The notes beneath the pieces were generated by a model. That model worked only from the letters and a program-made list of their open reading frames with translations. It had not been told where the DNA came from and ran no database searches. Shown here one piece after another: positions 1 through 64,000 of a stretch of 64,000 nt of DNA. Position numbers and translations under genes: made by a program. Position 1 is the stretch's first letter, and every line of letters starts with the position of its first letter. The DNA lies in NCBI RefSeq assembly GCF_000159995.1, contig NZ_GG700643.1, forward strand, positions 861,195 to 925,194. Reading direction: 5' to 3'. Source of the DNA: Alloprevotella tannerae ATCC 51259. GTDB taxonomy: Bacteria > Bacteroidota > Bacteroidia > Bacteroidales > Bacteroidaceae.

Positions 1-1
1 C

Positions 2-148
2 GGCGTCTTGGTTTTGATCCTTACGCCTTTCTTGCGCGTCGTCATTTCTTTTTTCGACTTCCTCAAGCAGCGCGATTGGTTGTATGCCGGCATTACAGCC
101 TTTGTTTTGGGCGTGATTATCCTCAACTCGTTAAACCCTCTTCATTGA
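2..148 (+). CDS. DUF1634 family membrane protein, C-terminal part
   Basis: The window opens inside this gene: an open frame of 48 codons runs from the left edge to a TGA. The visible part is very hydrophobic, with a GVLVLILTPFLRVV segment, a short FFDFLKQRDWLYA stretch and a final hydrophobic helix. That order (TPxLRV, then F..xxDWLY, then a last membrane segment) is what I associate with the C-terminus of DUF1634 proteins. These are small inner-membrane proteins of unknown function often encoded beside TauE/SafE-type permeases. The partner gene would be outside the window, so it cannot be confirmed. The start is missing. Confidence 0.6.
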   Translation, partial: GVLVLILTPFLRVVISFFDFLKQRDWLYAGITAFVLGVIILNSLNPLH

Positions 149-625
149 TTCTGACAAACAAATAAATTCTGATTATTATAGCAACAACGTTCCTCGGCTG
201 AAGGGCAACAAAAGAAATCTGCCACGTCGTCTTGCTAAAAACGCTTTCAATCAAGTCCGCTCCGCCGTAGAAGTCGGTGCGAAAACAAGGTGCAAAAAAC
301 CGCAAAAGTGGACATTTTAGCGTTTTTTTATCCTCCTTAAACCGCGGGAGCAATTGTGGAAGTAGAAAAAAAGTGAGAAAAATAGAATGAAAAGTTTGCG
401 TTTACTGAAAATATCCGTACATTTGCCAATAGCTACAATTCTGAACTGGCGAAAAAACCTCGCCGTAGGCCTTGGAAACCCTTCTTTTCGAGGTAAAGAA
501 TAAGCAAAAATATGGAGGGAGAAGATTGGACGGTAACATAGCAAAACCATAGTTTTCGCCACGCCTGTCTCTCTTCACGAAAAACGCACGAAGATTGAAT
601 ATATGTTTAATTTAACGGTTATATT
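149..625. other. intergenic region, no gene seen
   Basis: About 480 nt between the DUF1634 gene and the SusC gene. Two reverse-strand open frames here (about 76 and 81 codons) have no recognisable domain and are taken as chance. A 9-bp inverted pair (AAAAACGCT near 237 and AGCGTTTTT near 318, followed by T residues) may be a loose terminator for the upstream gene. The promoter of the SusC operon must lie here, but I could not find a convincing TTTG/TAnnTTTG pair. Confidence 0.5.
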
Positions 626-3556
626 ATGAACAAGAAGTTAGTGCTTTTGTCTGCGTGTCTGCTTTCTGCAGGCTCTATTTATGCGCAGCAACACGTAACC
701 GGCCGGGTAGTCGACGAGCATGGCTCGCCCGTGAGCGGTGCTGTCGTTCGTGTGCAAGGGACTAAGCTCATGACGCAAACCGATGACAACGGTGTTTTTA
801 CGTTCTCGAGCTTGCCAGCCACGGCTAAGTACATTAACATCACCAACGTGGGTATGAACCCCGAGACGGTGAGCATCACGGGCAATATGCAAGTGACGAT
901 GAAAGAGTCTGGTGATAGCAACCTGACTGAAGCAGTCGTTGTAGGTTACGGTACGGCAAAGAAATTGGGTACAGTCGTTGGTACTGTGTCTAAGGTTTCT
1001 GCCGACAAAATTGAAAACAAACCGGTAACTACCGCCCTTGATGCTTTGCAGGGTAAAGTAGCCGGTGTGCAGATCTTGAACAACACGGGTGACGTAGGTA
1101 ATGTCAACGGTACAAGTACGAAGGTCCGCGGTACGGGTTCACTCAATGGTGGTAACACGCCGCTCTACGTGATCGATGGTATGCCGGTAGGCGCTTCTGT
1201 GTTCTATATGTTGAACCCGAACGATATCGAAAGCTACACGGTGTTGCGTGATGCTTCAGCTACATCTATCTACGGTTCTCGTGCTGCCAATGGTGTAATC
1301 TTCGTAACAACGAAGAAAGGTCACCGCAATGAAAAGGCTGTTATCAAAATCGGCCAGAGCATCGGTTGGAGCCAATTGGCTCGCCGCATTGGTAACCCGA
1401 TGAGCTCTAACGAATTGCTGGAGTATGAGTTGCAGAACGGTATCATTAACGGTGCGCAATATGCTGCTTACAAGGCTTCAGGCGTGAATACTGACTGGCA
1501 GAAGTACTACTTCAATGATAACGCTCCGATGTATAATACGAACTTCAGCGTTGCCGGTGGTAGCGAACGTACGACGTATTATACTTCTGCTTCTTATTTG
1601 AAGAAAAATGGTTTGACGCCTTCATCTCGCTTCAAGCGCTATACGGTTCGCTTTAACTTGGACTCTCGCGCAACGGATTGGTTCCACTATGGCGTGAACC
1701 TTGGTTTGAACTACGATGAGCGTACATCAGATAGAATGTTTGGCAAGCTCTATGTCGGTAATAATGGTGCATTATCTACGGTAACCAACAAACCTTACAT
1801 CAATCCTTATGATAAAAATGGTCGTAAGTTGGATGTTATTCCTACAATGAATGCTTACAATAATGAGCTTTGGGCGAAACTTAATCCGTCATTTGCGAAT
1901 GATGCCCGTCTCACGGGTACGGCTTTCATCGAATTGACGCCGGTTAAGGGCTTGACGCTTCGCTCTCAATTGGGTGCAGACGCTGCTGACACGCGCACAA
2001 CGGTGATCGGATATCCTAGTGCGCCTTGGAATGATACGAAGGATGGCGGTTTTAGAAATGAGTATTTCAGCCGCATGTCAAGCTTCACGATTACCAATAC
2101 GGCCGAATATAAATGGGAACTCAACCAAGATCATCAGTTGACATTCCTCCTCGGTCAAGAAGGTATCAAATCACAAGACTTTGGTTTCAACTCTCTCACG
2201 GTGGGTCAATCTGACGACCGTTTGATCGAATTGCGTCACGGTACGAAAGCAGAATTGCCTGACTTGGGAGGTCACAATACGGTTGAATATCTTTCTTTCT
2301 TCGGCCGCGTAGACTACTCATTACTGAATAAGTACTTCTTCGATGTGACTGTGCGTAACGACCGCAGCTCTCGCTTCGGCGCGAACAATCGCTCTGCAAT
2401 GTTTGCTTCCGGTGGTTTTATGTGGAATATGAAGCGCGAAGATTTCTTGAAAGACATAGAATGGTTGACTGACCTCAAATTCAAGGCCAGCATGGGTTCT
2501 ACGGGTAACTCTCAAGGTATCGGCTACTATGACGCATTGACGAAGACAGGTCAGGTATTATACAATGGTTCTAACGGTTGGGGCCTCGCTACACCGGAGA
2601 ACAAGAACCTCGGTTGGGAAACACAAATTCAAACGACGATAGGCTTTTCAACGCGCCTCTTCGATCGCTTGAATCTTGAAGTAAACTACTACAACCGTCG
2701 CACGAAAGACATGTTGATGGATACGCCGTTGCCTTACACGACCGGTTTCAACAGCCAAACGTTGAATATTGGCTCTATGGTTAATAATGGTATAGAGATC
2801 CAATTCGACGTTGACGCTGTGCGCAACTGGAATGACCTGAATGTTAACGTATATGGTAACTTTACGTACAACGCTGATAAAATCACGAAACTCTTCTATG
2901 GTATTGACAAGTGGCCGCTTCCGAATAGGAGTCTTGTATATACTGTAGGTAAGAGCATTACTTTCCTCTTGCCGAAACGTGTAGGTATTAATCCGGCTAA
3001 TGGTAACATCGTTTGGGCTAAGCCGGGCGGTGGCACGACGGAAACTTACTCTGAAGATCTTTACCAAGATACGGGCAAGCGTCTCTTCGCTCCGATCAAT
3101 GGTGGTTTCGGTGTAAATGCATCTTGGAGAGGTTTGACCTTGAATGCTGACTTCGCATTCGTGTTGGGTAAATGGATGGTAGACAACGTAGAGTTCTTTA
3201 CTTACAACCATAACTTTACGCAAAATAACCACGACCGCGCGCTCCGCAATGCTTGGAAGAAGCCGGGTGACATCACGGACGTTCCTCGTTTTGGCGTAGC
3301 AAACCGCTTCGATACTTCACAATTACACAACTCTTCTTTCCTCCGCCTCAAGAACTTGTCGCTCTCTTATGACCTTCCGAAGTCTTGGATGGAGGCTACT
3401 AAGGTGATTCGCAATGTTCGCCTCTCTGCAACGGCTCGTAACCTCTTGACCTTCACGAAGTGGAAGGGCGCAGATCCCGAGTACGGTGGCAACATCTCTC
3501 AAGCAACATTCCCGAATACCCGCGAATTCTTCTTGGGCATTGAAGTAACATTCTAA
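626..3556 (+). CDS. SusC/RagA family TonB-linked outer membrane protein
   Basis: A 976-residue outer-membrane transporter of the SusC/RagA class, which imports oligomeric nutrients (glycans or peptides) with its SusD partner using TonB energy. A signal peptide covers about residues 1-20 (cut near SIYAQ). A carboxypeptidase-D-like beta-sandwich follows (TGRVVDEHGSPVSGAVV, about 25-100). A TonB-box-like LTEAVVVGYGT sits near residue 100. The plug has ALQGKVAGVQI and GTGSLNGGNTPLYVIDG motifs and DASATSIYGSRAANGVIFVT near 205-225. The rest is the 22-strand barrel, ending in phenylalanine. Length is typical. The SusD gene starts 21 nt after the stop, so they are co-transcribed. The pair resembles P. 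gingivalis RagAB in kind; substrate cannot be read from sequence. Confidence 0.93.
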   Translation: MNKKLVLLSACLLSAGSIYAQQHVTGRVVDEHGSPVSGAVVRVQGTKLMTQTDDNGVFTFSSLPATAKYINITNVGMNPETVSITGNMQVTMKESGDSNLTEAVVVGYGTAKKLGTVVGTVSKVSADKIENKPVTTALDALQGKVAGVQILNNTGDVGNVNGTSTKVRGTGSLNGGNTPLYVIDGMPVGASVFYMLNPNDIESYTVLRDASATSIYGSRAANGVIFVTTKKGHRNEKAVIKIGQSIGWSQLARRIGNPMSSNELLEYELQNGIINGAQYAAYKASGVNTDWQKYYFNDNAPMYNTNFSVAGGSERTTYYTSASYLKKNGLTPSSRFKRYTVRFNLDSRATDWFHYGVNLGLNYDERTSDRMFGKLYVGNNGALSTVTNKPYINPYDKNGRKLDVIPTMNAYNNELWAKLNPSFANDARLTGTAFIELTPVKGLTLRSQLGADAADTRTTVIGYPSAPWNDTKDGGFRNEYFSRMSSFTITNTAEYKWELNQDHQLTFLLGQEGIKSQDFGFNSLTVGQSDDRLIELRHGTKAELPDLGGHNTVEYLSFFGRVDYSLLNKYFFDVTVRNDRSSRFGANNRSAMFASGGFMWNMKREDFLKDIEWLTDLKFKASMGSTGNSQGIGYYDALTKTGQVLYNGSNGWGLATPENKNLGWETQIQTTIGFSTRLFDRLNLEVNYYNRRTKDMLMDTPLPYTTGFNSQTLNIGSMVNNGIEIQFDVDAVRNWNDLNVNVYGNFTYNADKITKLFYGIDKWPLPNRSLVYTVGKSITFLLPKRVGINPANGNIVWAKPGGGTTETYSEDLYQDTGKRLFAPINGGFGVNASWRGLTLNADFAFVLGKWMVDNVEFFTYNHNFTQNNHDRALRNAWKKPGDITDVPRFGVANRFDTSQLHNSSFLRLKNLSLSYDLPKSWMEATKVIRNVRLSATARNLLTFTKWKGADPEYGGNISQATFPNTREFFLGIEVTF

Positions 3557-3576
3557 TCGTTTAGACAAATAGAATT

Positions 3577-5106
3577 ATGAAAAAGACTTTTTTCAAATCG
3601 CTGATGATCGCCGCACTCATCGTGCCGACTTTCACCGCGTGCGAATTAGACCAATACCCCACGACTTCTATTCCGGGCGAAAAATCTTGGGAGAAGCCGA
3701 GCGACGCTACTAACTTCGACAAAGGCCTCTACGCTACTTTGCGTAACAACCTTTCAAACGTAGGTGCTTTGTGGGGCGATATTTTGATGGACTACTTCCA
3801 ACCGACCATTAGCTATGGTAACCGTGGAGGTTTACTCTACACTTGGACTTATAGTGCGAATGACGTGGGTGGTCCTTGGGCAAGTGGCTTTAGTGCCATT
3901 TCCGATTGTAACTACTTCTTGACGAACGTTGATAGGATCGACTATAGCAAGAGTAAGGATCGTGCCAACGACTCTATCTTGGTAAGACAGTACAAAGGTG
4001 AAGCACACTTCATCCGTGCATTGGCTTATTCTAACATTGTCAGCTATTATTGCCAGTCTTATGATGCAGGAACGGCAGCTACGACGCGCGGTCTTCCGCT
4101 CTTGACGAAGGTTGACGTAAGTGTAAAACCGAGAAGTGCAAACTTGAAGGCTACCTACGAGTTCATTCTCAATGATCTTAATATAGCTGACGATCTGCTC
4201 CAAGCTTCAGAACCGGGAACTGATCCTGTGCTTGGTCAGATCATCAATAAGACAATGACGAAAGCGCTCCGCGCTCGTGTATTGCTCAATATGGGCGACT
4301 ATACAAATGCTTTAGCAGAAGCTGAAAGCTTGATCAATAGCGGTTACTTCGCTTTGGCTAACAGTGCTAACGCTTTGAGGGATATGTGGACCAATGACCA
4401 AGGTTCAGAGTTTATCTACGTGCCGGCCGGCACGCCTGATGAGCGCTTTGAATATGGCTCATCGGTTAATGATAACAACTTCCGTTCTTATAGCCAAGCT
4501 GCAGGTGCTTACAGCCCCGACTGGATTCCTTCTAAGTCAACCGTTGATATGTACTCTGCAACCGATTGGCGCACGGATATCTTCTTGGACAAGCAGAATG
4601 TGAAGTGCCAAGACCAGAAGGCTTCTAACATAGCTCTGTTTAACAAGTTCTTGGGTAACCCCAGCTTGTCTAAGAAGGGCGATAGCAAATTTGCACGTTA
4701 CAACCTTCCGAAACTCTTCCGTATAGCAGAAACTTACTTGATTGCAGCTGAGGCAGCTTATCGCCTCAACGATGCAGCTAAGGCGCAACAATATCTCAAC
4801 GCTTTACGTACGAAGCGTGGCTTGCTCGCTACGGTCGAGACGGGCGAGAGCTTGGCAAAGGAGATTCGATTGGAGTGGAAGCGTGAGTTTATGGGCGAAG
4901 GTATGTACTTCCGTGTACTCAAGCGTTGGGGTGTTGGTTTCCAACGTGACGCTGCGACGCAAACGGGTGCTGCAAACGTCGTTTATACCGGTGAAGCAGC
5001 TGCCAATATCGGTTTGAAGGTTGAACCTACATTCCACAACAATTGGACGTTTGATATTCCGACGCAGGAGAAGAGTATGAACCCGAACATTGAGTCGTTC
5101 GATTAA
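3577..5106 (+). CDS. SusD/RagB family outer membrane lipoprotein
   Basis: A 509-residue surface-exposed lipoprotein that acts as the lid and substrate-capturing partner of the SusC protein just upstream. The lipobox TFTAC places the lipidated cysteine at residue 22. The body has the SusD pattern: an N-terminal helical TPR part (HFIRALAYSNIVSYYCQS, and ATYEFILNDLNIADDLL near 190), a variable middle, and a C-terminal RagB/SusD part with RIAETYLIAAEAAYRLND and IRLEWKREFMGEGMYFRVLKR. It ends with the usual short acidic tail. The 21-nt gap from the SusC gene and the matching direction make this one operon. Substrate unknown. Confidence 0.92.
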   Translation: MKKTFFKSLMIAALIVPTFTACELDQYPTTSIPGEKSWEKPSDATNFDKGLYATLRNNLSNVGALWGDILMDYFQPTISYGNRGGLLYTWTYSANDVGGPWASGFSAISDCNYFLTNVDRIDYSKSKDRANDSILVRQYKGEAHFIRALAYSNIVSYYCQSYDAGTAATTRGLPLLTKVDVSVKPRSANLKATYEFILNDLNIADDLLQASEPGTDPVLGQIINKTMTKALRARVLLNMGDYTNALAEAESLINSGYFALANSANALRDMWTNDQGSEFIYVPAGTPDERFEYGSSVNDNNFRSYSQAAGAYSPDWIPSKSTVDMYSATDWRTDIFLDKQNVKCQDQKASNIALFNKFLGNPSLSKKGDSKFARYNLPKLFRIAETYLIAAEAAYRLNDAAKAQQYLNALRTKRGLLATVETGESLAKEIRLEWKREFMGEGMYFRVLKRWGVGFQRDAATQTGAANVVYTGEAAANIGLKVEPTFHNNWTFDIPTQEKSMNPNIESFD

Positions 5107-5229
5107 GACTTTGTAAGCTCTAAAAAGTTCATTCTTCGATAAGAGCGAGCAGAAGGTCGCTGCAAACTTGCAGTTGGTGGCGGCTTTCTACTTACAATTA
5201 CAATACGAAAGGAAAAAAACAGAGACAAA

Positions 5230-6408
5230 ATGAAAAAGTTTATTTTATCATTAGCTGCATTAGTGGTTACGGGTCTTGGCCTGACCTCTTGCAACAATGA
5301 CTTCGAAAATACGAAAGTGAGCTATCCGGCACAAATGCCATATGGCTACTTCCAATCGCAGTATACGCCGGAAGGAAACTCTGAATACGCACTCACTTAT
5401 ACGACAACTTCGACTGGCCAGCCCATTCTTGTTGTAAAGATGCGTGGTAAATCTACAGGTGCCGACAGCGGCGTTTATCGTAACATTATTGCAACGACTG
5501 ACGTAAAATACGATCCTGCTACCGGTATCTTGAGTGCTTCTTCTGAAGGCTCTCTTTATGACTTTCCGGTACTTGCTTTCGCTGCTTTCCAGAAAGATAA
5601 CAACAAGGTTACTTTAAACGTGATCAAGGCAAGCGATAGCACGCGTCAGGTAGTTTCTACTTTGGTGAAGAGCCAACCATCTGATATTTATGGCACTTGG
5701 ACTGCAAATATCAATGGTGTACAAACTACTTTGGTGTTGAACGATAAAGGTCAAAGTACATCGACCCCCGATGGTGGCGCTAAGACGGTTATCACACACC
5801 AGTTTGCTAATGGCGCAGGTACAATTACCTTTGCTGACGGCACACAAGGTTCTGTGAGCTATAATGCCAATGGTCAGCTCGTTATGACGATCAACGGACA
5901 GCAGGTTATCTTAGATCCTGCCCAGAGCAAGGCTGAACCTGAGATAATGATTCCTATCTGGGAAGGTGTTTACACGTCAGGCGTGTTCGGATCCCTTGGT
6001 TCAAGTACGCTCTACCAGAGCAATAAGGATGAGACTAAATACCTCATCAAGCCGTTTGTGCAAAACCAAGATGGTCTGTACTTCACCTATGATAAGTCTA
6101 CTGGCGTGATCGTTATTAAAGAGCAAGATACTATGTATGACTTTACTCAAAACGGTAAGCCATACGGACATATCTTCATCTCAGACGCTGTAACAAAAGG
6201 TGCAGATGGCGCTGTGCCCAGCTCTTATGATGCAACCAACAAGGTATTCACCTTTAACGTGATTTACTTCGTGAAGGCTGGTGCATTCCCCGCTCAGACG
6301 GATACATACGCTTTGCAGAATGAAATTCCTCGCGATGAAGCTCCCACTATGATTCGTAAAACGCCTAAGTTCGAATTGAAGAACGTTCAATTGTTCAAGA
6401 ACAAATAA
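5230..6408 (+). CDS. lipoprotein of SusCD operon, function unknown
   Basis: A 392-residue predicted lipoprotein (lipobox GLTSC, cysteine at residue 21), third gene of the SusC/SusD operon, starting 123 nt after the SusD gene. The sequence is rich in beta-strand-like stretches with Thr, Gly and Asn, and has two rather similar halves: one around YGTWTANINGVQTTLVLND, the other around WEGVYTSGVFGSLGSS. This suggests lipocalin- or DUF4925-like beta-barrel folds, but I do not recognise a family with certainty. By position it is probably an accessory surface glycan- or peptide-binding protein. A strong terminator hairpin follows, closing the operon. Confidence 0.7.
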   Translation: MKKFILSLAALVVTGLGLTSCNNDFENTKVSYPAQMPYGYFQSQYTPEGNSEYALTYTTTSTGQPILVVKMRGKSTGADSGVYRNIIATTDVKYDPATGILSASSEGSLYDFPVLAFAAFQKDNNKVTLNVIKASDSTRQVVSTLVKSQPSDIYGTWTANINGVQTTLVLNDKGQSTSTPDGGAKTVITHQFANGAGTITFADGTQGSVSYNANGQLVMTINGQQVILDPAQSKAEPEIMIPIWEGVYTSGVFGSLGSSTLYQSNKDETKYLIKPFVQNQDGLYFTYDKSTGVIVIKEQDTMYDFTQNGKPYGHIFISDAVTKGADGAVPSSYDATNKVFTFNVIYFVKAGAFPAQTDTYALQNEIPRDEAPTMIRKTPKFELKNVQLFKNK

Positions 6409-6435
6409 GCGATATTCGATTTAGATCTATAGCTT

Positions 6436-6464
6436 GCAGCCTCGCTCTTTCAGAGCGGGGCTGC
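6436..6464 (+). terminator. terminator hairpin of the SusC/SusD operon
   Basis: A 13-bp stem (GCAGCCTCGCTCT paired with AGAGCGGGGCTGC, one G-U pair) with a 3-nt loop, 27 nt after the lipoprotein stop. No long T tract follows, which is common in this phylum. The remaining 267 nt up to the glycosyltransferase stop codon hold only short unsupported frames. Confidence 0.75.
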
Positions 6465-6731
6465 TTCGTATCCGTGAGCCAAGAATCCTACCCTGAGATT
6501 CTCTTCGCAGTTCTCTCGGATGTGCGACATAAGCGTTGACTCAGTTCCACCTTATCTGCACCATTGCTTACGTCGCTTGTCGTGCTCTCCCTTTCGATTC
6601 CTTGTTTTATGCTGCGCTTGCCTTGCTTTTTACCGGTAAGCCGCACAGGGTCGAATGGTAATATCCTAAGTAATTCTTTTACATTAACCTTCAACGCTTT
6701 TAAGCAGATGCTCAAGAGAGAAGGCTGTACT

Positions 6732-7793
6732 CTAAACCGTTTGTTCCTCTGTCATCTCCTTAATCCTGCACATTGCTTTCTCTACAGCCCTGCGCATTGA
6801 TAGTCCGTCGGCCAGGTCTTGGGAAACGCGTTTCACGTTGTCGCGTATCTTCCTTATCTCCTGTCCGGTGAGGCTTTCAATGTGGTCCTCTATCTCGTCT
6901 ATTCTGTCGACTGTGATACCTATACCTTCACGGTCGACTATATCTGCCAAGGCAGATCGGCTCCAAATGATCAGCGGCAAGCCTGCGCGCAAGTAAAACG
7001 ACGCCTTGTGCGGCGTATTGATGCGCAGATACTCACCGAAGTCGCCCGTGCAGGCAGTGAGCGAGTCGCCGTCCCACACCAATCCGAAGTCGCCCTTTGC
7101 CGTGGCTATAAAGTTATCAGGCGTCATCGGTTCGTGAAGAATCAGATTTCGAGTTGATTTTAGTGCGGCTATATGGTTGCTTCCGTACACGTGTATCTCG
7201 CCATGTCTTATAACTCCGGACAGCTTTGTCAAGAACATATTTTTGCGTTCTTCTATTGAACCGGCATAGACAATTCTGTGTGGAGGGAATGTCGCCGGTT
7301 TATCCACGGTTTCCGAATTTGAAAGATAATCGTGTAGCCCCATACCGTGGCATGGTCGTTTAAGTCCGTGGCTCTTTAACCATTCCGCCATTGTATCGTT
7401 GGCGGCTATTATATAGTCGGCGTTTGATAGTCGGCGTATTTCCTGCTTCACGGTGACCTTCTTTCGGCGGAAAGCTCCAAGATCATGGATGAACGCCATC
7501 GAATTTGCCTCACGCCACCGTGCCAACCGGCACATAAACGAAAAATATTTCTTTGTCGGATATTGCAGGAAAACCACGTCGCCTTTCCTTACCGACAGCG
7601 CATACGTCACGATTCCGGCCAAATCTGTAAGGAAAGCCGCGATGTATTCTTTGTAATACGTGCGCCGCAGTCCGAGGTTGTGCGCCCCCATTTGTACCAA
7701 TATATCCTCATAGTCGCCCTTCGCCTTGTTGCCCGCCCCTTGTCGTCCTTTATAATTTCGCGACACATAGCACAGTCTTCTTCCATTTACCAT
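6732..7793 (-). CDS. glycosyltransferase, galactofuranosyltransferase/Gtf3-like
   Basis: A 353-residue cytoplasmic protein with the layout of a two-domain GT-B glycosyltransferase. The N-terminal half has KGDVVFLQYPTKKYF and AFIHDLGAFRRKK (about residues 70-110), then NADYIIAANDTMAEWL. The C-terminal half opens at RIVYAGSIEERKN (about 175) and holds GDFGLVWDGDS and INTPHKASFYLRAGLPLI, where the sugar nucleotide would bind. The YP..SP-like motif and the NxPxKxxxYL-type segment match the beta-1,6-galactofuranosyltransferase (WbbI/Gtf3) group. It probably adds a sugar to a surface polysaccharide. It stands alone on the reverse strand, outside any visible polysaccharide cluster. Donor and acceptor are unknown. 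Confidence 0.72.
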   Translation of the reverse strand: MVNGRRLCYVSRNYKGRQGAGNKAKGDYEDILVQMGAHNLGLRRTYYKEYIAAFLTDLAGIVTYALSVRKGDVVFLQYPTKKYFSFMCRLARWREANSMAFIHDLGAFRRKKVTVKQEIRRLSNADYIIAANDTMAEWLKSHGLKRPCHGMGLHDYLSNSETVDKPATFPPHRIVYAGSIEERKNMFLTKLSGVIRHGEIHVYGSNHIAALKSTRNLILHEPMTPDNFIATAKGDFGLVWDGDSLTACTGDFGEYLRINTPHKASFYLRAGLPLIIWSRSALADIVDREGIGITVDRIDEIEDHIESLTGQEIRKIRDNVKRVSQDLADGLSMRRAVEKAMCRIKEMTEEQTV

Positions 7794-7998
7794 GTCGTTG
7801 AGATGTTTGCCTTTACCGAGATTGTATGTTGTTAAACAAAAGTGTACAACTGCAAATCTAATTATTTATTTTTGAATGTCTTCATTTCGTTTTCCTTTGT
7901 GACTTTCCTTGCAGATCCATCTTTGTTTTCCGATTGTTTCGGCTCCTCAAAGAAAAGCAGACAAGCCTAATTCAATATATTTCTAAGTGCTAAAGTGG

Positions 7999-8085
7999 CG
8001 TCTCTACTCGCTGATGCATTCGTCTCTACTCGCAGATACGTTCGTCTCTGCGGGTTGATGCGATCGTCTCTGCGAGTAGAGACAC
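7999..8085. repeat. 22-nt tandem repeats ending in a hairpin
   Basis: Three abutting 22-nt units start at 7999, 8021 and 8043, each beginning CGTCTCT, and a fourth partial unit starts at 8065. Units 1 and 2 share CGTCTCTACTCGC. The fourth turns into the inverted copy GCGAGTAGAGAC (8071-8082), a perfect 12-nt complement to positions 8000-8011 and 8022-8033. The repeats touch each other, so this is not a CRISPR array. Confidence 0.75.
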
Positions 8086-8511
8086 TAAGCATCCGCCTGC
8101 CTATGCCTCGAAAGTTAGGTCGGGACTAAGCTTTTCAGCCTGTCCGTGGGCATTGGGCGCCGTACATTCCTACGCAGAATATGCAAGGATTTACACTAAG
8201 CCCATATATCATGAAATATTATGCCCTTTCATCCTGAAACAGAGGTCGAGGGGGATGTGTACACTATGGGCAATCGGATGCAAAGTCTTGCTTAAATCGA
8301 TTGGGAGTTAATAGTTTGTTGGATAAAACCGTCGTTTGCTGCGCTAAGTATCAATAGGCTTCCGTTGCGTTTTAATCTTCAAGTCTTGCCAAAGCGCCTA
8401 TGAGATTGATTGAGTGTGAGGTGCGCGATTCGAGGTTTGTATAGGCAAGTTTTGATCACAGTCTGATTACGGACGAAGTTCTGTTGAGGTCTTTGCCGTG
8501 GAGTAGCGGAA

Positions 8512-8627
8512 GATTTCATTTATTGCCCATCAAAAGCGAAAGTCTATGAGGCTGTTTGTTGCGGAGTGGCTTGAGAATTTAATATTGGCCTTCAAAAGTG
8601 AAGTCTGATGCGTCTGTTTGTGGCGGC
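8512..8627. repeat. degenerate direct repeat, two copies of about 50 nt
   Basis: Two consecutive segments share an order of words: ATTTCATTTATTGCCC / ATTTAATATTGGCC, then CAAAAGCGAAAGTCT / CAAAAGTGAAGTCT, then GGCTGTTTGTTGCGG / CGTCTGTTTGTGGCGG. The copies begin near 8512 and 8577 and are imperfect. Their role is unknown. Confidence 0.5.
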
Positions 8628-8769
8628 AGGGTGGTGTGGATGTCATAGCAAAGAGGCTTTAGAAGAGCCTTACGAGTCATTTCTAACATACTAATTGAGT
8701 GGACGTCGTCCAAGGTCACTGCTTATACCGACTGTATTATCCGTCTCCTTTGACAAAGAGCAGGCTTTC

Positions 8770-8801
8770 TTTGGTCTTCTGCCGACTTTCTCCTATCTTT
8801 G
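8770..8801 (+). promoter_or_regulatory. promoter of amidase gene (TTTG - N20 - TATCTTTG)
   Basis: TTTG at 8770-8773 and TATCTTTG at 8794-8801 are separated by 20 nt, matching the Bacteroidetes -33/-7 consensus exactly. Transcription would start near 8808, giving a leader of about 97 nt before the amidase ATG at 8905. Confidence 0.65.
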
Positions 8802-8904
8802 CTCCGTTCATGGGGCTGATTCTCTACGAAAAGCAAGGCTTCACCCAACGAAAAGGCAGGGCATTGGCCATATATTGGTTTTAACCGCTTGCTTTAAATA
8901 AACT

Positions 8905-10215
8905 ATGACCAAAAGACTGGTAACGTATATACTACTTTGTTTGTGCTTGCTGTGTGAGGCTGCTTTTGCCCAGAATGGTAAGCGCTTTACGCTTGTTATC
9001 GATCCGGGCCATGGCGGTAAGGATACAGGCGCGCCAGGTGCGTACTCTGTGGAAAAGAATATCAACTTGAAAGTGGCGCTGGCTTTCGGTCAGCTCGTAG
9101 AGCGCAACTGTCCCGACGTGAAAGTCATCTATACCCGCAAGACGGATATATTTATCCCTTTGCAGACCAGGGCTGATATAGCTAACAACGCCAAAGCTGA
9201 TCTCTTTGTTTCTATTCATACAAATGCTGTCGATGGCAATCGTTCGGCTTATGGTAGCGAAACGTATACGCTCGGTATGGCGCGTGCTGAAGCCAATCTT
9301 GAAGTGGCAAAGCGTGAAAACAGTGTGATTACCTACGAAAAGGATTATCGCCAACGCTATGAAGGCTTTGACCCACGCAAGAGCGAAAGTTATGTGATCT
9401 TTGAATTGATGCAAGATCGCTATATGAAGCAAAGTGTAGATTTGGCGCAGGCTATTCAGCGTCAATATGTACGCAATAACCGGCGAGATAAGGGCGTGCA
9501 TCAAGCCGGATTCTTAGTCTTGCGTAAGACGTCTATGCCCGCCGTACTCACAGAGTTGGGCTTTATCACGACGCCCGACGAAGAGGCTTACCTCAATTCC
9601 GATCGTGGCGTCATCACGCTGGCCACGTGTATCTACAACGGCTTCCTCCAGTATCGCAAGATGTATGATCGCACGGCCGTAGGCTTGCCACAACCGATAT
9701 TTACCGGATCCGACGAACCGACTGCTGCTGAGGGAGATAAAAATACGCCGCCCGCGGAAGTCGTCCCTATGCCGTCCTCAGTATCGCAGCCGACAAGACC
9801 GGCTGAACGTGTGATTGCCGTAGATCCTGCCTCGTCGAAAGCTGCCACGACTAAGCCGAGCACTCGAACACAAGCGACCACAACGGCTGCTCCGGCAAAA
9901 TCTGCCCGACTTTCAACAAAAGAAAAGGACGGCAAGGCTGCAAAAGTAGCCGGCAGTAATAAAAACATCCAAAAGACAAGCAAGGGCTTGCACTATCGCA
10001 TACAGATAGCCGTCAATTCAGACCGTCTGTCTTCCGAAGACAAACAGTTTCGCGGCTTGGACCACCTTTATATCTTTAAAGAGGGCGGGCGGTTTAAGTA
10101 TGTAACGGGCATTTACGCCACAAAAGCGGAGGCGCAGGCAGCCCTCAAAGAGGTGAGAAAGTCGTTTGCTGACGCCTTTATCGTCAAGTTTAATGGAGAC
10201 ACCCACGTACCTTGA
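8905..10215 (+). CDS. N-acetylmuramoyl-L-alanine amidase (Amidase_3) with SPOR-like tail
   Basis: A 436-residue exported zinc amidase that cuts the bond between MurNAc and the peptide stem of peptidoglycan, used in cell separation. A signal peptide covers about residues 1-23 (cut near AFAQN). The Amidase_3 domain follows: VIDPGHGGKDTGAPG (first zinc His, about 35), a Glu in the VEKN segment, LFVSIHTNA (second zinc His, about 105) and TELGFITTPDE (catalytic Glu, about 215). Residues about 270-355 form a low-complexity Pro/Thr/Ala linker. The last 75 residues (HYRIQIAVNSDRLSS to the end) look like a SPOR domain, which binds denuded glycan at the septum. It is followed by an MCE gene; the two probably form an envelope operon. 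Confidence 0.93.
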   Translation: MTKRLVTYILLCLCLLCEAAFAQNGKRFTLVIDPGHGGKDTGAPGAYSVEKNINLKVALAFGQLVERNCPDVKVIYTRKTDIFIPLQTRADIANNAKADLFVSIHTNAVDGNRSAYGSETYTLGMARAEANLEVAKRENSVITYEKDYRQRYEGFDPRKSESYVIFELMQDRYMKQSVDLAQAIQRQYVRNNRRDKGVHQAGFLVLRKTSMPAVLTELGFITTPDEEAYLNSDRGVITLATCIYNGFLQYRKMYDRTAVGLPQPIFTGSDEPTAAEGDKNTPPAEVVPMPSSVSQPTRPAERVIAVDPASSKAATTKPSTRTQATTTAAPAKSARLSTKEKDGKAAKVAGSNKNIQKTSKGLHYRIQIAVNSDRLSSEDKQFRGLDHLYIFKEGGRFKYVTGIYATKAEAQAALKEVRKSFADAFIVKFNGDTHVP

Positions 10216-10324
10216 TGGTAAGCCGATCATCAACATAGTCATTTACGTAAACACAAGCATCAACAAGTAGCCTTCCGGTCAACTTCTTGACAAACAGAGG
10301 CGCACCTATTAACACAACGGACTT

Positions 10325-11251
10325 ATGAAAATATTTAACAGGGAGGTTAAGATCGCACTTACAGCCATCGTGGCTATTGTGCTCGTCTATTTGCTCATCA
10401 ACTTTATGAAGGGCATCAATGTCTTTAAGTCGAGCAATACATATTATGTGCGCTTTGATAACATTGCGGGCTTAGCGGTCTCCAATGCCGTGTACGCCAA
10501 TGGTTATCCCGTCGGCATTGTGCGGGGTATTCAGTATGATTATGGCAATCACGAGCGTGTCGTTGTGGCAATTGAATTAGATAAGGAAATGCATATGCCT
10601 CGCGGGACAAAGGCTGAATTAGTCACTTCCTTAATGGGCGGTGTGACGATGTCGTTGATGTTAGGACCTAACCCGACGGACAACTTGGCGCAGGGCGATA
10701 CCATTAGCGGCGGTTTGCACGAAGGTGCGGTCGAAAAAGTGGAGGCACTGATGCCTACGATAATGGATATGCTGCCTAAGTTGGATTCGATTGTGACGAA
10801 TGTGGCGCGCCTCTCAGCTGATCCGGCTTTGGCACAAACGCTACGCAATACGGCAGAGATTACGAATAACCTCCGGCGCACATCGGCCAAACTTGATGCG
10901 ATGGTCGGACGCGACTTGCCGCAGATGATGCAACACTTGAATAATACGAGTCGCAACGTCGAGCGCTTGAGCAATAATCTGGCGGCGATCAACCTGCAAG
11001 AGACGATGAATGAGGTTAATGCTTCACTGGCTGAGGTTAGACAATTCTCAGCTAATATCAATGCGATGACCAACGACTTGAATAGCAAGTTGAACAGTCA
11101 GGATAATACCTTCGGCTTATTGCTGAATGATCGTAAACTTTACGATAATCTAAATCGTACGGTAAGCAGCGCCGACTCACTGCTCATCAACGTTAAAGCG
11201 CATCCGAAGCGCTACGTCCATTTCTCCATCTTTGGGAAAAAGGACAAGTAG
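10325..11251 (+). CDS. MlaD/MCE family protein
   Basis: A 308-residue inner-membrane-anchored protein of the MCE (MlaD) family, which forms rings that pass lipids between membranes. One N-terminal membrane segment (about 11-28: IALTAIVAIVLVYLLINF) is followed by the MCE domain (about 38-115: YYVRFDNIAGLAVSNAVYAN, VGIVRGI, LVTSLMGGVTMSLMLG). The rest is a long helical, coiled-coil-like region rich in Asn and Leu. The usual MlaE/MlaF (permease and ATPase) genes are not next to it, as is common in this phylum where the MCE gene follows an amidase. Start ATG is 110 nt after the amidase stop. Confidence 0.9.
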   Translation: MKIFNREVKIALTAIVAIVLVYLLINFMKGINVFKSSNTYYVRFDNIAGLAVSNAVYANGYPVGIVRGIQYDYGNHERVVVAIELDKEMHMPRGTKAELVTSLMGGVTMSLMLGPNPTDNLAQGDTISGGLHEGAVEKVEALMPTIMDMLPKLDSIVTNVARLSADPALAQTLRNTAEITNNLRRTSAKLDAMVGRDLPQMMQHLNNTSRNVERLSNNLAAINLQETMNEVNASLAEVRQFSANINAMTNDLNSKLNSQDNTFGLLLNDRKLYDNLNRTVSSADSLLINVKAHPKRYVHFSIFGKKDK

Positions 11252-11276
11252 TCCTTTCTCTTCAACGATTTAACCG

Positions 11277-11313
11277 CCTACTTTATCCGCGACGCTCGTG
11301 GGGATGGAGTAGG
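11277..11313 (+). terminator. terminator hairpin after the MCE gene
   Basis: CCTACTTTATCC pairs with GGATGGAGTAGG (12 bp, two wobble pairs) around a 13-nt loop, 26 nt after the stop codon. It is followed by a T-rich stretch (CTGTTTAG). Confidence 0.65.
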
Positions 11314-11495
11314 CTGTTTAGTGGATAACCGCTCAACCGGATTTTCGACCCTAACAGGCCGCCTTATAATGCGCTATCAGAAAGTAATTTATTTATACCC
11401 GCATCTTCCGAGCATACGATAGCACATGCCTTTATAACGAAGAGAAATAGGAATGAAATGCCCCTTGGAAGAAACCGAATCTCCAATAGTTTGAA

Positions 11496-12056
11496 ATGAA
11501 TGAAGCTATAGAAAACATTATTGTCGCATTGCCCCCACATAAACAACTATTGTTTGGCACCTGTTGCCTTAAAAGGATAGAGAATCATCTTTATAAGTTT
11601 CTCGAAGATAGAAGTGAGAAATCTGCTTCTATTGCAGTAAGTGCACTGACTGATGTGTTGTTTCTTGGCTGCCTATTGGATAATTTCGCCTCTATCGGGA
11701 CGATGTTTACCGAAGAAGAACAGACCTTTATCGATTCTCTGATACCCGATACCGACGTCGATGGAAGCAAGGGTGCTGTGTTTGCGCAAAACGCAGCAAT
11801 AGCTTTGGCTTATTGTATTCGCTTTGCAAAAGAGCATAATAGTGATTTTATCAACTATTGCGGGCTTAAACTGCTCGAAACCGTTGACGTTATGGGATTT
11901 GATACAAATGAGAAAGAACAATCAGACCGGCTCGTTTGGCAAGAAATAGCGGTGCAACAGAAAATAGTAAAGTTGGTAGATGCTATGAGCGACAACTTCG
12001 ATGAAGCCGACTTAGAGGCACTGAAAGAAACCATAAGGCTGTTGGCAGTTGGCTAA
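11496..12056 (+). CDS. DUF416-like protein, possible immunity protein
   Basis: A 186-residue soluble, mostly helical protein with no signal peptide. The opening LPPHKQLLFGTCCLKRIENHLYKFL and the helical repeats ending in WQEIAVQQKIVKLVD resemble the DUF416 (YjaG-like) family; this is recognition from memory, not a search. Proteins of this kind occur as immunity genes in polymorphic-toxin islands. The next gene begins 43 nt downstream and is SUKH-like, another immunity type. No toxin gene is adjacent, so the pair could be orphan immunity genes protecting against toxins of neighbours, or a remnant of a larger locus. Confidence 0.55.
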   Translation: MNEAIENIIVALPPHKQLLFGTCCLKRIENHLYKFLEDRSEKSASIAVSALTDVLFLGCLLDNFASIGTMFTEEEQTFIDSLIPDTDVDGSKGAVFAQNAAIALAYCIRFAKEHNSDFINYCGLKLLETVDVMGFDTNEKEQSDRLVWQEIAVQQKIVKLVDAMSDNFDEADLEALKETIRLLAVG

Positions 12057-12099
12057 CATCTTGAACGAACGGAGAATAAACTTTTGTAAAGCAATTTTT

Positions 12100-12531
12100 A
12101 TGCTGTCGGAAAAAATAAAGAACTACTTGATAGAATCGCGTTTGTACGATGACACGGCAGATGAAGCCTATCAAAAGGTAATGTCAAACTTAGGGATTGA
12201 CCTTGAAACCCCTTTTGCGCAGTTTAATCTTTATACGAATGCCGTAACGTTTACGGGCAATCGTGCCGAGCTATATAATGTATGTTGGTTCGCAATAAAC
12301 TCGATTTACTACGAACAAATGGCGTCTATGAGATCTGTTTTCAGACTGCCTGAGGAGTACATTCCGCTCGATAGCTTTGAAGGAGAGGGTGGATTTTTCT
12401 ACAATAGGAATACGGGTGAGGTGTTAGAACTTACTCTTGGGAAGGTGTATGAGGACTTTCAGCAGGGCAGACTAAAGCCCCAATGGCCCGATTTTAACAC
12501 CTTCCTTGAATGGTACTTCGACCTATCGTAA
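12100..12531 (+). CDS. SMI1/KNR4 (SUKH)-like protein, possible immunity protein
   Basis: A protein of 143 residues from the ATG at 12100. A longer reading from TTG 12049 would overlap the previous gene and is less likely. The C-terminal half, with GGFFYNRNTGEVLELTL and PDFNTFLEWYF, has the strand-then-helix ending of SUKH-superfamily immunity proteins, which bind and block secreted nuclease and other toxins. There is no signal peptide, so it would act in the cytoplasm. It follows a DUF416-like gene and is followed by a structured inverted repeat and a small reverse-strand lipoprotein gene. Family assignment is from pattern only. Confidence 0.55.
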   Translation: MLSEKIKNYLIESRLYDDTADEAYQKVMSNLGIDLETPFAQFNLYTNAVTFTGNRAELYNVCWFAINSIYYEQMASMRSVFRLPEEYIPLDSFEGEGGFFYNRNTGEVLELTLGKVYEDFQQGRLKPQWPDFNTFLEWYFDLS

Positions 12532-12599
12532 CTTCATTGCGCAAGTAACGTGGGGTCTACTGTCTGTTTTATGCCAAGGAATAGGCCCTACAACATAAA

Positions 12600-12709
12600 A
12601 TCGCCGTTCGGAAAACTTCCAAACCGCATACAAGTTCTGCCTGAAGTCCTTTAGCATAGGACTTCGGATCGGCTTTTTCAAAGTAAGCTCCCCTTAGTCG
12701 AACGGCGAT
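12600..12709. repeat. nested inverted repeats with inner hairpin
   Basis: An outer perfect 11-nt pair, ATCGCCGTTCG (12600-12610) and CGAACGGCGAT (12699-12709), encloses an inner hairpin in which GAAGTCCT pairs with AGGACTTC (about 12641-12663), followed on the + strand by CGGATCGGCTTTTT. The inner hairpin can serve as a terminator for the immunity-like genes on + and possibly for the lipoprotein gene on -. The outer pair overlaps the end of that lipoprotein gene. Confidence 0.6.
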
Positions 12710-12864
12710 GGTTTCGGCGGTGAAGGTTGAGTTCTTTCAGTCCGGCCGTCGGGTTGCGTCTGAATGATGCTGTCGATGTGACGGATTTGAGGTTCCATCT
12801 TATCACGGCTGCACGAAGTGAGCATTAGCGTCGACAAAAATAAGAGAGATAAGATCGGCTTCAT
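12694..12864 (-). CDS. small lipoprotein, 56 residues
   Basis: A short reverse-strand gene below common length cut-offs. It starts at ATG 12864 and ends at TAA 12694. It has a clean signal peptide and lipobox: MKPILSLLFLSTLMLTSC, with the lipidated Cys at residue 18. The mature part is only 38 residues, charged and then proline-rich (QPSPPKPSPFD). Such tiny Pro-rich lipoproteins are widespread in Bacteroidales, and I do not know a function. It reads toward the hairpin at about 12641-12663, which could end its transcript. The signal sequence is good enough that I regard it as real. Confidence 0.65.
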   Translation of the reverse strand: MKPILSLLFLSTLMLTSCSRDKMEPQIRHIDSIIQTQPDGRTERTQPSPPKPSPFD

Positions 12865-12902
12865 CCAATATCGAATGTAATGGCGATCCTATTGTTCCGC
12901 CT

Positions 12903-13563
12903 TATCATAAGGTGTTCTTAGCCATCGGCTCAACTTATTCTTTTGTTGTTGTCGACAATAACAATGACAACCTCACTTGGAGCTTTGCAGACGGTGCTAT
13001 GATGTATATGTCTATGCACACTTCAAAGAATGCTGATGACGGAAGCTCCTTACACATTGCCTTTCTTCGAATCCTTTGCCGGCGGGAAAGGCGCCAGATA
13101 TTGGGCCTCAGACGTCAGAAGAGGAAACAGTGAAGAAGGATTTGGCTTCACGAACCTCTACTATGTTGATAATGATAAGGGCTGCGCATTATACAATAGT
13201 ACTTCCCATAATGGCGAGGCTGTGCTCACCTTCGGAAAGATATCTCTCTCAGGTGACGCAATTCCTTTTCTCTATTTCTATTACTATGCGTTGCCTGGCG
13301 AGGCTATGAAGCTTAAGGTGCTCGCTTACAAAAACGGTGGTTCTGCTGATACGCTCAAGATTATCGACAACAATGCACTGTCCGGACACGACGGCTGGCT
13401 CATTCTTACAGTGCGCAGCGGCATTGATAAGGTCACAACGAACGACACGTTCGATGTATTCACTTTACAAGGTGTTTGCATCAGACGTCAAGCTACGAGC
13501 CTTGCCGGATTGAAGCTGGGCGTCTATATCGTCAATGGTAAAAAGACGACAATTGGTAAATGA
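12903..13563 (+). pseudogene. broken secreted adhesin with T9SS-like tail
   Basis: Two frames carry pieces of one protein type. The first, up to about 13050, reads SYSFVVVDNNNDNLTWSF-like text ending in SKNADDG, the stretch that in choice-of-anchor/cleaved-adhesin proteins precedes DDWLITPPI. The second, from about 13030, resumes at PYTLPFFESFAGGKGARYW, the start of the next adhesin-type beta-sandwich, and ends with FDVFTLQGVCIRRQATSLAG and GVYIVNGKKT, a C-terminal sorting-like domain. There is no start codon with a signal peptide, one domain boundary is collapsed, and the frame shifts near 13040. It is the deleted 3' remnant of a large surface protein. Confidence 0.7.
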
Positions 13564-13625
13564 TTTAGTGAATAGATGGTTCATTTAGCATCGCAAGTTG
13601 CTTATAAATGAACCCAAATTGTAAG

Positions 13626-13661
13626 GCAGTCGACTTCTTTATTAGTTGTTGACTGCTTTTT
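13626..13661 (+). terminator. terminator hairpin after the adhesin remnant
   Basis: GCAGTCGAC (13626-13634) pairs with GTTGACTGC (13648-13656, one wobble pair) and is followed directly by TTTTT. Confidence 0.75.
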
Positions 13662-13810
13662 GGGGACATTACCATTTCAGAAACTTTGTCAGTGGTAATC
13701 ATCGCTGTATGTATTTTTAAAGTTAAAAAAATAATAGCGAGATTACCAACTTTTCATGGAACGTTCTTATCCCGAACTGGTGTAAGGTTTACAAAAAATG
13801 ATAAGAATGC

Positions 13811-13841
13811 TTGATATTATGAATCCTTATTTCTATCTTTA
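13811..13841 (+). promoter_or_regulatory. probable promoter of the LRR gene
   Basis: TTGA at 13811 and TATCTTTA at 13834-13841, 19 nt apart, fit the Bacteroidetes promoter with two deviations. The predicted start is about 70 nt ahead of the ATG at 13921. Confidence 0.45.
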
Positions 13842-13920
13842 CACATCAATGTAGAGAACAAACGCTTTATTGTTGTTTGTATAAATAGTACATTAATTGT
13901 TAATCCTAAAAACCGAAGAA

Positions 13921-15246
13921 ATGAAAAGATCATTTACACAAGTCATCAAAAATGCAAAACAGTTGATTTGCACAGTTATCCTTACTACAATATTTCTAAC
14001 TATCCATGGTGTTACAATCGAGGCTTCCAACGTCATTAAGATGAAAACATTGCGCAGCCCTAAAGAACAGATTAAACTCGTAATAAATGGAAGTGGAGAG
14101 TACAAGGTAGAGGGAGCAAAGCCGGCTACAATTGGCAATGGAGAAGCGATACTCACCTTAACGTCACAAAATGTGAACATAATAGGCGACATAACAAAAT
14201 TCGACTGCTCGGATAATGACCTTAATTCACTTGATGTGAGCGGATGTATCACTCTCACTGAACTACTATGCTACGAAAATTCCTTAACTGAACTTCTGCT
14301 TGACAAAAACAATAATCTTGTGAATCTATCATGCGATTATAATTCTATTGAATCACTTGATTTAAGCCATAATCCTCTACTTAAAGATCTCCTGTGCCCG
14401 TACAATCGCATTAAGCATCTTGATTTAAGAAATAATAAACAACTCACTTCTCTCTATTGCTTCAGTAATCAGATTGAGGATATACAATTGGCTGATGAGA
14501 ATGCCATTGAAGAAATTCTATGTAGCGGCAACGAGTTACGCAGTTTGAATTTGCAAGGATGCAAGAATCTTCAATTGCTGGAATGTTACTACAACAATAT
14601 AGAATCACTTAACCTTGCGACGAATTCAAAACTCACCAAATTATCGGCTAAGAATAATCTGTTGAAGACATTAGACTTGTCAAATAACGTGAAACTTACC
14701 GTACTATCTTGTGCCAATAATAAGCTTACATCCATCTCCCTTCCAGAAAACTCCACGTTACTGTCTGTAACCTGCTTTAATAATCAGCTAAAAGGCGACG
14801 CTATGAAAAACCTTATGAACAGTCTGCCCGATATAAATGGGAAAAGTATTACAGGTGAAGGCGGAGGAGAAATCATGATTGTCAATACATCTGTCGAGGA
14901 CAAAAATGTATGCTATAAAAGTGATGTGAAAATTGCTACAGACAAGGGATGGAAAGTGATGGACTTTAATGGTGACTATACCGAACGGCAAGCGTATGTT
15001 GGTGAAGATAACCCTGTCTCGGGTGTGAATGGCGTTAAGCAAGAGCCCTTAAGGGTTTCAATTAGAAACGGAAAGGTTGCGATTATCGGCAGTTTCAAGT
15101 GTGCACAGCTTTACAATGCCAACGGGCAACTGCTTCTTACCACAACCGACCATGAATTGGACACCGGTTGTTTGACGCCCAGTGCATATATACTGCAAAT
15201 TGACGGCAACAACCAAATGAAATCAATGAAGTTCCTCATCAAGTAA
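13921..15246 (+). CDS. leucine-rich repeat surface protein (internalin-like)
   Basis: A 441-residue protein starting at ATG 13921; an upstream TTG would add eight residues without a better signal. The signal peptide covers about residues 1-33. From about residue 80 to 280 there are some ten tandem LRRs of 21-23 residues of the type LTSLYCFSNQIEDIQLADEN (leucine, cysteine and asparagine at fixed spacing), giving a curved binding surface. The C-terminus (VRVSIRNGKVAII to SMKFLIK) is a short beta-rich domain ending in Lys, similar to type IX secretion sorting domains. This is the layout of P. gingivalis InlJ-like proteins. It likely binds host or partner cells. It has its own promoter and stands alone. 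Confidence 0.85.
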   Translation: MKRSFTQVIKNAKQLICTVILTTIFLTIHGVTIEASNVIKMKTLRSPKEQIKLVINGSGEYKVEGAKPATIGNGEAILTLTSQNVNIIGDITKFDCSDNDLNSLDVSGCITLTELLCYENSLTELLLDKNNNLVNLSCDYNSIESLDLSHNPLLKDLLCPYNRIKHLDLRNNKQLTSLYCFSNQIEDIQLADENAIEEILCSGNELRSLNLQGCKNLQLLECYYNNIESLNLATNSKLTKLSAKNNLLKTLDLSNNVKLTVLSCANNKLTSISLPENSTLLSVTCFNNQLKGDAMKNLMNSLPDINGKSITGEGGGEIMIVNTSVEDKNVCYKSDVKIATDKGWKVMDFNGDYTERQAYVGEDNPVSGVNGVKQEPLRVSIRNGKVAIIGSFKCAQLYNANGQLLLTTTDHELDTGCLTPSAYILQIDGNNQMKSMKFLIK

Positions 15247-15293
15247 AACCACCTCTCAACCAAATGAAAGATGTTGTATCACACGATTGTTAT

Positions 15294-15405
15294 GATACAG
15301 CAGTCCGTTTACTTGGACGTGTCGGACTTGCCGATGAAGAAGAGGTGTTATCAGCAATCGCAACCAGTTCATCTTGGGACCTTCGGGCAGTAGCATGAGT
15401 TTCTG
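15294..15405 (+). pseudogene. fossil fragment of a second traG (VirB4-type ATPase)
   Basis: About 110 nt that align with the Walker A region of the traG gene of this same window (near 52095-52205). Read with one extra base near 15340, it gives VYLDVSDLPMKK, then GVISNRNQFILGPSGSSMSF, against VHLDISDLPMKKGVITNRNK and FILGPSGSGKSFF in traG. The words ATCTTGGGACCTTCGGGCAG are identical in both. The lysine and serine of Walker A are lost (GSSM instead of GSGKS) and the frame is broken. It is a dead piece of a related but distinct conjugative element, lying 2 kb left of the present one. Confidence 0.75.
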
Positions 15406-15424
15406 TTCTATTTTCTTTGTGTTT

Positions 15425-15486
15425 CGATTTCACCTAAATTCTAAGTTTGCAATTCATATTGCAAACTTAGAATTTAGGTGAAATCG
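15425..15486. repeat. perfect 28-bp inverted repeat hairpin
   Basis: Positions 15425-15452 are perfectly complementary to 15459-15486, with a 6-nt centre that can pair once more. The arms begin CGATTTCACCTAAATTC. It lies between the traG fossil and the WG-repeat lipoprotein gene. It could be a strong terminator, a MITE-like hairpin or a recombination scar. There is no long T tract. Confidence 0.85.
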
Positions 15487-15561
15487 GAAAAGAAGTAAAA
15501 GGAAATGGATACTTCAACAGATGCGGTACAACGATATTGCATGAAATTAAAAAAGAATGAA

Positions 15562-16080
15562 ATGAGAACCTCAATCAAGCTCTTCACAACCATTTTTACT
15601 CTTGCTCTTTTGTTTTCCTGTTATGGAAAAGAAGATGACAGACTGTTCGCAATAGAAAAAGATGAACTATATGGATACTCCAATGCTAAAGGTGATACAG
15701 TCATTGATTGCGTATTCCCATTGGTCTATACAGATACCATTACTCGAATTGGGTTTGTTTCAGACAGTATAGGACATATTAAATGTTTCAATCATAAAGG
15801 TAAATACCTCTTTGATATTTTTAAGTATGATAACGGCCCTGACTATCCCAGCGAAGGGCTTTTTAGAATTGTAGACAAAGAAGGACTTATCGGGTTTGCT
15901 GACACCATGGGGAACCTCATCATTCCTCCAAAATACAGATTTGCATACCCTTTCAAAAGCGGGGAAGCCAAGGTTACTGATAAGGGAACGCTGTTGGTAG
16001 ACAGTCAAGATATAGACCGCCACGAATATTGGCAATCTGGTAAATATAAATGGTATTTTATATCTCACAAAAAGAAATGA
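15562..16080 (+). CDS. WG-repeat lipoprotein
   Basis: A 172-residue predicted lipoprotein from ATG 15562, which gives a compact signal peptide with lipobox LLFSC (Cys at about 18); starts at 15505 or 15541 would put charged residues ahead of it. The mature part has WG-type repeats: DELYGYSNAKGDTVIDCVFP, a middle copy around HIKCFNHKGKYLF, and EGLIGFADTMGNLIIPPKYR followed by AYPFKSGEAKV. WG repeats form small beta units in many Bacteroidetes surface lipoproteins of unknown role. The gene is alone, downstream of a 62-nt perfect hairpin. Confidence 0.75.
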   Translation: MRTSIKLFTTIFTLALLFSCYGKEDDRLFAIEKDELYGYSNAKGDTVIDCVFPLVYTDTITRIGFVSDSIGHIKCFNHKGKYLFDIFKYDNGPDYPSEGLFRIVDKEGLIGFADTMGNLIIPPKYRFAYPFKSGEAKVTDKGTLLVDSQDIDRHEYWQSGKYKWYFISHKKK

Positions 16081-16220
16081 CTTACCTACAGAAATATAGG
16101 GTCCTCTGTTTATATTCACGACATATTAGAATTACAGAAAAGTTATATAGATTGAGGTAGCTCCCAAGTCTTCCATTACTCTAATGTCAAATCGGTTTAT
16201 GTTCAAGAAATAAAAACAAT

Positions 16221-16815
16221 ATGAAGAGATTAGCATTATGTTAGTAGGCCTGACTTGCATGTTTTGCAATTGTACAGCGCAAACTGCACCGTTATCAGGA
16301 AAAGCCAGCAAACAACAAAATCAGAACAAACTACAGCTACCAGACGCCAAAGGACAGAAGCATACACCAGCTTACCGCATTATATCTGTTGAGAGCACCT
16401 CTACACTATGAGGATAGGTAAGGCTTTTGCCGGCGTACACAAAAAGAAGGCTAATACATGGCTTATCAGTGCCGTGATGAAAAGCTTGGATACAAAATGG
16501 CAGAATCATCCGCTTCTCATTACAACGAAAGATGTATGAGTGCTTAAAGACAGTCTGCAGAAAGATGCAATAACTATTATTGCCTTGAAATCTGCCGAGA
16601 CTGGTTGGAACATCAGTACTTTGGACAAGGAATATGTTATGATAGACGAATGCAAAGCGCCCTTGTATGCATTTTTATTCTTTATAAACGGCAGTGTTTA
16701 CATTATCTACATTACCCCATCATTCCAAATCTTGGATAATGAGATGCGCTCTGTTATCGATAGAAAAGATTTATACGAGAGTATATTGATGTCGCTTCTG
16801 AAATCTTTCAAATAG
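16221..16815 (+). pseudogene. decayed gene for an exported protein of unknown family
   Basis: A run of about 200 codons survives in pieces. ATG 16221 gives a few codons before stops. A frame from 16238 reads as a signal peptide with an LTCMFCNC lipoprotein-like end, then a polar region up to a stop at about 16412. The neighbouring frame continues with RIGKAFAGVHKKKANTWLIS to a TGA near 16537. After that the same frame runs on to 16815 with DAITIIALKSAETGWNISTL and FLFFINGSVYIIYITPS. At least one frameshift and one in-frame stop interrupt it. I do not recognise the family. Confidence 0.6.
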
Positions 16816-17010
16816 CGTATCGCACGTGCAGGCCAAACAAGCAATACTTACAAACTAATTTGGCGAAAATCTACGTATGAGGTGATTATAAAAAGAAATT
16901 TCCTCTCCAAAACTTATGTGTATAGAGAATCTTCTTTTTACGATTTTAGCGCCTGGAGCCTCTTCTACATGTTCACTCCGACGCTTTGCGGTCCGGCATA
17001 CGGAACTATA

Positions 17011-17262
17011 CAAAAAAAGATCGTTGTAAAATTAAGGTTTTACAACGATCTTCTGCTTTTTGAAGGCTTATTTGAAGACCCTCGTGAAGGCTTTCTGAAG
17101 CCTATCAGCGGAGAGAGAGGAAAATGAACCTTTTTCTCAACTCCTTGTATCATAGCAATTTATACTTTCCAGTTTTCTCTCTGTAACCAAATTGTAGCCA
17201 CAAGAGAGTATTTTGAGAGTACCCATAGATACTGTTATGAGAAATACACACTTGTATTTATC
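17011..17262 (-). ncRNA. candidate small RNA or tiny-ORF transcript of about 250 nt
   Basis: A complete reverse-strand transcription unit with no ordinary gene in it: a consensus promoter at 17268-17299 and a perfect terminator at 17017-17052. The implied RNA is about 250 nt. It contains an inner hairpin (AGGCTT/AAGCCT) and a possible 37-codon frame (17153 down to 17040, starting MIQGVEKKVHFPLSP and ending SKSRRSL) whose stop lies inside the terminator stem. Either the RNA itself is the product or it encodes a small basic peptide. I do not recognise it as 6S, SRP, tmRNA or RNase P RNA. It sits at the probable left edge of the conjugative element. Confidence 0.5.
17017..17052 (-). terminator. 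strong intrinsic terminator, 15-bp stem
   Basis: AAGATCGTTGTAAAA (17017-17031) is perfectly complementary to 17038-17052. On the reverse strand it is followed by seven T residues (complement of 17011-17017), an ideal intrinsic terminator. On the forward strand the following T tract is weaker (CTGCTTTTT). Confidence 0.85.
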
Positions 17263-17267
17263 GCGTT

Positions 17268-17299
17268 CAAAGGTACAAAAAATATGAACTGCCGCCAAA
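17268..17299 (-). promoter_or_regulatory. consensus promoter on the reverse strand
   Basis: Read on the reverse strand: TTTG (complement of 17296-17299), 20 nt, then TACCTTTG (complement of 17268-17275). This matches the Bacteroidetes consensus exactly. The sequence GTACCTTTGA also resembles the GTAnnTTTGC core used by CTnDOT-type integrases (last base differs), so it could be an attachment site as well. Confidence 0.65.
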
Positions 17300-17340
17300 T
17301 ATTTGATTGAAAATCTTTTAGAAAGATTCCGGCTACAATT

Positions 17341-17392
17341 TCAGTGCACGGTGCAAGCCCTTATATATAAAGGGACTTGCACCGTGCACTGA
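17341..17392. repeat. perfect 17-bp inverted repeat with extended stem
   Basis: TCAGTGCACGGTGCAAG (17341-17357) is perfectly complementary to 17376-17392. The inner CCCTT and AAGGG extend the stem past a single unpaired base, around a TATATA-like loop. It lies about 130 nt before the first gene of the conjugative element. Apart from this and the promoter/terminator pair, the gap 16816-17522 holds no gene I can support. Confidence 0.8.
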
Positions 17393-17522
17393 CGGCCTAT
17401 GCCATTGAGGAATAATAAAAAATGCAAATGGTATCATATTGCCAACATTGGCAATCCAATATTCTTAAAAAAGGTTTATTTCTTTGAAACTTTGCACCTA
17501 TAAATCAATTTGACAAATAAAT

Positions 17523-18002
17523 ATGGATAAGAAGATGATACCTCAAAAGGGAGAGGGACGCTTGTTTATCGTGCTTCCCACTCTTGAAATCATGCTGTCT
17601 TCTTGCAACAACAGCAAGATGAGAGCCCAAGTTGCCGATATGGAGTATTCCAACTTCAGAAAGCATTGCAAGATGCAGACAGATTTGAGAATTGACACCT
17701 ATACCAAATGCGCCTCCGCATTCGACATGGATGTACTTCTTTTGCATCTTCCCAAAGGAATGATAGAATCTTTGGTACATACCACCGAAGATAAAGACCA
17801 TCGTTTCTTCACAATTGAGAAGGAAGACCTCATCTTTTTGTTGAACAGGCTCTGTCAGGTAGATCACAAAAGAATGATTCAACATATCATACTTCTTGCC
17901 AACCGTATAGTAAAAAAGCAAGACAACCTATCTACATTTCGTAATTTAATGGCAGCTATTGAGGAACTTATCCAAAAACTGATGCGTGATGACAGAGAAT
18001 AA
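17523..18002 (+). CDS. conserved hypothetical protein, first gene of ICE left module
   Basis: A 159-residue soluble protein, rich in charged residues and helical in its C-terminal half (MIQHIILLANRIVKKQDNL). No known domain was recognised. The N-terminus has a weak hydrophobic stretch (RLFIVLPTLEIMLSSC) that could mimic a lipobox but is preceded by charged residues, so export is doubtful. It overlaps the next gene, an HTH protein, by 14 nt and heads a four-gene operon (HTH, primase-helicase, HTH). In comparable elements an integrase gene often precedes this module; none is visible here. Confidence 0.6.
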   Translation: MDKKMIPQKGEGRLFIVLPTLEIMLSSCNNSKMRAQVADMEYSNFRKHCKMQTDLRIDTYTKCASAFDMDVLLLHLPKGMIESLVHTTEDKDHRFFTIEKEDLIFLLNRLCQVDHKRMIQHIILLANRIVKKQDNLSTFRNLMAAIEELIQKLMRDDRE

Positions 18003-18387
18003 CATGCTTCCTTCCGCCCTTTTGGAAGAAATACATTCCTTGAAAGAAAATATGGAACGGATTACAGGCTTCATCCTTGAACTGAAACAGGACTATGCCG
18101 TGTTGGAAGAAAAGATTGAGCTGAATTCTTCTGACGTCCTGCGACTTCTCGGCATATCCAGAGCTTCACTTGCGCGATGGAGAGACAGCAAGGTTGTCCC
18201 TTACCGTTATGTTTCCTGCAATCACGTGGTCTATCCCTTCAAAGGACTGTACATTGCAATCAAGACGGGACGCGCTTCCTTCAAAGGCTTTCGCAGGGTG
18301 GAAGCCCTTCAAAGGCTCAATGCCTACAAAGACGGTATATTGAAAGGCTATATGGGAGACTCACAAATTTTGTTTGAGGAACTATGA
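17989..18387 (+). CDS. helix-turn-helix DNA-binding protein
   Basis: A 132-residue protein, start taken at ATG 17989 (a GTG lies three bases earlier). The N-terminal third is a coiled-coil-like helix (EIHSLKENMERITGFILELK). Residues about 50-75 form a helix-turn-helix: LNSSDVLRLLGISRASLARWRD, with VVPYRYVSCNHVVYPFKG as the wing, the MerR/excisionase-like HTH_17 pattern. Such proteins next to primase-helicase genes in Bacteroidetes mobile elements act in excision or in control of the module. It overlaps the next gene by four bases (ATGA), so the two are translationally coupled. Confidence 0.75.
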   Translation: MTENNMLPSALLEEIHSLKENMERITGFILELKQDYAVLEEKIELNSSDVLRLLGISRASLARWRDSKVVPYRYVSCNHVVYPFKGLYIAIKTGRASFKGFRRVEALQRLNAYKDGILKGYMGDSQILFEEL

Positions 18388-20444
18388 ACATTAAGGAAGA
18401 AATCTTGGAACATACAAACAGGGGATTGGAAGTCTTCAGTTTCTATATGCCGATTGACTTTGTTCCGAAACGGAATTTTCGAAATCCACTATATGAGGAC
18501 AGACGGGCTTCCTGCAATATCTATTTTGACACGAGATCGAAGTGCTATCGGATGAAAGACTTCGGTAACGAAATGTATTCCGGCGATTGCTTTTGGTTCG
18601 CAGCCGCAATACAAGGCTTGGATATGCGGAGAGACTTTATGAGGGTATTGAAGATGATTATCAATGACCTGCAACTGAACATTCCATTACCGTACCATGA
18701 TTGGAGTGAGAAAAGCAAGTCGAATGCCAATATTCCTCCCAAACCTCCCATATCCGTGAATGCCAGTAAGCAGGCAGGCTCCAAGAAATGGTTTAGGATC
18801 GCAGAACAATCTTACAAGGATAACGAACTTGGATTTTGGGCACGGTATGGTATCGGAACGAAAACCCTGCAGCGCTTTCAGGTCAAGTCCATAGCCCGTT
18901 TTGAGTCGGTTTCAAACCAAGGAAAGGCATATACCATTCATTCTTCTTCGGAAGAACCTATGTTCTGCTATTCCATGAGGAATTTTGTTAAAGTGTACCG
19001 TCCATTCAGTAAAATGCGGTTCTTGTATGGAGGAGAAAAGGCAGAAGATTATGTGTTCGGATTCGAGCAGCTGCCCAACAAGGGCGACATACTCTTCATC
19101 ACGGGTGGAGAAAAAGATGTGCTTTCCCTCTCCGCCCATCATTTCAATGCCATCTGTTTCAACAGCGAGACTGCACAAATCCCGGAAAGCATAATCGAGA
19201 GCCTGCTGCTTCGTTTTCGCCACATCATTCTCTTATACGATACGGACGAGACCGGACTCAGGGAGGCTGAACGGCAAGCGGAAGTTCTGTCCACTTATAA
19301 GGTACTTACCCTGACGCTCCCCCTTCAAGGCATCAAAAGCGAGAAAGACATATCCGATTACTTTGCCTTAGGGCATAATGAAAAAGAATTGAGAGGGTTG
19401 CTGTCAGCCATGCTCTCCCAGATTTATACACAGACCATCATGATGTTACGTTCATGTGAAATAGACTATGACAATCCTCCTGACGCTTCAATGTCCGTTG
19501 TAGCTGTGAATGGAGTGCCACTTGGTACACAGGGCAACTTGTTTTGTATTACGGGCGGCGAAGGTACGGGCAAAAGCAATTATGTGGCTGCCATTCTTGC
19601 CGGGACATTAGGATCAGAACGGTTACCTTCCGAGAGAACATTGGGATTGGAAATTACGCCCAACCCTAACGGCTTGGCGGTATTACACTACGACACCGAA
19701 CAGTCCGAGGCACAACTGCACAAAAATTTGGGTAAGACCTTACAACGTGCTTCATTGAAAACCGTACCAGAGTTTTACCACTCCCTATATTTGGCTTCGC
19801 TCTCCCGTAAAGACCGACTGAAACTTATCCGTGAGAGTATGGATTTGTTTCACCACAAGCATGGAGGCATCCATCTCGTGGTGATTGACGGCATTGCCGA
19901 CCTGATACGATCAGCCAATGATGAGACGGAGAGCATTGCCATCGTTGACGAGCTTTATCGCTTGGCAGGGATATACAATACCTGTATCATCTGCGTGCTA
20001 CACTTCGTACCGAACGGTATCAAACTTCGCGGGCATATCGGCTCGGAGCTGCAACGCAAGGCGGCAGGCATTCTCTCCATTGAGAAAGACGACAATCCCG
20101 AATACTCTGTGGTGAAAGCTCTGAAAGTCCGTGACGGAAGTCCGTTGGATGTGCCGATGATACTTTTCGGCTGGGACAAGGCAGAGGATATGCACGTCTA
20201 TCATGGCGAGAAGTCCAAGGAGGACAAGGAAAAGCGCAAGACCGATGAACTCATTGCCGTTGTCAAGGAAGCCTTCCGACATTCTTTCAAACTCACTTAT
20301 CAAGAACTCTGTGATGTTCTGATGCGCGAAATGGAAATCAAGGACAGAACTGCGAAAAAATACATCGCCTATATGAAAGAACAACGTATCTTGGCACAAG
20401 ATACTAATGGTAACTATCAAAAAGGGGAACTATGCCGTACTTAG
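18384..20444 (+). CDS. toprim primase fused to RecA/DnaB-like helicase domain
   Basis: A 686-residue replication protein of a mobile element. The N-terminal part (residues 1-130) resembles a CHC2-type primase head, with [16 protein letters not shown]. The toprim domain follows, with GGEKD near 239 and the LLYDTDETG acidic motif near 285, which bind magnesium for primer synthesis. A RecA-like ATPase follows: Walker A GGEGTGKS near 390-397 and Walker [11 protein letters not shown] near 500. The C-terminal 80 residues look like a winged-helix DNA-binding end. It probably starts DNA synthesis on the transferred or excised element and may replace the TraP primase, which is absent from the tra operon here. 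Confidence 0.85.
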
Positions 20445-20740
20445 ACCATCAGCCTGAAGACACATGGCAGAAACGCCTGTTTGATAAACTGAAGAATATG
20501 GAAGACAAGCTCGACCGTCTGCTTGTCCTACGGGAACAGGAAGTAGATATAACTGTTCATCCTCCTTTGAAACCGGAATACTTGGACATCATAGATGTCT
20601 CCAAAATCTTGAAGGTGGAACAAAAGACTGTTTACAACTGGGTTTGGGCAGGGAAAATCCCTTATCTCAAAGCCAATGGACGATTGCTTTTCCTTCGGGA
20701 AGAGATAGATGAAATGGTACGAAAACGGGAGGGATGGTAA
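20432..20740 (+). CDS. excisionase-like helix-turn-helix protein
   Basis: A 102-residue protein overlapping the primase-helicase gene by 13 nt. Residues 1-40 are helical. Residues about 52-98 form a MerR-type HTH_17 domain: [20 protein letters not shown], then [20 protein letters not shown], the classic binding-domain signature of Xis-type excisionases and their relatives. In CTnDOT-like elements proteins of this type bend DNA at the element ends or control excision genes. It is the last gene of the left module, and a terminator lies 264 nt downstream. Confidence 0.8.
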
Positions 20741-21003
20741 TTCCTTGCTGCCATCAAAGACTATTGGCATTTATTTTGCAAGAAAGAGAAATAATGCGTA
20801 CCTGTTGTAACAGAAAGTTAGTTGCGGATTTTTCGCACTTCAACGATAACAGTACTCGTTTGGCATACCGTAAGATCTGCCGGCGAGTCTATTTTACAAA
20901 CTATGCCCAATAAGGAATTGCGCCTGATACTGTTTGATGCCATTAGGACAGCCTTACGGACAAAAATGATTTATCATTTCTGCATTTGATACAGCTCTTG
21001 ATG
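20741..21003. other. gap after the left module, no supported gene
   Basis: The gap from the excisionase-like gene to the AbiF gene is about 400 nt. The first 260 nt hold only a 39-codon frame (20794-20913, KLVADFSHFNDNSTRLAYRK) with no recognised domain or clear start signal. The rest holds the terminator, promoter and structured leader listed separately. Confidence 0.4.
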
Positions 21004-21032
21004 AAAAAATCATCGCTTACAATGATTTTTTT
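21004..21032 (+). terminator. terminator of the left-module operon
   Basis: AAAAAATCAT (21004-21013) pairs perfectly with ATGATTTTTT (21022-21031) around an 8-nt loop, with a T tract formed by the right arm itself. It separates the excisionase operon from the AbiF unit. Confidence 0.75.
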
Positions 21033-21041
21033 GCATTTTCC

Positions 21042-21071
21042 TTGCGTATTCAAAAAAAACAGTTAACTTTG
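21042..21071 (+). promoter_or_regulatory. promoter of the abiF RNA/AbiF unit
   Basis: TAACTTTG at 21064-21071 is a full match to the TAnnTTTG box. An upstream TTGC at 21042 is 18 nt away, slightly short. Predicted transcription start is near 21077, directly before the structured leader. Confidence 0.6.
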
Positions 21072-21076
21072 CAGTC

Positions 21077-21125
21077 AATATGACCTCCCACGCTTCCCAT
21101 TGGAACAGCGCACCCGGGGAGGTCT
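21077..21125 (+). ncRNA. candidate abiF RNA (structured leader)
   Basis: Just downstream of the promoter the sequence can fold tightly. Outer stem: GACCTCCC (21082-21089) with GGGAGGTC (21117-21124), perfect over 8 bp. Inner hairpin: CGC..TTCC-CATT-GGAA..GCG (21091-21110). Both stems lie within 43 nt, ending 19 nt before the AbiF start codon. A conserved structured RNA, the abiF RNA motif, has been described next to abiF genes (known from memory, not checked against the covariance model). The position and compact GC stems suit it. It may act as an RNA antitoxin or regulator of the HEPN protein. Confidence 0.55.
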
Positions 21126-21143
21126 TCGAGTTTATATACGGTT

Positions 21144-22097
21144 ATGAGGTACGAAAAGAAGCCGATAGACACGTCTGAGCAGGTAAAAAAACTGCACGAT
21201 CGAGGACTTGATATTGGAAATGAAACACTTGCTGCCCAATATCTTCATAACATAAGTTATTATAGGTTACGAGCATATACATACCCTTTCCAAAATAATG
21301 AGGAAGGCGCTAATCACGAGTTTCTGAGAAAGGACATTTCTTTTCAAGATGTGATAGACCTTTATTGTTTTGACAGGCGTTTACGCTCTTTAATCTTCAA
21401 TGCCATTGAAAAAATCGAGGTGGCATTAAGGACACGAATTGCCTTAACTTATTCCGTTGATGAGAATGATGCCTTTTGGTTTCTCAATCATAAGCTATAC
21501 TTTCAGCACGATAAGTTTATCGCATTGACACGCAACGAGGTCATAGACGGTAAGCCTGTTGTGGGTGATTTGATGAAAGAGGTCAAGCGAAGTAATGAGG
21601 AATTTATAGCCCATTATTATCAAAAATACAGCGAGCCTGCTTTTCCGCCGGCATGGATGACCTTAGAGGTTGTTTCTATGGGAACATTGAGTAAGTTGTT
21701 TTTTGCCTTGGACAAGAATAATCCTTCAAGTAAAACCATATGCAGGGATTTGGGGCTTTACAATGTCGATATTCTGAAGAATTGGATGCACGGTTTATCG
21801 TCCTTGCGCAACACCTGTGCCCATCACAGTCGTGTATGGAATCGTCGCTTTACGATAGGATTGAAGTTTCCTTATAGGACGAGCCATCCTTTCCTGTCAA
21901 AGCAAGAGGTTGCAACGATAAGGGACAATAAATTGTTTGCCTACCTATCTGTAATTTTGTATTTACAACAAATAATCAGTCCTGACAGCTCATTTAGAAA
22001 GAAATTGCTCAACCTGTTGGATGAATCTCCTAAATTGGTAGTCTTGAAAGATATGGGCTTTCCTGAAAATTGGAGAGAATACACTTTGTGGAAATAA
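21144..22097 (+). CDS. abiF: AbiF/AbiD (Abi_2) family HEPN protein, phage defence
   Basis: A 317-residue protein of the Abi_2 family, involved in abortive phage infection. The N-terminal signature SYYRLRAYTYPFQ is at about 35-47, and DLYCFDRRLRSLIFNAIEKIEVALRTRIA follows at about 75-105. The key site is LRNTCAHHSRVWN: Arg222 and His227 make the R-x4-H motif of HEPN ribonucleases, the superfamily also used by Cas13. The protein most likely cuts RNA when triggered. It has its own promoter and a compact structured leader, and is closed by a bidirectional terminator, so it is a self-contained defence unit within the conjugative element. Start ATG is 19 nt after the leader stem. Confidence 0.88.
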   Translation: MRYEKKPIDTSEQVKKLHDRGLDIGNETLAAQYLHNISYYRLRAYTYPFQNNEEGANHEFLRKDISFQDVIDLYCFDRRLRSLIFNAIEKIEVALRTRIALTYSVDENDAFWFLNHKLYFQHDKFIALTRNEVIDGKPVVGDLMKEVKRSNEEFIAHYYQKYSEPAFPPAWMTLEVVSMGTLSKLFFALDKNNPSSKTICRDLGLYNVDILKNWMHGLSSLRNTCAHHSRVWNRRFTIGLKFPYRTSHPFLSKQEVATIRDNKLFAYLSVILYLQQIISPDSSFRKKLLNLLDESPKLVVLKDMGFPENWREYTLWK

Positions 22098-22103
22098 TAT
22101 AAT

Positions 22104-22140
22104 ATGATGTGGGTGTGTCATTTTGACACACCCACATCAT
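22104..22140. terminator. bidirectional terminator between AbiF and methylase-helicase
   Basis: A perfect 17-bp stem (22104-22120 with 22124-22140, TGACACACCCACATCAT on the right) and a 3-nt loop, located between two convergent genes only 46 nt apart. It can end both transcripts. Confidence 0.88.
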
Positions 22141-22143
22141 CAT

Positions 22144-25100
22144 TTATCGCAGTCTGGATTTTGCGACACATCCCTTACTTTCTTCTTGTTTGTTTCTATT
22201 ATTCATAGCACTTGAATAGATTATGCCTTCCTCGCCCTTTTGAGCATTTTGGTTATTATTACTATTTTGCCTTAAATACTCGGGCTGGTCATTTTCGTTT
22301 GATTTTTCATTTTCTCCATTTGGTTCTTTCAATGTAAGGGCTATCTTTCTATCCAACTCTGCCGATTGCCCTTTGAGAGAGCGAAGATCGTCCTCTTTTT
22401 TCCAAGAACTGTTTGCAATGGTAATGTAAACCTCCTTGTTAGCTGCTACCTTTTCCATTTCCTTCTCGTGCGATTCTATCACCTTTGGGATACGCTCCAA
22501 GGCATTAATGAAGTTCTGACACGCGAGTTTCGGGTCTGTTGCCAATTTCCCGTTATTATAGGTATAGTAGATGCTCTCCTGCCCTTTCACGAAGAAGCGA
22601 TTCACCGAATAGTCGAACAAATCCTTGGAAGTACTCTCTGTCTTGACCATGATGGAGAAACCATAAACTTCACCGATTTTGTTGTACTCGCCCTTGGTGC
22701 GTGCTTTTTCATCTATCTCTTGTAAACGTGCGGCAATGGCCTTGATGTCGGTGCTGTCTTCCACACCTTTGATTATCAGCTTGTTGATGGGCTGTCCATC
22801 GGCATCACGTTCTACACGCTGCTCAAAGAGAACCAGGTCAGACTGTGCCTCCTTGACTTTGTCTGTATGGAAAGACACGGAACTTTCAATCTCAGCCAAC
22901 TTACCTGTTGCGGCATCACGTTCTCTAAGGAAGTTCTTACGCTCTGACTCCAAGGTGGTAATCTGCTTATCAAGTCTGGCTTTTTCCAATAGGTCGGTAT
23001 TACCCGAAAGTACGGCCACGTACTCCGAGAAATTCATACCGCTGTCTTCGTCCATTGAACCCTCGTCGATGGTGCGACAGCCAAGCTGGTTACTTTTCAA
23101 TTGGTTAATGAAAAGCTGCTTGTTGTGCAGCAAATTGAACTTGTAGCTGTCCAGTGACCGCTCTACGGCATAGATAATCACATCGACCTTGTTATCCGCA
23201 AATTCCTTGGCGATAAGGTTTCCCTTGCGCACGGCTCGCCCGTTGCGCTGCTCTAAGTCCGATGGTCGCCAGGGCGTGTCCAAATGATGGACCGCCACGG
23301 CACGTTGCTGTGCATTCACACCTGTTCCCAACATGGAAGTAGATCCGAAAATAATACGGATATCGCCACGGTTCATGGCATCCACCATTGCCTTCTTTGC
23401 CTTCTCATTCTTGCACTCTTGAATAAAGCGTATTTCGTAGGACGGTATATGGTAGTCCTTCACCAGTTTGCGCTTGATTTCCGAATAGACATTGAAGTCT
23501 CCACCGGGCTTATAAGTACCTAAATCAGAGAAAACAAACTGCGTACCTTTCTGAACATCGAACTTTTGGTAATAGTCATTGAGCATCTTAGCACAGTGGC
23601 TTGCCTTGTTGTCGATATGATCTGAGTAAGCATTTTCATCTATCATTCTGAGGTCAAGGCTCATCTTGCGGGCGTAATCCGTTGCGATAAGCATCTTTGC
23701 CTTTTCCTCGCTCTCGCTGAGCGGCGCACGTCCCAAGAGCGTGGCATCGCCACTCTTGGCAAACTCCATCAGCTTGCCAATAAATACCTCCTGCTCGGGT
23801 GTAGGCGGAATGTTGTGCAGTATCTCATTCTTCTCAGGGCGGTCGATGCCGATGTCCTTGGCAGTACGAAAATCGCAAATCTCCGCATAGAAGGCGGCAA
23901 GTTCGGGCACCTTGATAAACGTCCTGAACCGCTCTTTCTGAATGATGTCGTTTGTGATGGAGAACTCATAGTCGGTAGACTTCTTTGCAAAGACCGCTGC
24001 CCAAGCATCAAAACTGTTGATGCCCTGCTTTTCCAAAGCCTGCGGACGCAGATACTTGAACAGGAGATACAGCTCCGTCAGGCTATTGGAAATGGTCGTT
24101 CCCGAAAGGAATGTGGCTCCCAAGTCCTTGCCGGATCTCTCCTGTATGGTGCGTATGGCAAAGAGCATGTTTAAGGCACGCTGTGAGCCGTCAGGATTGC
24201 CCAAGCCCGACACACGGTCGTGGCGGGTGTTGAACATCAGGTTCTTGAATTGGTGGCTCTCATCCACAAACAAATGGTCAATACCCATCATCTTGAAATC
24301 CACGGCATCGTCCTTACGCTCGGCTATGCTGTCCTGTATGTTCTGTAGCTTGGCTTCAAGCGTCTGCTTGCGCTTCTCCAAGCCTTTGAGCATCCCACGT
24401 GAGATGTCTCTTCCTTGTTGCCGCAACACTTCGAGATTTTCTTCCACGGAGTCCAGTTCCTTTTGCATAATCGCTTCCTGTATCTCCAAGGCCTGCGGTA
24501 TCATGCCGAACTGTTCATGCGTAAGTATGATACAGTCCCAGTCGTTGTTCTTGATGTCGTTGAAGATACGTTGGCGGTTCTGCTTGTTGAAATCGTTCTT
24601 ACCCGGATAGAGTACCTTAGCATTGGGATAAGCTTTCCTAAAGGTATCGGCAATATCGAAGACGTTTGCCTTCAGTCCGATAATCATCGGCTTGTTTGCC
24701 AGTCCCAATCGCTTCATTTCATAGGCTGCCGTACACATGATGAGTGTCTTTCCCGCTCCCACCTCGTGGTCGCAGATGCCGCCACCGTTGGTCTTGAGCA
24801 TCCACACGGCATCCTTCTGACTTTTGTAGAGGTCGGCAATACCCAATCGTTTGAGGTCAAGATCGGGAAATGTCTGGTGCGTTCCGTCAAAATTAGGGCG
24901 TACAAAACAGTTGAAAAGACGATTATAACGGTCAGAGAGCTGCTGTTTGAACGTATCGGGTGTACGTCCGAGCCAATCGACAAAGCCCTGCCTGATTTCC
25001 TCAATCTTGGCATTTGCCATCTGGATGGCATGTCCGTCCCTGACTTTAATGGTCTTGGTCTCTCCCGTAACCTTGTCCGTGACTTCCTTGCTCTTGTTGA

Positions 25101-28100
25101 TGTCGGGAATGGTATTGTGCAGGGCATGCTTCAGGAGATTGATACCGTCATAACGACGGAACTCGCCCTGTACGGCATACTTGTGCCAGATATTGGCATT
25201 CTTATGGTCACATACAATGCTGTACTCGTCCATATTGGAATGATAGGACACGTCAATGTCCGTCCCGAAGAACTCCGAAGCAAACCTGCCATAGACCTTG
25301 GCAGGTATCCAGCGTTCACCGAGATTGAAGTCAAGGTCTGCAAATGGAATGGGTGTTGGCGTGGCTGCACGTAGGGCAGCAAGGCTCTGCTTTGCCTCTT
25401 CGTGGTCGGGGTGATCCAAGAGCCACGACTCGATACGCTCTGCCTTTTCTATTACATTGCCCGAAATGAACTTGTCCGCCACTTCGTAGGCATTCTCTTC
25501 GGGATTGAAATAGATGCGCCCTTCCAAGGAAGAAATGATGTCGCTTTCCTCCATATCAGGTAAAAGCGAACTCATGTAGTCAAGTTCCACCGTGCCGTAC
25601 TTGTTGAGCGATGCGCCCAGTGCCTCCATCGGATCTGTGGCAACGGTCAGTTCCGTGGTAGAAAAAGCTGTAGGATGGTCAAAAATGTCCGCCTTGATGT
25701 ACCTGCCGTTCTCGGAGCGTTCCAAGAAGAGCATTTCTACGCCTGTAGCATCCATCTTGATGATGTCGGTGTTCGCCTTTTGGTTAAAGTAGCCCCAGCG
25801 TGCAACATAGTCATTATAAAGGTGGTTGAGCCTGCTGCGGTCTTCCCTGTCTTCTGCATGGTTCTCTGCCTCGTAGTCATAGAGACGATGATAGCACTCC
25901 CGTATCTCAATATAGGCTTTGAGTCGGGAAAGCTGTGCATACGGCAAGTCCATCGGGTTAAAGGTTGGATGCCGCTTTAAGTCAGAAAGAAAGCCTATCT
26001 GTCCCTTCTGTACGACAATGGAGCCGTCTCTCAGGTGAGAGTCCGGCGAAGAGAGAAAAGGGCGTGGTGAAGCGTCAAACTCCTTTCTGACTTCCGCTAT
26101 CGGTTTTGGCTTGCGTTCCTCGGATTCGTTCATGAAGTCGAAAAGGGATGGCTCACGTGAAGAGGAAGAAGCTGCCTTCCTGCTACTACGGGTACGCCGT
26201 TGAGGAGAGGTTACTGCCTTTTGTATCTTGGACTCCGATGATTTCTGGGGAGCAGTTTGAGTTATAGGACGGAGCGCCTGTGAAGTTCCTGAATTATCCT
26301 TGATTTCATTGTTCACACGGCTGACCTCTCTTGTCCAAAGGCTGTATTCTTCCGGGGCAAACAGTGACAGCTGCTCCGGTTGTCCGATGTCTTCCATGTT
26401 GTTGTCCACCACTGGATGATGATCGTCGTCAAAGAATATCGTCTGCCCGTTCATCTCTCTCGGGGCTTCAATATCCGTACGGATTTCTTGTGGTTCCTGC
26501 TCATATTGATGATGAAGTGTCAAGGCGGGTACGCCTTCGGGAGCAGGTTCTATAGTCATGGATGGCTGCTCTGACACAGATTGCTGTGGTGCGGACTCCG
26601 ATGATGACGGTTGTAATGGATCAGCCTCTCCATTGAAAATGGAATCTTCTGTTGTCTGTGCTTTGGTAATGGTAAAATCGTCCGGCTCTATGACTTGTCC
26701 GACATTAATTCCTGTTTCAGTTTCTAATTCTTCCTTGGGCGTTTTAATTTCAGAAACACCGTTCACAGTTTCCTTAATGGTGTCTTCTGTCTTTGTTACC
26801 GCTTCTTCCTTAATTTCCTCTGCTACCACTTCTTCTTTGGTAAATTGTCCCCTGACGATTTCTTCCAATTCGGCTATCTCGTGCAATTTCTTAGGAGAGA
26901 AATACAGGTCGCGTTCAATCCCCAGTCCTCTTACCTTCACGCCTTCCATCTCATCAAGGGACATATTGCCAAGCTCCCAGCCGTAACCCATTGTCACGGC
27001 ACCGAAACCAATGCGGCTCTTAGGGTCATATTCCAGAAGGTAGGCAGTATATGCTCCCATAGGGAAGAAATAGCGTGCGTAGGCAACCTTATCGCCTATG
27101 AGTTCCTTTTCCGTGCTGTAAAGTTTTGGCAGCTGTTTCCTGATACTGTCGGGCATGAGGTTATGGGCGTCAGTATCGTCTTCCTCCTTTATTTCCAGCA
27201 TTTGCGGTTTTCCTTCCGCCTGCACGGTAACTCCTAATTTTTGCAGCATTTCATTAACCCTCACCTGCCATTCTTCCTTGGTCATCGGTATGCCAGTTTC
27301 ATAGAGCTTGCGGTCGATACGTTGTCCCATTTCAAGGGAGAGTTGTGTTCGGAGACTTTCTGCCATTTCCTCAATCCCTCCCGTGAACCGATACTCCCAT
27401 GCAGGTCTTCCATAAGGGTCTGTACCCATTATGCGCTCTGTGGCAATGGTGCGATGAGAAATGTCCTTCCAATCTCCTACAAAAAGAGAGTTATGCTTGA
27501 AGACGACAGAAGAGCCTTCTTCCTTAGCAACGGAAACGGTTTCTACGAACTGCTGCTCGATACCTTCGCTGATTTCTTTACCAGTCTGCTTCTGCAGGAC
27601 GATGAGGTCACTGCCTACGTCCGTTCCTGCATTGTCTGAAAACATACCCGATGGCAGTCGGAGAGCGGAGATAAGGCGGCTGTTCTGCATGAGGTAACGG
27701 CGTATGGCCTCATTGCGGGGACTGTCCAAAACACCCTGTGAGGTGATGAATGCCAGCAAGCCGCCTTCCTTGATGCAGTTCAGACCTTTCACGAAGAAGT
27801 AATTGTGGATGGCACGTGTGGACTCACGTTTAAGAGTGTCCTTGCCTTTGCTATACTCTCGGTCATAGACCATAAAATCACCAAAGGGAATGTTACTTGT
27901 AACAAGGTCGTACTTGTCCTTGTCTTCCAGTTCTCCAATAGCTTCAAAAGGCTCGTTCTGAACGAAGATATTGCCTTCACCATACGGGTGCAGGGCTTGT
28001 GAAATACGAGCAGTAAGCAGGTCTTTTTCCATTGCATCTACAACTCCCGCTTGCCTTGCAAAGGTTTCGGCAAAGGCACCCATGCCAGCCGAAGGATCCA

Positions 28101-28488
28101 AACATCGGCGTATGGGTACATTTACAGAAGTGAGAGCATCGGCAATGGCGGTAACGATACGGGTATCAGTATAGAAGGAGGTCAGTACGCTTGCCTTGAT
28201 GCTTTCCCAATACCGCTTGGCGGTGTTGGCATCTAAGGCTTCACGATAAATCATCTGTTTGAGCTGCTGTGTCGGCTCAAACAGATTCTGTTCAGACTTA
28301 CTCCAATAGCGTATGTCATCGGGATTGTCCGTGCGGTTGAGTACACATTTCAAGCCACCGAAGCCCTGATAGTTCCGTAAGATGCTTTTCTCAGCTTCGG
28401 TGGCTTCGCGGCGTTCTTTCTCTAATCGCAAGACCACACGGATGGCTTCCGTGTTGGCTTGCAGGACTTCTTTCTTATTGTATGCCAT
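22144..28488 (-). CDS. giant N6-adenine methylase / SNF2-type helicase protein
   Basis: A 2,114-residue cytoplasmic protein; start taken at MAYNKKEVL (28488), because the upstream extension to 28533 has no homology-like text. Near residue 131 lies the AdoMet motif DPSAGMGAF, and SNIPFGDF is the NPPF-type catalytic motif. A low-complexity, Glu/Ser/Pro-rich linker spans about 580-800. The C-terminal half is a superfamily 2 helicase: Walker A GAGKT (about 1243), [10 protein letters not shown] (about 1408), then [20 protein letters not shown] and [11 protein letters not shown] as late motifs. These fused methylase-helicases are a hallmark of Bacteroidales conjugative elements and probably modify or protect element DNA. 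It lies just upstream of topB on the same strand. Confidence 0.88.
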
Positions 28489-28581
28489 AGTGTTTTCTTT
28501 TAATAAAGTGGAGGTAAAAAGGTCGGGAGGCAATACTTGTATCTCCCAACCTATATCTGTTCCTCTCTGTTTCTGTCGGGA

Positions 28582-30699
28582 TTATCTCCCTCGTTGTTTT
28601 CCTTTCTTGTTCTCAAATTCAAAGGAAGTGACATGATCTTCGCCCAGAACAAGTCGGGCATTGAATTTCTTGCCTGCCTTGCTGGTCAGTCCTTTAAGGA
28701 TAGGCGTACGACCGGAGCTTATCAAGTCACGGATATTATCTTCAGAGAGATGTATGCCGCAGACGTCACGAAACACGTGAAATCCACAGGTTTCATGCCT
28801 GCACTTGGCTACCTTGGCATAGATGCCGACACTCTGCTGTCCGCACTTTGGACAGCGGTAGACAGGATAGGACTTCTGCTCTGAAGAAAGCGAGAGGAGT
28901 TCCTCGCAGATTGTTCCCACGTATGAGTTGATGCCTTGTGCGAACCTTTCAGATGGCATCTTTCCTGCTTCAATAGCGGCAAGGGCAAGTTCCCAACTGC
29001 CTGTCATCTCCGCATTGGCAATTTTCTTGTCCTTGACAATCTCATAGACAGCCAGGCCTTTCTCGGTAGGTATGATGGCTTTCTTGTCCCTTCGGATATA
29101 ATCACGAAGAATAAGCGTCTCGATGATGTTGGCACGGGTGGCAGGTGTTCCAATACCACACTCTGCCATTGCCTTGCGCTTATCGTCTTCCTTCACTTCC
29201 TTGCCAGCATTCTCCATAGCAGAAAGCAGTGTCGCCTCTGTGTAGAGAGGTTTAGGTTTGGTCTTATGCGCGGTTATCTCGGCAGAAACAAGTGACAAAA
29301 CCTCTCCCTCCGTCAAATCAGGCAATGAAGGTAAAACTAGTTCATCGTCGTTTTCCTTTTCTTTTTTCTCTGCATCAGTAACCAGCTCTTTCTGTACGGC
29401 TTTCCATCCCAAGGAAATCTGCCTACACGCTTTCCAAGTAAAGATGTTGGTACCGTCAGTAAACCTCACCTGCATACGCTCTTCCTCGGAATCAGGAGAA
29501 AAGGCTTCTGCAAAGCGAGTTACTACCATATTATATATGTTCGCTTCGTCCGTAGATAAGCCCGTTGGCATCTCCCCCGTGGGGATGATGGCGTGGTGGT
29601 CGGTAACTTTGGCATTGTCCACCGAATGGATGTTAAGTGGATTTGATAGTGTCTTGCCTATCTTGCGCAGCAGGGCGGGTACTTCCTCGAAGACATCCTC
29701 GCTGATGTATCGGCTGCCTGTACGGGGATAGGTCGTGATTTTCTTCTCATAGAGGCTTTGGGCTATCGAGAGGGTTTTGTCTGCAGAAAAGCCGTGGCGT
29801 CTGTTGGCATCCTTCTGCAAGGCAGTAAGGTCGTACAAGAGTGGTGGCGCGGTATGCGTTACCTTTCTTGCGACCGATTCCACTGTAAGCCGACTCTGAC
29901 TGCGAAGTGTAGCGAGAGCAGTCTGTGCCGATGCTTCACTCTCATAGTCTTCACTGCCAATGGCTTTCAGCGACAAGCCCTCTTTTTCTGTGTGAACGGA
30001 TAATTTCCAATAGGGTACGGAAGAAAAGTCACGGTTCGCTATGTACCGACGGCAGACCATAGCCAATGTTGGGGTCTGTACCCGTCCTAAGGAATAGCCA
30101 CCCTTTCGGGCTATGGACAGGGCACGGCTGGCATTGATACCCACGAGCCAGTCGGCTTCGCTTCTTGCCTTGGCAGAATAATAGAGATTGTCGTAACTGC
30201 TTCCGGGTTTGAGATTGGAAAGTCCTTCACGGATGGCCTTGTCTGTCAAAGATGAAATCCAAAGACGCTCAAAGGGTTTACAACAGTTTAGGTGCTGATA
30301 GATATAGCGGAAGATGAGTTCACCTTCACGCCCTGCATCGGTGGCAACGATGATGCGGTCTGCCTTGTCAAAGCAGGAACGTATCACCTTTAACTGCTTC
30401 AATGCTGCAGGGTCGTCGTGATACTCTTTGTCTTTGCGTACTTGTCGTACCACTAACTGAAAGGGATTGGGACGGATGGGCAAGTCCTCACGCTTATAAG
30501 CGGAAAAACCGTAGGCTTCGGGCATGGCAAGGGCTATGAGGTGTCCCATTGCCCAAGTAACGACATAGTCGCTGCCTTCCAATTGAAAATCGGCGGACGG
30601 AGTGGAAGCCAAATATCCTTCTTGCTTGTTGCTTGCCCCTACGATGCGGGCAATGTCTCTGGCTACCGAGGGTTTCTCGGCAATAATACAAGTTGTCAT
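28582..30699 (-). CDS. topB: type IA DNA topoisomerase (TopB-like)
   Basis: A 705-residue topoisomerase III-type enzyme that relaxes and decatenates single-stranded regions. The toprim domain is at the N-terminus (MTTCIIAEKPSVARDIARIV, and VATDAGREGELIFRYIY near 115). The catalytic tyrosine is Tyr324 in TTYPRTGSRYI. The gate-domain motif AYALGRVQTPTL-like GYSLGRVQTPTLAMV lies near 205. The C-terminus has a CxxC pair (YRCPKCGQQSVGIY) and a last DUF3945-like segment (LISSGRTPILKGLTSKAGKK). It sits between the methylase-helicase and the DUF3945 gene, the usual order in these elements, and probably handles element DNA during excision or transfer. Confidence 0.92.
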   Translation of the reverse strand: MTTCIIAEKPSVARDIARIVGASNKQEGYLASTPSADFQLEGSDYVVTWAMGHLIALAMPEAYGFSAYKREDLPIRPNPFQLVVRQVRKDKEYHDDPAALKQLKVIRSCFDKADRIIVATDAGREGELIFRYIYQHLNCCKPFERLWISSLTDKAIREGLSNLKPGSSYDNLYYSAKARSEADWLVGINASRALSIARKGGYSLGRVQTPTLAMVCRRYIANRDFSSVPYWKLSVHTEKEGLSLKAIGSEDYESEASAQTALATLRSQSRLTVESVARKVTHTAPPLLYDLTALQKDANRRHGFSADKTLSIAQSLYEKKITTYPRTGSRYISEDVFEEVPALLRKIGKTLSNPLNIHSVDNAKVTDHHAIIPTGEMPTGLSTDEANIYNMVVTRFAEAFSPDSEEERMQVRFTDGTNIFTWKACRQISLGWKAVQKELVTDAEKKEKENDDELVLPSLPDLTEGEVLSLVSAEITAHKTKPKPLYTEATLLSAMENAGKEVKEDDKRKAMAECGIGTPATRANIIETLILRDYIRRDKKAIIPTEKGLAVYEIVKDKKIANAEMTGSWELALAAIEAGKMPSERFAQGINSYVGTICEELLSLSSEQKSYPVYRCPKCGQQSVGIYAKVAKCRHETCGFHVFRDVCGIHLSEDNIRDLISSGRTPILKGLTSKAGKKFNARLVLGEDHVTSFEFENKKGKQRGR

Positions 30700-30720
30700 A
30701 GTCGATAATAGAATTAAGGG

Positions 30721-32125
30721 TTACATCTTACGTCCACGGGACTTCTTTTGTTTGTTTTCGTCCTGCTTTTGCTTCTGCTCGGCAGTAGGCTGTGTCTGTC
30801 CCGTCTTCAAGGGCTCTTTCACATTCTTGGTAGCTTCATTCGTCTTGCCGTGGTTGTTCACGGCTACCTGCGTTTTGTGTTCTTCGGCTACGGCAACCAC
30901 CTTTTCTTTGCCGGTTTCCTGCTTCTTGTCAGGATTCCACTTGTAAAAACGTGGGCGGTTCTGCTCCTTGTTCATGCGGACATAGGCGTTGAATGATTGT
31001 CCCTGTTTGTCCACCATATTCTTTAGATATAGTGTACGACCGCTATCCAAGGCTTCACGCTGTTTATCTGACAGCTCCAAGCCCGCAGAGCTTATGTGGT
31101 ACGCCTTGCTGCTGTGTCTGCTGCTGGCGTTCCTTAAATCCACGGTTATTGTCAAAGATGAACTCAATGCCTTTCTTCTCGGCATTGACCTGAAGCGTGG
31201 CGTTGAATGTCTTACCACTCTTGGCAGTCATGCCTTCCACCTTCACGGCTTTGCCTTCCACAAGTTCTTTGTACTGGGCATCAGAGAGCGTTACGCCCTT
31301 GATCTCCTTAGGGATGTTCACACGGTCGGCACGCAGGGCGATGATTTCATTCGTTTGCGGGTCAATAGAAACGTATGCAGAGAAAGGTTCGCCAGTCTTG
31401 GGCGTCACTTCGATGGTTTTACCGAGATTGCCCGTAGTGAGAAGTTGCTCCTTTTCTTCAGGAGAGAACTTGTAGCCCATATAGGGAAAGTCGAGCTGTG
31501 GTTCTTTTCTCAAAGGATGAATTGCCAAACCGATATTGCCGCTATCGTCCGTGCGAAACGCAAGGCGGGCTTCGGTGTATATGGTCGTTTCGCCAAAGGG
31601 AATGGCAATCGTCAAGAGGTTGGTCTTCTGCCAGTTAAGCATTTTTTCCAACTCTCCACTCTGTTCCAATCTCTCACGGGACAGTCCAAGGTTGTCGAGC
31701 ATCTTCCAGTCCACTTTCTCGGGGTCGATGGCAGTGGTATTCTTCTTTTGCGGCAGATAATCCTCAAAGGACACTCCAATCTCTGCTAGCTGCTGTTTGC
31801 TTTCGAGCTTCTCACGGCTTTGCAGCATGGTGCGCAGGTTATCCACGCCCTGCTCCACATTGTCTGCCAATACCTTGTACAGTCCAAAATGAGTTGGGTT
31901 ATTAAACTGTTTGAGGAAGTTGACCATGAAGTTCTTCAGAAGTCCGTCCTTGTTGTTGAACTTCAAGAACGCTGCCTGATTGGCAGCGGCAGCCTCTGTT
32001 GTTTTAAGGTTTCCCTTGTCGTCAATACCAGAAACTACGGAGAGTTTTCCTGCTTCCTTTTCGTTCTTTACTTCCGTGCGGTTTTCCAAGACCAGCACGT
32101 AATTGTCATTGCTGTTTGATTCCAT
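30721..32125 (-). pseudogene. DUF3945 protein split by a frameshift
   Basis: Two overlapping frames carry one protein. The N-terminal part starts at MESNSNDNYVLVLEN (32125) and holds a DUF4099-like region and DUF3945 repeats (LSDAQYKELVEGKAVKVEGM, FNATLQVNAEKKGIEFIF), then runs into a Gln-rich end and stops at 31064. The neighbouring frame takes up the next repeat at AYHISSAGLELSDKQREALD (about 31110) and ends in a basic Lys/Gln-rich tail at 30721. The switch falls at or just after a CAG-rich tract (about 31100-31130), where slippage is easy. The intact length would be about 465 residues. It could be a true break, a sequencing error or programmed slippage. Function of DUF3945 is unknown. Confidence 0.8.
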
Positions 32126-32248
32126 AATTTTTGCAAATACATTATCGAACGGCAAATATATAAGTAATGATTCGACTATATAAAGCATAAGGAAATCAGG
32201 GGAAAAAGAAGGGGAGAAAAAGAAAAAATAAAAAAAGATCATCAAAAA

Positions 32249-32280
32249 TTTGGAGATTTCATTTTTTATCCGTATATTCG
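32249..32280 (+). promoter_or_regulatory. promoter of the TetR-KAS III operon
   Basis: TTTG at 32249-32252, 20 nt, then TATATTCG at 32273-32280 (one mismatch to TAnnTTTG). Predicted start near 32287, immediately before a palindrome. Confidence 0.55.
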
Positions 32281-32293
32281 CAAATAGAAAATA

Positions 32294-32307
32294 ATTACAA
32301 CCGTAAT
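32294..32307. promoter_or_regulatory. candidate TetR operator
   Basis: A perfect palindrome ATTAC-AACC-GTAAT sits at the predicted transcription start, 17 nt before the TetR start codon. Its position and symmetry suit autorepression by the adjacent TetR protein. Confidence 0.55.
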
Positions 32308-32324
32308 ATTAGTTATTGAATCTA

Positions 32325-32936
32325 ATGAACAAAAAAGAAGAAAGGAGAAACAATATACTCTTGGGAGCATTCAAACTCTTTATGTCCAAAGAGTATGCAA
32401 ATGTTACAACTTCTGATTTGGAAGAGGTGACAGGAGTATCAAGAGGCGCTATCTATTATAAGGTGAAGAACAAAGATGGCTTATACAGAGCTGTCATTGA
32501 CAAGTTTGTCTTTAATCTTATAGTGGATTCTCTGAACAGGGATATATCCGTTTCGCAAAAGACTCCGTTTTGGGACTTTATTATGAATGAATTAGAACTT
32601 ATCCGGAGCAGAATGAGCCTGATCAGAAAATCGAATATAGACGCAACTGCTGCACAGTATCTCAACTTGCTGTCTTCTGCTTGCTTTCACTATGAAGGAT
32701 TTAAGGATAAGAGCAAGGATTTGGAGAGGGATATTTTGAAATTATGGTTAAACTATTTTCATAAAGGAGTTAAGGCAGGAGAATTAAAAAAAGATGCCGA
32801 CCCGGACTTGGCTATTTCAACATTTCGCTCCCTCTACTATGGAGATGCATTCAGTTTGTCCATCATCGGAGGTGAATTGGATATTGAAAGCCTAAAAAGG
32901 AAATACTTACTATTATATAATACCATTCGTCTATGA
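32325..32936 (+). CDS. TetR/AcrR family transcriptional regulator
   Basis: A 203-residue repressor from ATG 32325 (an upstream TTG adds three residues). Residues about 5-55 form the TetR helix-turn-helix: RRNNILLGAFKLFMSKEYAN, VTTSDLEEVTGVSRGAIYYK, and NKDGLYRAVIDKF. The remaining helical domain would bind a ligand and dimerise. It overlaps the KAS III gene by four bases (ATGA), so it probably regulates that gene and itself through the palindrome at 32294. The likely ligand is an acyl or lipid compound, by inference from the partner. Confidence 0.88.
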   Translation: MNKKEERRNNILLGAFKLFMSKEYANVTTSDLEEVTGVSRGAIYYKVKNKDGLYRAVIDKFVFNLIVDSLNRDISVSQKTPFWDFIMNELELIRSRMSLIRKSNIDATAAQYLNLLSSACFHYEGFKDKSKDLERDILKLWLNYFHKGVKAGELKKDADPDLAISTFRSLYYGDAFSLSIIGGELDIESLKRKYLLLYNTIRL

Positions 32937-34069
32937 AGAATATTTATATCAACCAAGTCTCATCTTTCCTACCCAACAAGCCTGTCGGCAATGAGGAAAT
33001 GGAGAATTATATCGGCCTGATTGGTGGAAAGCCATCAAGAGTGCGTTCAATCGTCCTCAGGCAAAACGGAATTAAAACGAGGTATTACGGGCTGGACAAG
33101 CAGCATAAAATGACCCATTCCAATGCACAGCTTGCAAAAGAAGCGGCAGAGGGTTTATTTGCCGATAAAACAATACCCGAAAACGTAACACTTCTGGCTT
33201 GTGCTACAAGTACTCCGGATCAGTTGCTCCCCTCACATGCCTCTATGGTCCATGGAGAGTTGGGGAATTTCCCGATGGAGATATTTTCATCTGCGGGAGT
33301 GTGTCTGACCTCATTGCAAGCTTTGAAGATTTGCTATAGTAATATTCTTGCGGGATTGCATAAAAAGGCAGTTTGCGTAGCTTCTGAGCTGACTTCTCCT
33401 GCGTTAGTGTCGAAATTCTATGATCCCGAATACGAAGCGACTCACGAAAATCCGGACAAAGATCCCTATATGGCTTTCGAAAAGGATTTCATGAGGTTTA
33501 TGTTGTCAGATGGTGCGGGGGCTGTATTAGTACAAGACCATCCCGAAGGGAACACTCCTTTGAGAATAGAATGGATTGAAATGACCTCATATGCCAACGA
33601 ACTGCCTACATGTATGTTTATGGCATCAGAACTACAAGCTGATGGACGTTTGAAGAGTTGGAAAGAATTTACTCCCGATGAAATCAAAGAACGAGGAGTA
33701 CTTGTAGGGAAACAGGATATTCGCCATTTGAAAAAGTTCGCCATTAAGTATTGGGTAAATCACATAGAAACAGTACTTGCCAAACATAATGTAAAGCCAG
33801 AGGAAATAAACTGTGTGATACCCCATCTTTCCTCTATGCTCTTCTATGATAAACTGAACGATGAATTTCTTGCTCGTAAAATAGCTCTGACAAAGGAAAA
33901 ATGGTTTGTCAATCTTCCTTCTGTAGGAAATGTCGGGTCGGCGGCTATTTATGTGGCTCTGGAGGAGCTCATAAGGACAAAGGAAATTAAACGTGGAAAC
34001 AAGATACTTCTTCTTGTACCGGAGAGTGGCAGGTTCTCATACGGAACAGTGCTGCTTACAAGTGAATAG
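32933..34069 (+). CDS. 3-oxoacyl-ACP synthase III (KAS III) family protein
   Basis: A 378-residue thiolase-fold condensing enzyme. The catalytic triad of KAS III is present: Cys124 in SSAGVCLTSLQ, His298 in VIPHLSSM and Asn333 in PSVGNVGSAA. Standard KAS III has PHQAN at the histidine, so this is a divergent member, perhaps of the type used for special lipids or resorcinol/polyene-like products rather than housekeeping FabH. No other lipid-synthesis gene is next to it, and it is coupled to a TetR gene. It seems to be cargo of the conjugative element. The product cannot be named from sequence. Confidence 0.82.
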   Translation: MKNIYINQVSSFLPNKPVGNEEMENYIGLIGGKPSRVRSIVLRQNGIKTRYYGLDKQHKMTHSNAQLAKEAAEGLFADKTIPENVTLLACATSTPDQLLPSHASMVHGELGNFPMEIFSSAGVCLTSLQALKICYSNILAGLHKKAVCVASELTSPALVSKFYDPEYEATHENPDKDPYMAFEKDFMRFMLSDGAGAVLVQDHPEGNTPLRIEWIEMTSYANELPTCMFMASELQADGRLKSWKEFTPDEIKERGVLVGKQDIRHLKKFAIKYWVNHIETVLAKHNVKPEEINCVIPHLSSMLFYDKLNDEFLARKIALTKEKWFVNLPSVGNVGSAAIYVALEELIRTKEIKRGNKILLLVPESGRFSYGTVLLTSE

Positions 34070-34176
34070 CTGAACTTTTGCCGGAATTCTTTGCAAGAAT
34101 ATCAAAATAGAATTATAGTAATATGAATAAGCGTGTATATTAGCACATTAATGTTTAATTTAATAAAAAAAGAACT

Positions 34177-36882
34177 ATGGAAAAGAGATTCAAATTTTTA
34201 TTCCTGTTGCTTTGCTGTCTGATTAGTTCTTCAGCAATTGCACAGCAGCGACTACGCAATGTCTCAAAACAAGAGGCATTTTCCCTTGTCAAGGATTATT
34301 TCTCGGGACAGGATGTTGATTATTATCTTTGCGAGGATCCCGTTCTTAAAATTGAAGGGGAAAATAATTTCCCCGATCCATCTCAGAGCGGTACTTGGAC
34401 ATTTTTCGTGGATGCCGAACCGATGAAGGGTTGGGAACATGACTGTTACATCGTTCGTGTTGTAAAGAGGATAGGGGAATATCAATCTCCCGCAACTCAA
34501 TCGACGAAGTTCCGTCTTCCGCCTATGGGAAACTTCTCTCCGTTGGAAGTCAAGAATCGTTATGGGATAAAGGCAAATCAAAAACCTTATGTGAAAAAGG
34601 AAACTCTTTCTAATGAGGCTAAAAGTGCTGCCGGACATACCTATGCGGTAATCCTAAGCGGAGGGCATAACCCCTTTTCCAACTATGAGCGTTATTGGAA
34701 TGACTGTTCTTTCGTTTACCAAACATTGGTAAATAAATACGGTGTTCCAAAAAACAACATCGCAGTAGTGATGTCCGACGGAACAAACCCTGCAGAAGAC
34801 ATGCATCTAACGACCGGAGGCTACAAATCATCTCCATTGGATCTGGATTATGATGGCTGGCCGGACATAAAGTATGCTGCCACACGTACCAATGTAAGAC
34901 ATATTCTCTCAGACCTTTCTCAAAAAATGACAAAGGATGACCATCTCTTCTTCTATGTAATAGACCATGGAGGTACAAGGGACAATAAAAACCAGTCTTA
35001 TATTTGTTTGTGGAACGGGGAATCCCTGCACGATTATGAGCTTGCAGATTGGCTTCTCCCGTTCAATCAAAAATCCATTTATGTCAATGCAGTATTAGGA
35101 CAGTGCTTCTCGGGCGGTTTTATAGAGGAATTGACGAAAGTGGGATGCGTTGTGGCAGCAGCTTCTGAAAGCGACAAATCTTCATACGGCTGTTATGACA
35201 TTCCTTACGATGAGTTTGTTTATCATTGGACTTCTGCCATAAATGGAAAAGATGCTTATGGAAAGCTAGTGGCTTCTGATGTTGATAATAACAATAGGGT
35301 GACAATGGATGAAGCTTTTACGTATGCCAAACTGAAAGATCGTGCACCGGAGTATCCTCAATACAAATCTAATCCTATATCCGTTGGAGAGGACTTGGCC
35401 TTCAACAACTTACCAGAGGCTGTTGATCTTTATATTAAAGACAATGACGAAGACACGGGAAAAGAGCCGAATCTGACAACTAAGGAATTTTGGAAAAGTC
35501 CAGATATCTGGGTGAGAAATCAAAAAGACGGCATACAGGAACATGAAAATCCCTACTATTCAGATGATCATATTGCATGTCTTGTATATGTAAGGGTTCA
35601 TAATAGGGGAAAAGAAGATTTTAATGGCGTTGGGAAATGGATACATGTTTATTGGGCACAGGCTTCTACTGGGTTAACTATCAAGGCATGGAAAGGAAGA
35701 GAATTATATGAAAATCATATCTCAGGAGATCATATAAGGGCTGTGCCAATACCTTATATACCTGCTGGAGAAGATAGAGAAGTTTCTATAACTTGGGGGA
35801 TACAAGAAGATATGGTACATTACCAAAGTGATAATGGTACGGAAAAACATCATTACTGTCTGATAGCAAGAATCTTAGATTCTCCCTATGACGACAGTTA
35901 TGATCCCAAGAAAATCTATTTCGACGTTCTGGGAAGTAATGATATTGCACAAAAAAATATTTCAATAGTGAGCAGACGAGAATTATCAAAAGGAATATCA
36001 GTATTTGTTCGTAATATTTATGGAAACAGTCACAAATATTCTCTTGAGATCCGAACTCCAACGGAAAAAGATAAGTTGCTGTTTACCAAGGCAAATGTAA
36101 AGATGAAGATGGCAAAACCCATCTATAAGGCTTGGGAACGTGGAGGTCTCCAAGCAACAGATATAGTTTATAATCCAACAGCTTCTCCATATAGTGTAAA
36201 ATTAAATTCGTCCAGCAGTAAGTTGGAAAATATCTGTATGAATGGGGCCGAATTTGAGAAAGTAACTATGAATTTTGATTTCCACACTTCTTCAACAGAC
36301 TCAAACGAGAAGTACACTTTCGACTTGATACAAAAAGATGAAACAGGCAATATAGTGGGAGGAGAAACTTTTATAGTTGAATCTCCATTACACAGTCATC
36401 AGGGTATCGAGATTACCCCCATTGATCTCGGGGATGGTAGGTATAAACTCTCAACAGATTGGCAGGAAACAGACCGAATCCTCTGGACAGATGCTGTTGG
36501 TTCAGATGTGGGGACGGGAAATAACATTACTGTAACTCCTACATTGACAAATAATAAGTTCTCAGCTATCGCTATATCTTCTCAAGGAGAAATGGCTCAG
36601 GAGACTATTACTTTGGAATCTAAAACCGGATTTAAGTCGATTAGCCCAACACCGGTCGAAGATTTTATAGACATAGAACTATGCAGTCCTGTTAAATCAG
36701 GAAACGCTGTACTTAGGGTAAACAGCTTAACACAGGCAGGTAGTATCTTGTTGAGCAAACATATTCCTTTAGATGCCAAAAAGATACAACTTAATGCAAC
36801 ATCTTTGCCAAGTGGTATATATGTACTTACCTATTTTGTAGATAATCAAATTGTCGACAGCAGAAAGTTCAGCAAGAAATAG
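34177..36882 (+). CDS. secreted C13 (legumain-like) cysteine peptidase with T9SS tail
   Basis: A 901-residue exported protein. A signal peptide covers about residues 1-22 (cut near AIAQQ). The caspase-like C13 domain spans about 150-400: YAVILSGGHNPFSNYERYWN, a VYQTLVNKYGVPKNNIAVVM segment, then catalytic His264 in YVIDHGGTR and Cys310 in LGQCFSGGFIEEL, followed by CVVAAASESDKSSYG. The middle part is beta-rich. The last 80 residues (ISPTPVEDFIDIELCS to VDSRKFSKK) form a type A T9SS sorting domain. It would be exported to the cell surface and cut proteins after Asn or Asp-like residues, by family analogy. It lies in the cargo block ahead of four LRR surface proteins; a strong terminator follows. 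Confidence 0.88.
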   Translation: MEKRFKFLFLLLCCLISSSAIAQQRLRNVSKQEAFSLVKDYFSGQDVDYYLCEDPVLKIEGENNFPDPSQSGTWTFFVDAEPMKGWEHDCYIVRVVKRIGEYQSPATQSTKFRLPPMGNFSPLEVKNRYGIKANQKPYVKKETLSNEAKSAAGHTYAVILSGGHNPFSNYERYWNDCSFVYQTLVNKYGVPKNNIAVVMSDGTNPAEDMHLTTGGYKSSPLDLDYDGWPDIKYAATRTNVRHILSDLSQKMTKDDHLFFYVIDHGGTRDNKNQSYICLWNGESLHDYELADWLLPFNQKSIYVNAVLGQCFSGGFIEELTKVGCVVAAASESDKSSYGCYDIPYDEFVYHWTSAINGKDAYGKLVASDVDNNNRVTMDEAFTYAKLKDRAPEYPQYKSNPISVGEDLAFNNLPEAVDLYIKDNDEDTGKEPNLTTKEFWKSPDIWVRNQKDGIQEHENPYYSDDHIACLVYVRVHNRGKEDFNGVGKWIHVYWAQASTGLTIKAWKGRELYENHISGDHIRAVPIPYIPAGEDREVSITWGIQEDMVHYQSDNGTEKHHYCLIARILDSPYDDSYDPKKIYFDVLGSNDIAQKNISIVSRRELSKGISVFVRNIYGNSHKYSLEIRTPTEKDKLLFTKANVKMKMAKPIYKAWERGGLQATDIVYNPTASPYSVKLNSSSSKLENICMNGAEFEKVTMNFDFHTSSTDSNEKYTFDLIQKDETGNIVGGETFIVESPLHSHQGIEITPIDLGDGRYKLSTDWQETDRILWTDAVGSDVGTGNNITVTPTLTNNKFSAIAISSQGEMAQETITLESKTGFKSISPTPVEDFIDIELCSPVKSGNAVLRVNSLTQAGSILLSKHIPLDAKKIQLNATSLPSGIYVLTYFVDNQIVDSRKFSKK

Positions 36883-36897
36883 TTAATTTTATTCTTG

Positions 36898-36926
36898 GCA
36901 ACAGGAGAAAGATTTTCTCCTGTTGC
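36898..36926 (+). terminator. terminator after the C13 peptidase gene
   Basis: GCAACAGGAGAAA (36898-36910) pairs perfectly with 36914-36926 (TTTCTCCTGTTGC), loop of 3 nt, then TGTTTTAC. It separates the peptidase from the LRR tandem. Confidence 0.85.
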
Positions 36927-36957
36927 TGTTTTACTTGCAATCTAAAAAATTACAATC

Positions 36958-38415
36958 ATGAAAAGAATAATACTTTTGTTACTACCTTTTGTATTTGCCT
37001 ATTCTCAAAAGGTGTGGGGGCAGGTCAATTTCTTCGATGCCAATGTGAGCAAGTGCGGAGAGTTGGAGCAAGTCTTGGGGGAGAAATGGGACAAGATAGA
37101 TTCGCTGATTGTGCATGGTTCCGTCAATGAAGCTGACTTTACGACTATGTGGAAATGCAGCTTTGAGGGGAAGCTAACTGTATTGAATTTGGAGGATTCG
37201 CAGGTAGAAAACAATAAGATACCTACGCGTGCACTTTATAAGGCTGATAGGCAGGTTATTGATGACCCGAGAGCGTATCAGGGCGTGGTTTACCTCCCAC
37301 TCCGCCACATCATCCTTCCTGAGGGAATTCAGGAAATTGGAGACTTTGCTTTCTCAAGGATGAAATTAGAACAAATAAACCTCCCCAAAAGTTTGAGAAA
37401 GCTTGGTCGTTTCAGTTTTTCAAGCTGCCATTGGTTAAGTACCGACCCGTTGATTATCCCGGAAGGTGTAACGTCTATTCCATCACAATGCTTTGTAAAT
37501 TGCCAATGCTTCAAGAAATTGATGCTACCCTCTACTATTAAGATAATTGAAGGATTTGCTTTCTACAACACAAGAGTGGAAGAAGTAAACTTTCCAGAGG
37601 GATTAGAGCTTATTAAAATTGCAGCTTTTGATGGGTGCGACTTGATGGAAGCAATATTGCCAAGTACTCTTAAAGAACTGTCTGATTTTACCTTTTCCAT
37701 GTGCCCTAAATTACAAGAAATCAAGATTCCTGAAGGGATTACCAAGATCCCCTTTGCCTTTGCTTCTTGGTGTCGATCATTGGAAAAAGTGAATATCCCC
37801 AAGAGTGTTACAGTAATAGAGGATGATGCTTTCGGAAGCGATGTAAAACTCAAATCGATAGACTTGCCCGAGGGATTAAGACATATTGGGAAAGATGCTT
37901 TTTGGGAATGTGCAGTTGATTCCATTATATTTCCAGCTTCACTAGAATATTTAGGCGCAGGGAGTTGTGCAAATTGGGAAAATGTCAAAAAGATATATTC
38001 CCTCTCTCCTAACCCTCCTTGTTGTGCAGCTGATAAGGAAGGAAAGCATAAAACATTTCATGGTATCACTCCCAATGACATTCCCGTCTACGTTCCCATC
38101 GGCTCAGGAGAAAAATATCGTCAGGCTTTCGGCTGGAACTACTTCACGAACATCATTGAAACGGACAAGTTCCCAACCGGAATAATGTCGCCTAAGATGG
38201 GCAATAACGAACTATGTAAGGTATATGGGAAAGACAACGAACTCATAATAGAAATTCCTAATTTGCTCTCATCGCCTATTCATTATTCCATTTACAGTAC
38301 AAAGGGAACTATGATAGAGCAAGGCAACCTCACAAAGTCTTATACATTAAAAATGCCTTCAAAGGGTGTCTATATTGTACGTGTTGGAAATACTACACAT
38401 AAAATATTCTTGTAA
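36958..38415 (+). CDS. BspA-like LRR_5 surface protein, copy 1
   Basis: A 485-residue secreted protein; signal peptide about 1-21 (cut near VWGQV). The first 100 residues are a shared head (FFDANVSKCGELEQVLGEKW, KIDSLIVHG). From about 110 to 380 there are about ten LRR_5 (BspA) repeats of 22-24 residues such as LPEGIQEIGDFAFSRMKLEQ and KEIKIPEG..KIPFAFAS. Then the typical VYVPIGSGEKYRQAFGWNYF block, and a C-terminal sorting-like domain (IIEIPNLLSSPIHYSIYSTK to HKIFL). BspA-type proteins bind fibronectin, other host proteins or partner bacteria. It is the first of four tandem paralogues; its last 235 nt and the 57-nt spacer match copy 3 almost exactly. Confidence 0.88.
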   Translation: MKRIILLLLPFVFAYSQKVWGQVNFFDANVSKCGELEQVLGEKWDKIDSLIVHGSVNEADFTTMWKCSFEGKLTVLNLEDSQVENNKIPTRALYKADRQVIDDPRAYQGVVYLPLRHIILPEGIQEIGDFAFSRMKLEQINLPKSLRKLGRFSFSSCHWLSTDPLIIPEGVTSIPSQCFVNCQCFKKLMLPSTIKIIEGFAFYNTRVEEVNFPEGLELIKIAAFDGCDLMEAILPSTLKELSDFTFSMCPKLQEIKIPEGITKIPFAFASWCRSLEKVNIPKSVTVIEDDAFGSDVKLKSIDLPEGLRHIGKDAFWECAVDSIIFPASLEYLGAGSCANWENVKKIYSLSPNPPCCAADKEGKHKTFHGITPNDIPVYVPIGSGEKYRQAFGWNYFTNIIETDKFPTGIMSPKMGNNELCKVYGKDNELIIEIPNLLSSPIHYSIYSTKGTMIEQGNLTKSYTLKMPSKGVYIVRVGNTTHKIFL

Positions 38416-38472
38416 GTCTAGCATCATAAGAAACAGGAATTAAGTTGGTTTTCATTTAAATACATTGCAGAT

Positions 38473-39918
38473 ATGAAAAGAATAATACTTCTATTGATCA
38501 CTTTTGTATTGTGCTATTCACAAAAGATGTATGGACAAGTCTCTTTCTTTGATGCTAATGTGAGCAAGTATGGAGAGCTGGAACGAGTCTTGGGTGAGAA
38601 ATGGGACAAGATAGATTCGCTGGTCGTGCACGGTCCGATTAATGAAGACGATTTCAAAATCATGTGGAAATGTAGTTTTGAGGGAAAACTCACGGTGTTG
38701 AACTTGGAGGATACTCAGATCGAAGGACGAAAAATTCCAGATTGTGCACTATTTAACTATGAAAAACAGGATGCAACGATTTCTGTGCATTTGAATATTC
38801 GAAAAATTATCCTTCCTGGCAATCTTGAGGAAATCGGCAAATATGCTTTTATGAAGATGAAATTAGAAGAGATAAATTTTCCACGAAATCTTAGAAAAAT
38901 AGGACGATCTGCTTTCGGCAATTGCCATTGGTTCAAGACCAATCCCGTGATACCTGAAGGGGTGACAGAACTTCCTGCTAGATGTTTTATGAATTGCCAA
39001 TGTTTTGACAAAATAACATTGCCAACCTCACTGAAAATTATTTCGGACGACTGTTTCTATAATACAAGAGTAGCTGAAGTTAATTTCCCTGAAGGTTTGG
39101 ACAGTATCGGTGATGGTGCATTTTATGGTTCTGATTTAAAGATAGCAGACTTACCTAATTCTATAACTAAAATAGCATCACTCACTTTCTCTATGTGTGA
39201 CAGATTGCGCTATATACATATTCCAGAAAATGAATATATTGATTATATTCCAGATTATTTTGCTGCCTATGATGATTCTTTAGAGAGAGTTGATATTCCT
39301 AATACTATAAAAAAGATCGGAACAAGTTCCTTTGATGCAAATTATATGCTAAAAAACATCAAACTACCAAATGGTTTGACATACATAGGACAAGAAGCCT
39401 TTTGGTATTGTGCATTTGACTCAATTGTTTTTCCAGCCTCACTTGAGTATTTAGGTGGAGGAAGTAGTGCATATTGGAAATATATTAAAAAGATATATTC
39501 TCAATCCCCTAACCCACCATTCTGTGCAGAGGACTTGACAAACCCAGGGAAAGGACCTTTTCATGGCTTTACCCCCAACGATATACCAGTGTACGTTCCC
39601 ATCGGTTCGGGAGAAAAATATCGTCAGGCTTTCGGCTGGAATTACTTCACGAATATCATCGAGACGGACAAGTTTCCAACCGGAATCGTTTCGCCTAAGA
39701 TGGGCAACAACGAGCCTTGTAAGGTATATGGGAAAGACGGAAAGCTTTTCATCGAGCTTCCTAACGTGCCCGCTTCCCCTGTTCGGTATTCTGTTTACAG
39801 CATAGGAGGCACAATGATAGAACAAGGCTATCTCACAGCTTCATACACCCTGCAAATGCCATCAAGAGATACTTACATTGTACATGTCGGCAATGCTGTA
39901 TACAAGATACTTATGTAG
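38473..39918 (+). CDS. BspA-like LRR_5 surface protein, copy 2
   Basis: A 481-residue paralogue of copy 1 with the same signal peptide type (cut near MYGQV), head domain (SFFDANVSKYGELERVLGEK) and LRR_5 array. The middle repeats differ most from the other copies, with ENEYIDYIPDYFAAYDDSLE and YIGQEAFWYCAFDSIVFPAS. The C-terminal domain (VPASPVRYSVYSIGGTMIEQ) is of a second subtype shared with copy 4. It starts 57 nt after copy 1. A short A-rich spacer, different from the others, separates it from copy 3. Confidence 0.87.
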   Translation: MKRIILLLITFVLCYSQKMYGQVSFFDANVSKYGELERVLGEKWDKIDSLVVHGPINEDDFKIMWKCSFEGKLTVLNLEDTQIEGRKIPDCALFNYEKQDATISVHLNIRKIILPGNLEEIGKYAFMKMKLEEINFPRNLRKIGRSAFGNCHWFKTNPVIPEGVTELPARCFMNCQCFDKITLPTSLKIISDDCFYNTRVAEVNFPEGLDSIGDGAFYGSDLKIADLPNSITKIASLTFSMCDRLRYIHIPENEYIDYIPDYFAAYDDSLERVDIPNTIKKIGTSSFDANYMLKNIKLPNGLTYIGQEAFWYCAFDSIVFPASLEYLGGGSSAYWKYIKKIYSQSPNPPFCAEDLTNPGKGPFHGFTPNDIPVYVPIGSGEKYRQAFGWNYFTNIIETDKFPTGIVSPKMGNNEPCKVYGKDGKLFIELPNVPASPVRYSVYSIGGTMIEQGYLTASYTLQMPSRDTYIVHVGNAVYKILM

Positions 39919-39983
39919 TTTTTGTATTATAAAAAAAAGATAAGTCTGTTTCAATTATATTTAAGACATAAAACATTGAGAGT

Positions 39984-41444
39984 ATGAAAAGAATAATACT
40001 TTTGTTACTGCCTCTTTTATTTGCTTATTCTCAAAAGATGTGGGGACAAGTCAATTTCTTTGATGCCCACGTGAGCAAGTATGGAGAGTTGGAACAGGTC
40101 TTGGGGGAAAAATGGGACAAAATCGATTCATTAATCGTACATGGACCAATCAATGAAGCTGATTTCACAACGATGTGGAAATGCAGCTTTGAGGGGAAAC
40201 TTACTGTGCTGAACCTGGAATATGCGCAAATAGAAAATAATAAGATACCTACGCGTGCACTTTTTAAGGTTGATAGGCAGGTTATTGATGACCCGAGAGC
40301 GTATCAAGGAGTTGTTTATCTGCCAATACGTCATCTGATCCTTCCTGAGGGTATTCAGGAAATAGGAGACTTTGCTTTCTCGCGAATGAGATTAGAACAA
40401 GTGAACCTTCCTAAGAGCCTAAGGAAGTTGGGCCGTTCATGTTTTTCAAGTTGCCATTGGCTGAGTACCGATCCTTTGATTATCCCGGATGGGATCACGT
40501 CTATTCCACCACAATGCTTTATAAATTGCCAATGCTTCAAGAAATTAGTGTTGCCCTCTACACTTAAAACCATCGAAGGCGCAGCTTTCTATAACACGAG
40601 AGTGGAAGAGGCAAACTTTCCGGAGGGATTGGAGTATATCAAAGGGTTGGCTTTTGAGGGTTCTGACTTAAAAAAAGCAATATTGCCAAGCACTCTCAAG
40701 GATCTATCTGAGTTCACTTTTTCTATGTGTCCTAAATTACAAGAAATCAAAATACCCGAGGGTGTTACCAAGATCCCCCTTGGCTTTGCTTCTTGGTGTC
40801 ATTTATTGGAAGAAGTAAATATCCCCAAGAGTGTTACAGTAATAGAGGTTGATGCTTTTGGAAGCGATGTAAAACTCAAACCGATAGACTTGCCCGAGGG
40901 ATTAAAACGCATAGAGCAGGATGCTCTTTGGTACTGTGCAATTGATTCCATCGTTTTCCCTGCTTCGTTGGAATATTTGGGTGGAGGAAGTTGTGCAAAT
41001 TGGAAATACATAAAGAAGATATATTCTCTTGCACCAATTCCTCCTTATTGTGCAGAAGACAGAGCTAATCCCGGTAAAGGACCATTTCACGGATATACGC
41101 CGAACGGTATTCCTCTCTATGTTCCCATCGGTTCGGGAGAAAAATATCGGCAGGCTTTCGGCTGGAACTACTTCACGAACATCATTGAAACAGATAAGTT
41201 CCCAACCGGAATAATGTCGCCTAAGATGGGCAACAACGAACTATGTAAGGTATATGGGAAAGACAACGAACTCATAATAGAAATTCCTAATTTGCTCTCA
41301 TCGCCTATTCATTATTCCATTTACAGTACAAAGGGAACTATGATAGAGCAAGGCAACCTTACAAAGTCTTATACATTAAAAATGCCTTCAAAGGGTGTCT
41401 ATATTGTACGTGTTGGAAATACCACACATAAAATATTCTTGTAA
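39984..41444 (+). CDS. BspA-like LRR_5 surface protein, copy 3
   Basis: A 486-residue paralogue, closest to copy 1 along most of its length: same TRALFKVDRQVIDDPRAYQG head segment, similar LRRs, and the same LLSSPIHYSIYSTKGTMIEQ tail. Small differences occur (HLLEEVNIPKSVTVIEVDAF against copy 1; FHGYTPNGIPLYVPIGSGEK). The 3' 235 nt differ from copy 1 at only about three positions, and the 57-nt spacer after the stop is identical. It therefore derives from a recent duplication of the copy 1 plus copy 2 block, or was homogenised by gene conversion. Start and signal peptide as in copy 1 (cut near MWGQV). Confidence 0.88.
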   Translation: MKRIILLLLPLLFAYSQKMWGQVNFFDAHVSKYGELEQVLGEKWDKIDSLIVHGPINEADFTTMWKCSFEGKLTVLNLEYAQIENNKIPTRALFKVDRQVIDDPRAYQGVVYLPIRHLILPEGIQEIGDFAFSRMRLEQVNLPKSLRKLGRSCFSSCHWLSTDPLIIPDGITSIPPQCFINCQCFKKLVLPSTLKTIEGAAFYNTRVEEANFPEGLEYIKGLAFEGSDLKKAILPSTLKDLSEFTFSMCPKLQEIKIPEGVTKIPLGFASWCHLLEEVNIPKSVTVIEVDAFGSDVKLKPIDLPEGLKRIEQDALWYCAIDSIVFPASLEYLGGGSCANWKYIKKIYSLAPIPPYCAEDRANPGKGPFHGYTPNGIPLYVPIGSGEKYRQAFGWNYFTNIIETDKFPTGIMSPKMGNNELCKVYGKDNELIIEIPNLLSSPIHYSIYSTKGTMIEQGNLTKSYTLKMPSKGVYIVRVGNTTHKIFL

Positions 41445-41501
41445 GTCTAGCATCATAAGAAACAGGAATTAAGTTGGTTTTCATTTAAATACATTGCAGA
41501 T

Positions 41502-42938
41502 ATGAAAAGAATAATACTTTTGTTACTGCCTCTTATATTTGCCTATTCACAAAAGATATGGGGGCAGGTCAATTTCTTCGATGCTAATGTGAGCAGGTAT
41601 GGAGAGTTGGAGCAGGTCTTGGGTGAGAAATGGGACAAGATAGATTCGTTGATTGTGCACGGACCAATCAATGCTGCAGACTTTAAGACAATGGTTCATT
41701 CTGCGAGAGACGGAGCATTGCGCATTATCAATCTGCAATATGCACAGGTTGAAAACAACAAGATTCCTGATTCTGGGTTTGTCGATTGGGATTGGTACAC
41801 TTCCGGGCGCTATTTGGACATCCGTCGCATTATCCTTCCCGATGATATTACGGAGTTCGGATTCTGTGCATTTTTAGGATTGACATTGAGGACTATCAAT
41901 ATCCCTTCTTCGTTGAGAAAGTTGGGGGAAAGTTGTTTTGAGGATGATAAATGGCTCGCGGTAAATCCCTTGATAATCCCCGAGGGAATTGAGGAAATCC
42001 CTGTCCGATGTTTTCAGTGGTGCGATAATCTCAAGAAAATTGTTCTCCCCTCTTCGCTTAAAACCATTGATATGCTTGCTTTCTATTATGCGAGGGTGAA
42101 AGAGATGAATTTCCCCGAAGGCTTAGATAGTATCGGATATTCTGCCATATATGGTACGCATCTTACAGAGATAGTACTGCCAAATACTGTGAAAAGGATA
42201 GGAAATGCAGCTTTTTCTGACAACAAGAGATTAAAGAGAGTTGTCTTGCCTGAAGGACTTGCAGAAATCCCTCAAAGATTATGTGGTTTATGCTCAAAGT
42301 TAGAAAAAATAGAAATTCCAAAATCCGTGATAAAAATTAATAGCGGTGCGTTTCAATGGTGTTATGAACTTAAAACCAATCTCCCGCCGGAGATTAAATG
42401 GATCGATTGGGATGCTTTCAGCTATTGTGCCCTTGACTCCATCGTTTTTCCGACTACCATAGAATATATCGGAGGAGGAGCCTTTAACGACTTGACTTCC
42501 CTACAAAAGATTTATTCCATGTCACCAATACCGCCCATTTGTGCTGAGCATCCACTGGTTAATCCGGGAGATGGTCCCTTTGACGGATATACTCCCAATG
42601 ACATTCCCGTCTACGTTCCCATCGGTTCGGGAGAAAAGTATCGGCAGGCTTTTGGCTGGAACTACTTCACGAATATCATTGAAACAGATAAGTTCCCAAC
42701 CGGAATAGTTTCGCCCAAGGTGGATAATGGCGACCAATGCAAGGTGTATGGAAAAAACGGCAAGCTCGTCATCGAATTTCCTAACATGCCCGCTTCTCCT
42801 GTTCGTTATGCAATTTACAGCATGGGAGGCACAATGATAGAGCAAGGTTATCTCACAGCTTCACACACCCTGCAAATGCCATCAAGGGGTATTTACATTG
42901 TACATATCGGTAATACTGCACACAAAATATTACTGTAA
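41502..42938 (+). CDS. BspA-like LRR_5 surface protein, copy 4
   Basis: A 478-residue paralogue that is the most divergent in the repeat region (ITEFGFCAFLGLTLRTINIP, IKINSGAFQWCYELKTNLPP) but keeps the common head (ANVSRYGELEQVLGEKWDKI), the VYVPIGSGEKYRQAFGWNYF block and a copy 2-type tail (MPASPVRYAIYSMGGTMIEQ). Signal peptide cut near IWGQV. It ends the cargo block; 237 nt of non-coding sequence separate it from the convergent mobC gene. The variable LRRs between constant ends suggest diversification of binding surfaces. Confidence 0.87.
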   Translation: MKRIILLLLPLIFAYSQKIWGQVNFFDANVSRYGELEQVLGEKWDKIDSLIVHGPINAADFKTMVHSARDGALRIINLQYAQVENNKIPDSGFVDWDWYTSGRYLDIRRIILPDDITEFGFCAFLGLTLRTINIPSSLRKLGESCFEDDKWLAVNPLIIPEGIEEIPVRCFQWCDNLKKIVLPSSLKTIDMLAFYYARVKEMNFPEGLDSIGYSAIYGTHLTEIVLPNTVKRIGNAAFSDNKRLKRVVLPEGLAEIPQRLCGLCSKLEKIEIPKSVIKINSGAFQWCYELKTNLPPEIKWIDWDAFSYCALDSIVFPTTIEYIGGGAFNDLTSLQKIYSMSPIPPICAEHPLVNPGDGPFDGYTPNDIPVYVPIGSGEKYRQAFGWNYFTNIIETDKFPTGIVSPKVDNGDQCKVYGKNGKLVIEFPNMPASPVRYAIYSMGGTMIEQGYLTASHTLQMPSRGIYIVHIGNTAHKILL

Positions 42939-43175
42939 GCTATCATTATAGGGCACTTGGTTCGGTATTCATTCTTGGGGAATATGGAACGGTATTGTTT
43001 ACTGTTGAATAGTCAGAAAAACAACTCATTGTAGTTCTCTTGCAAATATGTGGCAAGGTCTTGTATGAAAAAGAGAGTGATGTCATGTGTTAATTCAAAC
43101 TATAGGTTTTTAGAAGCTGCAATCTTCTGGAAATTTCTTATGGAAAATAGTTGGAGATATAATTTGGTAAATAGT

Positions 43176-45179
43176 CTACTCCTTGTTCAAATGGGCAAGA
43201 GCCGGGTCGGCCTTGATGCGTTCCTTCTCCGATTCCACAAGTAAGAGAATCTCTTGTTTGACACGTTTATAGTTGGCTTCTATGGTCTCTTTGAGATTGT
43301 CGGAGCCATCTTCGTTTGTAAAGTCTGCAATCGTAGGAATAGGTTCGTAGGTCTTTGTTTCTGCAGATACCTTGGCACTATCCACCACAATCTCAGCATG
43401 GAAAATCTTCTGCTCGATACGCTCGTCAAAGTTGTCGGACACCGCACCCACAAACATACCCTGTGTGAGATTACTGATTTTGCTTGCAGGGATAAGGCTG
43501 TCCATCTGTGTGGAGATAGAGGTGGATTTGTCGTTGCGGTTGATGGTCATGGACTGTCGTTGCTGAAGTACCTTACCAAACCGTTCGGAAAGCGTCTTAG
43601 CCGTCTCACCGACTACCTGCCCGGAAAAAACATTTCCCACCGTATTTTGAATCACCTTGCTTTCTTTGTCTCCATAGTCACGGGTTAACTGCGAAAAGTC
43701 CTGAAAGCCCAGACACACTGCTACTTTATTACTTCGGGCTGTGGCAATCAAATTATCAAGTCCACGAAAATAAATGGTAGGCAGCTCGTCTATAATAACC
43801 GAGGATTTGAGTTGTTTCTTCTTGTTGATGAGCTTCACGATACGGCTGTTGTAAAGTCCGAGTGCAGCCGAATAGATATTCTGTCGATCAGGGTTGTTGC
43901 CCACAACAAGGACTTTCGGCTCATCAGGATTGTTGATGTCAAGTGAGAAATCATCACCCGTCATCACCCAATAAAGAGCCGGCGAAATCATGCGTGATAG
44001 CGGTATCTTGGCACTGGCGATCTGTCCCTGCAACTGGTCCTGTGCTCCACCCTCCCATGCGTCCATAAAAGGAGAAAGGTAGTTGGCAAGTCCATCGTAG
44101 GAAGTAAGTATCGGGAATATCTGTGCGTAGGGACGGTTGAGAAATTCGATGGCATGGGGAAAGGTGCAATACTTCCCGTCCTCATAGATTTTCAGAAACC
44201 AGATGATGGCAGCCAGCAAGATAATCGGTGACTCCACGAAGAAGTCTCCCTGCTTCTGAATCCACGAGCGGTTGAGATTGAGCATAATCGTATAGGCACT
44301 CTCATAGGCATCCGATATATCCGTCATAAAGGCTGGATTGATGGGAGTGCAACGGTGCGACTTGCGAGGGTCGTCAAAGTTTATCACATAGAACTGTGGT
44401 TTTACCTTGTAAGCGTCCAAATGCTGGAGTAGGTGATTATAGGCTATCTCGGAAAGGTCTGGGAACTTGTAGTCGTAGATGTACATGGCAAAGCCTTTCT
44501 CTATCTGCTGCTTGATGTAGTTGTTCACGATAGCGTAGGACTTACCAGAACCCGGTGTACCGAGCACCATTGAGGCACGGAACGGATTGACTACGTTAAT
44601 CCAACCATTGTTCCACTTCTTCTTATAGTAGAAGCGTGTAGGAAGATTGACAGAGTATTCATTCTCCATCAACCGAGTTTCCTGCATAAAACTCTCGTTC
44701 TCTGTATTGAAAACATCGTCCATCAGGTTGTTTTTGAGTAGTCGGCTCATCCATACGCCACCCATCAGCAGGCAGATATAGCCAACGGAAAGCGTAAAGA
44801 TATAGAGCGAAGCCGCCCCCATCTTACCTATGGGCAATGCCAACAGCCACCAATTGAGAAAGAAAAAGACAAATCCGGAGAAAAGCACCGTCCAAATCTT
44901 CGGCCACGTGATTTTCTCTTCCTTTACGCCTTTTGTCCCCAAGCAGGAAAGGGCAAGGAACACCACACAAAAAAGTTTCGTCCAAAGAATGGAAGAAAAC
45001 AATCCCGTCGTTCGCTGGAAATTTATCAGTATCTTATTGATGATACCAAGTGTGAAGTGCCACTGCTGAAATGCCTCGTAGCAGAACCAATAACAGTTGA
45101 TAAGGAGGAATATCACCGATATGCCCCGCATAAAGTCCATAACTTTACCCAATGCTCTTAAATCATCTTCTTGTGCCAT
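43176..45179 (-). CDS. mobC: MobC, VirD4/TraG-type coupling protein
   Basis: A 667-residue inner-membrane ATPase that hands the relaxase-DNA complex to the mating channel. Four hydrophobic segments lie in the first 150 residues (ISVIFLLINCYWFCYEAF, LFCVVFLALSCLG, VLFSGFVFFFLNWWLLALP, LYIFTLSVGYICLLMGG). Walker A is LGTPGSGKSYA near 208 and Walker B is SVIIDELPTIYF near 458, followed by ATARSNKVAVCLGFQDFSQL, the sensor-like part of T4CPs. Order mobC-mobB-mobA on the reverse strand, divergent from the tra operon, is that of CTnDOT-family elements. Length is typical. Confidence 0.92.
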   Translation of the reverse strand: MAQEDDLRALGKVMDFMRGISVIFLLINCYWFCYEAFQQWHFTLGIINKILINFQRTTGLFSSILWTKLFCVVFLALSCLGTKGVKEEKITWPKIWTVLFSGFVFFFLNWWLLALPIGKMGAASLYIFTLSVGYICLLMGGVWMSRLLKNNLMDDVFNTENESFMQETRLMENEYSVNLPTRFYYKKKWNNGWINVVNPFRASMVLGTPGSGKSYAIVNNYIKQQIEKGFAMYIYDYKFPDLSEIAYNHLLQHLDAYKVKPQFYVINFDDPRKSHRCTPINPAFMTDISDAYESAYTIMLNLNRSWIQKQGDFFVESPIILLAAIIWFLKIYEDGKYCTFPHAIEFLNRPYAQIFPILTSYDGLANYLSPFMDAWEGGAQDQLQGQIASAKIPLSRMISPALYWVMTGDDFSLDINNPDEPKVLVVGNNPDRQNIYSAALGLYNSRIVKLINKKKQLKSSVIIDELPTIYFRGLDNLIATARSNKVAVCLGFQDFSQLTRDYGDKESKVIQNTVGNVFSGQVVGETAKTLSERFGKVLQQRQSMTINRNDKSTSISTQMDSLIPASKISNLTQGMFVGAVSDNFDERIEQKIFHAEIVVDSAKVSAETKTYEPIPTIADFTNEDGSDNLKETIEANYKRVKQEILLLVESEKERIKADPALAHLNKE

Positions 45180-45263
45180 AATCGTATTGCTTTTATATTT
45201 GTTGTATTATCGTTATTTGAATTGCATTTGAATGTTGCTCAAACAAAGTTTGAAATACCTTAC

Positions 45264-46544
45264 CTATCTTTTCCTCCGTCTGAGGTTGACTTTGCTTTGC
45301 CTGCGAAGTTTACGCTGCCAAGCCGCTTCTTTCCAATCATCGTTGCCCGTAGATACGAAAGAGTCCCCCACCATATCCTCTATGAGTTCATCGACAAGGT
45401 TATCACCCTCCTCTGCATTGGATTGTAAAGGCTGGACAGTTGCCGATTGTTCCAAACAGACAGAAGGACTGCCATACAGCGTCTTGTCCAAGAATGGGTT
45501 ATGCGTTGGATTAGAGAAATAGGTGTTGAATACATTGGCGGCATATCCCTTGCCCAATCGTGAGCCATTGAGTACAACGCCCACTTTATCGTCAATGAAT
45601 GTGATGCCATAGATGCGCCCGCTTTCGTTCTTTCGGATTACTGCACGCAAGCCTTGTTCTTCCAATCTTTGTTGTAGGGCCTTCTCTGTTTGAGGAGAAG
45701 AACACATCACTTCCAATATCCTGTGTCTTATTGCCGGTATCAGTGGCTTAATAGCTTGCTTTGATTTCTGTATCCTGTTCTGTACAGCAGTATAGCCCAT
45801 ACCACGACCAATGTCCGAGGCATGGATGGGTGTGCTTATTTTGTAGCCCTTGTCGTCAGTCGGGACATAGACAAGCCCATCGTATTTTCTTCCCCGAAAC
45901 TCCGTCTTCACTTCTTCCACGGTAAGGTTGTATGCGGAAAGAACGGCATTCAGTTCGCCCAAGGAACAGAAGCGGTAATGCTTAAGCACCATGAGAAGAA
46001 CGATTGCCACCTGCTCTCTGATGTTTCCTTTACCAATATCCACCTTGGGCATTTCTGCTTCCTCCTTATCATTGACCTTTGAACTCGGAATAAGGTTATA
46101 TTTCCTCTCTAAGACATCGGTAATCTGCTTGCTTCGCCGTTTCTCAAACTTATCGTTTATCTTTCGTCCTTTGCTATCCACTCGAAGCGACACGATGTGG
46201 ATATGCTCACGGGCGATGTCATTATGCTTGAACGCGATATAAGGCTGGTTGCCATAACCCAGTGCCTCCATATACTCCTTGGCAATCCGTGTGAGTGTTT
46301 CATCGGATAGTATCTCGTCCGGGTGAGGATTGAGGGAGCAATGGAACACCGTTTTCTTGGTACGGCATTTCTTGGGTATCAATGCTTCCATATCTGCAAA
46401 CACCTCCTCCATCGTATAATATCCCTCCTTGTCCTGATACAACTCAGCGGCAAGGAGAATGCTTGCTTCCCCTTTCTCCACCTTTTTGAAGTTATAGCCG
46501 AGTGCCCCTCCAAGGTTCTCCGTTGCAGAAATCTTGGCAATCAT
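45264..46544 (-). CDS. mobB: MobB relaxase
   Basis: A 426-residue relaxase of the Bacteroidetes MOBP-like group that nicks oriT and leads the strand into the recipient. The N-terminal nuclease domain contains MIAKISATENLGGALGYNFK (with the likely active-site Tyr in the first 20 residues or nearby), CSLNPHPDEILSDETL, and the metal-binding three-histidine motif KHNDIAREHIHIVSLRVD near residue 110. Residues beyond 200 are a helical extension, and the C-terminus is basic (RRQSKVNLRRRKR). It overlaps mobA by four nt, so they are coupled. It partners with MobA at the oriT candidate near 47000. Confidence 0.92.
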   Translation of the reverse strand: MIAKISATENLGGALGYNFKKVEKGEASILLAAELYQDKEGYYTMEEVFADMEALIPKKCRTKKTVFHCSLNPHPDEILSDETLTRIAKEYMEALGYGNQPYIAFKHNDIAREHIHIVSLRVDSKGRKINDKFEKRRSKQITDVLERKYNLIPSSKVNDKEEAEMPKVDIGKGNIREQVAIVLLMVLKHYRFCSLGELNAVLSAYNLTVEEVKTEFRGRKYDGLVYVPTDDKGYKISTPIHASDIGRGMGYTAVQNRIQKSKQAIKPLIPAIRHRILEVMCSSPQTEKALQQRLEEQGLRAVIRKNESGRIYGITFIDDKVGVVLNGSRLGKGYAANVFNTYFSNPTHNPFLDKTLYGSPSVCLEQSATVQPLQSNAEEGDNLVDELIEDMVGDSFVSTGNDDWKEAAWQRKLRRQSKVNLRRRKR

Positions 46545-46954
46545 TTCTTGCGGTAGTCTATGGTCAGACTGATAGCCTGCTCCTGTAAGGTGATAATTTG
46601 AGCCGACAAATTTTCTAATTTTTCAAGCATAATCTGTGCAGTCTTTATGCTGTGATAGCTGTTGATGGCACGCACGGCTTGGTTATACAGCACGCCAATC
46701 TTATGGATTTGCGTCGTCAGTTCTGAGAGCTTTCGGTAATATTCCACGGCAGATTTGTCCACCGTAATCACTTTGAAACTCTCTCCAAGGATACGACCAC
46801 GCACAAAATCCGACTTGGTTTCCGCACCTGAACGCTGAAAGAGATCAATCGCTCGTTGCTGGTCTTTCGGGTTGGGCAACCGTACATGCCAGTTGTCCCA
46901 ACGTGGCTTTTCTGCTACCTTTCGTCCTGAACTATGTTCCGTTTCCTTTTTCAT
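46541..46954 (-). CDS. mobA: MobA, relaxosome accessory protein
   Basis: A 137-residue small protein of the MobA/MobC accessory type. The N-terminal part (WHVRLPNPKDQQRAIDLFQR, SGAETKSDFVRGRILGESFK) looks like a ribbon-helix-helix DNA-binding domain. The rest is a long helix (IHKIGVLYNQAVRAINSYHS) with the HxxxNxxNQ-like pattern of such proteins. It binds oriT and loads the MobB relaxase. The first gene of the mob operon, it lies just below the inverted repeats proposed as oriT. Confidence 0.88.
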   Translation of the reverse strand: MKKETEHSSGRKVAEKPRWDNWHVRLPNPKDQQRAIDLFQRSGAETKSDFVRGRILGESFKVITVDKSAVEYYRKLSELTTQIHKIGVLYNQAVRAINSYHSIKTAQIMLEKLENLSAQIITLQEQAISLTIDYRKK

Positions 46955-46997
46955 ATCCGTTCTGTTTTCTTAATTACGACTTTGGAGTAATTCATTT

Positions 46998-47062
46998 CCC
47001 CCTTCGGGGCAAGGTTTTTTGTGGTACAAACTGCGGTTTGTGTTACAAAGACACACCTTGCC
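46998..47062. other. candidate oriT region with nested inverted repeats
   Basis: Directly upstream of mobA: a small hairpin CCCC-TTC-GGGG (46998-47009) and a larger pair GGCAAGGT (47008-47015) with ACCTTGCC (47055-47062) that encloses ACAAAC-TGCG-GTTTGT. Origins of transfer of CTnDOT-type elements lie upstream of mobA and show such repeats. The nick site cannot be identified here. Confidence 0.5.
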
Positions 47063-47148
47063 AATATTAAGAGTTGATACGATTGAAGCATCCACCCTTA
47101 TGGGGTGTCTGTTTCTAAGAGTATACCTCCATGTATTATTCTCGCCTG

Positions 47149-47156
47149 CAAAGTTA
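47149..47156 (-). promoter_or_regulatory. -7 box (TAACTTTG) probably driving mobABC
   Basis: On the reverse strand TAACTTTG (complement of 47149-47156) is a full match to the -7 consensus. No TTTG is found at the right distance. The leader to mobA would be about 190 nt and would cross the oriT candidate. Confidence 0.4.
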
Positions 47157-47162
47157 CGGCGG

Positions 47163-47522
47163 ATTTTCAAATAACTCATTATCAATGATATTCACTCTTT
47201 TTCCTTTCATTTCCCTGCATTTCCCCAAGGGTTGGAAATAACTAAATTACTGACTTATTTTGCAGTGGATTTAGGTCAAAACGTACCAATTTATCAACTC
47301 ATCTACCGACCGACAAAACTCAGCTAAAGAGTTTTTCGGGAAGTTGGACAGACGGTAATAAAGTCTATAGATCAGTCAGTCAAAAAGTAATTATGACACT
47401 CAGTTAAAAATTCTGTCAGTTCAAGGCTCGATACCTATCTACCAACTCACTGTCTATCCGACTGACTGAACTCGGTCTGTAAGAAAGTAACAATAGAGTT
47501 AATCATACAATATTCAACAACG
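47163..47522. other. mob-tra divergent control region with CAGT/ACTG motif cluster
   Basis: About 360 nt between the mob and tra operons, without genes. From about 47311 to 47480 short related words recur: ACTCAGCT, ATCAGTCAGTCAA, CACTCAGTT, TGTCAGTTCA, ACTCACTGTC, GACTGACTGAACTC. Both orientations occur, so the region can form several weak hairpins. It is the place for the tra promoter and for binding of regulators such as excision proteins, which in CTnDOT activate the tra operon. Confidence 0.4.
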
Positions 47523-48314
47523 ATGAAGCAGAAAGTTAAAAATCAGCCCGTCTATCTGGGCTTCGCATCACAAAAAGGAGGGGTTGGCAAGAGTAGCCTT
47601 GCCGAAATCCTCGCGTCCATTCTATATTACGAAAAAGGAATATCTCTTCTTGTCGTAGATTGTGACGGAACGCAAGAGTCGTTCTTCAAGTTGAGGCAGA
47701 GAGAACGCCGCGTGATAGAGGGAAGTGAAACCATTTCTAAACAGATGAAGGATTTCTTCACCAAGTTTGGGAAACATGCCTATCCCATTATTCGCTCGAC
47801 ACCGAAAAACGTCATTAAATATGTGAACGAATACATCAGGACGCATGATATAAAGGTAAACCTCGTAATTTTTGATTTTCCCGGTCATGCTTCAACCGAG
47901 GATTTGCTCCAACTCTCCATAGACATGGACTATATCATCACCCCTATAGAGGCGGATCCCCAATCTTTGGTGTCCAGCTTTGCCTATGCCAGGACCATCA
48001 GGGACTTGGGAGTCGGACTTAGCGATGCCCGTATCCGTGACCTGTTCTTACTATGGAACAAAATCAACCGTAGCGCCAGTTCCATCGTTATGGACTATTA
48101 CACACAATATGCAAAGGAAGAGGACATCAGTATATTTGATGCCCGCATATACCATTCCGTGAGATTCTCCAGGGAATTGGAGTTAGGTGGCGTGAAGGGT
48201 GTCTTCCGCAGTTCTTACTTACCTCCGGCACTTACCTTACGCCTTCCTACTGGTATAGACTTGTGGGTGGAGGAAGTAATCGAAAAATGCCATCTCATTC
48301 CGGATAGCCTATGA
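47523..48314 (+). CDS. traA: TraA, ParA-family ATPase
   Basis: A 263-residue ParA/MinD-type ATPase, first gene of the transfer operon. The deviant Walker A motif SQKGGVGKSSLAE is at residues 17-25, with VVDCDGTQES near 43 and LVIFDFPGHASTEDLLQLS (Walker B/switch) near 118-130. It is shorter than plasmid ParA and has no ParB partner nearby. In this element family it may position or assemble the mating channel or the transferred DNA, but its role is not settled. The next gene overlaps by four nt. Confidence 0.9.
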   Translation: MKQKVKNQPVYLGFASQKGGVGKSSLAEILASILYYEKGISLLVVDCDGTQESFFKLRQRERRVIEGSETISKQMKDFFTKFGKHAYPIIRSTPKNVIKYVNEYIRTHDIKVNLVIFDFPGHASTEDLLQLSIDMDYIITPIEADPQSLVSSFAYARTIRDLGVGLSDARIRDLFLLWNKINRSASSIVMDYYTQYAKEEDISIFDARIYHSVRFSRELELGGVKGVFRSSYLPPALTLRLPTGIDLWVEEVIEKCHLIPDSL

Positions 48315-48832
48315 CCGCCATTAGTGAAGAACGAAAGAAAGTCCTCCGGAGCAAACTCAAGGAGATGGGCAATTACGGTGTACAGGAACGTTCTCCGGAA
48401 GAATCCCCCTTTTATGACCGGCCCACAGAGCTTGAGCGTGATTTGGAAAAACTCCAATCGGATGAACTGCAAGAAGCGAAAGAAGAAGAACCTGTTGCAA
48501 GGACTTCTGCAGCAGAACAGACAGCAGAACCTTTACGGGCTAAAAAAAATAAAGACAAAGGAAGCAGGGAAGATGCCCTGTCTGCCAAACTCTCTTTTGA
48601 GGAATATCGTGAACGCTACCTTAGCCATTCTCAATGCAGTAATGGTAAATCCGGATTCACCATTAACAGTGAGGTCTTGCAGTTGCTCAGAGATGTCCTT
48701 CGGGATGTCCGTGCAAAGACGACCCTCACTGCCTACATTGAAAATATCCTTCTTGAGCATTTGAAAGAAAACCAAGCCATGCTGAACAAGACAGCGGCAC
48801 AGTATAAACGTAATCAAACACTTAATTTATGA
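48311..48832 (+). CDS. DUF3408 protein (traB position)
   Basis: A 173-residue soluble protein. The N-terminal half is charged and low in complexity (RDLEKLQSDELQEAKEEEPV). The DUF3408 domain fills the C-terminal half: LSFEEYRERYLSHSQCSNGK, SGFTINSEVLQLLRDVLRDV and TTLTAYIENILLEHLKENQA, a ribbon-helix-helix-like pattern that suggests DNA binding. It overlaps traA and the next gene by four nt each. It holds the slot called traB in CTnDOT; its function in transfer is unknown. Confidence 0.82.
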   Translation: MTAISEERKKVLRSKLKEMGNYGVQERSPEESPFYDRPTELERDLEKLQSDELQEAKEEEPVARTSAAEQTAEPLRAKKNKDKGSREDALSAKLSFEEYRERYLSHSQCSNGKSGFTINSEVLQLLRDVLRDVRAKTTLTAYIENILLEHLKENQAMLNKTAAQYKRNQTLNL

Positions 48833-49266
48833 TAAAAACATTGTTATTGGATACATTTCTCCTCATGGGGATTATCTGGATGCTTATCAGCATTGTCTAT
48901 TTCTGTATTCGCTTGGACAGGCTTTTGTCTTCTATGGAAAAACCTGTTGTGGAAACCATGGAGGAAACAGCAGAGGTAGTATTATCAGAAGAAGATACTT
49001 CTTCCCCTTCCGTACATTCGGACTACAATAGTTTTGAAGATTATCGCAATCGTTTTCTTCATACTTCACGCTTTCCAAGGAAAACAGCCTTTACCATGAA
49101 TGTCGAAACCTTGCAGGTGCTTCGCAATATTCTACATGATTTGAATCAGCGTGTGTCTATGACTTCCTACATAGAGAATATCCTGCGTGAACATTTACGG
49201 GAACATCAGAATCTAATCAATGATGCAGCCGATAAACAGAGAAGTAAAACCACCGTAACACTGTAA
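48829..49266 (+). CDS. membrane-anchored DUF3408 protein (traC position)
   Basis: A 145-residue protein with one N-terminal membrane helix (LLLDTFLLMGIIWMLISIVY, about 4-26), an acidic linker, and a DUF3408 domain (DYRNRFLHTSRFPRKTAFTM, LQVLRNILHDLNQRVSMTSY, IENILREHLREHQN). The domain is clearly homologous to that of the preceding gene, so the two arose by duplication, one then gaining a membrane anchor similar to that at the start of TraD, the next gene. It may bring DNA or the ParA-like protein to the membrane channel. Confidence 0.8.
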   Translation: MIKTLLLDTFLLMGIIWMLISIVYFCIRLDRLLSSMEKPVVETMEETAEVVLSEEDTSSPSVHSDYNSFEDYRNRFLHTSRFPRKTAFTMNVETLQVLRNILHDLNQRVSMTSYIENILREHLREHQNLINDAADKQRSKTTVTL

Positions 49267-49269
49267 GTA

Positions 49270-50049
49270 ATGGAAACAATTCTATTAGATATTCTCCTTT
49301 TCTTGGGTGTGATATGGCTACTTTTAGGTATCGCATACCTCTGGAAAATCTGCTTACGACCAGTCCCCAAATCTGTGGATGAAACCACAGGAAAGCCTAT
49401 TGTCACAAAAGAACAGGTAGAACATGCCAGGCACGTTTTGGTGGGCAGGAGTAAACCCTTTACTTCCCCGTCTGTCCCCGAAATTCCCGCTGTTTCCTCG
49501 TCTGAAAATTCAGCCGATAATCCCAGTACCTTTGCGACGCAAAATGTACGCAAGGAAGATGAAACAGAGTCAACTGTTACACCTCAATCCGCACCCGAAC
49601 ATACGGATGAAAAGGAAGAGGACAATGAAATGCAGGTTGACTACACGATGGACGAGTCGGACGAAGACACTATCATCCGTGAAGAACTGCAGATTGCAGA
49701 CGATTCTTTACCCGAAGTCTCACCATCGGCAATTCTTACAAGGGACTTGTCCCGTATAAACGGCTGGCACAGGAATGACGATGCACTCAATGAGGAAAAC
49801 GAAACGGAGGTGCAGGATATGCTGCAAAGCATACGAGGCACACAGCTCATGGACTACATTAAGGAGGCAACGCTCAAGCAGGAGAAAGACCATCAAAAGC
49901 TACTTGCTGCCATTCGCAAAGCGGAGGAAGCGGAATTAGAGGAAAGTAATATAAGCTCTTCTCCTGATTCTGAAACAGACTCAAACGTAGAGAGCAGCAA
50001 CAGCGATGCTTCGGAAGATGACGAGCGTCCACTTTCATACTATCTGTAA
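49270..50049 (+). CDS. traD: TraD, conjugal transfer protein
   Basis: A 259-residue protein with an N-terminal membrane helix (LLDILLFLGVIWLLLGIAYL, 4-23) and a long acidic, low-complexity cytoplasmic part (EEDNEMQVDYTMDESDEDTI). A conserved short domain lies near 165-225: SAILTRDLSRINGWHRNDDA, LMDYIKEATLKQEKDHQKLL. It matches in layout the TraD proteins of CTnDOT-type elements, whose biochemical role is not known. It starts 3 nt after the previous stop. A large inverted repeat lies between it and traE. Confidence 0.75.
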   Translation: METILLDILLFLGVIWLLLGIAYLWKICLRPVPKSVDETTGKPIVTKEQVEHARHVLVGRSKPFTSPSVPEIPAVSSSENSADNPSTFATQNVRKEDETESTVTPQSAPEHTDEKEEDNEMQVDYTMDESDEDTIIREELQIADDSLPEVSPSAILTRDLSRINGWHRNDDALNEENETEVQDMLQSIRGTQLMDYIKEATLKQEKDHQKLLAAIRKAEEAELEESNISSSPDSETDSNVESSNSDASEDDERPLSYYL

Positions 50050-50082
50050 AACTAGTGTTTTTTTCATATTGTACAGTGTTCG

Positions 50083-50146
50083 AGGGGTGGCTCAAAAGTA
50101 AAACAATCAAACTATATCTGTCATACGATAAAACCGAGCCACCCCT
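50083..50146 (+). repeat. inverted repeat between traD and traE
   Basis: AGGGGTGGCTC (50083-50093) is perfectly complementary to GAGCCACCCCT (50136-50146) across a 42-nt loop. It lies in the 153-nt gap in the middle of the operon and may protect or process the mRNA, or attenuate transcription into traE-traQ. Confidence 0.75.
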
Positions 50147-50202
50147 TACCACCTCTATCTAAAAGAAAACAATTCATTTAACAACATAAAATAAAAAGAA
50201 CA

Positions 50203-50508
50203 ATGAACAACAAAAAGAAAATCATGATGCTGCTGTCCCTGCTGACGGCTACCGCCGTAGGAGCATACGCACAAGGCAACGGCATGGCGGGTATCAATGA
50301 AGCCACAAAGATGGTAACAAGCTATTTTGATCCTGGCACAAAGCTTATCTATGCTATCGGAGCCGTAGTAGGTCTGATAGGAGGAATAAAAGTCTATAAC
50401 AAGTTCTCAAGTGGCGACCCCGATACGAGCAAGACCGCAGCCTCTTGGTTCGGTGCGTGTATCTTCCTTATCGTGGCTGCTACAATCTTGAGAAGTTTCT
50501 TCCTGTAA
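50203..50508 (+). CDS. traE: TraE, DUF4134 family, pilin-like membrane protein
   Basis: A 101-residue protein with a signal peptide (cut near AYAQG, residue 24) and two membrane helices (KLIYAIGAVVGLIGGIKVYN, ASWFGACIFLIVAATILRSF). This is the size and layout of VirB2-type pilin subunits, and DUF4134 proteins hold that place in Bacteroidetes type IV systems. It is followed after 4 nt by traF (VirB3-like) and traG (VirB4-like), the same order as virB2-virB3-virB4. Confidence 0.88.
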   Translation: MNNKKKIMMLLSLLTATAVGAYAQGNGMAGINEATKMVTSYFDPGTKLIYAIGAVVGLIGGIKVYNKFSSGDPDTSKTAASWFGACIFLIVAATILRSFFL

Positions 50509-50512
50509 AGCG

Positions 50513-50848
50513 ATGGCAGCATTTGAAATCAACAAGGGTGTAGGCCGGACGGTGGAATTCAAGGGCTTGAAGGCGCAGTACCTCTTCCTCTTTGCAGGAG
50601 GCTTGCTGGCAGTCTTTATTCTTGTGGTCATTCTCTATCTCTGTGGAGTCAGCCAAATTACCTGTCTTGTCATAGGTGTAGTGGGTGCCAGCTTTGTGGT
50701 ATGGCAAACGTTCACCATGAACAGAAAGTACGGGCAATACGGACTGATGAAGAAAGGAGCGGTAAGGATGCACCCACGCTACCTTGTGAACCGCCGTACG
50801 GTCTGCCACCTTATCCGTAACCTTCAACCAAAGAAAGCGAAGAAATGA
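50513..50848 (+). CDS. traF: TraF, DUF4133 family, VirB3-like membrane protein
   Basis: A 111-residue inner-membrane protein. The N-terminal EINKGVGRTVEFKGLKAQYL is typical for DUF4133. Two membrane helices follow (FLFAGGLLAVFILVVILYLC, ITCLVIGVVGASFVVWQTF), then a basic tail. It is the VirB3 counterpart that couples the pilin/inner-membrane complex to the TraG ATPase, whose gene overlaps by four nt. Confidence 0.88.
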   Translation: MAAFEINKGVGRTVEFKGLKAQYLFLFAGGLLAVFILVVILYLCGVSQITCLVIGVVGASFVVWQTFTMNRKYGQYGLMKKGAVRMHPRYLVNRRTVCHLIRNLQPKKAKK

Positions 50849-53358
50849 GAAATAAAAGCAAGATAACCACCTTGGAATCTAAGTTTCCGCTGCTCTCCGT
50901 AGAGCAGGGCTGTATGGTGAGCAAGGACGCTGATATCACGGTGGCTTTCCGTGTGGAATTGCCAGAACTCTTTACCGTCACTTCTACAGAATACGAAGCA
51001 ATGCACTCTGCCTGGCATAAGGCAATCAAGGTGCTACCCAATTACAGCATAGTACACAAGCAGGACTGGTTCATTAAGGAGGACTATCAAGGAAAGCTCT
51101 CCGATGGCGGACTGAGCTTCCTTGCCCGTTCCTCTGAACGGCACTTCAACGAGCGTCCTTATCTCCACCATTCCGTTTACTTGTTTTTAATCAAGACGAA
51201 CAAGCAGCGTATGGCACAACAGAGCAATTTTTCCTCTCTCTGCCGTGGACATCTGCTACCAAAAGAGATTACCAACAAGGATGAAGTGATGAAGTTTATG
51301 GAAGCCGTAGACCAGTTCGAGCGTATCATCAACGATACCGAGCAGATAAGGATTGTCCGCATGACTGAAGAAGAGTTGGTTGGCACAAATGAAAAGGGCG
51401 GTCTCTTGGACCGTTATTTCTCCCTCTCGGAAGAAGGACACGCCTCGTTGGAGGACATCCGTCTGGGCGCAGACCTTGTGCGTGTGGGCGACAATCGCCT
51501 GTGCCTGCATACGCTTTCTGATACGGATGACCTGCCGACAACGGTCAGCACGGACAGCCGATATGAACGGTTATCCACCGACAGGAGCGACTGCCGTCTT
51601 TCCTTTGCCTCTCCCGTGGGTCTGATGTTGCCCTGCAACCATATCTATAACCAGTACCTCTTCATTGAGGACAGCGACGCCAACTTGGAACGCTTTGAAA
51701 AGCAGGCAAGGAACATGCACTCGCTGGCACGCTACAGCCGTAGCAACCAAATCAACGAGGAATGGATACAGGAGTATCTCAATATCGCCCACTCACAGGG
51801 ACTGACCTCCATCCGTGCCCACTTCAACGTGCTGGCATGGAGCAGCGATAAGGAAGAGCTTCGCCAGATCAAGAATGACGTGGGCTCTGCACTTGCTCTT
51901 ATGGAATGCCACCCACGTCACAATACCATTGATGCGGCAACGCTCTACTGGGCGGGCATACCCGGCAATGCGGCAGACTTTCCTGCAGAAGAGTCATTCT
52001 ATACTTTTATCGAGCCTGCTCTCTGCTTCTTTACGGCAGAGACCAACTATAAGGACTCGCTATCACCCTTCGGTATCAAGATGGCAGACCGCCTGTCGGG
52101 AAAACCTGTTCATCTGGATATATCGGATTTGCCGATGAAAAAGGGAGTCATCACCAACCGTAACAAGTTTATCTTGGGACCTTCGGGCAGTGGTAAGTCT
52201 TTCTTTACCAACCACATGGTACGTCAGTATTACGAGCAAGGGGCGCACGTCCTCTTGGTCGATACAGGAAACTCGTATCAGGGATTGTGCGAACTCATCC
52301 ACCGCAAGACCAAAGGCGAAGATGGGGTTTATTTCACCTACACAAATGAAAGCCCGATTTCCTTTAATCCCTTCTACACCGACGACTATTTCTTCGATGT
52401 GGAAAAGAGGGAGAGTATATGCACGCTGTTGCTTACGCTCTGGAAAAGTGCCGATGAGCATATCACCAAGACCGAGGCGGGCGAACTTGGCTCTGCCGTG
52501 AACTCGTACATCGAGCTGATATGTGCAGACCATAGTGTTACGCCCTGTTTTAATACTTTCTATGAATACCTGCGAGACGTCTATCGCAAGGATATGGAGA
52601 AACGGGACATCAAGGTAACACTCTCGGACTTCAATATCAACAATCTCCTGACAACCCTCAAGCAATACTATCGAGGGGGACGTTACGATTTCCTTTTGAA
52701 CTCGGACAAGAACATCGACCTGCTCTCCAAACGCTTCATCGTCTTTGAAATTGACCAAGTGAAGGACAACAAAGACCTCTTTCCTGTGGTAACGATTATC
52801 ATTATGGAAGCTTTCATCAACAAGATGCGCCGATTAAAGGGTATCCGCAAGATGATACTCATTGAGGAAGCGTGGAAAGCGATTGCCTCGGCAAACATGG
52901 CGGACTATATCAAGTACTTGTATAAGACGGTCAGAAAGTATTTCGGTGAAGCTATTGTCGTAACGCAGGAAGTGGACGATATCATCCAGTCGCCCATTGT
53001 CAAGGAAAGTATCATCAACAACTCCGACTGCAAGATACTGCTTGACCAGCGCAAGTACATGACCAAGTTCGACGGCATACAGGCGATGCTCGGCTTGTCT
53101 GAAAAGGAAAAGAGTCAAATTCTCTCCATCAATCAGAACAACGACCCAAACCGACTCTACAAGGAGGTGTGGATAGGGCTGGGCGGTATGCAGAGTGCCG
53201 TCTACGCCACGGAGGTGAGCATGGAGGAATACCTGACCTACACCACGGAGGAAACCGAGAAGGTGGAGGTGATGAACAGGGCAGCACAGCTCGGTGGAGA
53301 CATCGAAACGGCTATTCGTCAGCTTGCACAAGAGAAACGGGCTGCACGAAATCGTTAA
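50845..53358 (+). CDS. traG: TraG, VirB4-family conjugation ATPase
   Basis: An 837-residue ATPase that powers assembly of the mating channel. The N-terminal half is the CagE/TrbE/VirB4 domain (TLESKFPLLSVEQGCMVSKD, EEELVGTNEKGGLLDRYFSL). The C-terminal half is the ATPase domain, with Walker A ILGPSGSGKSFF near 446, HVLLVDTGNSYQGL, and Walker B MILIEEAWKAIAS near 671, then FGEAIVVTQEVDDI as the arginine/Q-type motif. The length is usual. The fossil at 15294-15405 is a copy of the region around its Walker A. A long untranslated gap with GTCCAA boxes follows instead of traH. Confidence 0.94.
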   Translation: MRNKSKITTLESKFPLLSVEQGCMVSKDADITVAFRVELPELFTVTSTEYEAMHSAWHKAIKVLPNYSIVHKQDWFIKEDYQGKLSDGGLSFLARSSERHFNERPYLHHSVYLFLIKTNKQRMAQQSNFSSLCRGHLLPKEITNKDEVMKFMEAVDQFERIINDTEQIRIVRMTEEELVGTNEKGGLLDRYFSLSEEGHASLEDIRLGADLVRVGDNRLCLHTLSDTDDLPTTVSTDSRYERLSTDRSDCRLSFASPVGLMLPCNHIYNQYLFIEDSDANLERFEKQARNMHSLARYSRSNQINEEWIQEYLNIAHSQGLTSIRAHFNVLAWSSDKEELRQIKNDVGSALALMECHPRHNTIDAATLYWAGIPGNAADFPAEESFYTFIEPALCFFTAETNYKDSLSPFGIKMADRLSGKPVHLDISDLPMKKGVITNRNKFILGPSGSGKSFFTNHMVRQYYEQGAHVLLVDTGNSYQGLCELIHRKTKGEDGVYFTYTNESPISFNPFYTDDYFFDVEKRESICTLLLTLWKSADEHITKTEAGELGSAVNSYIELICADHSVTPCFNTFYEYLRDVYRKDMEKRDIKVTLSDFNINNLLTTLKQYYRGGRYDFLLNSDKNIDLLSKRFIVFEIDQVKDNKDLFPVVTIIIMEAFINKMRRLKGIRKMILIEEAWKAIASANMADYIKYLYKTVRKYFGEAIVVTQEVDDIIQSPIVKESIINNSDCKILLDQRKYMTKFDGIQAMLGLSEKEKSQILSINQNNDPNRLYKEVWIGLGGMQSAVYATEVSMEEYLTYTTEETEKVEVMNRAAQLGGDIETAIRQLAQEKRAARNR

Positions 53359-53411
53359 TCGGACAAGACATGTAAAGAATGTATTGGTTTAGTCAAACGT
53401 AGACAAATAAT

Positions 53412-53500
53412 GCTCCAAACGTGGATAAACAATTGGACAAACGTGTCCAATCAATTAGACTGTCGTGTCCAAATACTTGGACTAACTTGTCCAACTTATC
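53412..53500. repeat. cluster of TTGGAC/GTCCAA boxes in the traG-traI gap
   Basis: ATTGGACA-AACG-TGTCCAAT (53432-53451) is a perfect palindrome with 8-bp arms. GTCCAA-ATAC-TTGGAC (53467-53482) is a second with 6-bp arms. A further GTCCAA lies at 53489-53494 and CTCCAAAC near 53413. The 222-nt gap has no gene. The boxes look like operator or RNA-hairpin sites. Confidence 0.75.
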
Positions 53501-53580
53501 CCTATAACAGCAAGCTGAATAGACATCCCTTAGTGGACATTCAGACAAACATAGTATTCACATCATAAACAAAAAGAACA

Positions 53581-54213
53581 ATGAGAACAAGAATTTTAAT
53601 GCTGCTGATGGGCTCCGTCCTTTTATTCAGCGGAAAGGCTCACGCACAGTGGGTGGTGACCGATCCCGGTAACTTCGCCGGCAACATCGTCAATTCGGTC
53701 AAGGAGATAGCCACCGCCTCCAAGACGGTGAAGAACACCTTGGACGGATTCAAGGAAGTGGAAAAACTCTACAACGACACCAAGAAGTATTATGACGCCC
53801 TCAAGAAGGTGAACAACCTCATCGGAGATGCCTACAAGGTCAAGGAGTGCATCCTGATGGTGGGCGACATCTCGGAGATTTACGTCACCTCGTATAAGAA
53901 GATGCTCTCGGACAAGAACTTCCGCCCTTCGGAACTCGCTGCGATGGCTTCGGGCTATGCCAAGCTTTTGGAGCAGAGTGGGGAGAGTCTCAAGGAACTC
54001 AAGTCCATCGTCAAGTCGGGTGTCCTCTCGATGAACGACCACGAGCGTATGCAGGCCATCGACCGTATTTATACCACGCTCAGGGAAAACCGCTCGCTCG
54101 TATCGTACTACACAAGGAAAAACATCTCCGTAAGTTACGTCCGTGCCCGTGAGAAGAATAACCTTGCCTCTGTCAAGGCTCTCTATGGTAATACGGCAAG
54201 CAGGTATTGGTAA
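53581..54213 (+). CDS. traI: TraI, DUF4141 family, VirB5-like
   Basis: A 210-residue exported protein: signal peptide about 1-22 (cut near AHAQW), then a helical, coiled-coil-rich body (NIVNSVKEIATASKTVKNTL, YYDALKKVNNLIGDAYKVKE, LLEQSGESLKELKSIVKSGV). This is the layout of DUF4141/TraI, thought to be the VirB5-type minor pilus component. It starts 222 nt after traG; the traH gene that usually lies between is not seen. TraJ follows 52 nt later. Confidence 0.88.
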   Translation: MRTRILMLLMGSVLLFSGKAHAQWVVTDPGNFAGNIVNSVKEIATASKTVKNTLDGFKEVEKLYNDTKKYYDALKKVNNLIGDAYKVKECILMVGDISEIYVTSYKKMLSDKNFRPSELAAMASGYAKLLEQSGESLKELKSIVKSGVLSMNDHERMQAIDRIYTTLRENRSLVSYYTRKNISVSYVRAREKNNLASVKALYGNTASRYW

Positions 54214-54265
54214 ATCCACAGACTAAAAAAGAACTTGAAAGAACTTTCATAAAACACACTTGCTT

Positions 54266-55303
54266 ATGGATTTTGCCAGTTTACACGAGCTGCTCCACTC
54301 AACCTATGAAGAGATGATGCCGCTCTGCGCCCAGATGACAGGCATTGCCAAGGGTATTGCGGGCTTGGGCGCACTCTTTTATATAGCCCTTCGGGTATGG
54401 GCTTCCATTGCCCGTGCCGAGGCGATAGACGTCTTTCCCCTTCTCCGTCCCTTCGTGCTGGGCTTTTGCATCATGTTCTTTCCGACAGTCGTACTAGGTA
54501 CGATGAATGCCGTTCTCTCGCCCGTAGTGCAGGGAACGGAGATGATGGTACACCAGCAGGAGGGGAACCTTGCCGAGCTTACTGCCAAGCGAGACAAGTT
54601 GCAAGAGGAAGCCTACCTTAGAAATCCTGAAACAGCCTACCTTGTCTCCAACGATAAGTTCGATGAGAAGATTGAGGAGATGGGCATCATCGGACCTGAA
54701 GATGCTGTGACGATAGCGGGTATGTATGCCGAGCGTGCTGCCTATCAGACCAAGCAATGGATTATGAAGATGGTACACGACCTTTTAGAACTTCTGTTCC
54801 ATGCTGCAGGGCTTATCATTGACACGCTGCGCACCTTCATACTCATCGTCCTTGCCATTCTCGGTCCGATAGTCTTCGGCATTGCCGTATGGGATGGTCT
54901 TTCAGGCTCACTTACGGCATGGTTCTCACGCTATATCTCTGTCTATCTGTGGCTGCCTGTTAGCTCTATTCTTACGGCACTGCTTACAAAAATACAGGTG
55001 CTGATGGTACAGAAGGACATCGAGGCGCTCAGCGATCCCAACTACCTGCCAGACGCGGGGACGTGGTACTACATCATCTTCTTCCTCATCGGCATCGTGG
55101 GTTACTTCTGCGTTCCCACCGTTGCAGGCTGGATTATCGAAGCAGGAGGCGGTATCGGCTCTTACGGCCGCAATGTCAATCAGGCTGCACAGCGCGGTGC
55201 ACAAAGTGCCTACACGGGCGGAAGATATGCCGCGGCAGGTGCCGGGTCGGTCATCGGCAATGTCGGTGGACGTATCAAGGGTGCACTGCTCAAAGGAAAG
55301 TAG
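54266..55303 (+). CDS. traJ: TraJ, VirB6-like polytopic membrane protein
   Basis: A 345-residue inner-membrane protein from ATG 54266 (a TTG two codons earlier is less likely). Several membrane helices are visible: GIAGLGALFYIALRVWASI, PFVLGFCIMFFPTVVLGT, LIIDTLRTFILIVLAILGPI, VYLWLPVSSILTALLTKI and YYIIFFLIGIVGYFCVPTV. The tail is Gly/Ala-rich and soluble. This is the VirB6/TrbL-type channel component of Bacteroidetes elements. It lies between traI and traK in the usual order. Confidence 0.9.
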   Translation: MDFASLHELLHSTYEEMMPLCAQMTGIAKGIAGLGALFYIALRVWASIARAEAIDVFPLLRPFVLGFCIMFFPTVVLGTMNAVLSPVVQGTEMMVHQQEGNLAELTAKRDKLQEEAYLRNPETAYLVSNDKFDEKIEEMGIIGPEDAVTIAGMYAERAAYQTKQWIMKMVHDLLELLFHAAGLIIDTLRTFILIVLAILGPIVFGIAVWDGLSGSLTAWFSRYISVYLWLPVSSILTALLTKIQVLMVQKDIEALSDPNYLPDAGTWYYIIFFLIGIVGYFCVPTVAGWIIEAGGGIGSYGRNVNQAAQRGAQSAYTGGRYAAAGAGSVIGNVGGRIKGALLKGK

Positions 55304-55353
55304 AAATGGAGCAACAATGCTTAATAAATCAACAGCTATAAAAGGAAAAAGAA

Positions 55354-55977
55354 ATGGAATTCAAATCACTTAACAATATCGAGACCTCATTCAGGCAGAT
55401 AAGACTTTATGCCTTTGTCTTTGCCATTGTCTGCGTGGCGGTGAGCGGTTATGCCCTCTATACCTCGTACGGCTTCGCCAAGGAGCAACGGGAGAAAATC
55501 TATGTGCTTGACCAAGGCAAGTCGCTCATGCTTGCCCTCAGTCAGGATGCAAGCCGAAACCGTCCCGTAGAGGCACGTGAGCATGTACGTCGCTTCCACG
55601 AGCTGTTCTTCACCATCGCGCCCGACAAGGATGCCATTGAGAAGAATATGGAGCGTGCCTTCGTGCTGTGCGACAAGTCGGCTTTCAACTATTACAAGGA
55701 CTTGGCAGAGAAGGGCTATTATAACCGTGCCATATCGGGCAATGTCAACCAGCGCATAGAGGTGGACTCTATTCACTGCAACTTTAATACTTACCCTTAT
55801 GCGGTAACGACCTATGCACGGGAGTTTATCGTCCGTCAGAGCAACGTCACGGAGCGCAGTCTTGTCACGACCTGCACGCTGCAGAACTCTGTCCGTTCGG
55901 ACAACAACCCGCAAGGCTTCCTGATGGAGAACTTCCTCGTTAAGGAGAACAGGGACATACAGACTTATAAACGATAA
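55354..55977 (+). CDS. traK: TraK, VirB8-like
   Basis: A 207-residue inner-membrane protein. The N-terminal MEFKSLNNIETSFRQIRLYA leads into one membrane helix (AFVFAIVCVAVSGYALYTS, about 20-38), followed by a periplasmic domain with the features of VirB8-type proteins: FHELFFTIAPDKDAIEKNME, AFVLCDKSAFNYYKDLAEKG and, near the end, RSDNNPQGFLMENFLVKENR. It scaffolds the channel. TraL follows 4 nt later. Confidence 0.9.
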   Translation: MEFKSLNNIETSFRQIRLYAFVFAIVCVAVSGYALYTSYGFAKEQREKIYVLDQGKSLMLALSQDASRNRPVEAREHVRRFHELFFTIAPDKDAIEKNMERAFVLCDKSAFNYYKDLAEKGYYNRAISGNVNQRIEVDSIHCNFNTYPYAVTTYAREFIVRQSNVTERSLVTTCTLQNSVRSDNNPQGFLMENFLVKENRDIQTYKR

Positions 55978-55981
55978 GGCT

Positions 55982-56284
55982 ATGGCAAAGAAAAGAAACT
56001 TTTTACTCTCACGTCAATATCTGCGCTTTCACCTGTGGCTCCGCCATCGGTGTGAACGGCTCACGATACGGCAGAGAAAGGAAATCGTCTATGGACTGAG
56101 CTTCATCTATCTGCTCTGCTCGCTTTGGATGATAGCGCAGTTCTTCCTTCCTCCAAAGAAGGAGAAACTACCCATCCCCACGGGAAAGCTGACGGACAGT
56201 CCGATACGGACGGACAGCACTTTACATGAGTTACACGGCAATTTTTACCTACAACATCATCAAACAATCAAGGAAAATGGATAA
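55982..56284 (+). CDS. traL: TraL, DUF3989 family
   Basis: A 100-residue inner-membrane protein with a basic cytoplasmic start (FHLWLRHRCERLTIRQRKEI), one membrane helix (VYGLSFIYLLCSLWMIAQFF, about 38-57) and a short periplasmic tail. DUF3989/TraL is always found between TraK and TraM in these operons. Function unknown. It overlaps traM by 8 nt. Confidence 0.85.
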   Translation: MAKKRNFLLSRQYLRFHLWLRHRCERLTIRQRKEIVYGLSFIYLLCSLWMIAQFFLPPKKEKLPIPTGKLTDSPIRTDSTLHELHGNFYLQHHQTIKENG

Positions 56285-57548
56285 TAAACAGAAAGAACAA
56301 ATGAAGAAAGGCTTGGTCTTCGGAGGACTGGGACTGCTGTTTGCCCTCTCGATGTGGTTTATCTTCGCGCCTTCGGGCAAGGATAAGACTGCAGCGGAGC
56401 AGGGACTCAATGACAGCATCCCGCAGGCAACGACGGAAAAACTGACGGAGAACAAGCTCAAAGCCTACGAATTGGGCGACAAGGCACACGAGGAGGAACA
56501 GACCCACGAGGAGATGGGCAGGCTATCGGACTATTTTGCACAGAACACCGCTCCATCAGAGACGGAACGTGCAGAGACAGCTGCTTCTACGGCAAAGATA
56601 GAAAACTCCATGCATCGCTATGAAGAGAATAATCGGCTCTTGAACTCCTTTTACGCTCCCGACCCACACGAGCAGGAACGTGAGGCTTTGCGTTCGGAGA
56701 TAGACAACCTCAAAAAAGAGCTATCCCAAAAGGATAGTAGGGAGGACGACGAGGAGAAACGACAGCTTGCCTTGATGGAAAAGAGCTATCAGATGGCAGC
56801 GAAGTATCTCCCCAAAGCTTCTGCAGCTGCACGATCTTTGGGTAATGACTTTGCCGAGGGCAAAGGGCAAAAGGCTACGGACAAAGGGCTGCGCATGAGC
56901 AATAATGCAAACGAAGGTTCGGCCGACTTGCCTGCAATGGAAATCTTGGCGGAACGCAAACAGGTAGTGTCCTCACTGGGGCAGCCGATGAGCGATGCTG
57001 ACTTCATCAAGGAGTATGGCACGAAAGCACGCAACTTGGGCTTTCACTCGCTCGCAAGCACGGCTGCACCCACGAAGCGCAACACACTCAAAGTGGTGGT
57101 GGACAGGACAACGACGCTCAAGGAGGGCGATAATGTCGTGCTCCGTCTGCTTGAAAGTGCCAAAGTGCAGGGCTTGCGTATTCCACGGCAAAGTCGACTC
57201 ATAGCCGTCGCTAAGATTGAGGGTAACCGTATGCACCTGCTTATCAAAAGCATTGAGATGGACGGGCATATCATAGCCGTCAAGCTCTCGGCATACGACA
57301 CAGATGGGCAGGAGGGTGTGTATATACCTGGTTCGGAGGACATCAATGCGCTTAAGGAAGTCGGGGCGAACATCGGCGGTTCAATGGGAACATCCTTTAC
57401 CTTCGCTTCCTCTGCCAAGGACCAGATTATCTCCGAGGCTGCCCGTGGGGTGATGCAGGGTGCAAGTCAGCTGCTTCAGAAGAAACTTCGCACCATCAAG
57501 GTAACGCTCAAGGGTGGCTACCGCCTTTTCTTGGTTCAGTCCAAATGA
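56277..57548 (+). CDS. traM: TraM, VirB10-like
   Basis: A 423-residue protein from ATG 56277 (a 17-residue upstream extension lies within traL and is rejected). It has an N-terminal membrane helix (GLVFGGLGLLFALSMWFIF, about 10-29), a long charged, coiled-coil periplasmic linker (EREALRSEIDNLKKELSQKD), and a C-terminal TraM_N/VirB10-like beta domain (VVVDRTTTLKEGDNVVLRLL, PRQSRLIAVAKIEGNRMHLL). It links inner and outer membrane parts of the channel and takes the place of VirB10. Confidence 0.9.
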   Translation: MDNKQKEQMKKGLVFGGLGLLFALSMWFIFAPSGKDKTAAEQGLNDSIPQATTEKLTENKLKAYELGDKAHEEEQTHEEMGRLSDYFAQNTAPSETERAETAASTAKIENSMHRYEENNRLLNSFYAPDPHEQEREALRSEIDNLKKELSQKDSREDDEEKRQLALMEKSYQMAAKYLPKASAAARSLGNDFAEGKGQKATDKGLRMSNNANEGSADLPAMEILAERKQVVSSLGQPMSDADFIKEYGTKARNLGFHSLASTAAPTKRNTLKVVVDRTTTLKEGDNVVLRLLESAKVQGLRIPRQSRLIAVAKIEGNRMHLLIKSIEMDGHIIAVKLSAYDTDGQEGVYIPGSEDINALKEVGANIGGSMGTSFTFASSAKDQIISEAARGVMQGASQLLQKKLRTIKVTLKGGYRLFLVQSK

Positions 57549-57596
57549 AACAATCGAAAATGATAAGTAAAAATAACATCAAATAAAAAAGGAACA

Positions 57597-58547
57597 ATGA
57601 AGAAAATTATTTTATCAATGGCTATGCTTGCCATGGTGGGAGCAACTGCCACAGCACAGGAAAACAATGATGGTCTGACACCGAGCCGTCCGCTTACTTC
57701 GGGCGAACTCTTTCAAGGTATGAGCCGTGCCATACCAACGGGGCGTGTCGTACTGCCGTATGGTCTTGACGTTACATTTGACAAGACCGTGCATCTTATC
57801 TTCCCTTCTGCCATCCGCTATGTAGACTTAGGTTCGCAGAACATCATCGCAGGGAAGGCGGAGGATGCAGAGAACGTACTACGTGTAAAGGCTGCCGTGA
57901 AGGACTTTGAGACGGAAACCAATATGAGCGTTATCTGTGAGGACGGTTCATTTTACGCTTTTAATGTAAAATATGCCGATGAACCGGAAAAGTTAAGTAT
58001 CGAGATGAAAGACTTTCTCTCTACAACAGAAGGCAGGCTGCCGAGCAATCGCTCTGACATTTACTTTAAGGAACTTGGCAACGAGTTGCCCGTATTAGTA
58101 AAACTGATGATGCAGACTATCTATCAGAACGACAGACGCTGCATTAAACATATCGGTGCACAGCAGTTCGGTATGAAGTTCCTGCTTCGTGGATTGTATG
58201 CCCATAATGGCTTGCTGTATTTCCACACTCGTATGGAAAACGGTACAAACATGCCGTACTCTGTGGATTTTATCACCTTTAAGGTTGTAGATAAGAAGAT
58301 GGCAAAGCGCACCGCCATACAAGAACATGTATTGCAGCCACTTCGCGCCTATCATCAGGTGATGCAGGTGCGTGGCATGGGTAGTGAACATACTGTGTTT
58401 GCACTCGAACAGTTTTCTCTTGCAGAAGATAAGCAGCTTGAAGTGACACTCTATGAGAGAAATGGCGGTCGTACACTGACCTTTTATGTAACGGCAGAAG
58501 ACCTGCAGATAGCAAAGAAGATTGATAACCTCAAACTGAAATGGTAA
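57597..58547 (+). CDS. traN: TraN, DUF4138 family, VirB9-like
   Basis: A 316-residue exported protein: signal peptide about 1-20 (cut near ATAQE), then a beta-rich domain with PYGLDVTFDKTVHLIFPSAI, RYVDLGSQNIIAGKAEDAEN and VLRVKAAVKDFETETNMSVI, the typical N-terminal pattern of DUF4138/TraN, similar in kind to VirB9. The tail continues with beta-strand segments. It would form the outer-membrane core complex with TraM and TraO. Its stop overlaps the traO start (TAATG). Confidence 0.9.
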   Translation: MKKIILSMAMLAMVGATATAQENNDGLTPSRPLTSGELFQGMSRAIPTGRVVLPYGLDVTFDKTVHLIFPSAIRYVDLGSQNIIAGKAEDAENVLRVKAAVKDFETETNMSVICEDGSFYAFNVKYADEPEKLSIEMKDFLSTTEGRLPSNRSDIYFKELGNELPVLVKLMMQTIYQNDRRCIKHIGAQQFGMKFLLRGLYAHNGLLYFHTRMENGTNMPYSVDFITFKVVDKKMAKRTAIQEHVLQPLRAYHQVMQVRGMGSEHTVFALEQFSLAEDKQLEVTLYERNGGRTLTFYVTAEDLQIAKKIDNLKLKW

Positions 58548-59131
58548 TGAAGAAGAGCAATATCATTCTGACAGTATGCGTTGCGGTGGCCATGACTTTC
58601 AGTCTGCCATCGCAGGCACAGCGACTGATACCCAAGCAAAGGGGCGTAGAGGTCGTAGGAAGTGTTCCGCTTATCAAAGGAGAAAAGTTCCTTGCTGCTG
58701 ACAATTTCGGCATGGGAGCATCACTCACCCGCTATCTGGGTCGTGAGAACTATACCTTTGTTATGGCAGAGTATGAACAGCAGAATATGCCGTACAGAAG
58801 TTATAACGTAAAACTCAAGGATGCTCTCTTACAGGTGGGCTATATGCACCCTGTTCTTTCTGATAGAGGAAAGAACGTGTTTCTCTATGGGGGCATATCC
58901 ACTTTGGCTGGCTATGAGCAGCTGAACGAGGATAAAAGGCTGCTACCCGATGGGGCAACGTTGCTCGACCGTTCCCGCTTCGTCTATGGCGGTGCCGTGC
59001 ATGGCTCGGTGGAAGTGTTTCTAACAGACAGAGTTCTCTTTCTTGTAAAGGCGCAGGGACGTTTCCTCTTTGGCTCGGACGTGCATCGTTTCCGTCCGGC
59101 TGTTTCAGTAGGACTAAGGTTTAACTTTTAA
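58547..59131 (+). CDS. traO: TraO, outer-membrane conjugation protein
   Basis: A 194-residue protein from ATG 58547, which overlaps the traN stop by one base. Signal peptide about 1-24 (cut near SQAQR). The mature part shows alternating strands and ends in phenylalanine (SVGLRFNF), the mark of outer-membrane beta-barrels. TraO proteins of CTnDOT-type elements are predicted porin-like outer-membrane components of the mating apparatus. Confidence 0.87.
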   Translation: MKKSNIILTVCVAVAMTFSLPSQAQRLIPKQRGVEVVGSVPLIKGEKFLAADNFGMGASLTRYLGRENYTFVMAEYEQQNMPYRSYNVKLKDALLQVGYMHPVLSDRGKNVFLYGGISTLAGYEQLNEDKRLLPDGATLLDRSRFVYGGAVHGSVEVFLTDRVLFLVKAQGRFLFGSDVHRFRPAVSVGLRFNF

Positions 59132-59143
59132 GTAGAAGAAAAG

Positions 59144-59599
59144 ATGAAGAAGATATTGAATACGATTTGGGTAATGGGGGTGCTGACCCTTGCCGTGTTT
59201 TGCCTATCTGCTTGTGATAGGGATTTGGATGTTCAGCAGTCTTATCCGTTTACGGTGGAGACAATGCCGGTTCAGAAGGACATCATAAGGGGGCAGACGG
59301 CTGAGATACGCTGCACGCTCAAACGAGGTGGTGAGTTTGCCGACACTCGCTATACGATACGTTATTTCCAGTCTGACGGCAAAGGCTTGCTAAAAAATGA
59401 CAACGGCACTGTCTTTAAGCCGAATGACCGCTATCCGCTGACAAAGGAAGTGTTCCGCTTATACTACACCTCGCTCTCCACCGACCGTCAGACGATTGAC
59501 GTGTATGTGGAGGATAGTTTCGGCAGGGTTCAGCAGCTAAACTTTAGTTTTAACAACAAGCGAGAAGAGGGCAAGAAGCCTGCATCTTCTCGCCACTAA
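59144..59599 (+). CDS. traQ: TraQ, DUF3872 lipoprotein
   Basis: A 151-residue lipoprotein (lipobox CLSAC, Cys at 25) with the DUF3872 pattern: YPFTVETMPVQKDIIRGQTA, EIRCTLKRGG, RYTIRYFQSDGKG and LYYTSLSTDRQTIDVYVEDS, an immunoglobulin-like beta sandwich. In CTnDOT the primase gene traP lies between traO and traQ; here traQ follows traO after 12 nt, so traP is missing. A lysozyme gene follows. Confidence 0.88.
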   Translation: MKKILNTIWVMGVLTLAVFCLSACDRDLDVQQSYPFTVETMPVQKDIIRGQTAEIRCTLKRGGEFADTRYTIRYFQSDGKGLLKNDNGTVFKPNDRYPLTKEVFRLYYTSLSTDRQTIDVYVEDSFGRVQQLNFSFNNKREEGKKPASSRH

Positions 59600-59610
59600 G
59601 ACCATAATTG

Positions 59611-60117
59611 ATGCGAACGATAAATTCTTTCATTTTACTTTGTGTATTCTGCCTGTTCTGTCAGCCGACCCTTGCCCAGCGCAGGGTGCGGCTGGCAGAC
59701 TTGCCACCTTTTGAGCGTGCAGTAGTCGTAGTAAAATACTTTGAGGGTATGCACGGCTGGAAGAATTATCCGTATGTTGGGTATGGGCATCAGTTGCAAC
59801 CAGAAGAGCGTTTTACGGCGGATATGACGGAACGGCAGGCAGACTCCCTGCTCCGTGCCGACCTTTGGAAATGCTTTGAACACTTCAAGGGGTATGGTAA
59901 GGATGCGCTGCTACTCAGCCTACTTGCCTATAATGTGGGCGTGGGGAGATTGCTTGGTTATGGCAAGTACCCCAAAAGTAGGTTGCTGCGAAAAATTGAG
60001 GCAGGAAACAGAAATATCTATCGTGAGTATGTTTCGTTCTGCAGATACAAGGGAAAGGTCTTGAAAGGGCTGGAGAAACGAAGAAAGGTAGAGTTTGCCT
60101 TGTTTTATATTCCTTAA
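59611..60117 (+). CDS. lysozyme-like muramidase of the transfer operon
   Basis: A 168-residue exported enzyme from ATG 59611 (TTG 59608 is one codon earlier). Signal peptide about 1-23 (cut near TLAQR). The lysozyme-type fold is seen in VVKYFEGMHGWKNYPYVGYG, with the catalytic Glu in YFEGMHG, then HQLQPEERFTADMTERQADS and LLSLLAYNVGVGRLLGYG. It opens peptidoglycan locally so that the mating channel can pass, the role of VirB1-type proteins. It is the last clear gene of the tra operon. Confidence 0.88.
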   Translation: MRTINSFILLCVFCLFCQPTLAQRRVRLADLPPFERAVVVVKYFEGMHGWKNYPYVGYGHQLQPEERFTADMTERQADSLLRADLWKCFEHFKGYGKDALLLSLLAYNVGVGRLLGYGKYPKSRLLRKIEAGNRNIYREYVSFCRYKGKVLKGLEKRRKVEFALFYIP

Positions 60118-60256
60118 TCTGCTATTCCTTTACATGTGTCCTCAAGAACAATTCTCTATGTCGGCGAGAATATAGCGGCATTGGGAGCTTTGTGTAAAGA
60201 CTTCATTGAGCACAAAACAAATAGGTATTTTCTTAAAAAGAAATCTTATATTTATA

Positions 60257-60286
60257 TTGATTTTCAAAAAGAAAATACTATCTTTG
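60257..60286 (+). promoter_or_regulatory. probable promoter of the Hcp/effector cassette
   Basis: TTGA at 60257 and TATCTTTG at 60279-60286 (exact -7 match), 18 nt apart. The predicted start at about 60293 lies 20 nt before the Hcp start codon (ATG 60313), so the cassette has its own promoter apart from the tra operon. Confidence 0.5.
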
Positions 60287-60312
60287 CAATAATGACAAAA
60301 ATAAATAATTCT

Positions 60313-60767
60313 ATGCCTGTAATAGCGTCTCTTTCGCTCAATGGTCGCAGCTATGATATAAGACTGTTCGACCTGCATTTTAATCCCCCTACAGGGGGTA
60401 TCGGGTTCCCTCATTCATCGTTTGCTGGCAGTGAGCAACTTCTGCTGATGGATACACCTTTTACCTTTAGTGCAGGACTCCACAGAAGCCCTTGAAGATG
60501 AAAGAAGTTATAGCTGACCCTAACGTACACCTCAACGATACCTATTGAATAAATCCAAATGGAGAGAAATGTAGGGAGTTTCCTATTAGAGAAACTATAA
60601 AGCTCTATCTAGTTTCTTGGCAATTACAATGTAGGCCAAACAGTTCAATTCAGCTTTGAGGAAAAGACCGATGAGGGTATTTATACGCATCTTGTTTCGG
60701 ACGAACGGACGATAATGCCAAGGGTATGGTAATCATTGAAGATTTTGAACTTAAAAAGAAAGAATGA
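60313..60767 (+). pseudogene. decayed Hcp/TssD (type VI secretion tube protein) gene
   Basis: The N-terminus reads MPVIASLSLNGRSYDIRLFD, the typical start of Bacteroidetes TssD (Hcp). After about 25 codons the frame is lost. The C-terminal part reappears in other frames: VQFSFEEKTDEGIYTHLVSD in one, then KGMVIIEDFELKKKE and a stop at 60767 in another, the usual Hcp ending. Stops and indels lie between. Intact Hcp forms the tube that carries effectors and often carries effectors as passengers. The intact effector gene starts 4 nt after this stop. Confidence 0.75.
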
Positions 60768-60771
60768 ATAT

Positions 60772-61536
60772 ATGGCACGAATTATCATAACATCGCCACA
60801 GGCTGTAGGAAGCGTGGAAATAACTACGGCAAAGGAGAACCATCAATATTATATATATAAATCGGGGGCTATTAAATATTTTAAAGGGGAAACAAAATAT
60901 TATGAATACTATGTAGAAACAGGAACAAAGGAAAAGAGTACAATATTCAAGAAAATAATGGTGTTGGAAAAGAATAAATATGGAGTAGTTAAATTTCCCG
61001 AGACTGGAACAGGGTTTCGACGTTATGGTACAATAGATAAAGGCGGAAACTCAACTTTACCAAAAGAGTTCGTTGGAGAAGGTGATCATTATCTTCTACC
61101 TCAAACTGCAGCTGCTCTATTCGGAGTTACAAATGATATTGCCCAAAAAGGTTGGGAAGTTCATTTTGGAGATATGTCTTCATCAAGTGGAAGCGATCCT
61201 TGGCAACCGGGGGCTTCTCATCATGCTGGGCATGGGCACCTTGGGACAAGAAAGGGAAAAGATGTTGACTTTAGATATTTAGGCGTAAACGGAAAAAGTT
61301 TTCAAGGTCTTAATACAGCACCAAATTTTGACAAAGAAAAAAATATCACTTTTTTTGAAATAGCGTATAAATTCGGATTCAGAAAAAACTTTTGTACTGG
61401 AGCTGAGCACATATTAGGGAAAAGAGTCTTAGGTGTTAGAGATATTAAATCGCATAAAGATCATGGCCATATAGGGCTAACAAGCGAGAATATAGAAGAG
61501 ATTTCCGCAAAAGACGAAAACATTATTATACAATGA
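60772..61536 (+). CDS. LAS-type metallopeptidase, probable T6SS effector
   Basis: A 254-residue protein from ATG 60772, directly behind the Hcp remnant. There is no signal peptide, as expected for a type VI effector. Residues 1-120 are a beta-rich delivery-like part (MARIIITSPQAVGSVEITTA). Residues 148-235 hold a zinc-site pattern of LAS peptidases (M15/M74, MepA-like): His150/151, His154 and His156 before KGKDVDFRY (Asp164, Asp166), then His231-x-His233 in KDHGHIGL. It would cut peptide cross-links in the peptidoglycan of a target cell. The next gene, overlapping by ATGA, is a likely immunity protein. Which His/Asp bind zinc is inferred, and the spacing differs from MepA. Confidence 0.7.
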   Translation: MARIIITSPQAVGSVEITTAKENHQYYIYKSGAIKYFKGETKYYEYYVETGTKEKSTIFKKIMVLEKNKYGVVKFPETGTGFRRYGTIDKGGNSTLPKEFVGEGDHYLLPQTAAALFGVTNDIAQKGWEVHFGDMSSSSGSDPWQPGASHHAGHGHLGTRKGKDVDFRYLGVNGKSFQGLNTAPNFDKEKNITFFEIAYKFGFRKNFCTGAEHILGKRVLGVRDIKSHKDHGHIGLTSENIEEISAKDENIIIQ

Positions 61537-62195
61537 AGGTATTATTGATTTTCTTTGCTCTTTGGGGCTGTGTGGTAGAAGAGAGTGTAGCTTCTTGTGT
61601 AAGAAATGGGAAGCAATATGTCATTGATGGATTTATTTTGAATTTACCAAGTATTGACGAAGAAGATTTCAAGTTTGAAAAAAGAAATGATACTTTATAT
61701 ATCACGTCATTGACCTACTTCACTCTTGACGGAACAACTCTTGTCATTCCAAAAGATATTCGTGTTATAAACTTGCAGGAAAGCATTATCATCGGCATAA
61801 AACAGGAAACAACAGACGACACGCCTGCTGCATGGCTGGATTTTTCTTCTGAAAGAAGTAGGTTGATAAGGAATATAAAGCAAAAGTACAATCTTTGGAC
61901 TTCTCAAAAACAAGAGGATTATTTATATCGACATCATTGGCCAACCATTAAAGACTTGTCTGTACAATTCCAAAAGATATTTTACGATAAAATCATAGAA
62001 AACCAAATTGACTATAAAGAATGTTGTCCTGAATATATAGAACAGGCAAAACAATATCTTGCTATGAAAAAAGAGAATGTCATTTCTTTTGAGCAGTTGC
62101 ATGCATATCCTCAAATAAAGGGTAGGACAATTACAATTTCTTATAGGAAAAAACAGAAGAGTAGGCATATAGTGATAGTAGAAACTTTTAAATAA
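61533..62195 (+). CDS. exported small protein, likely cognate immunity protein
   Basis: A 220-residue protein whose start overlaps the stop of the metallopeptidase gene (ATGA). The first 20 residues are a signal peptide (MKVLLIFFALWGCVVEESVA), so it acts in the periplasm, where the peptidoglycan effector would act. The rest is soluble with no known domain (LTYFTLDGTTLVIPKDIRVI, QDYLYRHHWPTIKDLSVQF-like text). Its place, coupling and export fit an immunity protein. A cysteine after the signal (SCVRN) hints at a lipoprotein, but the lipobox is poor. Confidence 0.55.
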   Translation: MKVLLIFFALWGCVVEESVASCVRNGKQYVIDGFILNLPSIDEEDFKFEKRNDTLYITSLTYFTLDGTTLVIPKDIRVINLQESIIIGIKQETTDDTPAAWLDFSSERSRLIRNIKQKYNLWTSQKQEDYLYRHHWPTIKDLSVQFQKIFYDKIIENQIDYKECCPEYIEQAKQYLAMKKENVISFEQLHAYPQIKGRTITISYRKKQKSRHIVIVETFK

Positions 62196-62390
62196 GTGGG
62201 TTGATAAAAACGAAATCTTTAATGATAATGGGTTCTCGGCTTATTTCACTTCTTGTTAAAGCCTTTCCTCTTTTTGCAGTTGGTTATGTTACTAAAGATA
62301 TGTAGATACCCATAATGGAGGATTTCTTTTCACTTCAAGAGATGCTGCAAAGTGTTTTTGATACGATATAAACTTATTTTCTCATAATCC

Positions 62391-62491
62391 GAGACCTCTG
62401 CAAAACCTCATATAGATAGCGAAATCATAAATATAACTCATTGATTATCAATAGTAGCTTTTGGGTGTAAAAAGACTTTTGCAGAGGTCTC
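62391..62491. mobile_element. MITE-like element, 101 bp, 15-bp perfect terminal repeats
   Basis: GAGACCTCTGCAAAA (62391-62405) and its exact complement TTTTGCAGAGGTCTC (62477-62491) bound an A/T-rich centre without coding capacity. The termini resemble those of IS5-group elements of Porphyromonas and Prevotella, so it is probably a non-autonomous derivative moved by such a transposase. No target duplication is obvious. The gap 62196-62390 before it shows no gene. Confidence 0.75.
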
Positions 62492-63202
62492 AAACTATCT
62501 AAACAACAAGGACAAACAACCATTGCTATCCTCATAGATGGCGATGATGTTGCCGCCGACAAACTTAGTGACATCATGTCCTTTATTTCTTCCTATGGTA
62601 ATCCCATTGTCCAGCGTATCTATGCCGATTGGACAAAGCCTGCGATGAAGCGGTGGAAAGAGGTGGCAAAAACATTTTCTTTCCGTTTAGTGGAAGCGAT
62701 TTCTTATATTGAGGTGAAGAATACGACGGATATGGCACTTGTCATCGATGCGATGGATTTGCTGCATGGAAAAACCGTGCAAGGTTTTTGTATCATTTCC
62801 AGCGACAGCGATTATGCGTTGCTTGCTCAGAGAATAAGAGAGGAAGGACTATTGGTGTTGGGCTATGGCGAACAGAAAACACCGGCATCATTGCAAAATA
62901 GCAGTCATGAGTTCCGCTTTTCGGATAAGACAGAGCCCGTCCAACCGAATAATAACACGCCAGATTACTTCATAGACAGAGACCGTACCTTGTTCGACAA
63001 GGCATTCGAGACGGCACGTAAAGGGGATGATACCGTTATGCTTTCACTGATTGGTGGTGAACTTAAAAAGCTGATGCCCAAGTATAAAATCAAGCGTTAC
63101 GGCTGCAAGACGCTCGGGCAACTTTATGTTAGATTGGGAAAATACGAGCTGGTCAAGGTCGGTGACAAGGCTGTTGGCAGTACCATAAGGATAAAACAAT
63201 GA
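62492..63202 (+). CDS. NYN-domain RNase-like protein, 5' end cut by the MITE
   Basis: The open frame continues from the right end of the MITE to 63202 (236 codons) without an ATG before 62576. The text before that ATG is clearly part of the protein: TTIAILIDGDDVAADKLSDI, the first strand and first acidic residues of the NYN (PIN-like) domain. Later motifs are present: KNTTDMALVIDAMDLL and CIISSDSDYALLAQR. After a linker, residues from about 160 form an OST-HTH/LOTUS-like end (GELKKLMPKYKIKRYGCKTL). NYN proteins are RNases or RNA-binding factors. The start is lost to the insertion or is non-ATG. A translation from 62576 would lack the first active-site Asp. Confidence 0.7.
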   Translation, partial: KLSKQQGQTTIAILIDGDDVAADKLSDIMSFISSYGNPIVQRIYADWTKPAMKRWKEVAKTFSFRLVEAISYIEVKNTTDMALVIDAMDLLHGKTVQGFCIISSDSDYALLAQRIREEGLLVLGYGEQKTPASLQNSSHEFRFSDKTEPVQPNNNTPDYFIDRDRTLFDKAFETARKGDDTVMLSLIGGELKKLMPKYKIKRYGCKTLGQLYVRLGKYELVKVGDKAVGSTIRIKQ

Positions 63203-63206
63203 AAAG

Positions 63207-63250
63207 AACGATACCAAAACAGCATTTTCAATTGCAGTTTCGGTATCGTT
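63207..63250 (+). terminator. terminator after the NYN gene
   Basis: AACGATACC (63207-63215) pairs perfectly with GGTATCGTT (63242-63250); inner bases (AAAAC with GTTT) extend it in part. It lies 5 nt after the stop codon. No T tract. Confidence 0.6.
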
Positions 63251-63362
63251 GGTTATTGAAGATAGGGCATAGGCTTTCTTTGCTCCTTATCTTTCCCCGC
63301 CTGATTGCTCATGGAAAGAAAGGAGCGGGCGGCGGATGTGCCGTCCGCTTGTACGCTGTCGC

Positions 63363-63587
63363 TTACTCCTTTTGAATGATTATTCGCGTTGTTTTTACTT
63401 TTGGGTGGGTAGAAAATGCCCAACTCACCTCCTCGTCGGGCAAGGTACTGTGAATGTTACCACCCATTACCAACCCGCAATCTTGCAAAACTTTCTGCCG
63501 TGCATCCTCCTTGTTATCGGCAAGGACTTCAAACACGCCCTCGAAAATGTACTGCGTTCTTACTCTGTATATCTTTTTCTTCTCCAT
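63363..63587 (-). CDS. small conserved hypothetical protein
   Basis: A 74-residue soluble protein, ATG at 63587. The text YRVRTQYIFEGVFEVLADNK, EDARQKVLQDCGLVMGGNIH reads as one alpha/beta unit, like the small proteins of unknown function carried beside tra genes of Bacteroidales elements. It forms a reverse-strand group with the next two genes, the closest start 4 nt after the neighbour's stop. Function unknown. Confidence 0.6.
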   Translation of the reverse strand: MEKKKIYRVRTQYIFEGVFEVLADNKEDARQKVLQDCGLVMGGNIHSTLPDEEVSWAFSTHPKVKTTRIIIQKE

Positions 63588-63591
63588 ATCC

Positions 63592-63846
63592 CTAAAACTC
63601 TGCTATTAACAATCTGTGCTTCATCGGCTCACCATTCGATAGTCTGCGATGGGTGAGCCAAAAGTGAGTGCGTCCATACCCATAGGCAAAGAAGTTGTCA
63701 AGTTCCGTTTCTTCGGCTATCTGTTTAATGGCTGTTCTTAACACTTCCTTGTTATCGGATAGGGTTATTGCATTGATAACCCTAATGAGGATATGGGGTA
63801 TTTCGTCTGCCCAGTTACATACGAAGCTTTCTATTTCTACTTTCAT
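63592..63846 (-). CDS. small conserved hypothetical protein
   Basis: An 84-residue soluble protein from ATG 63846. The longer frame up to 63972 would overlap the preceding gene out of frame, so the shorter start is preferred. It contains SFVCNWADEIPHILIRVINA and DNFFAYGYGRTHFWLTHRRL; no domain recognised. It stands 4 nt before the 74-residue gene, so the two are co-transcribed. Confidence 0.55.
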   Translation of the reverse strand: MKVEIESFVCNWADEIPHILIRVINAITLSDNKEVLRTAIKQIAEETELDNFFAYGYGRTHFWLTHRRLSNGEPMKHRLLIAEF

Positions 63847-63878
63847 TGCTGTGATAATTTGGTGGTTTATATTTTTCT

Positions 63879-64000
63879 TTATGCTGTTGCCTTCATTCTT
63901 TGGCGTATAAGTCTGCTGTTGGCATTGACAAGGTTTACTGTCTGCTCGTGGTATTCCGTATTCTTGTTGCATACTCCACGACTTTGCACCACTTCCAAAG
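63879..64000 (-). CDS. partial hypothetical protein at the right edge
   Basis: The last 39 codons of a reverse-strand gene that continues past the window: LEVVQSRGVCNKNTEYHEQT, VNLVNANSRLIRQRMKATA, stop at 63879. It is basic and helical at the end. No family recognised. It is placed 32 nt before the 84-residue gene, in the same direction, which suggests one operon. Confidence 0.45.
   Translation of the reverse strand, partial: LEVVQSRGVCNKNTEYHEQTVNLVNANSRLIRQRMKATA

Follow-up and report, generated by a model that had tools for sequence, protein, structure and literature searches.

The outward-facing promoter Pcirc of the Pseudomonas element ICEclc is constitutive (PMC6561031) and appears in PMC2892462 as the promoter from which the intB13 transcript is made. 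Conjugative transposons residing in tRNA genes are described in Prevotella intermedia, where CTnPi2-b and CTnPi3 were shown to excise as circles (PMC4755523). CTnDOT of Bacteroides encodes RteR, described as a 90-nt trans-encoded RNA that affects tra expression (PMC7366714). A search of the open-access literature turned up no description of an outward promoter for tRNA-gene conjugative transposons.

Here we analyse a 64,000-nucleotide stretch (the window, C5:861195-925194) of the 2.6-Mb genome of Alloprevotella tannerae ATCC 51259, at a locus whose named relatives are from Prevotella and close genera. An earlier note had picked out an unexplained 250-nt transcription unit on the minus strand at 17011-17299, and its account of the parts was borne out: an exact TTTG-N20-TACCTTTG promoter at 17299-17268, a terminator with a perfect 15-bp stem (17017-17031 pairing with 17038-17052) followed by seven T residues, no ordinary or longer gene between the two, and a 37-codon frame (17040-17153) that stops inside the terminator stem. 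The looser pattern TTTG-N19..21-TANNTTTG has six matches in the window compared to 1.03 expected from shuffles; a single match to such a pattern is modest evidence for a promoter, and conservation of the promoter is strong evidence. Folding gave z = -5.6 for the whole unit and z = -2.3 for the leader alone, the strong fold of the former being owed largely to the terminator hairpin. The Rfam search that had been proposed, run at gathering and relaxed thresholds, yielded no family at its gathering score and no credible match for the unit. We consider it likely that this place is a junction of two ICEs, with a unit that is rebuilt at nearly every insertion and a Pcirc-like outward promoter; the apparent 250-base gene would be a seam, at which a short hybrid RNA is probably made. 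The features are listed in the table.

Table. Features of the ICE junction and its surroundings (positions in the window).
Feature	Position	Strand	Remarks
Intrinsic terminator, within second-ICE remnant	17011-17054	-	
Remnant of integrase-side end of a second ICE	17007-17107	-	~74-83% identity to integrase-side ends in L008, L010, L012, L013, L031
37-codon frame, judged not a gene	17040-17153	-	Spans core; not conserved
Attachment core CCTCTCTCTCCGC, repeats tRNA-Ser 3' end	17108-17120	-	Two homologue sets part here; second copy ends tRNA-Ser(GGA), C5:930140
Putative integrase arm sites ACTCTCAAAATACTCT and GGCTACAATTTGGTTACA	17182-17220	-	Shared with integrase-side ends of this genome's related ICEs
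Hairpin immediately 3' of predicted transcription start	17242-17259	-	Place kept, sequence changing
Outward-facing promoter TTTG-N20-TACCTTTG, far end of first ICE	17268-17299	-	Exact consensus; 23/23 intact far ends and second far-end family
Inverted repeat upstream of promoter	17341-17392	.	Kept at all intact far ends read
Small protein gene, 159 aa, without family match; marker of first-ICE far end	17523-18002	+	
Rest of first ICE in window: primase/helicase, methylase-helicase, topoisomerase, MobB, MobC, TraG, TraJ and TraN genes	17986-64000	.	

Judged by its sequence, the first element is a tRNA-targeting tyrosine-recombinase ICE of Bacteroidales, with an integrase gene by a tRNA 3' end, core repeats and conjugation genes. 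It measures 51.8 kb, from the core at 17108-17120 to a tRNA-Ser(GGA) gene at C5:930140, beyond the window end, and CCTCTCTCTCCGC is present at both places. Inward of the C5:930140 core, an intrinsic terminator lies 46-77 nt on and the integrase gene starts 380 nt on; this integrase next to tRNA-Ser(GGA) (L014) has Phage_integrase, Phage_int_SAM_5 and Arm-DNA-bind_5 domains. Since the tRNA-Ser(GGA) core and the integrase gene are at C5:930140, the 17011-17299 unit sits at the non-integrase end (hereafter, the far end) of the first ICE. Models for MobB, MobC, TraG, TraJ and TraN matched between the two ends, where a primase/helicase gene is found too. Joining both flanks in silico produced the order tRNA-Ser(GGA)-core-terminator, which is the arrangement seen where an ICE of a second family occupies tRNA-Ser. 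The same genome (G000) has another far end of the first-ICE family at C5:634.0k, and two further integrase-side ends with similar arm motifs at C5:23.2k and C5:1024.9k, one of them at tRNA-Ser(TGA). The ICE cargo at 32316-38415 includes a TetR-family regulator, a ketoacyl-synthase-III-like protein, a C13-family peptidase (901 aa) and BspA-type leucine-rich repeat proteins.

DNA homologues were sought with the minus strand of window 16990-17320. The promoter side alone was matched by another copy within this genome, by G005 and by a plasmid record of P. nigrescens (99.5% over 213 nt); matches to the terminator side only were at two places in G033, in P. nigrescens F0103 and in Prevotella sp. 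oral taxon 299. The two sets meet exactly at CCTCTCTCTCCGC (17108-17120), and in several matches a complete tRNA-Ser gene (GGGGGTTCGAATCCCTCTCTCTCCGC) has this sequence as its 3' end. At two loci (L008 and L013) an ICE integrase gene begins ~310 nt downstream of the tRNA-Ser end, and a tandem in Segatella buccae has a far end, a core and a second ICE end in succession, with the second integrase frame starting 311 nt on. By homology, then, this place is the junction of two tRNA-targeting ICEs, with the promoter from the first and the terminator from a remnant of the second, whose identity in the window rests on the only ~100 bp remaining. Left of 17007, further remains of the second ICE were sought with no DNA match and two weak translated matches, both to one locus; phage records gave no match. 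The native region downstream of tRNA-Ser is a less likely source of the terminator, because the 100-bp stretch matches ICE integrase-side ends at two tRNA-Ser genes of one genome, in P. nigrescens F0103, in Prevotella sp. oral taxon 299 and in S. buccae, and because, where no such ICE is present, tRNA-Ser(GGA) genes are followed by different hairpins. The LRR protein on the left flank was tried as an anchor for finding empty sites and given up, its paralogues being too many. Also left of the junction, at 15411-15500, is an inverted repeat of 43 bp, with 88% complementarity around a centre of 4 nt.

To compare far ends, these were gathered by the 17523 marker protein or by DNA similarity, never by the promoter pattern. 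Twenty-three were intact, the window included, and came from Segatella, Hallella, Hoylesella and Prevotella records, further genomes of that family and one from a different family in the order. L076, which lies at a contig end, and L083, which has lost its far end, were excluded, and L069 duplicates L031. An outward TTTG-N20-TANNTTTG was present in all 23 (with CTTG as the first box in two), though the conservation statistics are inflated by the common ancestry of these ends. In the alignment, the promoter boxes are invariant or nearly so and adjacent bases vary. The distance from the -7 box to the core end is 159-162 nt in 18 of the 23, 151 nt in four that have another core, and 138 nt in one. 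DNA past the core, on the other hand, differs by target, the cores ending in TCTCTCTCCGC, GTACGCACCGC or close variants, or in SAGSTCCAC. A terminator at most 110 nt past the core, scoring above all 40 shuffles, was found in 20 far ends, and three were without a clear one; most tRNA-Ser(GGA) genes of the genus that lack such an ICE have a hairpin of their own directly downstream, as read by eye. What is conserved is hence the promoter half and not the promoter-to-terminator unit as a whole, and with the promoter constant and the terminator varying with the target, the unit arises anew from a promoter of the ICE and a terminator particular to the site.

A sequence model of the promoter and leader also detected a second far-end family, with other putative arm sites, a similar inverted repeat and the same promoter, and a search with the end model of 393 order-level genomes found full-length ends outside Prevotellaceae-like kin in one genome only. 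The inverted repeat at 17341-17392 is near-perfect (GTGCACGGTGCAAG...TATATATA...CTTGCACCGTGCAC) and has the outward promoter on one side and the 17523 gene on the other. Far ends of both ICE families keep its sequence (GTGCAAGGTGCAAG in some), the genome analysed (G000) has no more than two copies, and the repeat may serve in replication, in priming or as an accessory site for recombination. Nine loci (L011, L035, L074, L077, L081, L082, L103, L104 and L115) have in common the post-core flank AA[AC]AAGGGTGTAAATC...GATTTAC[AG]CCC, which in L011 is followed by a gene for an Mpi-family serine recombinase, with the same frame start in L077, L081 and L103; this flank looks like a recurrent tandem partner at tRNA-Ser.

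The hairpin that follows the predicted start occupies a nearly constant place in most lineages with changing arms (AAATACA/TGTATTT, GAAATGC/GCATTTC, GAAACAC/GTGTTTC, AATGGCAT/ATGTCATT and AGAAGT/ACTTCT), and is poor in L084, L085 and L112. In an ungapped subset, both sides had changed in three of the seven hairpin pairs and the covariation was 0.340 compared to 0.184 in shuffles, being reached by 5 of 500 of these. Over 13 lineages the combined p was 1e-8, against 0.3 and 0.9 in two control stretches, values that common ancestry overstates. Most members of the second far-end family have a hairpin of another sequence (GAGAGC/GCTTTC). A hairpin that keeps its place, and a second family that shares promoter and hairpin but has different arm sites, suggest a real RNA, and we regard this evidence that the far end is transcribed as moderate. 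Compensatory changes lend the 5' hairpin moderate support and the remaining leader weak support; consensus folding of the full leader was weak. At 17108-17145, and at the same place in L002, L034, L075, L077, L081, L085 and L100, ICE bases preceding the core can pair with it like the acceptor/T-arm minihelix of a tRNA. These bases shift with the target (GGAG with CTCC, GGTG with CACC, GGAC with GTCC, GGAAG with CTTCC), and the pairing may be either a symmetry of the integrase site or an RNA feature.

As the comparison shows, the far end of the first ICE carries the outward promoter, the 5' hairpin and the putative arm sites, up to the core, and the terminator is past the core, in the second-ICE remnant. 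On the reading that we prefer, insertion at a tRNA-Ser gene joined the ICE promoter to this terminator, which was there beforehand. DNA past the core nearly always begins with a terminator because insertion is at the tRNA 3' end, where either the displaced tRNA terminator or that of a neighbouring ICE is found. A unit of roughly 190-265 nt is rebuilt in sequence at nearly every insertion, and is presumably transcribed. Such a unit would form in the excised circle as well, where the promoter would point at the integrase-side end of its own ICE and come upon a terminator ahead of the integrase gene. Just such a terminator lies past the core on the integrase-side ends read (L008, L010, L012, L013, L014, L017, L031 and L045), and should stop both read-through from the tRNA gene and the outward transcript. 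The path from promoter to integrase gene in the circle is not unobstructed, given the predicted terminator 46-77 nt past the core and the integrase start at 380 nt, and this argues against a simple promoter-for-integrase role. With that terminator in place, the output would be the junction RNA as such or the act of transcribing through the attachment site, unless termination is overcome under some condition. The likeliest role would be that of a Pcirc-like promoter, transcribing through the attachment junction while the terminator limits flow to the integrase gene or to flanking DNA.

A different possibility, which we hold to be rather unlikely, is a functional small RNA of the ICE, with a constant 5' domain (hairpin and leader) that acts in trans or on ICE transcripts and with the site-supplied terminator as its 3' end. 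The place of the hairpin is kept with compensatory changes, the promoter and, for the most part, the hairpin are found again in the second family, whose arm sites differ, most contexts supply a terminator, and mobile elements offer precedents in RteR of CTnDOT (PMC7366714) and in sgm-sRNA of SGI1 (PMC9299015). Nevertheless, the 3' half is unconserved, full-leader consensus folding is weak, and the rest of the leader overlaps the putative arm sites, which would account for its conservation without an RNA. An RNA of this sort would have a constant, structured 5' domain and take its 3' end from the insertion site (the tRNA 3' end plus its terminator) or, in the circle, from the integrase-side end of the ICE itself. 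The RNA or its transcription might report or control the integrated versus the excised state, a notion that we put forward tentatively and consider doubtful; if true, an example would be antitermination dependent on the 5' hairpin, by which transcription would get through to the integrase gene after excision and not before.

Less probable still is that the promoter-like sequence is part of the recombination site, bound by integrase, excisionase or a host factor, with nothing transcribed. Arm motifs and core do resemble recombination sites, and the near constant promoter-to-core spacing is as attachment-site geometry would have it, but the boxes stay invariant amid bases that vary, they are found again in a family whose arm sites differ, and they make up the complete sigma-ABfr consensus TTTG / TAnnTTTG (PMC7366714). 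A dedicated 250-nt gene native to the locus, for a small RNA or a 37-codon peptide, can be set aside as very improbable: promoter, terminator and frame all exist, yet the frame is unconserved and the halves have different relatives that part at the attachment core.

With two halves from different elements and only the 5' half conserved, the small-RNA proposal of the earlier note holds insofar as a conserved promoter is followed by a terminator and probably gives a short noncoding RNA at the ICE edge, and fails as to a self-contained dedicated gene. Its alternative, a peptide gene, is unsupported, since the conservation check on the 37-codon frame found 37, 28, 19, 38, 23 or 10 codons in relatives, with ACG or GTG as the start in some, and a C-terminal part that is unconserved and simply whatever DNA follows the core. 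The resemblance of the promoter to a CTnDOT attachment core is coincidental, the real core being CCTCTCTCTCCGC at 17108-17120. Integration does help to build the unit, but the further suggestion that the promoter may have been captured or remade by it is unsupported: sequence is unbroken across TACCTTTG in all relatives, with the recombination junction at 17108-17120 instead, and the promoter lies ~150 nt inside the ICE, constant across targets, while integration swaps the terminator. Creation of the promoter at a CTnDOT-like core is rejected, as the promoter lies inside the conserved ICE end.

An orphan promoter-terminator pair is in this way explained as a by-product of an ICE landing site, and a group of ICEs, mostly in Prevotellaceae, keeps an outward promoter and 5' hairpin opposite the integrase. 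If these are transcribed, different insertion sites would give different hybrid RNAs, and the circle would aim the promoter at the integrase side, in a simple, testable switch. The case also cautions that a promoter and a terminator at element borders can mislead small-RNA gene calls.

Compared by description, RteR is likewise a short noncoding RNA of a Bacteroidales conjugative element, but, as described in PMC7366714, not a unit spanning an attachment junction. CTnPi2-b and CTnPi3, again by description, come from the same bacterial group and are likewise conjugative elements housed in tRNA genes, for which the accessible part of the report describes no outward promoter or junction transcript (PMC4755523). 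Pcirc of ICEclc appears to be the best analogue: phylum and promoter type are different, and here, from sequence alone, a terminator is predicted to separate the core from the integrase gene and the start is followed by a conserved 5' hairpin, but in both the promoter, a predicted one here, is at the end opposite the integrase gene, points outward across the attachment site and would face the integrase side after excision.

Follow-up and report, generated by a model that had tools for sequence, protein, structure and literature searches.

A self-contained AbiF/abiF-RNA unit, probably a type III-like toxin-antitoxin system, on a CTnDOT-like conjugative element of Alloprevotella tannerae

An intact abiF unit and its leader

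The DNA analysed here is a 64,000-nucleotide stretch from Alloprevotella tannerae ATCC 51259 (hereafter, the window). On its plus strand lies an intact abiF gene (21144..22097, with the ATG at 21144) for an Abi_2/AbiD-F HEPN protein of 317 aa. This protein matches the Abi_2 family (PF07751) with 191.6 bits (cut-off 25.6, E 2e-56) and AbiD in PADLOC (E 8.9e-70), and its residues 222-227 (R222-N-T-C-A-H227, RNTCAH) have the form of the HEPN catalytic motif, Rx4-6H. Across 49 homologues, N223, H227 and H228 never vary, and conservation of R222 is 90% or more. Searches of the PDB gave a single significant match by sequence, 8vz6 (E 1.2e-43), and also a single one by fold, 8vz6_A, with TM values of 0.84/0.90 for an AF2 model of pLDDT 93.8. 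The 317-aa chain bears a single Abi_2 match and a single RNTCAH motif and does not qualify as a Cas13, which combines two HEPN domains per chain with a CRISPR array; the sequence inspected near the gene showed no repeat array. Homologue searches returned 42 loci in species-level genomes, and 124 of 301 genomes of the same family carry an AbiF homologue.

Upstream of abiF, we read from the sequence a plus-strand promoter of the Bacteroidota type (21042..21071), with a TTG at 21042-21044 that stands 19 nt 5' of the -7 box TAACTTTG (TAnnTTTG, 21064-21071). It is followed by a 43-nt RNA on the same strand (21082..21124), which consists of an 8-bp outer stem (21082-21089/21117-21124) and an inner hairpin (21091-21096/21103-21110), and whose letters are GACCTCCC A CGCTTC CCATTG GA AC AGCG CACCCG GGGAGGTC. 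Between the RNA and the start codon there is a T-rich spacer of 19 nt (21125..21143, plus strand), possibly a weak attenuator or a processing region. From the -7 box to the end of the gene, the unit spans 21064-22097.

Most of this anatomy had been proposed in an earlier note on this DNA, which described an Abi_2 gene with a RNTCAH HEPN motif, a consensus -7 promoter, a two-stem RNA with an 8-bp outer stem and an inner hairpin, and a distance of 19 nt between the end of the RNA and the abiF ATG (21124 to 21144). All four descriptions hold, and the minimum free energy fold of the leader (-20.1 kcal/mol) gives the stem that the note had drawn. The same note placed a bidirectional terminator after the gene: the hairpin scan does find a terminator-like hairpin of 17 bp at 22104..22140, but the word bidirectional is only partly supported, because a T tract was found on the minus strand alone.

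A conjugative carrier and a relic neighbour

The unit had also been placed inside a conjugative element, and gene identification bears this out: between 43176 and 57548 there are genes for a coupling protein, a relaxase, MobC, the ATPase TraG, TraJ and TraM, from which we recognise a CTnDOT-like conjugative element. Units 92-99% identical to that of the window occur in Bacteroides, Hoylesella and Prevotella species, a distribution that fits horizontal spread of the unit.

Just upstream, at 20799-20989, we noticed the remains of a second, dead AbiF unit that the earlier note did not mention. It comprises a relic leader RNA of another type (type B, see below; 20844..20897, plus strand, 67.0 bits with our model R2) and an abiF stub of 28 codons (20903..20989, plus strand), both of them sharing 81% identity with a tandem unit that is intact in the sequence L009, whose two tandem AbiF copies are about 33% identical to each other. 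By blastn the stub aligns to copy 1 of L009 in two pieces, a deletion having fused the start of abiF to an internal stretch of the gene. The relic promoter also looks damaged, since its -7 box reads TACCTGTTG (20799-20807) where L009 has TACCTTTG.

The leader as a divergent abiF RNA

Fold energy alone does not set the leader apart (z -1.8, with 14 of 200 shuffles folding equally well); it is conservation that raises it above chance. Comparing the DNA upstream of the AbiF homologues that we fetched, we found the same RNA before nearly all of them, in a common layout in which a TAnnTTTG promoter is followed by an RNA with a variable outer stem and a constant core. The outer stems differ in letters while keeping their pairing, as in GACCTCCC/GGGGAGGTC, TTCCGCC/GGGCGGAA, CTCGCC/GGGCGAG and ACCAGCC/GGGCTGGT, and a T run stands at the end of many leaders. 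In an alignment of 33 distinct homologous leaders, 94.6% of the cells are paired, compared with 39-47% in controls with slid partners, and double changes affect seven pairs in 36 cells, including six of the eight pairs of the outer stem. None of 500 shuffles reached the covariation score of these leaders, and RNAalifold independently predicted both stems, minus the outermost pair.

Covariation of the stems and a match to the Rfam abiF model had both been anticipated, and both were found, the second at the predicted place though below the cut-off. At the gathering cut-off Rfam gives no abiF RNA match in the window, and a scan of 1251 bases returned matches at chance level only; in a scan limited to 78 bases, RF03085 (the Rfam abiF family) matches 21084-21123 with all pairs standard and 24.4 bits (E 0.0072), under the threshold of 37. 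This model exceeds its cut-off in 54 of 151 genomes of the family, with no match in the A. tannerae genome. When leaders of the window type and of the RF03085 type are aligned jointly, 95.8% of the cells are paired and eight of ten pairs show double changes, the inner-stem pair 16-35 appearing as A-U, C-G and U-A. Since pairing is kept through double changes across both types, we regard the window RNA as a divergent abiF RNA, type A, with a longer inner hairpin. It is a probable antitoxin; we call it a divergent relative and not a curated member of RF03085 because its score lies under the cut-off. The RNA of the Rfam type sits at the same position in the close relatives of PbAbiF, the AbiF of structure 8vz6.

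A third type, B, lies upstream of a distinct AbiF clade, and several of its sites are matched weakly by our model R1. Its leaders (L118-L132; L009 864-917) read AACAGAACCCG..GCATCCCGTAGATCTGC..CGGGT and have an 11-bp stem with a variable hairpin ahead of it on the 5' side. We do not claim this 5' hairpin as stable, its fold energies (z -0.7 to -2.8) being too weak. In the window and in L009, the type B leader has no Rfam match. The abiF RNA has therefore at least three sequence types, two of which, that of the window unit and type B, are missed by the Rfam cut-off in the window.

On a tree of 98 labelled AbiF proteins, the RNA type changes nine times, as against about 40 times with shuffled labels, and type B forms one clade. 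As judged from this tree, RNA type and AbiF appear to be inherited as a pair; the tree speaks for heritability only and not for detailed co-evolution, because near-copies make any label cluster. Outside the bacteria, the archaeon Methanimicrococcus blatticola has a 41% identical AbiF with an abiF-type leader RNA (L031 4933-4982), a unit possibly acquired from Bacteroidota.

Toxins without RNA are rare, RNAs without toxin are common

Our model R3, whose training set included some of the leaders that it finds, detects the RNA at 65 of 72 AbiF loci. At two more (L057 and L071) the RNA is present by R1 or by eye, at L047 the abiF gene is split and the presence of the RNA cannot be judged, and at four (L037, L061, L066 and L072) no RNA was recognised. 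The last three of these belong to an AbiF clade in which the promoter lies near the start codon and no leader RNA can be recognised; this clade may use another antitoxin.

Looking from the side of the RNA, we surveyed 201 genomes and located 67 sites of type A. An intact AbiF follows 24 of them and a remnant 16; after another 26 we recognise nothing, and one lies at a contig end, so that the toxin is broken or missing at 42 of the 67 (about 60% of these RNAs in Prevotellaceae). The -7 box is kept at 23 of the 24 intact sites, 13 of the 16 with a remnant and 17 of the 26 toxin-free ones, while it occurs in 1.9% of random 32-nt windows. In Prevotella bivia (L011 3509-5909), for instance, an insertion bearing a transposase breaks abiF after about codon 52 and leaves promoter and RNA intact. 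With the RNA at 65 of 72 loci and no intact toxin at 42 of 67 RNAs, a toxin without RNA is rare and an RNA without toxin is common, an asymmetry that is in part a detection effect, because badly decayed RNAs escape finding, and in which a 950-nt gene is also a bigger target than a 43-nt RNA. A toxin that is readily lost and an RNA that lingers are what one would expect if they are poison and antidote.

We found no alternative effector after the AbiF-free RNAs; by eye, the downstream ORFs that we read look unrelated to each other and unlike AbiF. Some toxin-free copies (L164, L173, L174, L171 and L172, L175) share flanking DNA between different genomes, and in some pairs the shared flanks end at the RNA or just after it, as if marking the edge of a moved segment.

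Standalone abiF RNAs in phages

We also scanned viral contigs with exact patterns for the abiF RNA types and obtained 20 RNAs of type A, two of type B and 40 of the Rfam type (L209-L270), while the reversed Rfam-type pattern gave no match; some of the viral contigs may be prophages or misassigned. Of the 60 RNAs of types A and Rfam, an intact AbiF follows five, a remnant two and a contig end eight, and nothing follows the other 45. The outer stems of the standalone copies are variable and yet paired: the contiguous stem has a mean of 5.88 bp for the Rfam type, compared with 3.35 for shuffled partners, and of 7.25 bp for type A, compared with 4.21, neither value being reached in 2000 shuffles for each type. 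The standalone copies often stand inside tRNA arrays: for 22 of the 49 distinct ones, a tRNA or tmRNA call is no more than 300 nt away, and on contigs holding any such gene, this proximity applies to 81% of the copies and to 26% of random positions.

Two named isolates carry an abiF RNA above the Rfam cut-off: Acinetobacter phage Acj61 (L271 2501-2541, 58.0 bits) and Roseobacter phage CRP-143 (L272 2501-2543, 50.8 bits), in the latter between the scaffolding and capsid genes. No AbiF was found within the 5 kb examined in either phage. The abiF RNA travels toxin-free in bacteria and in phages, and it is in these toxin-free copies that we see the potential for novelty. A cyanophage abiF sRNA has been reported earlier, without a counter-defence reading (PMC9964418), and RNA anti-CRISPRs (Racrs) are a precedent for the strategy (PMC10651486): like them, the phage abiF RNAs are isolated copies, carried by phages, of an RNA that belongs to a defence system of the host, with the difference that their putative target is AbiF and not Cas proteins. 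We lean slightly towards the view that the standalone RNAs of phages serve as decoy antitoxins against host AbiF, and that bacterial orphans, among them the type B relic next to the intact unit, could act likewise against incoming elements that bear AbiF. Since the RNA travels without its toxin, a possible use by phages of a copied antitoxin RNA to disarm AbiF is directly testable.

Proposed function

The locus combines the homology and the intact catalytic motif of an AbiF with a conserved, covarying RNA, and its anatomy is that of a type III toxin-antitoxin system, with the RNA encoded 5' of the toxin under one promoter. Given the match to 8vz6, the covarying RNA and the link to phage phiC2 (see below), we interpret it, with a probability of roughly 0.85, as a self-contained, type III-like AbiF/abiF-RNA toxin-antitoxin unit carried as cargo by the CTnDOT-like element. 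For binding of the RNA by AbiF, neutralisation, toxicity and trigger at this locus, we infer what has been found in tested relatives. The single promoter would yield the short two-stem RNA, and transcripts reading through beyond it would serve as mRNA for the toxin. Whether still attached as the leader of that transcript or released as a short RNA, the two-stem RNA would bind AbiF directly and keep the HEPN dimer inactive as a ribonucleoprotein, as for AbiFr/PbAbiF and RCd22/AbiFCd. A shortage of RNA, whether from loss of the element or from phage shut-off of host transcription, would free AbiF, which would then cleave RNA and stop growth, and this stop could serve maintenance of the element, abortive infection or both.

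The earlier note had interpreted the locus as an RNA-controlled HEPN toxin with a link to Cas13. It was right, and the idea is no longer new, because the same has been published for close relatives (8vz6, PMC12373285, PMC12165695, PMC12737573). The window unit is a further member of a kind of system published in 2024-2025, and its RNA subtype is one missed by the Rfam cut-off. It also places the AbiF/RNA module, from which Cas13 has recently been proposed to descend, on a conjugative element that is widely transferred.

The RNA might instead be purely cis-regulatory, either an attenuator or a leader that, with AbiF bound to it, represses the mRNA of which it is part; it would then not act on the protein as a separate antitoxin. 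Its place within the 5' leader, 19 nt ahead of the start codon, the T run that closes many leaders and the fact that RCd22 also reduces abiF expression in cis in C. difficile would all agree with such a role. However, gene-free copies of the RNA persist in bacteria together with their promoter, solitary ones occur in phages, the C. difficile RNA works in trans and PbAbiF was solved in complex with its ncRNA, all of which makes a role in cis only improbable. We consider it slightly less probable still that the unit is a decaying relic, its toxin inactive or unexpressed and its RNA not yet lost: related units decay frequently and a dead one adjoins, but here the ORF, the promoter and the stems are all intact, and copies 92-99% identical have the same leader in several genera. 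That the RNA is a guide directing AbiF in the manner of Cas13 is an idea suggested by the grouping of Cas13 HEPN domains with AbiD/F (PMC12165695), which we dropped as very improbable because there is no spacer-like region, the leader being a covarying stem plus a constant core with no variable stretch 3' of it, and each chain having a single Abi_2 match.

Comparison with known systems

The closest system of known structure is PbAbiF-AbiFr from a Prevotellaceae bacterium, solved with its ncRNA as PDB 8vz6 (Zilberzwige-Tal et al. 2025, as described in PMC12373285 and PMC12737573). Both units belong to the HEPN AbiF homodimer family, have a small RNA just 5' of the gene and come from the same bacterial order. 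They differ in that the proteins are only about 37% identical, and in that the RNA of the relatives of PbAbiF is of the Rfam type, its inner stem being short, whereas the window RNA differs in its outer stem and has the longer inner hairpin. With RF03085 itself, the window RNA shares the position beside abiF on the same strand, the two-stem plan and the conserved core; the longer inner hairpin and the score of 24.4 bits, under the cut-off of 37, set it apart.

The AbiFCd-RCd22 pair of the C. difficile phage phi027, with homologues in phiC2 and phiCD2301, has been tested: AbiFCd is toxic, and RCd22, which contains two abiF motifs, neutralises it by binding to it directly, both in cis and in trans (PMC12373285). 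The AbiF of phiC2 is 99.88% identical to AbiFCd and 29% identical to that of the window, and our model R3 matches both motifs upstream of the phiC2 gene, in agreement with the two of RCd22. Like the window unit, whose RNA is matched by the same model, this pair has one promoter, a structured RNA and then abiF; unlike it, it has two motifs and a terminator before the gene, where the window unit shows a single motif and lacks a clear terminator. Two tandem motifs also precede the AbiF of the cyanobacterial plasmid pAQ3 (L207 363-415 and 537-587), as in RCd22.

With the type III toxin-antitoxin systems of the ToxIN and AbiQ kind, finally, the window unit has in common a small RNA antitoxin encoded 5' of an RNase gene, both putative here, under one promoter, while its toxin is a HEPN protein and not of the ToxN fold, and its RNA is a single unit in place of tandem repeats.
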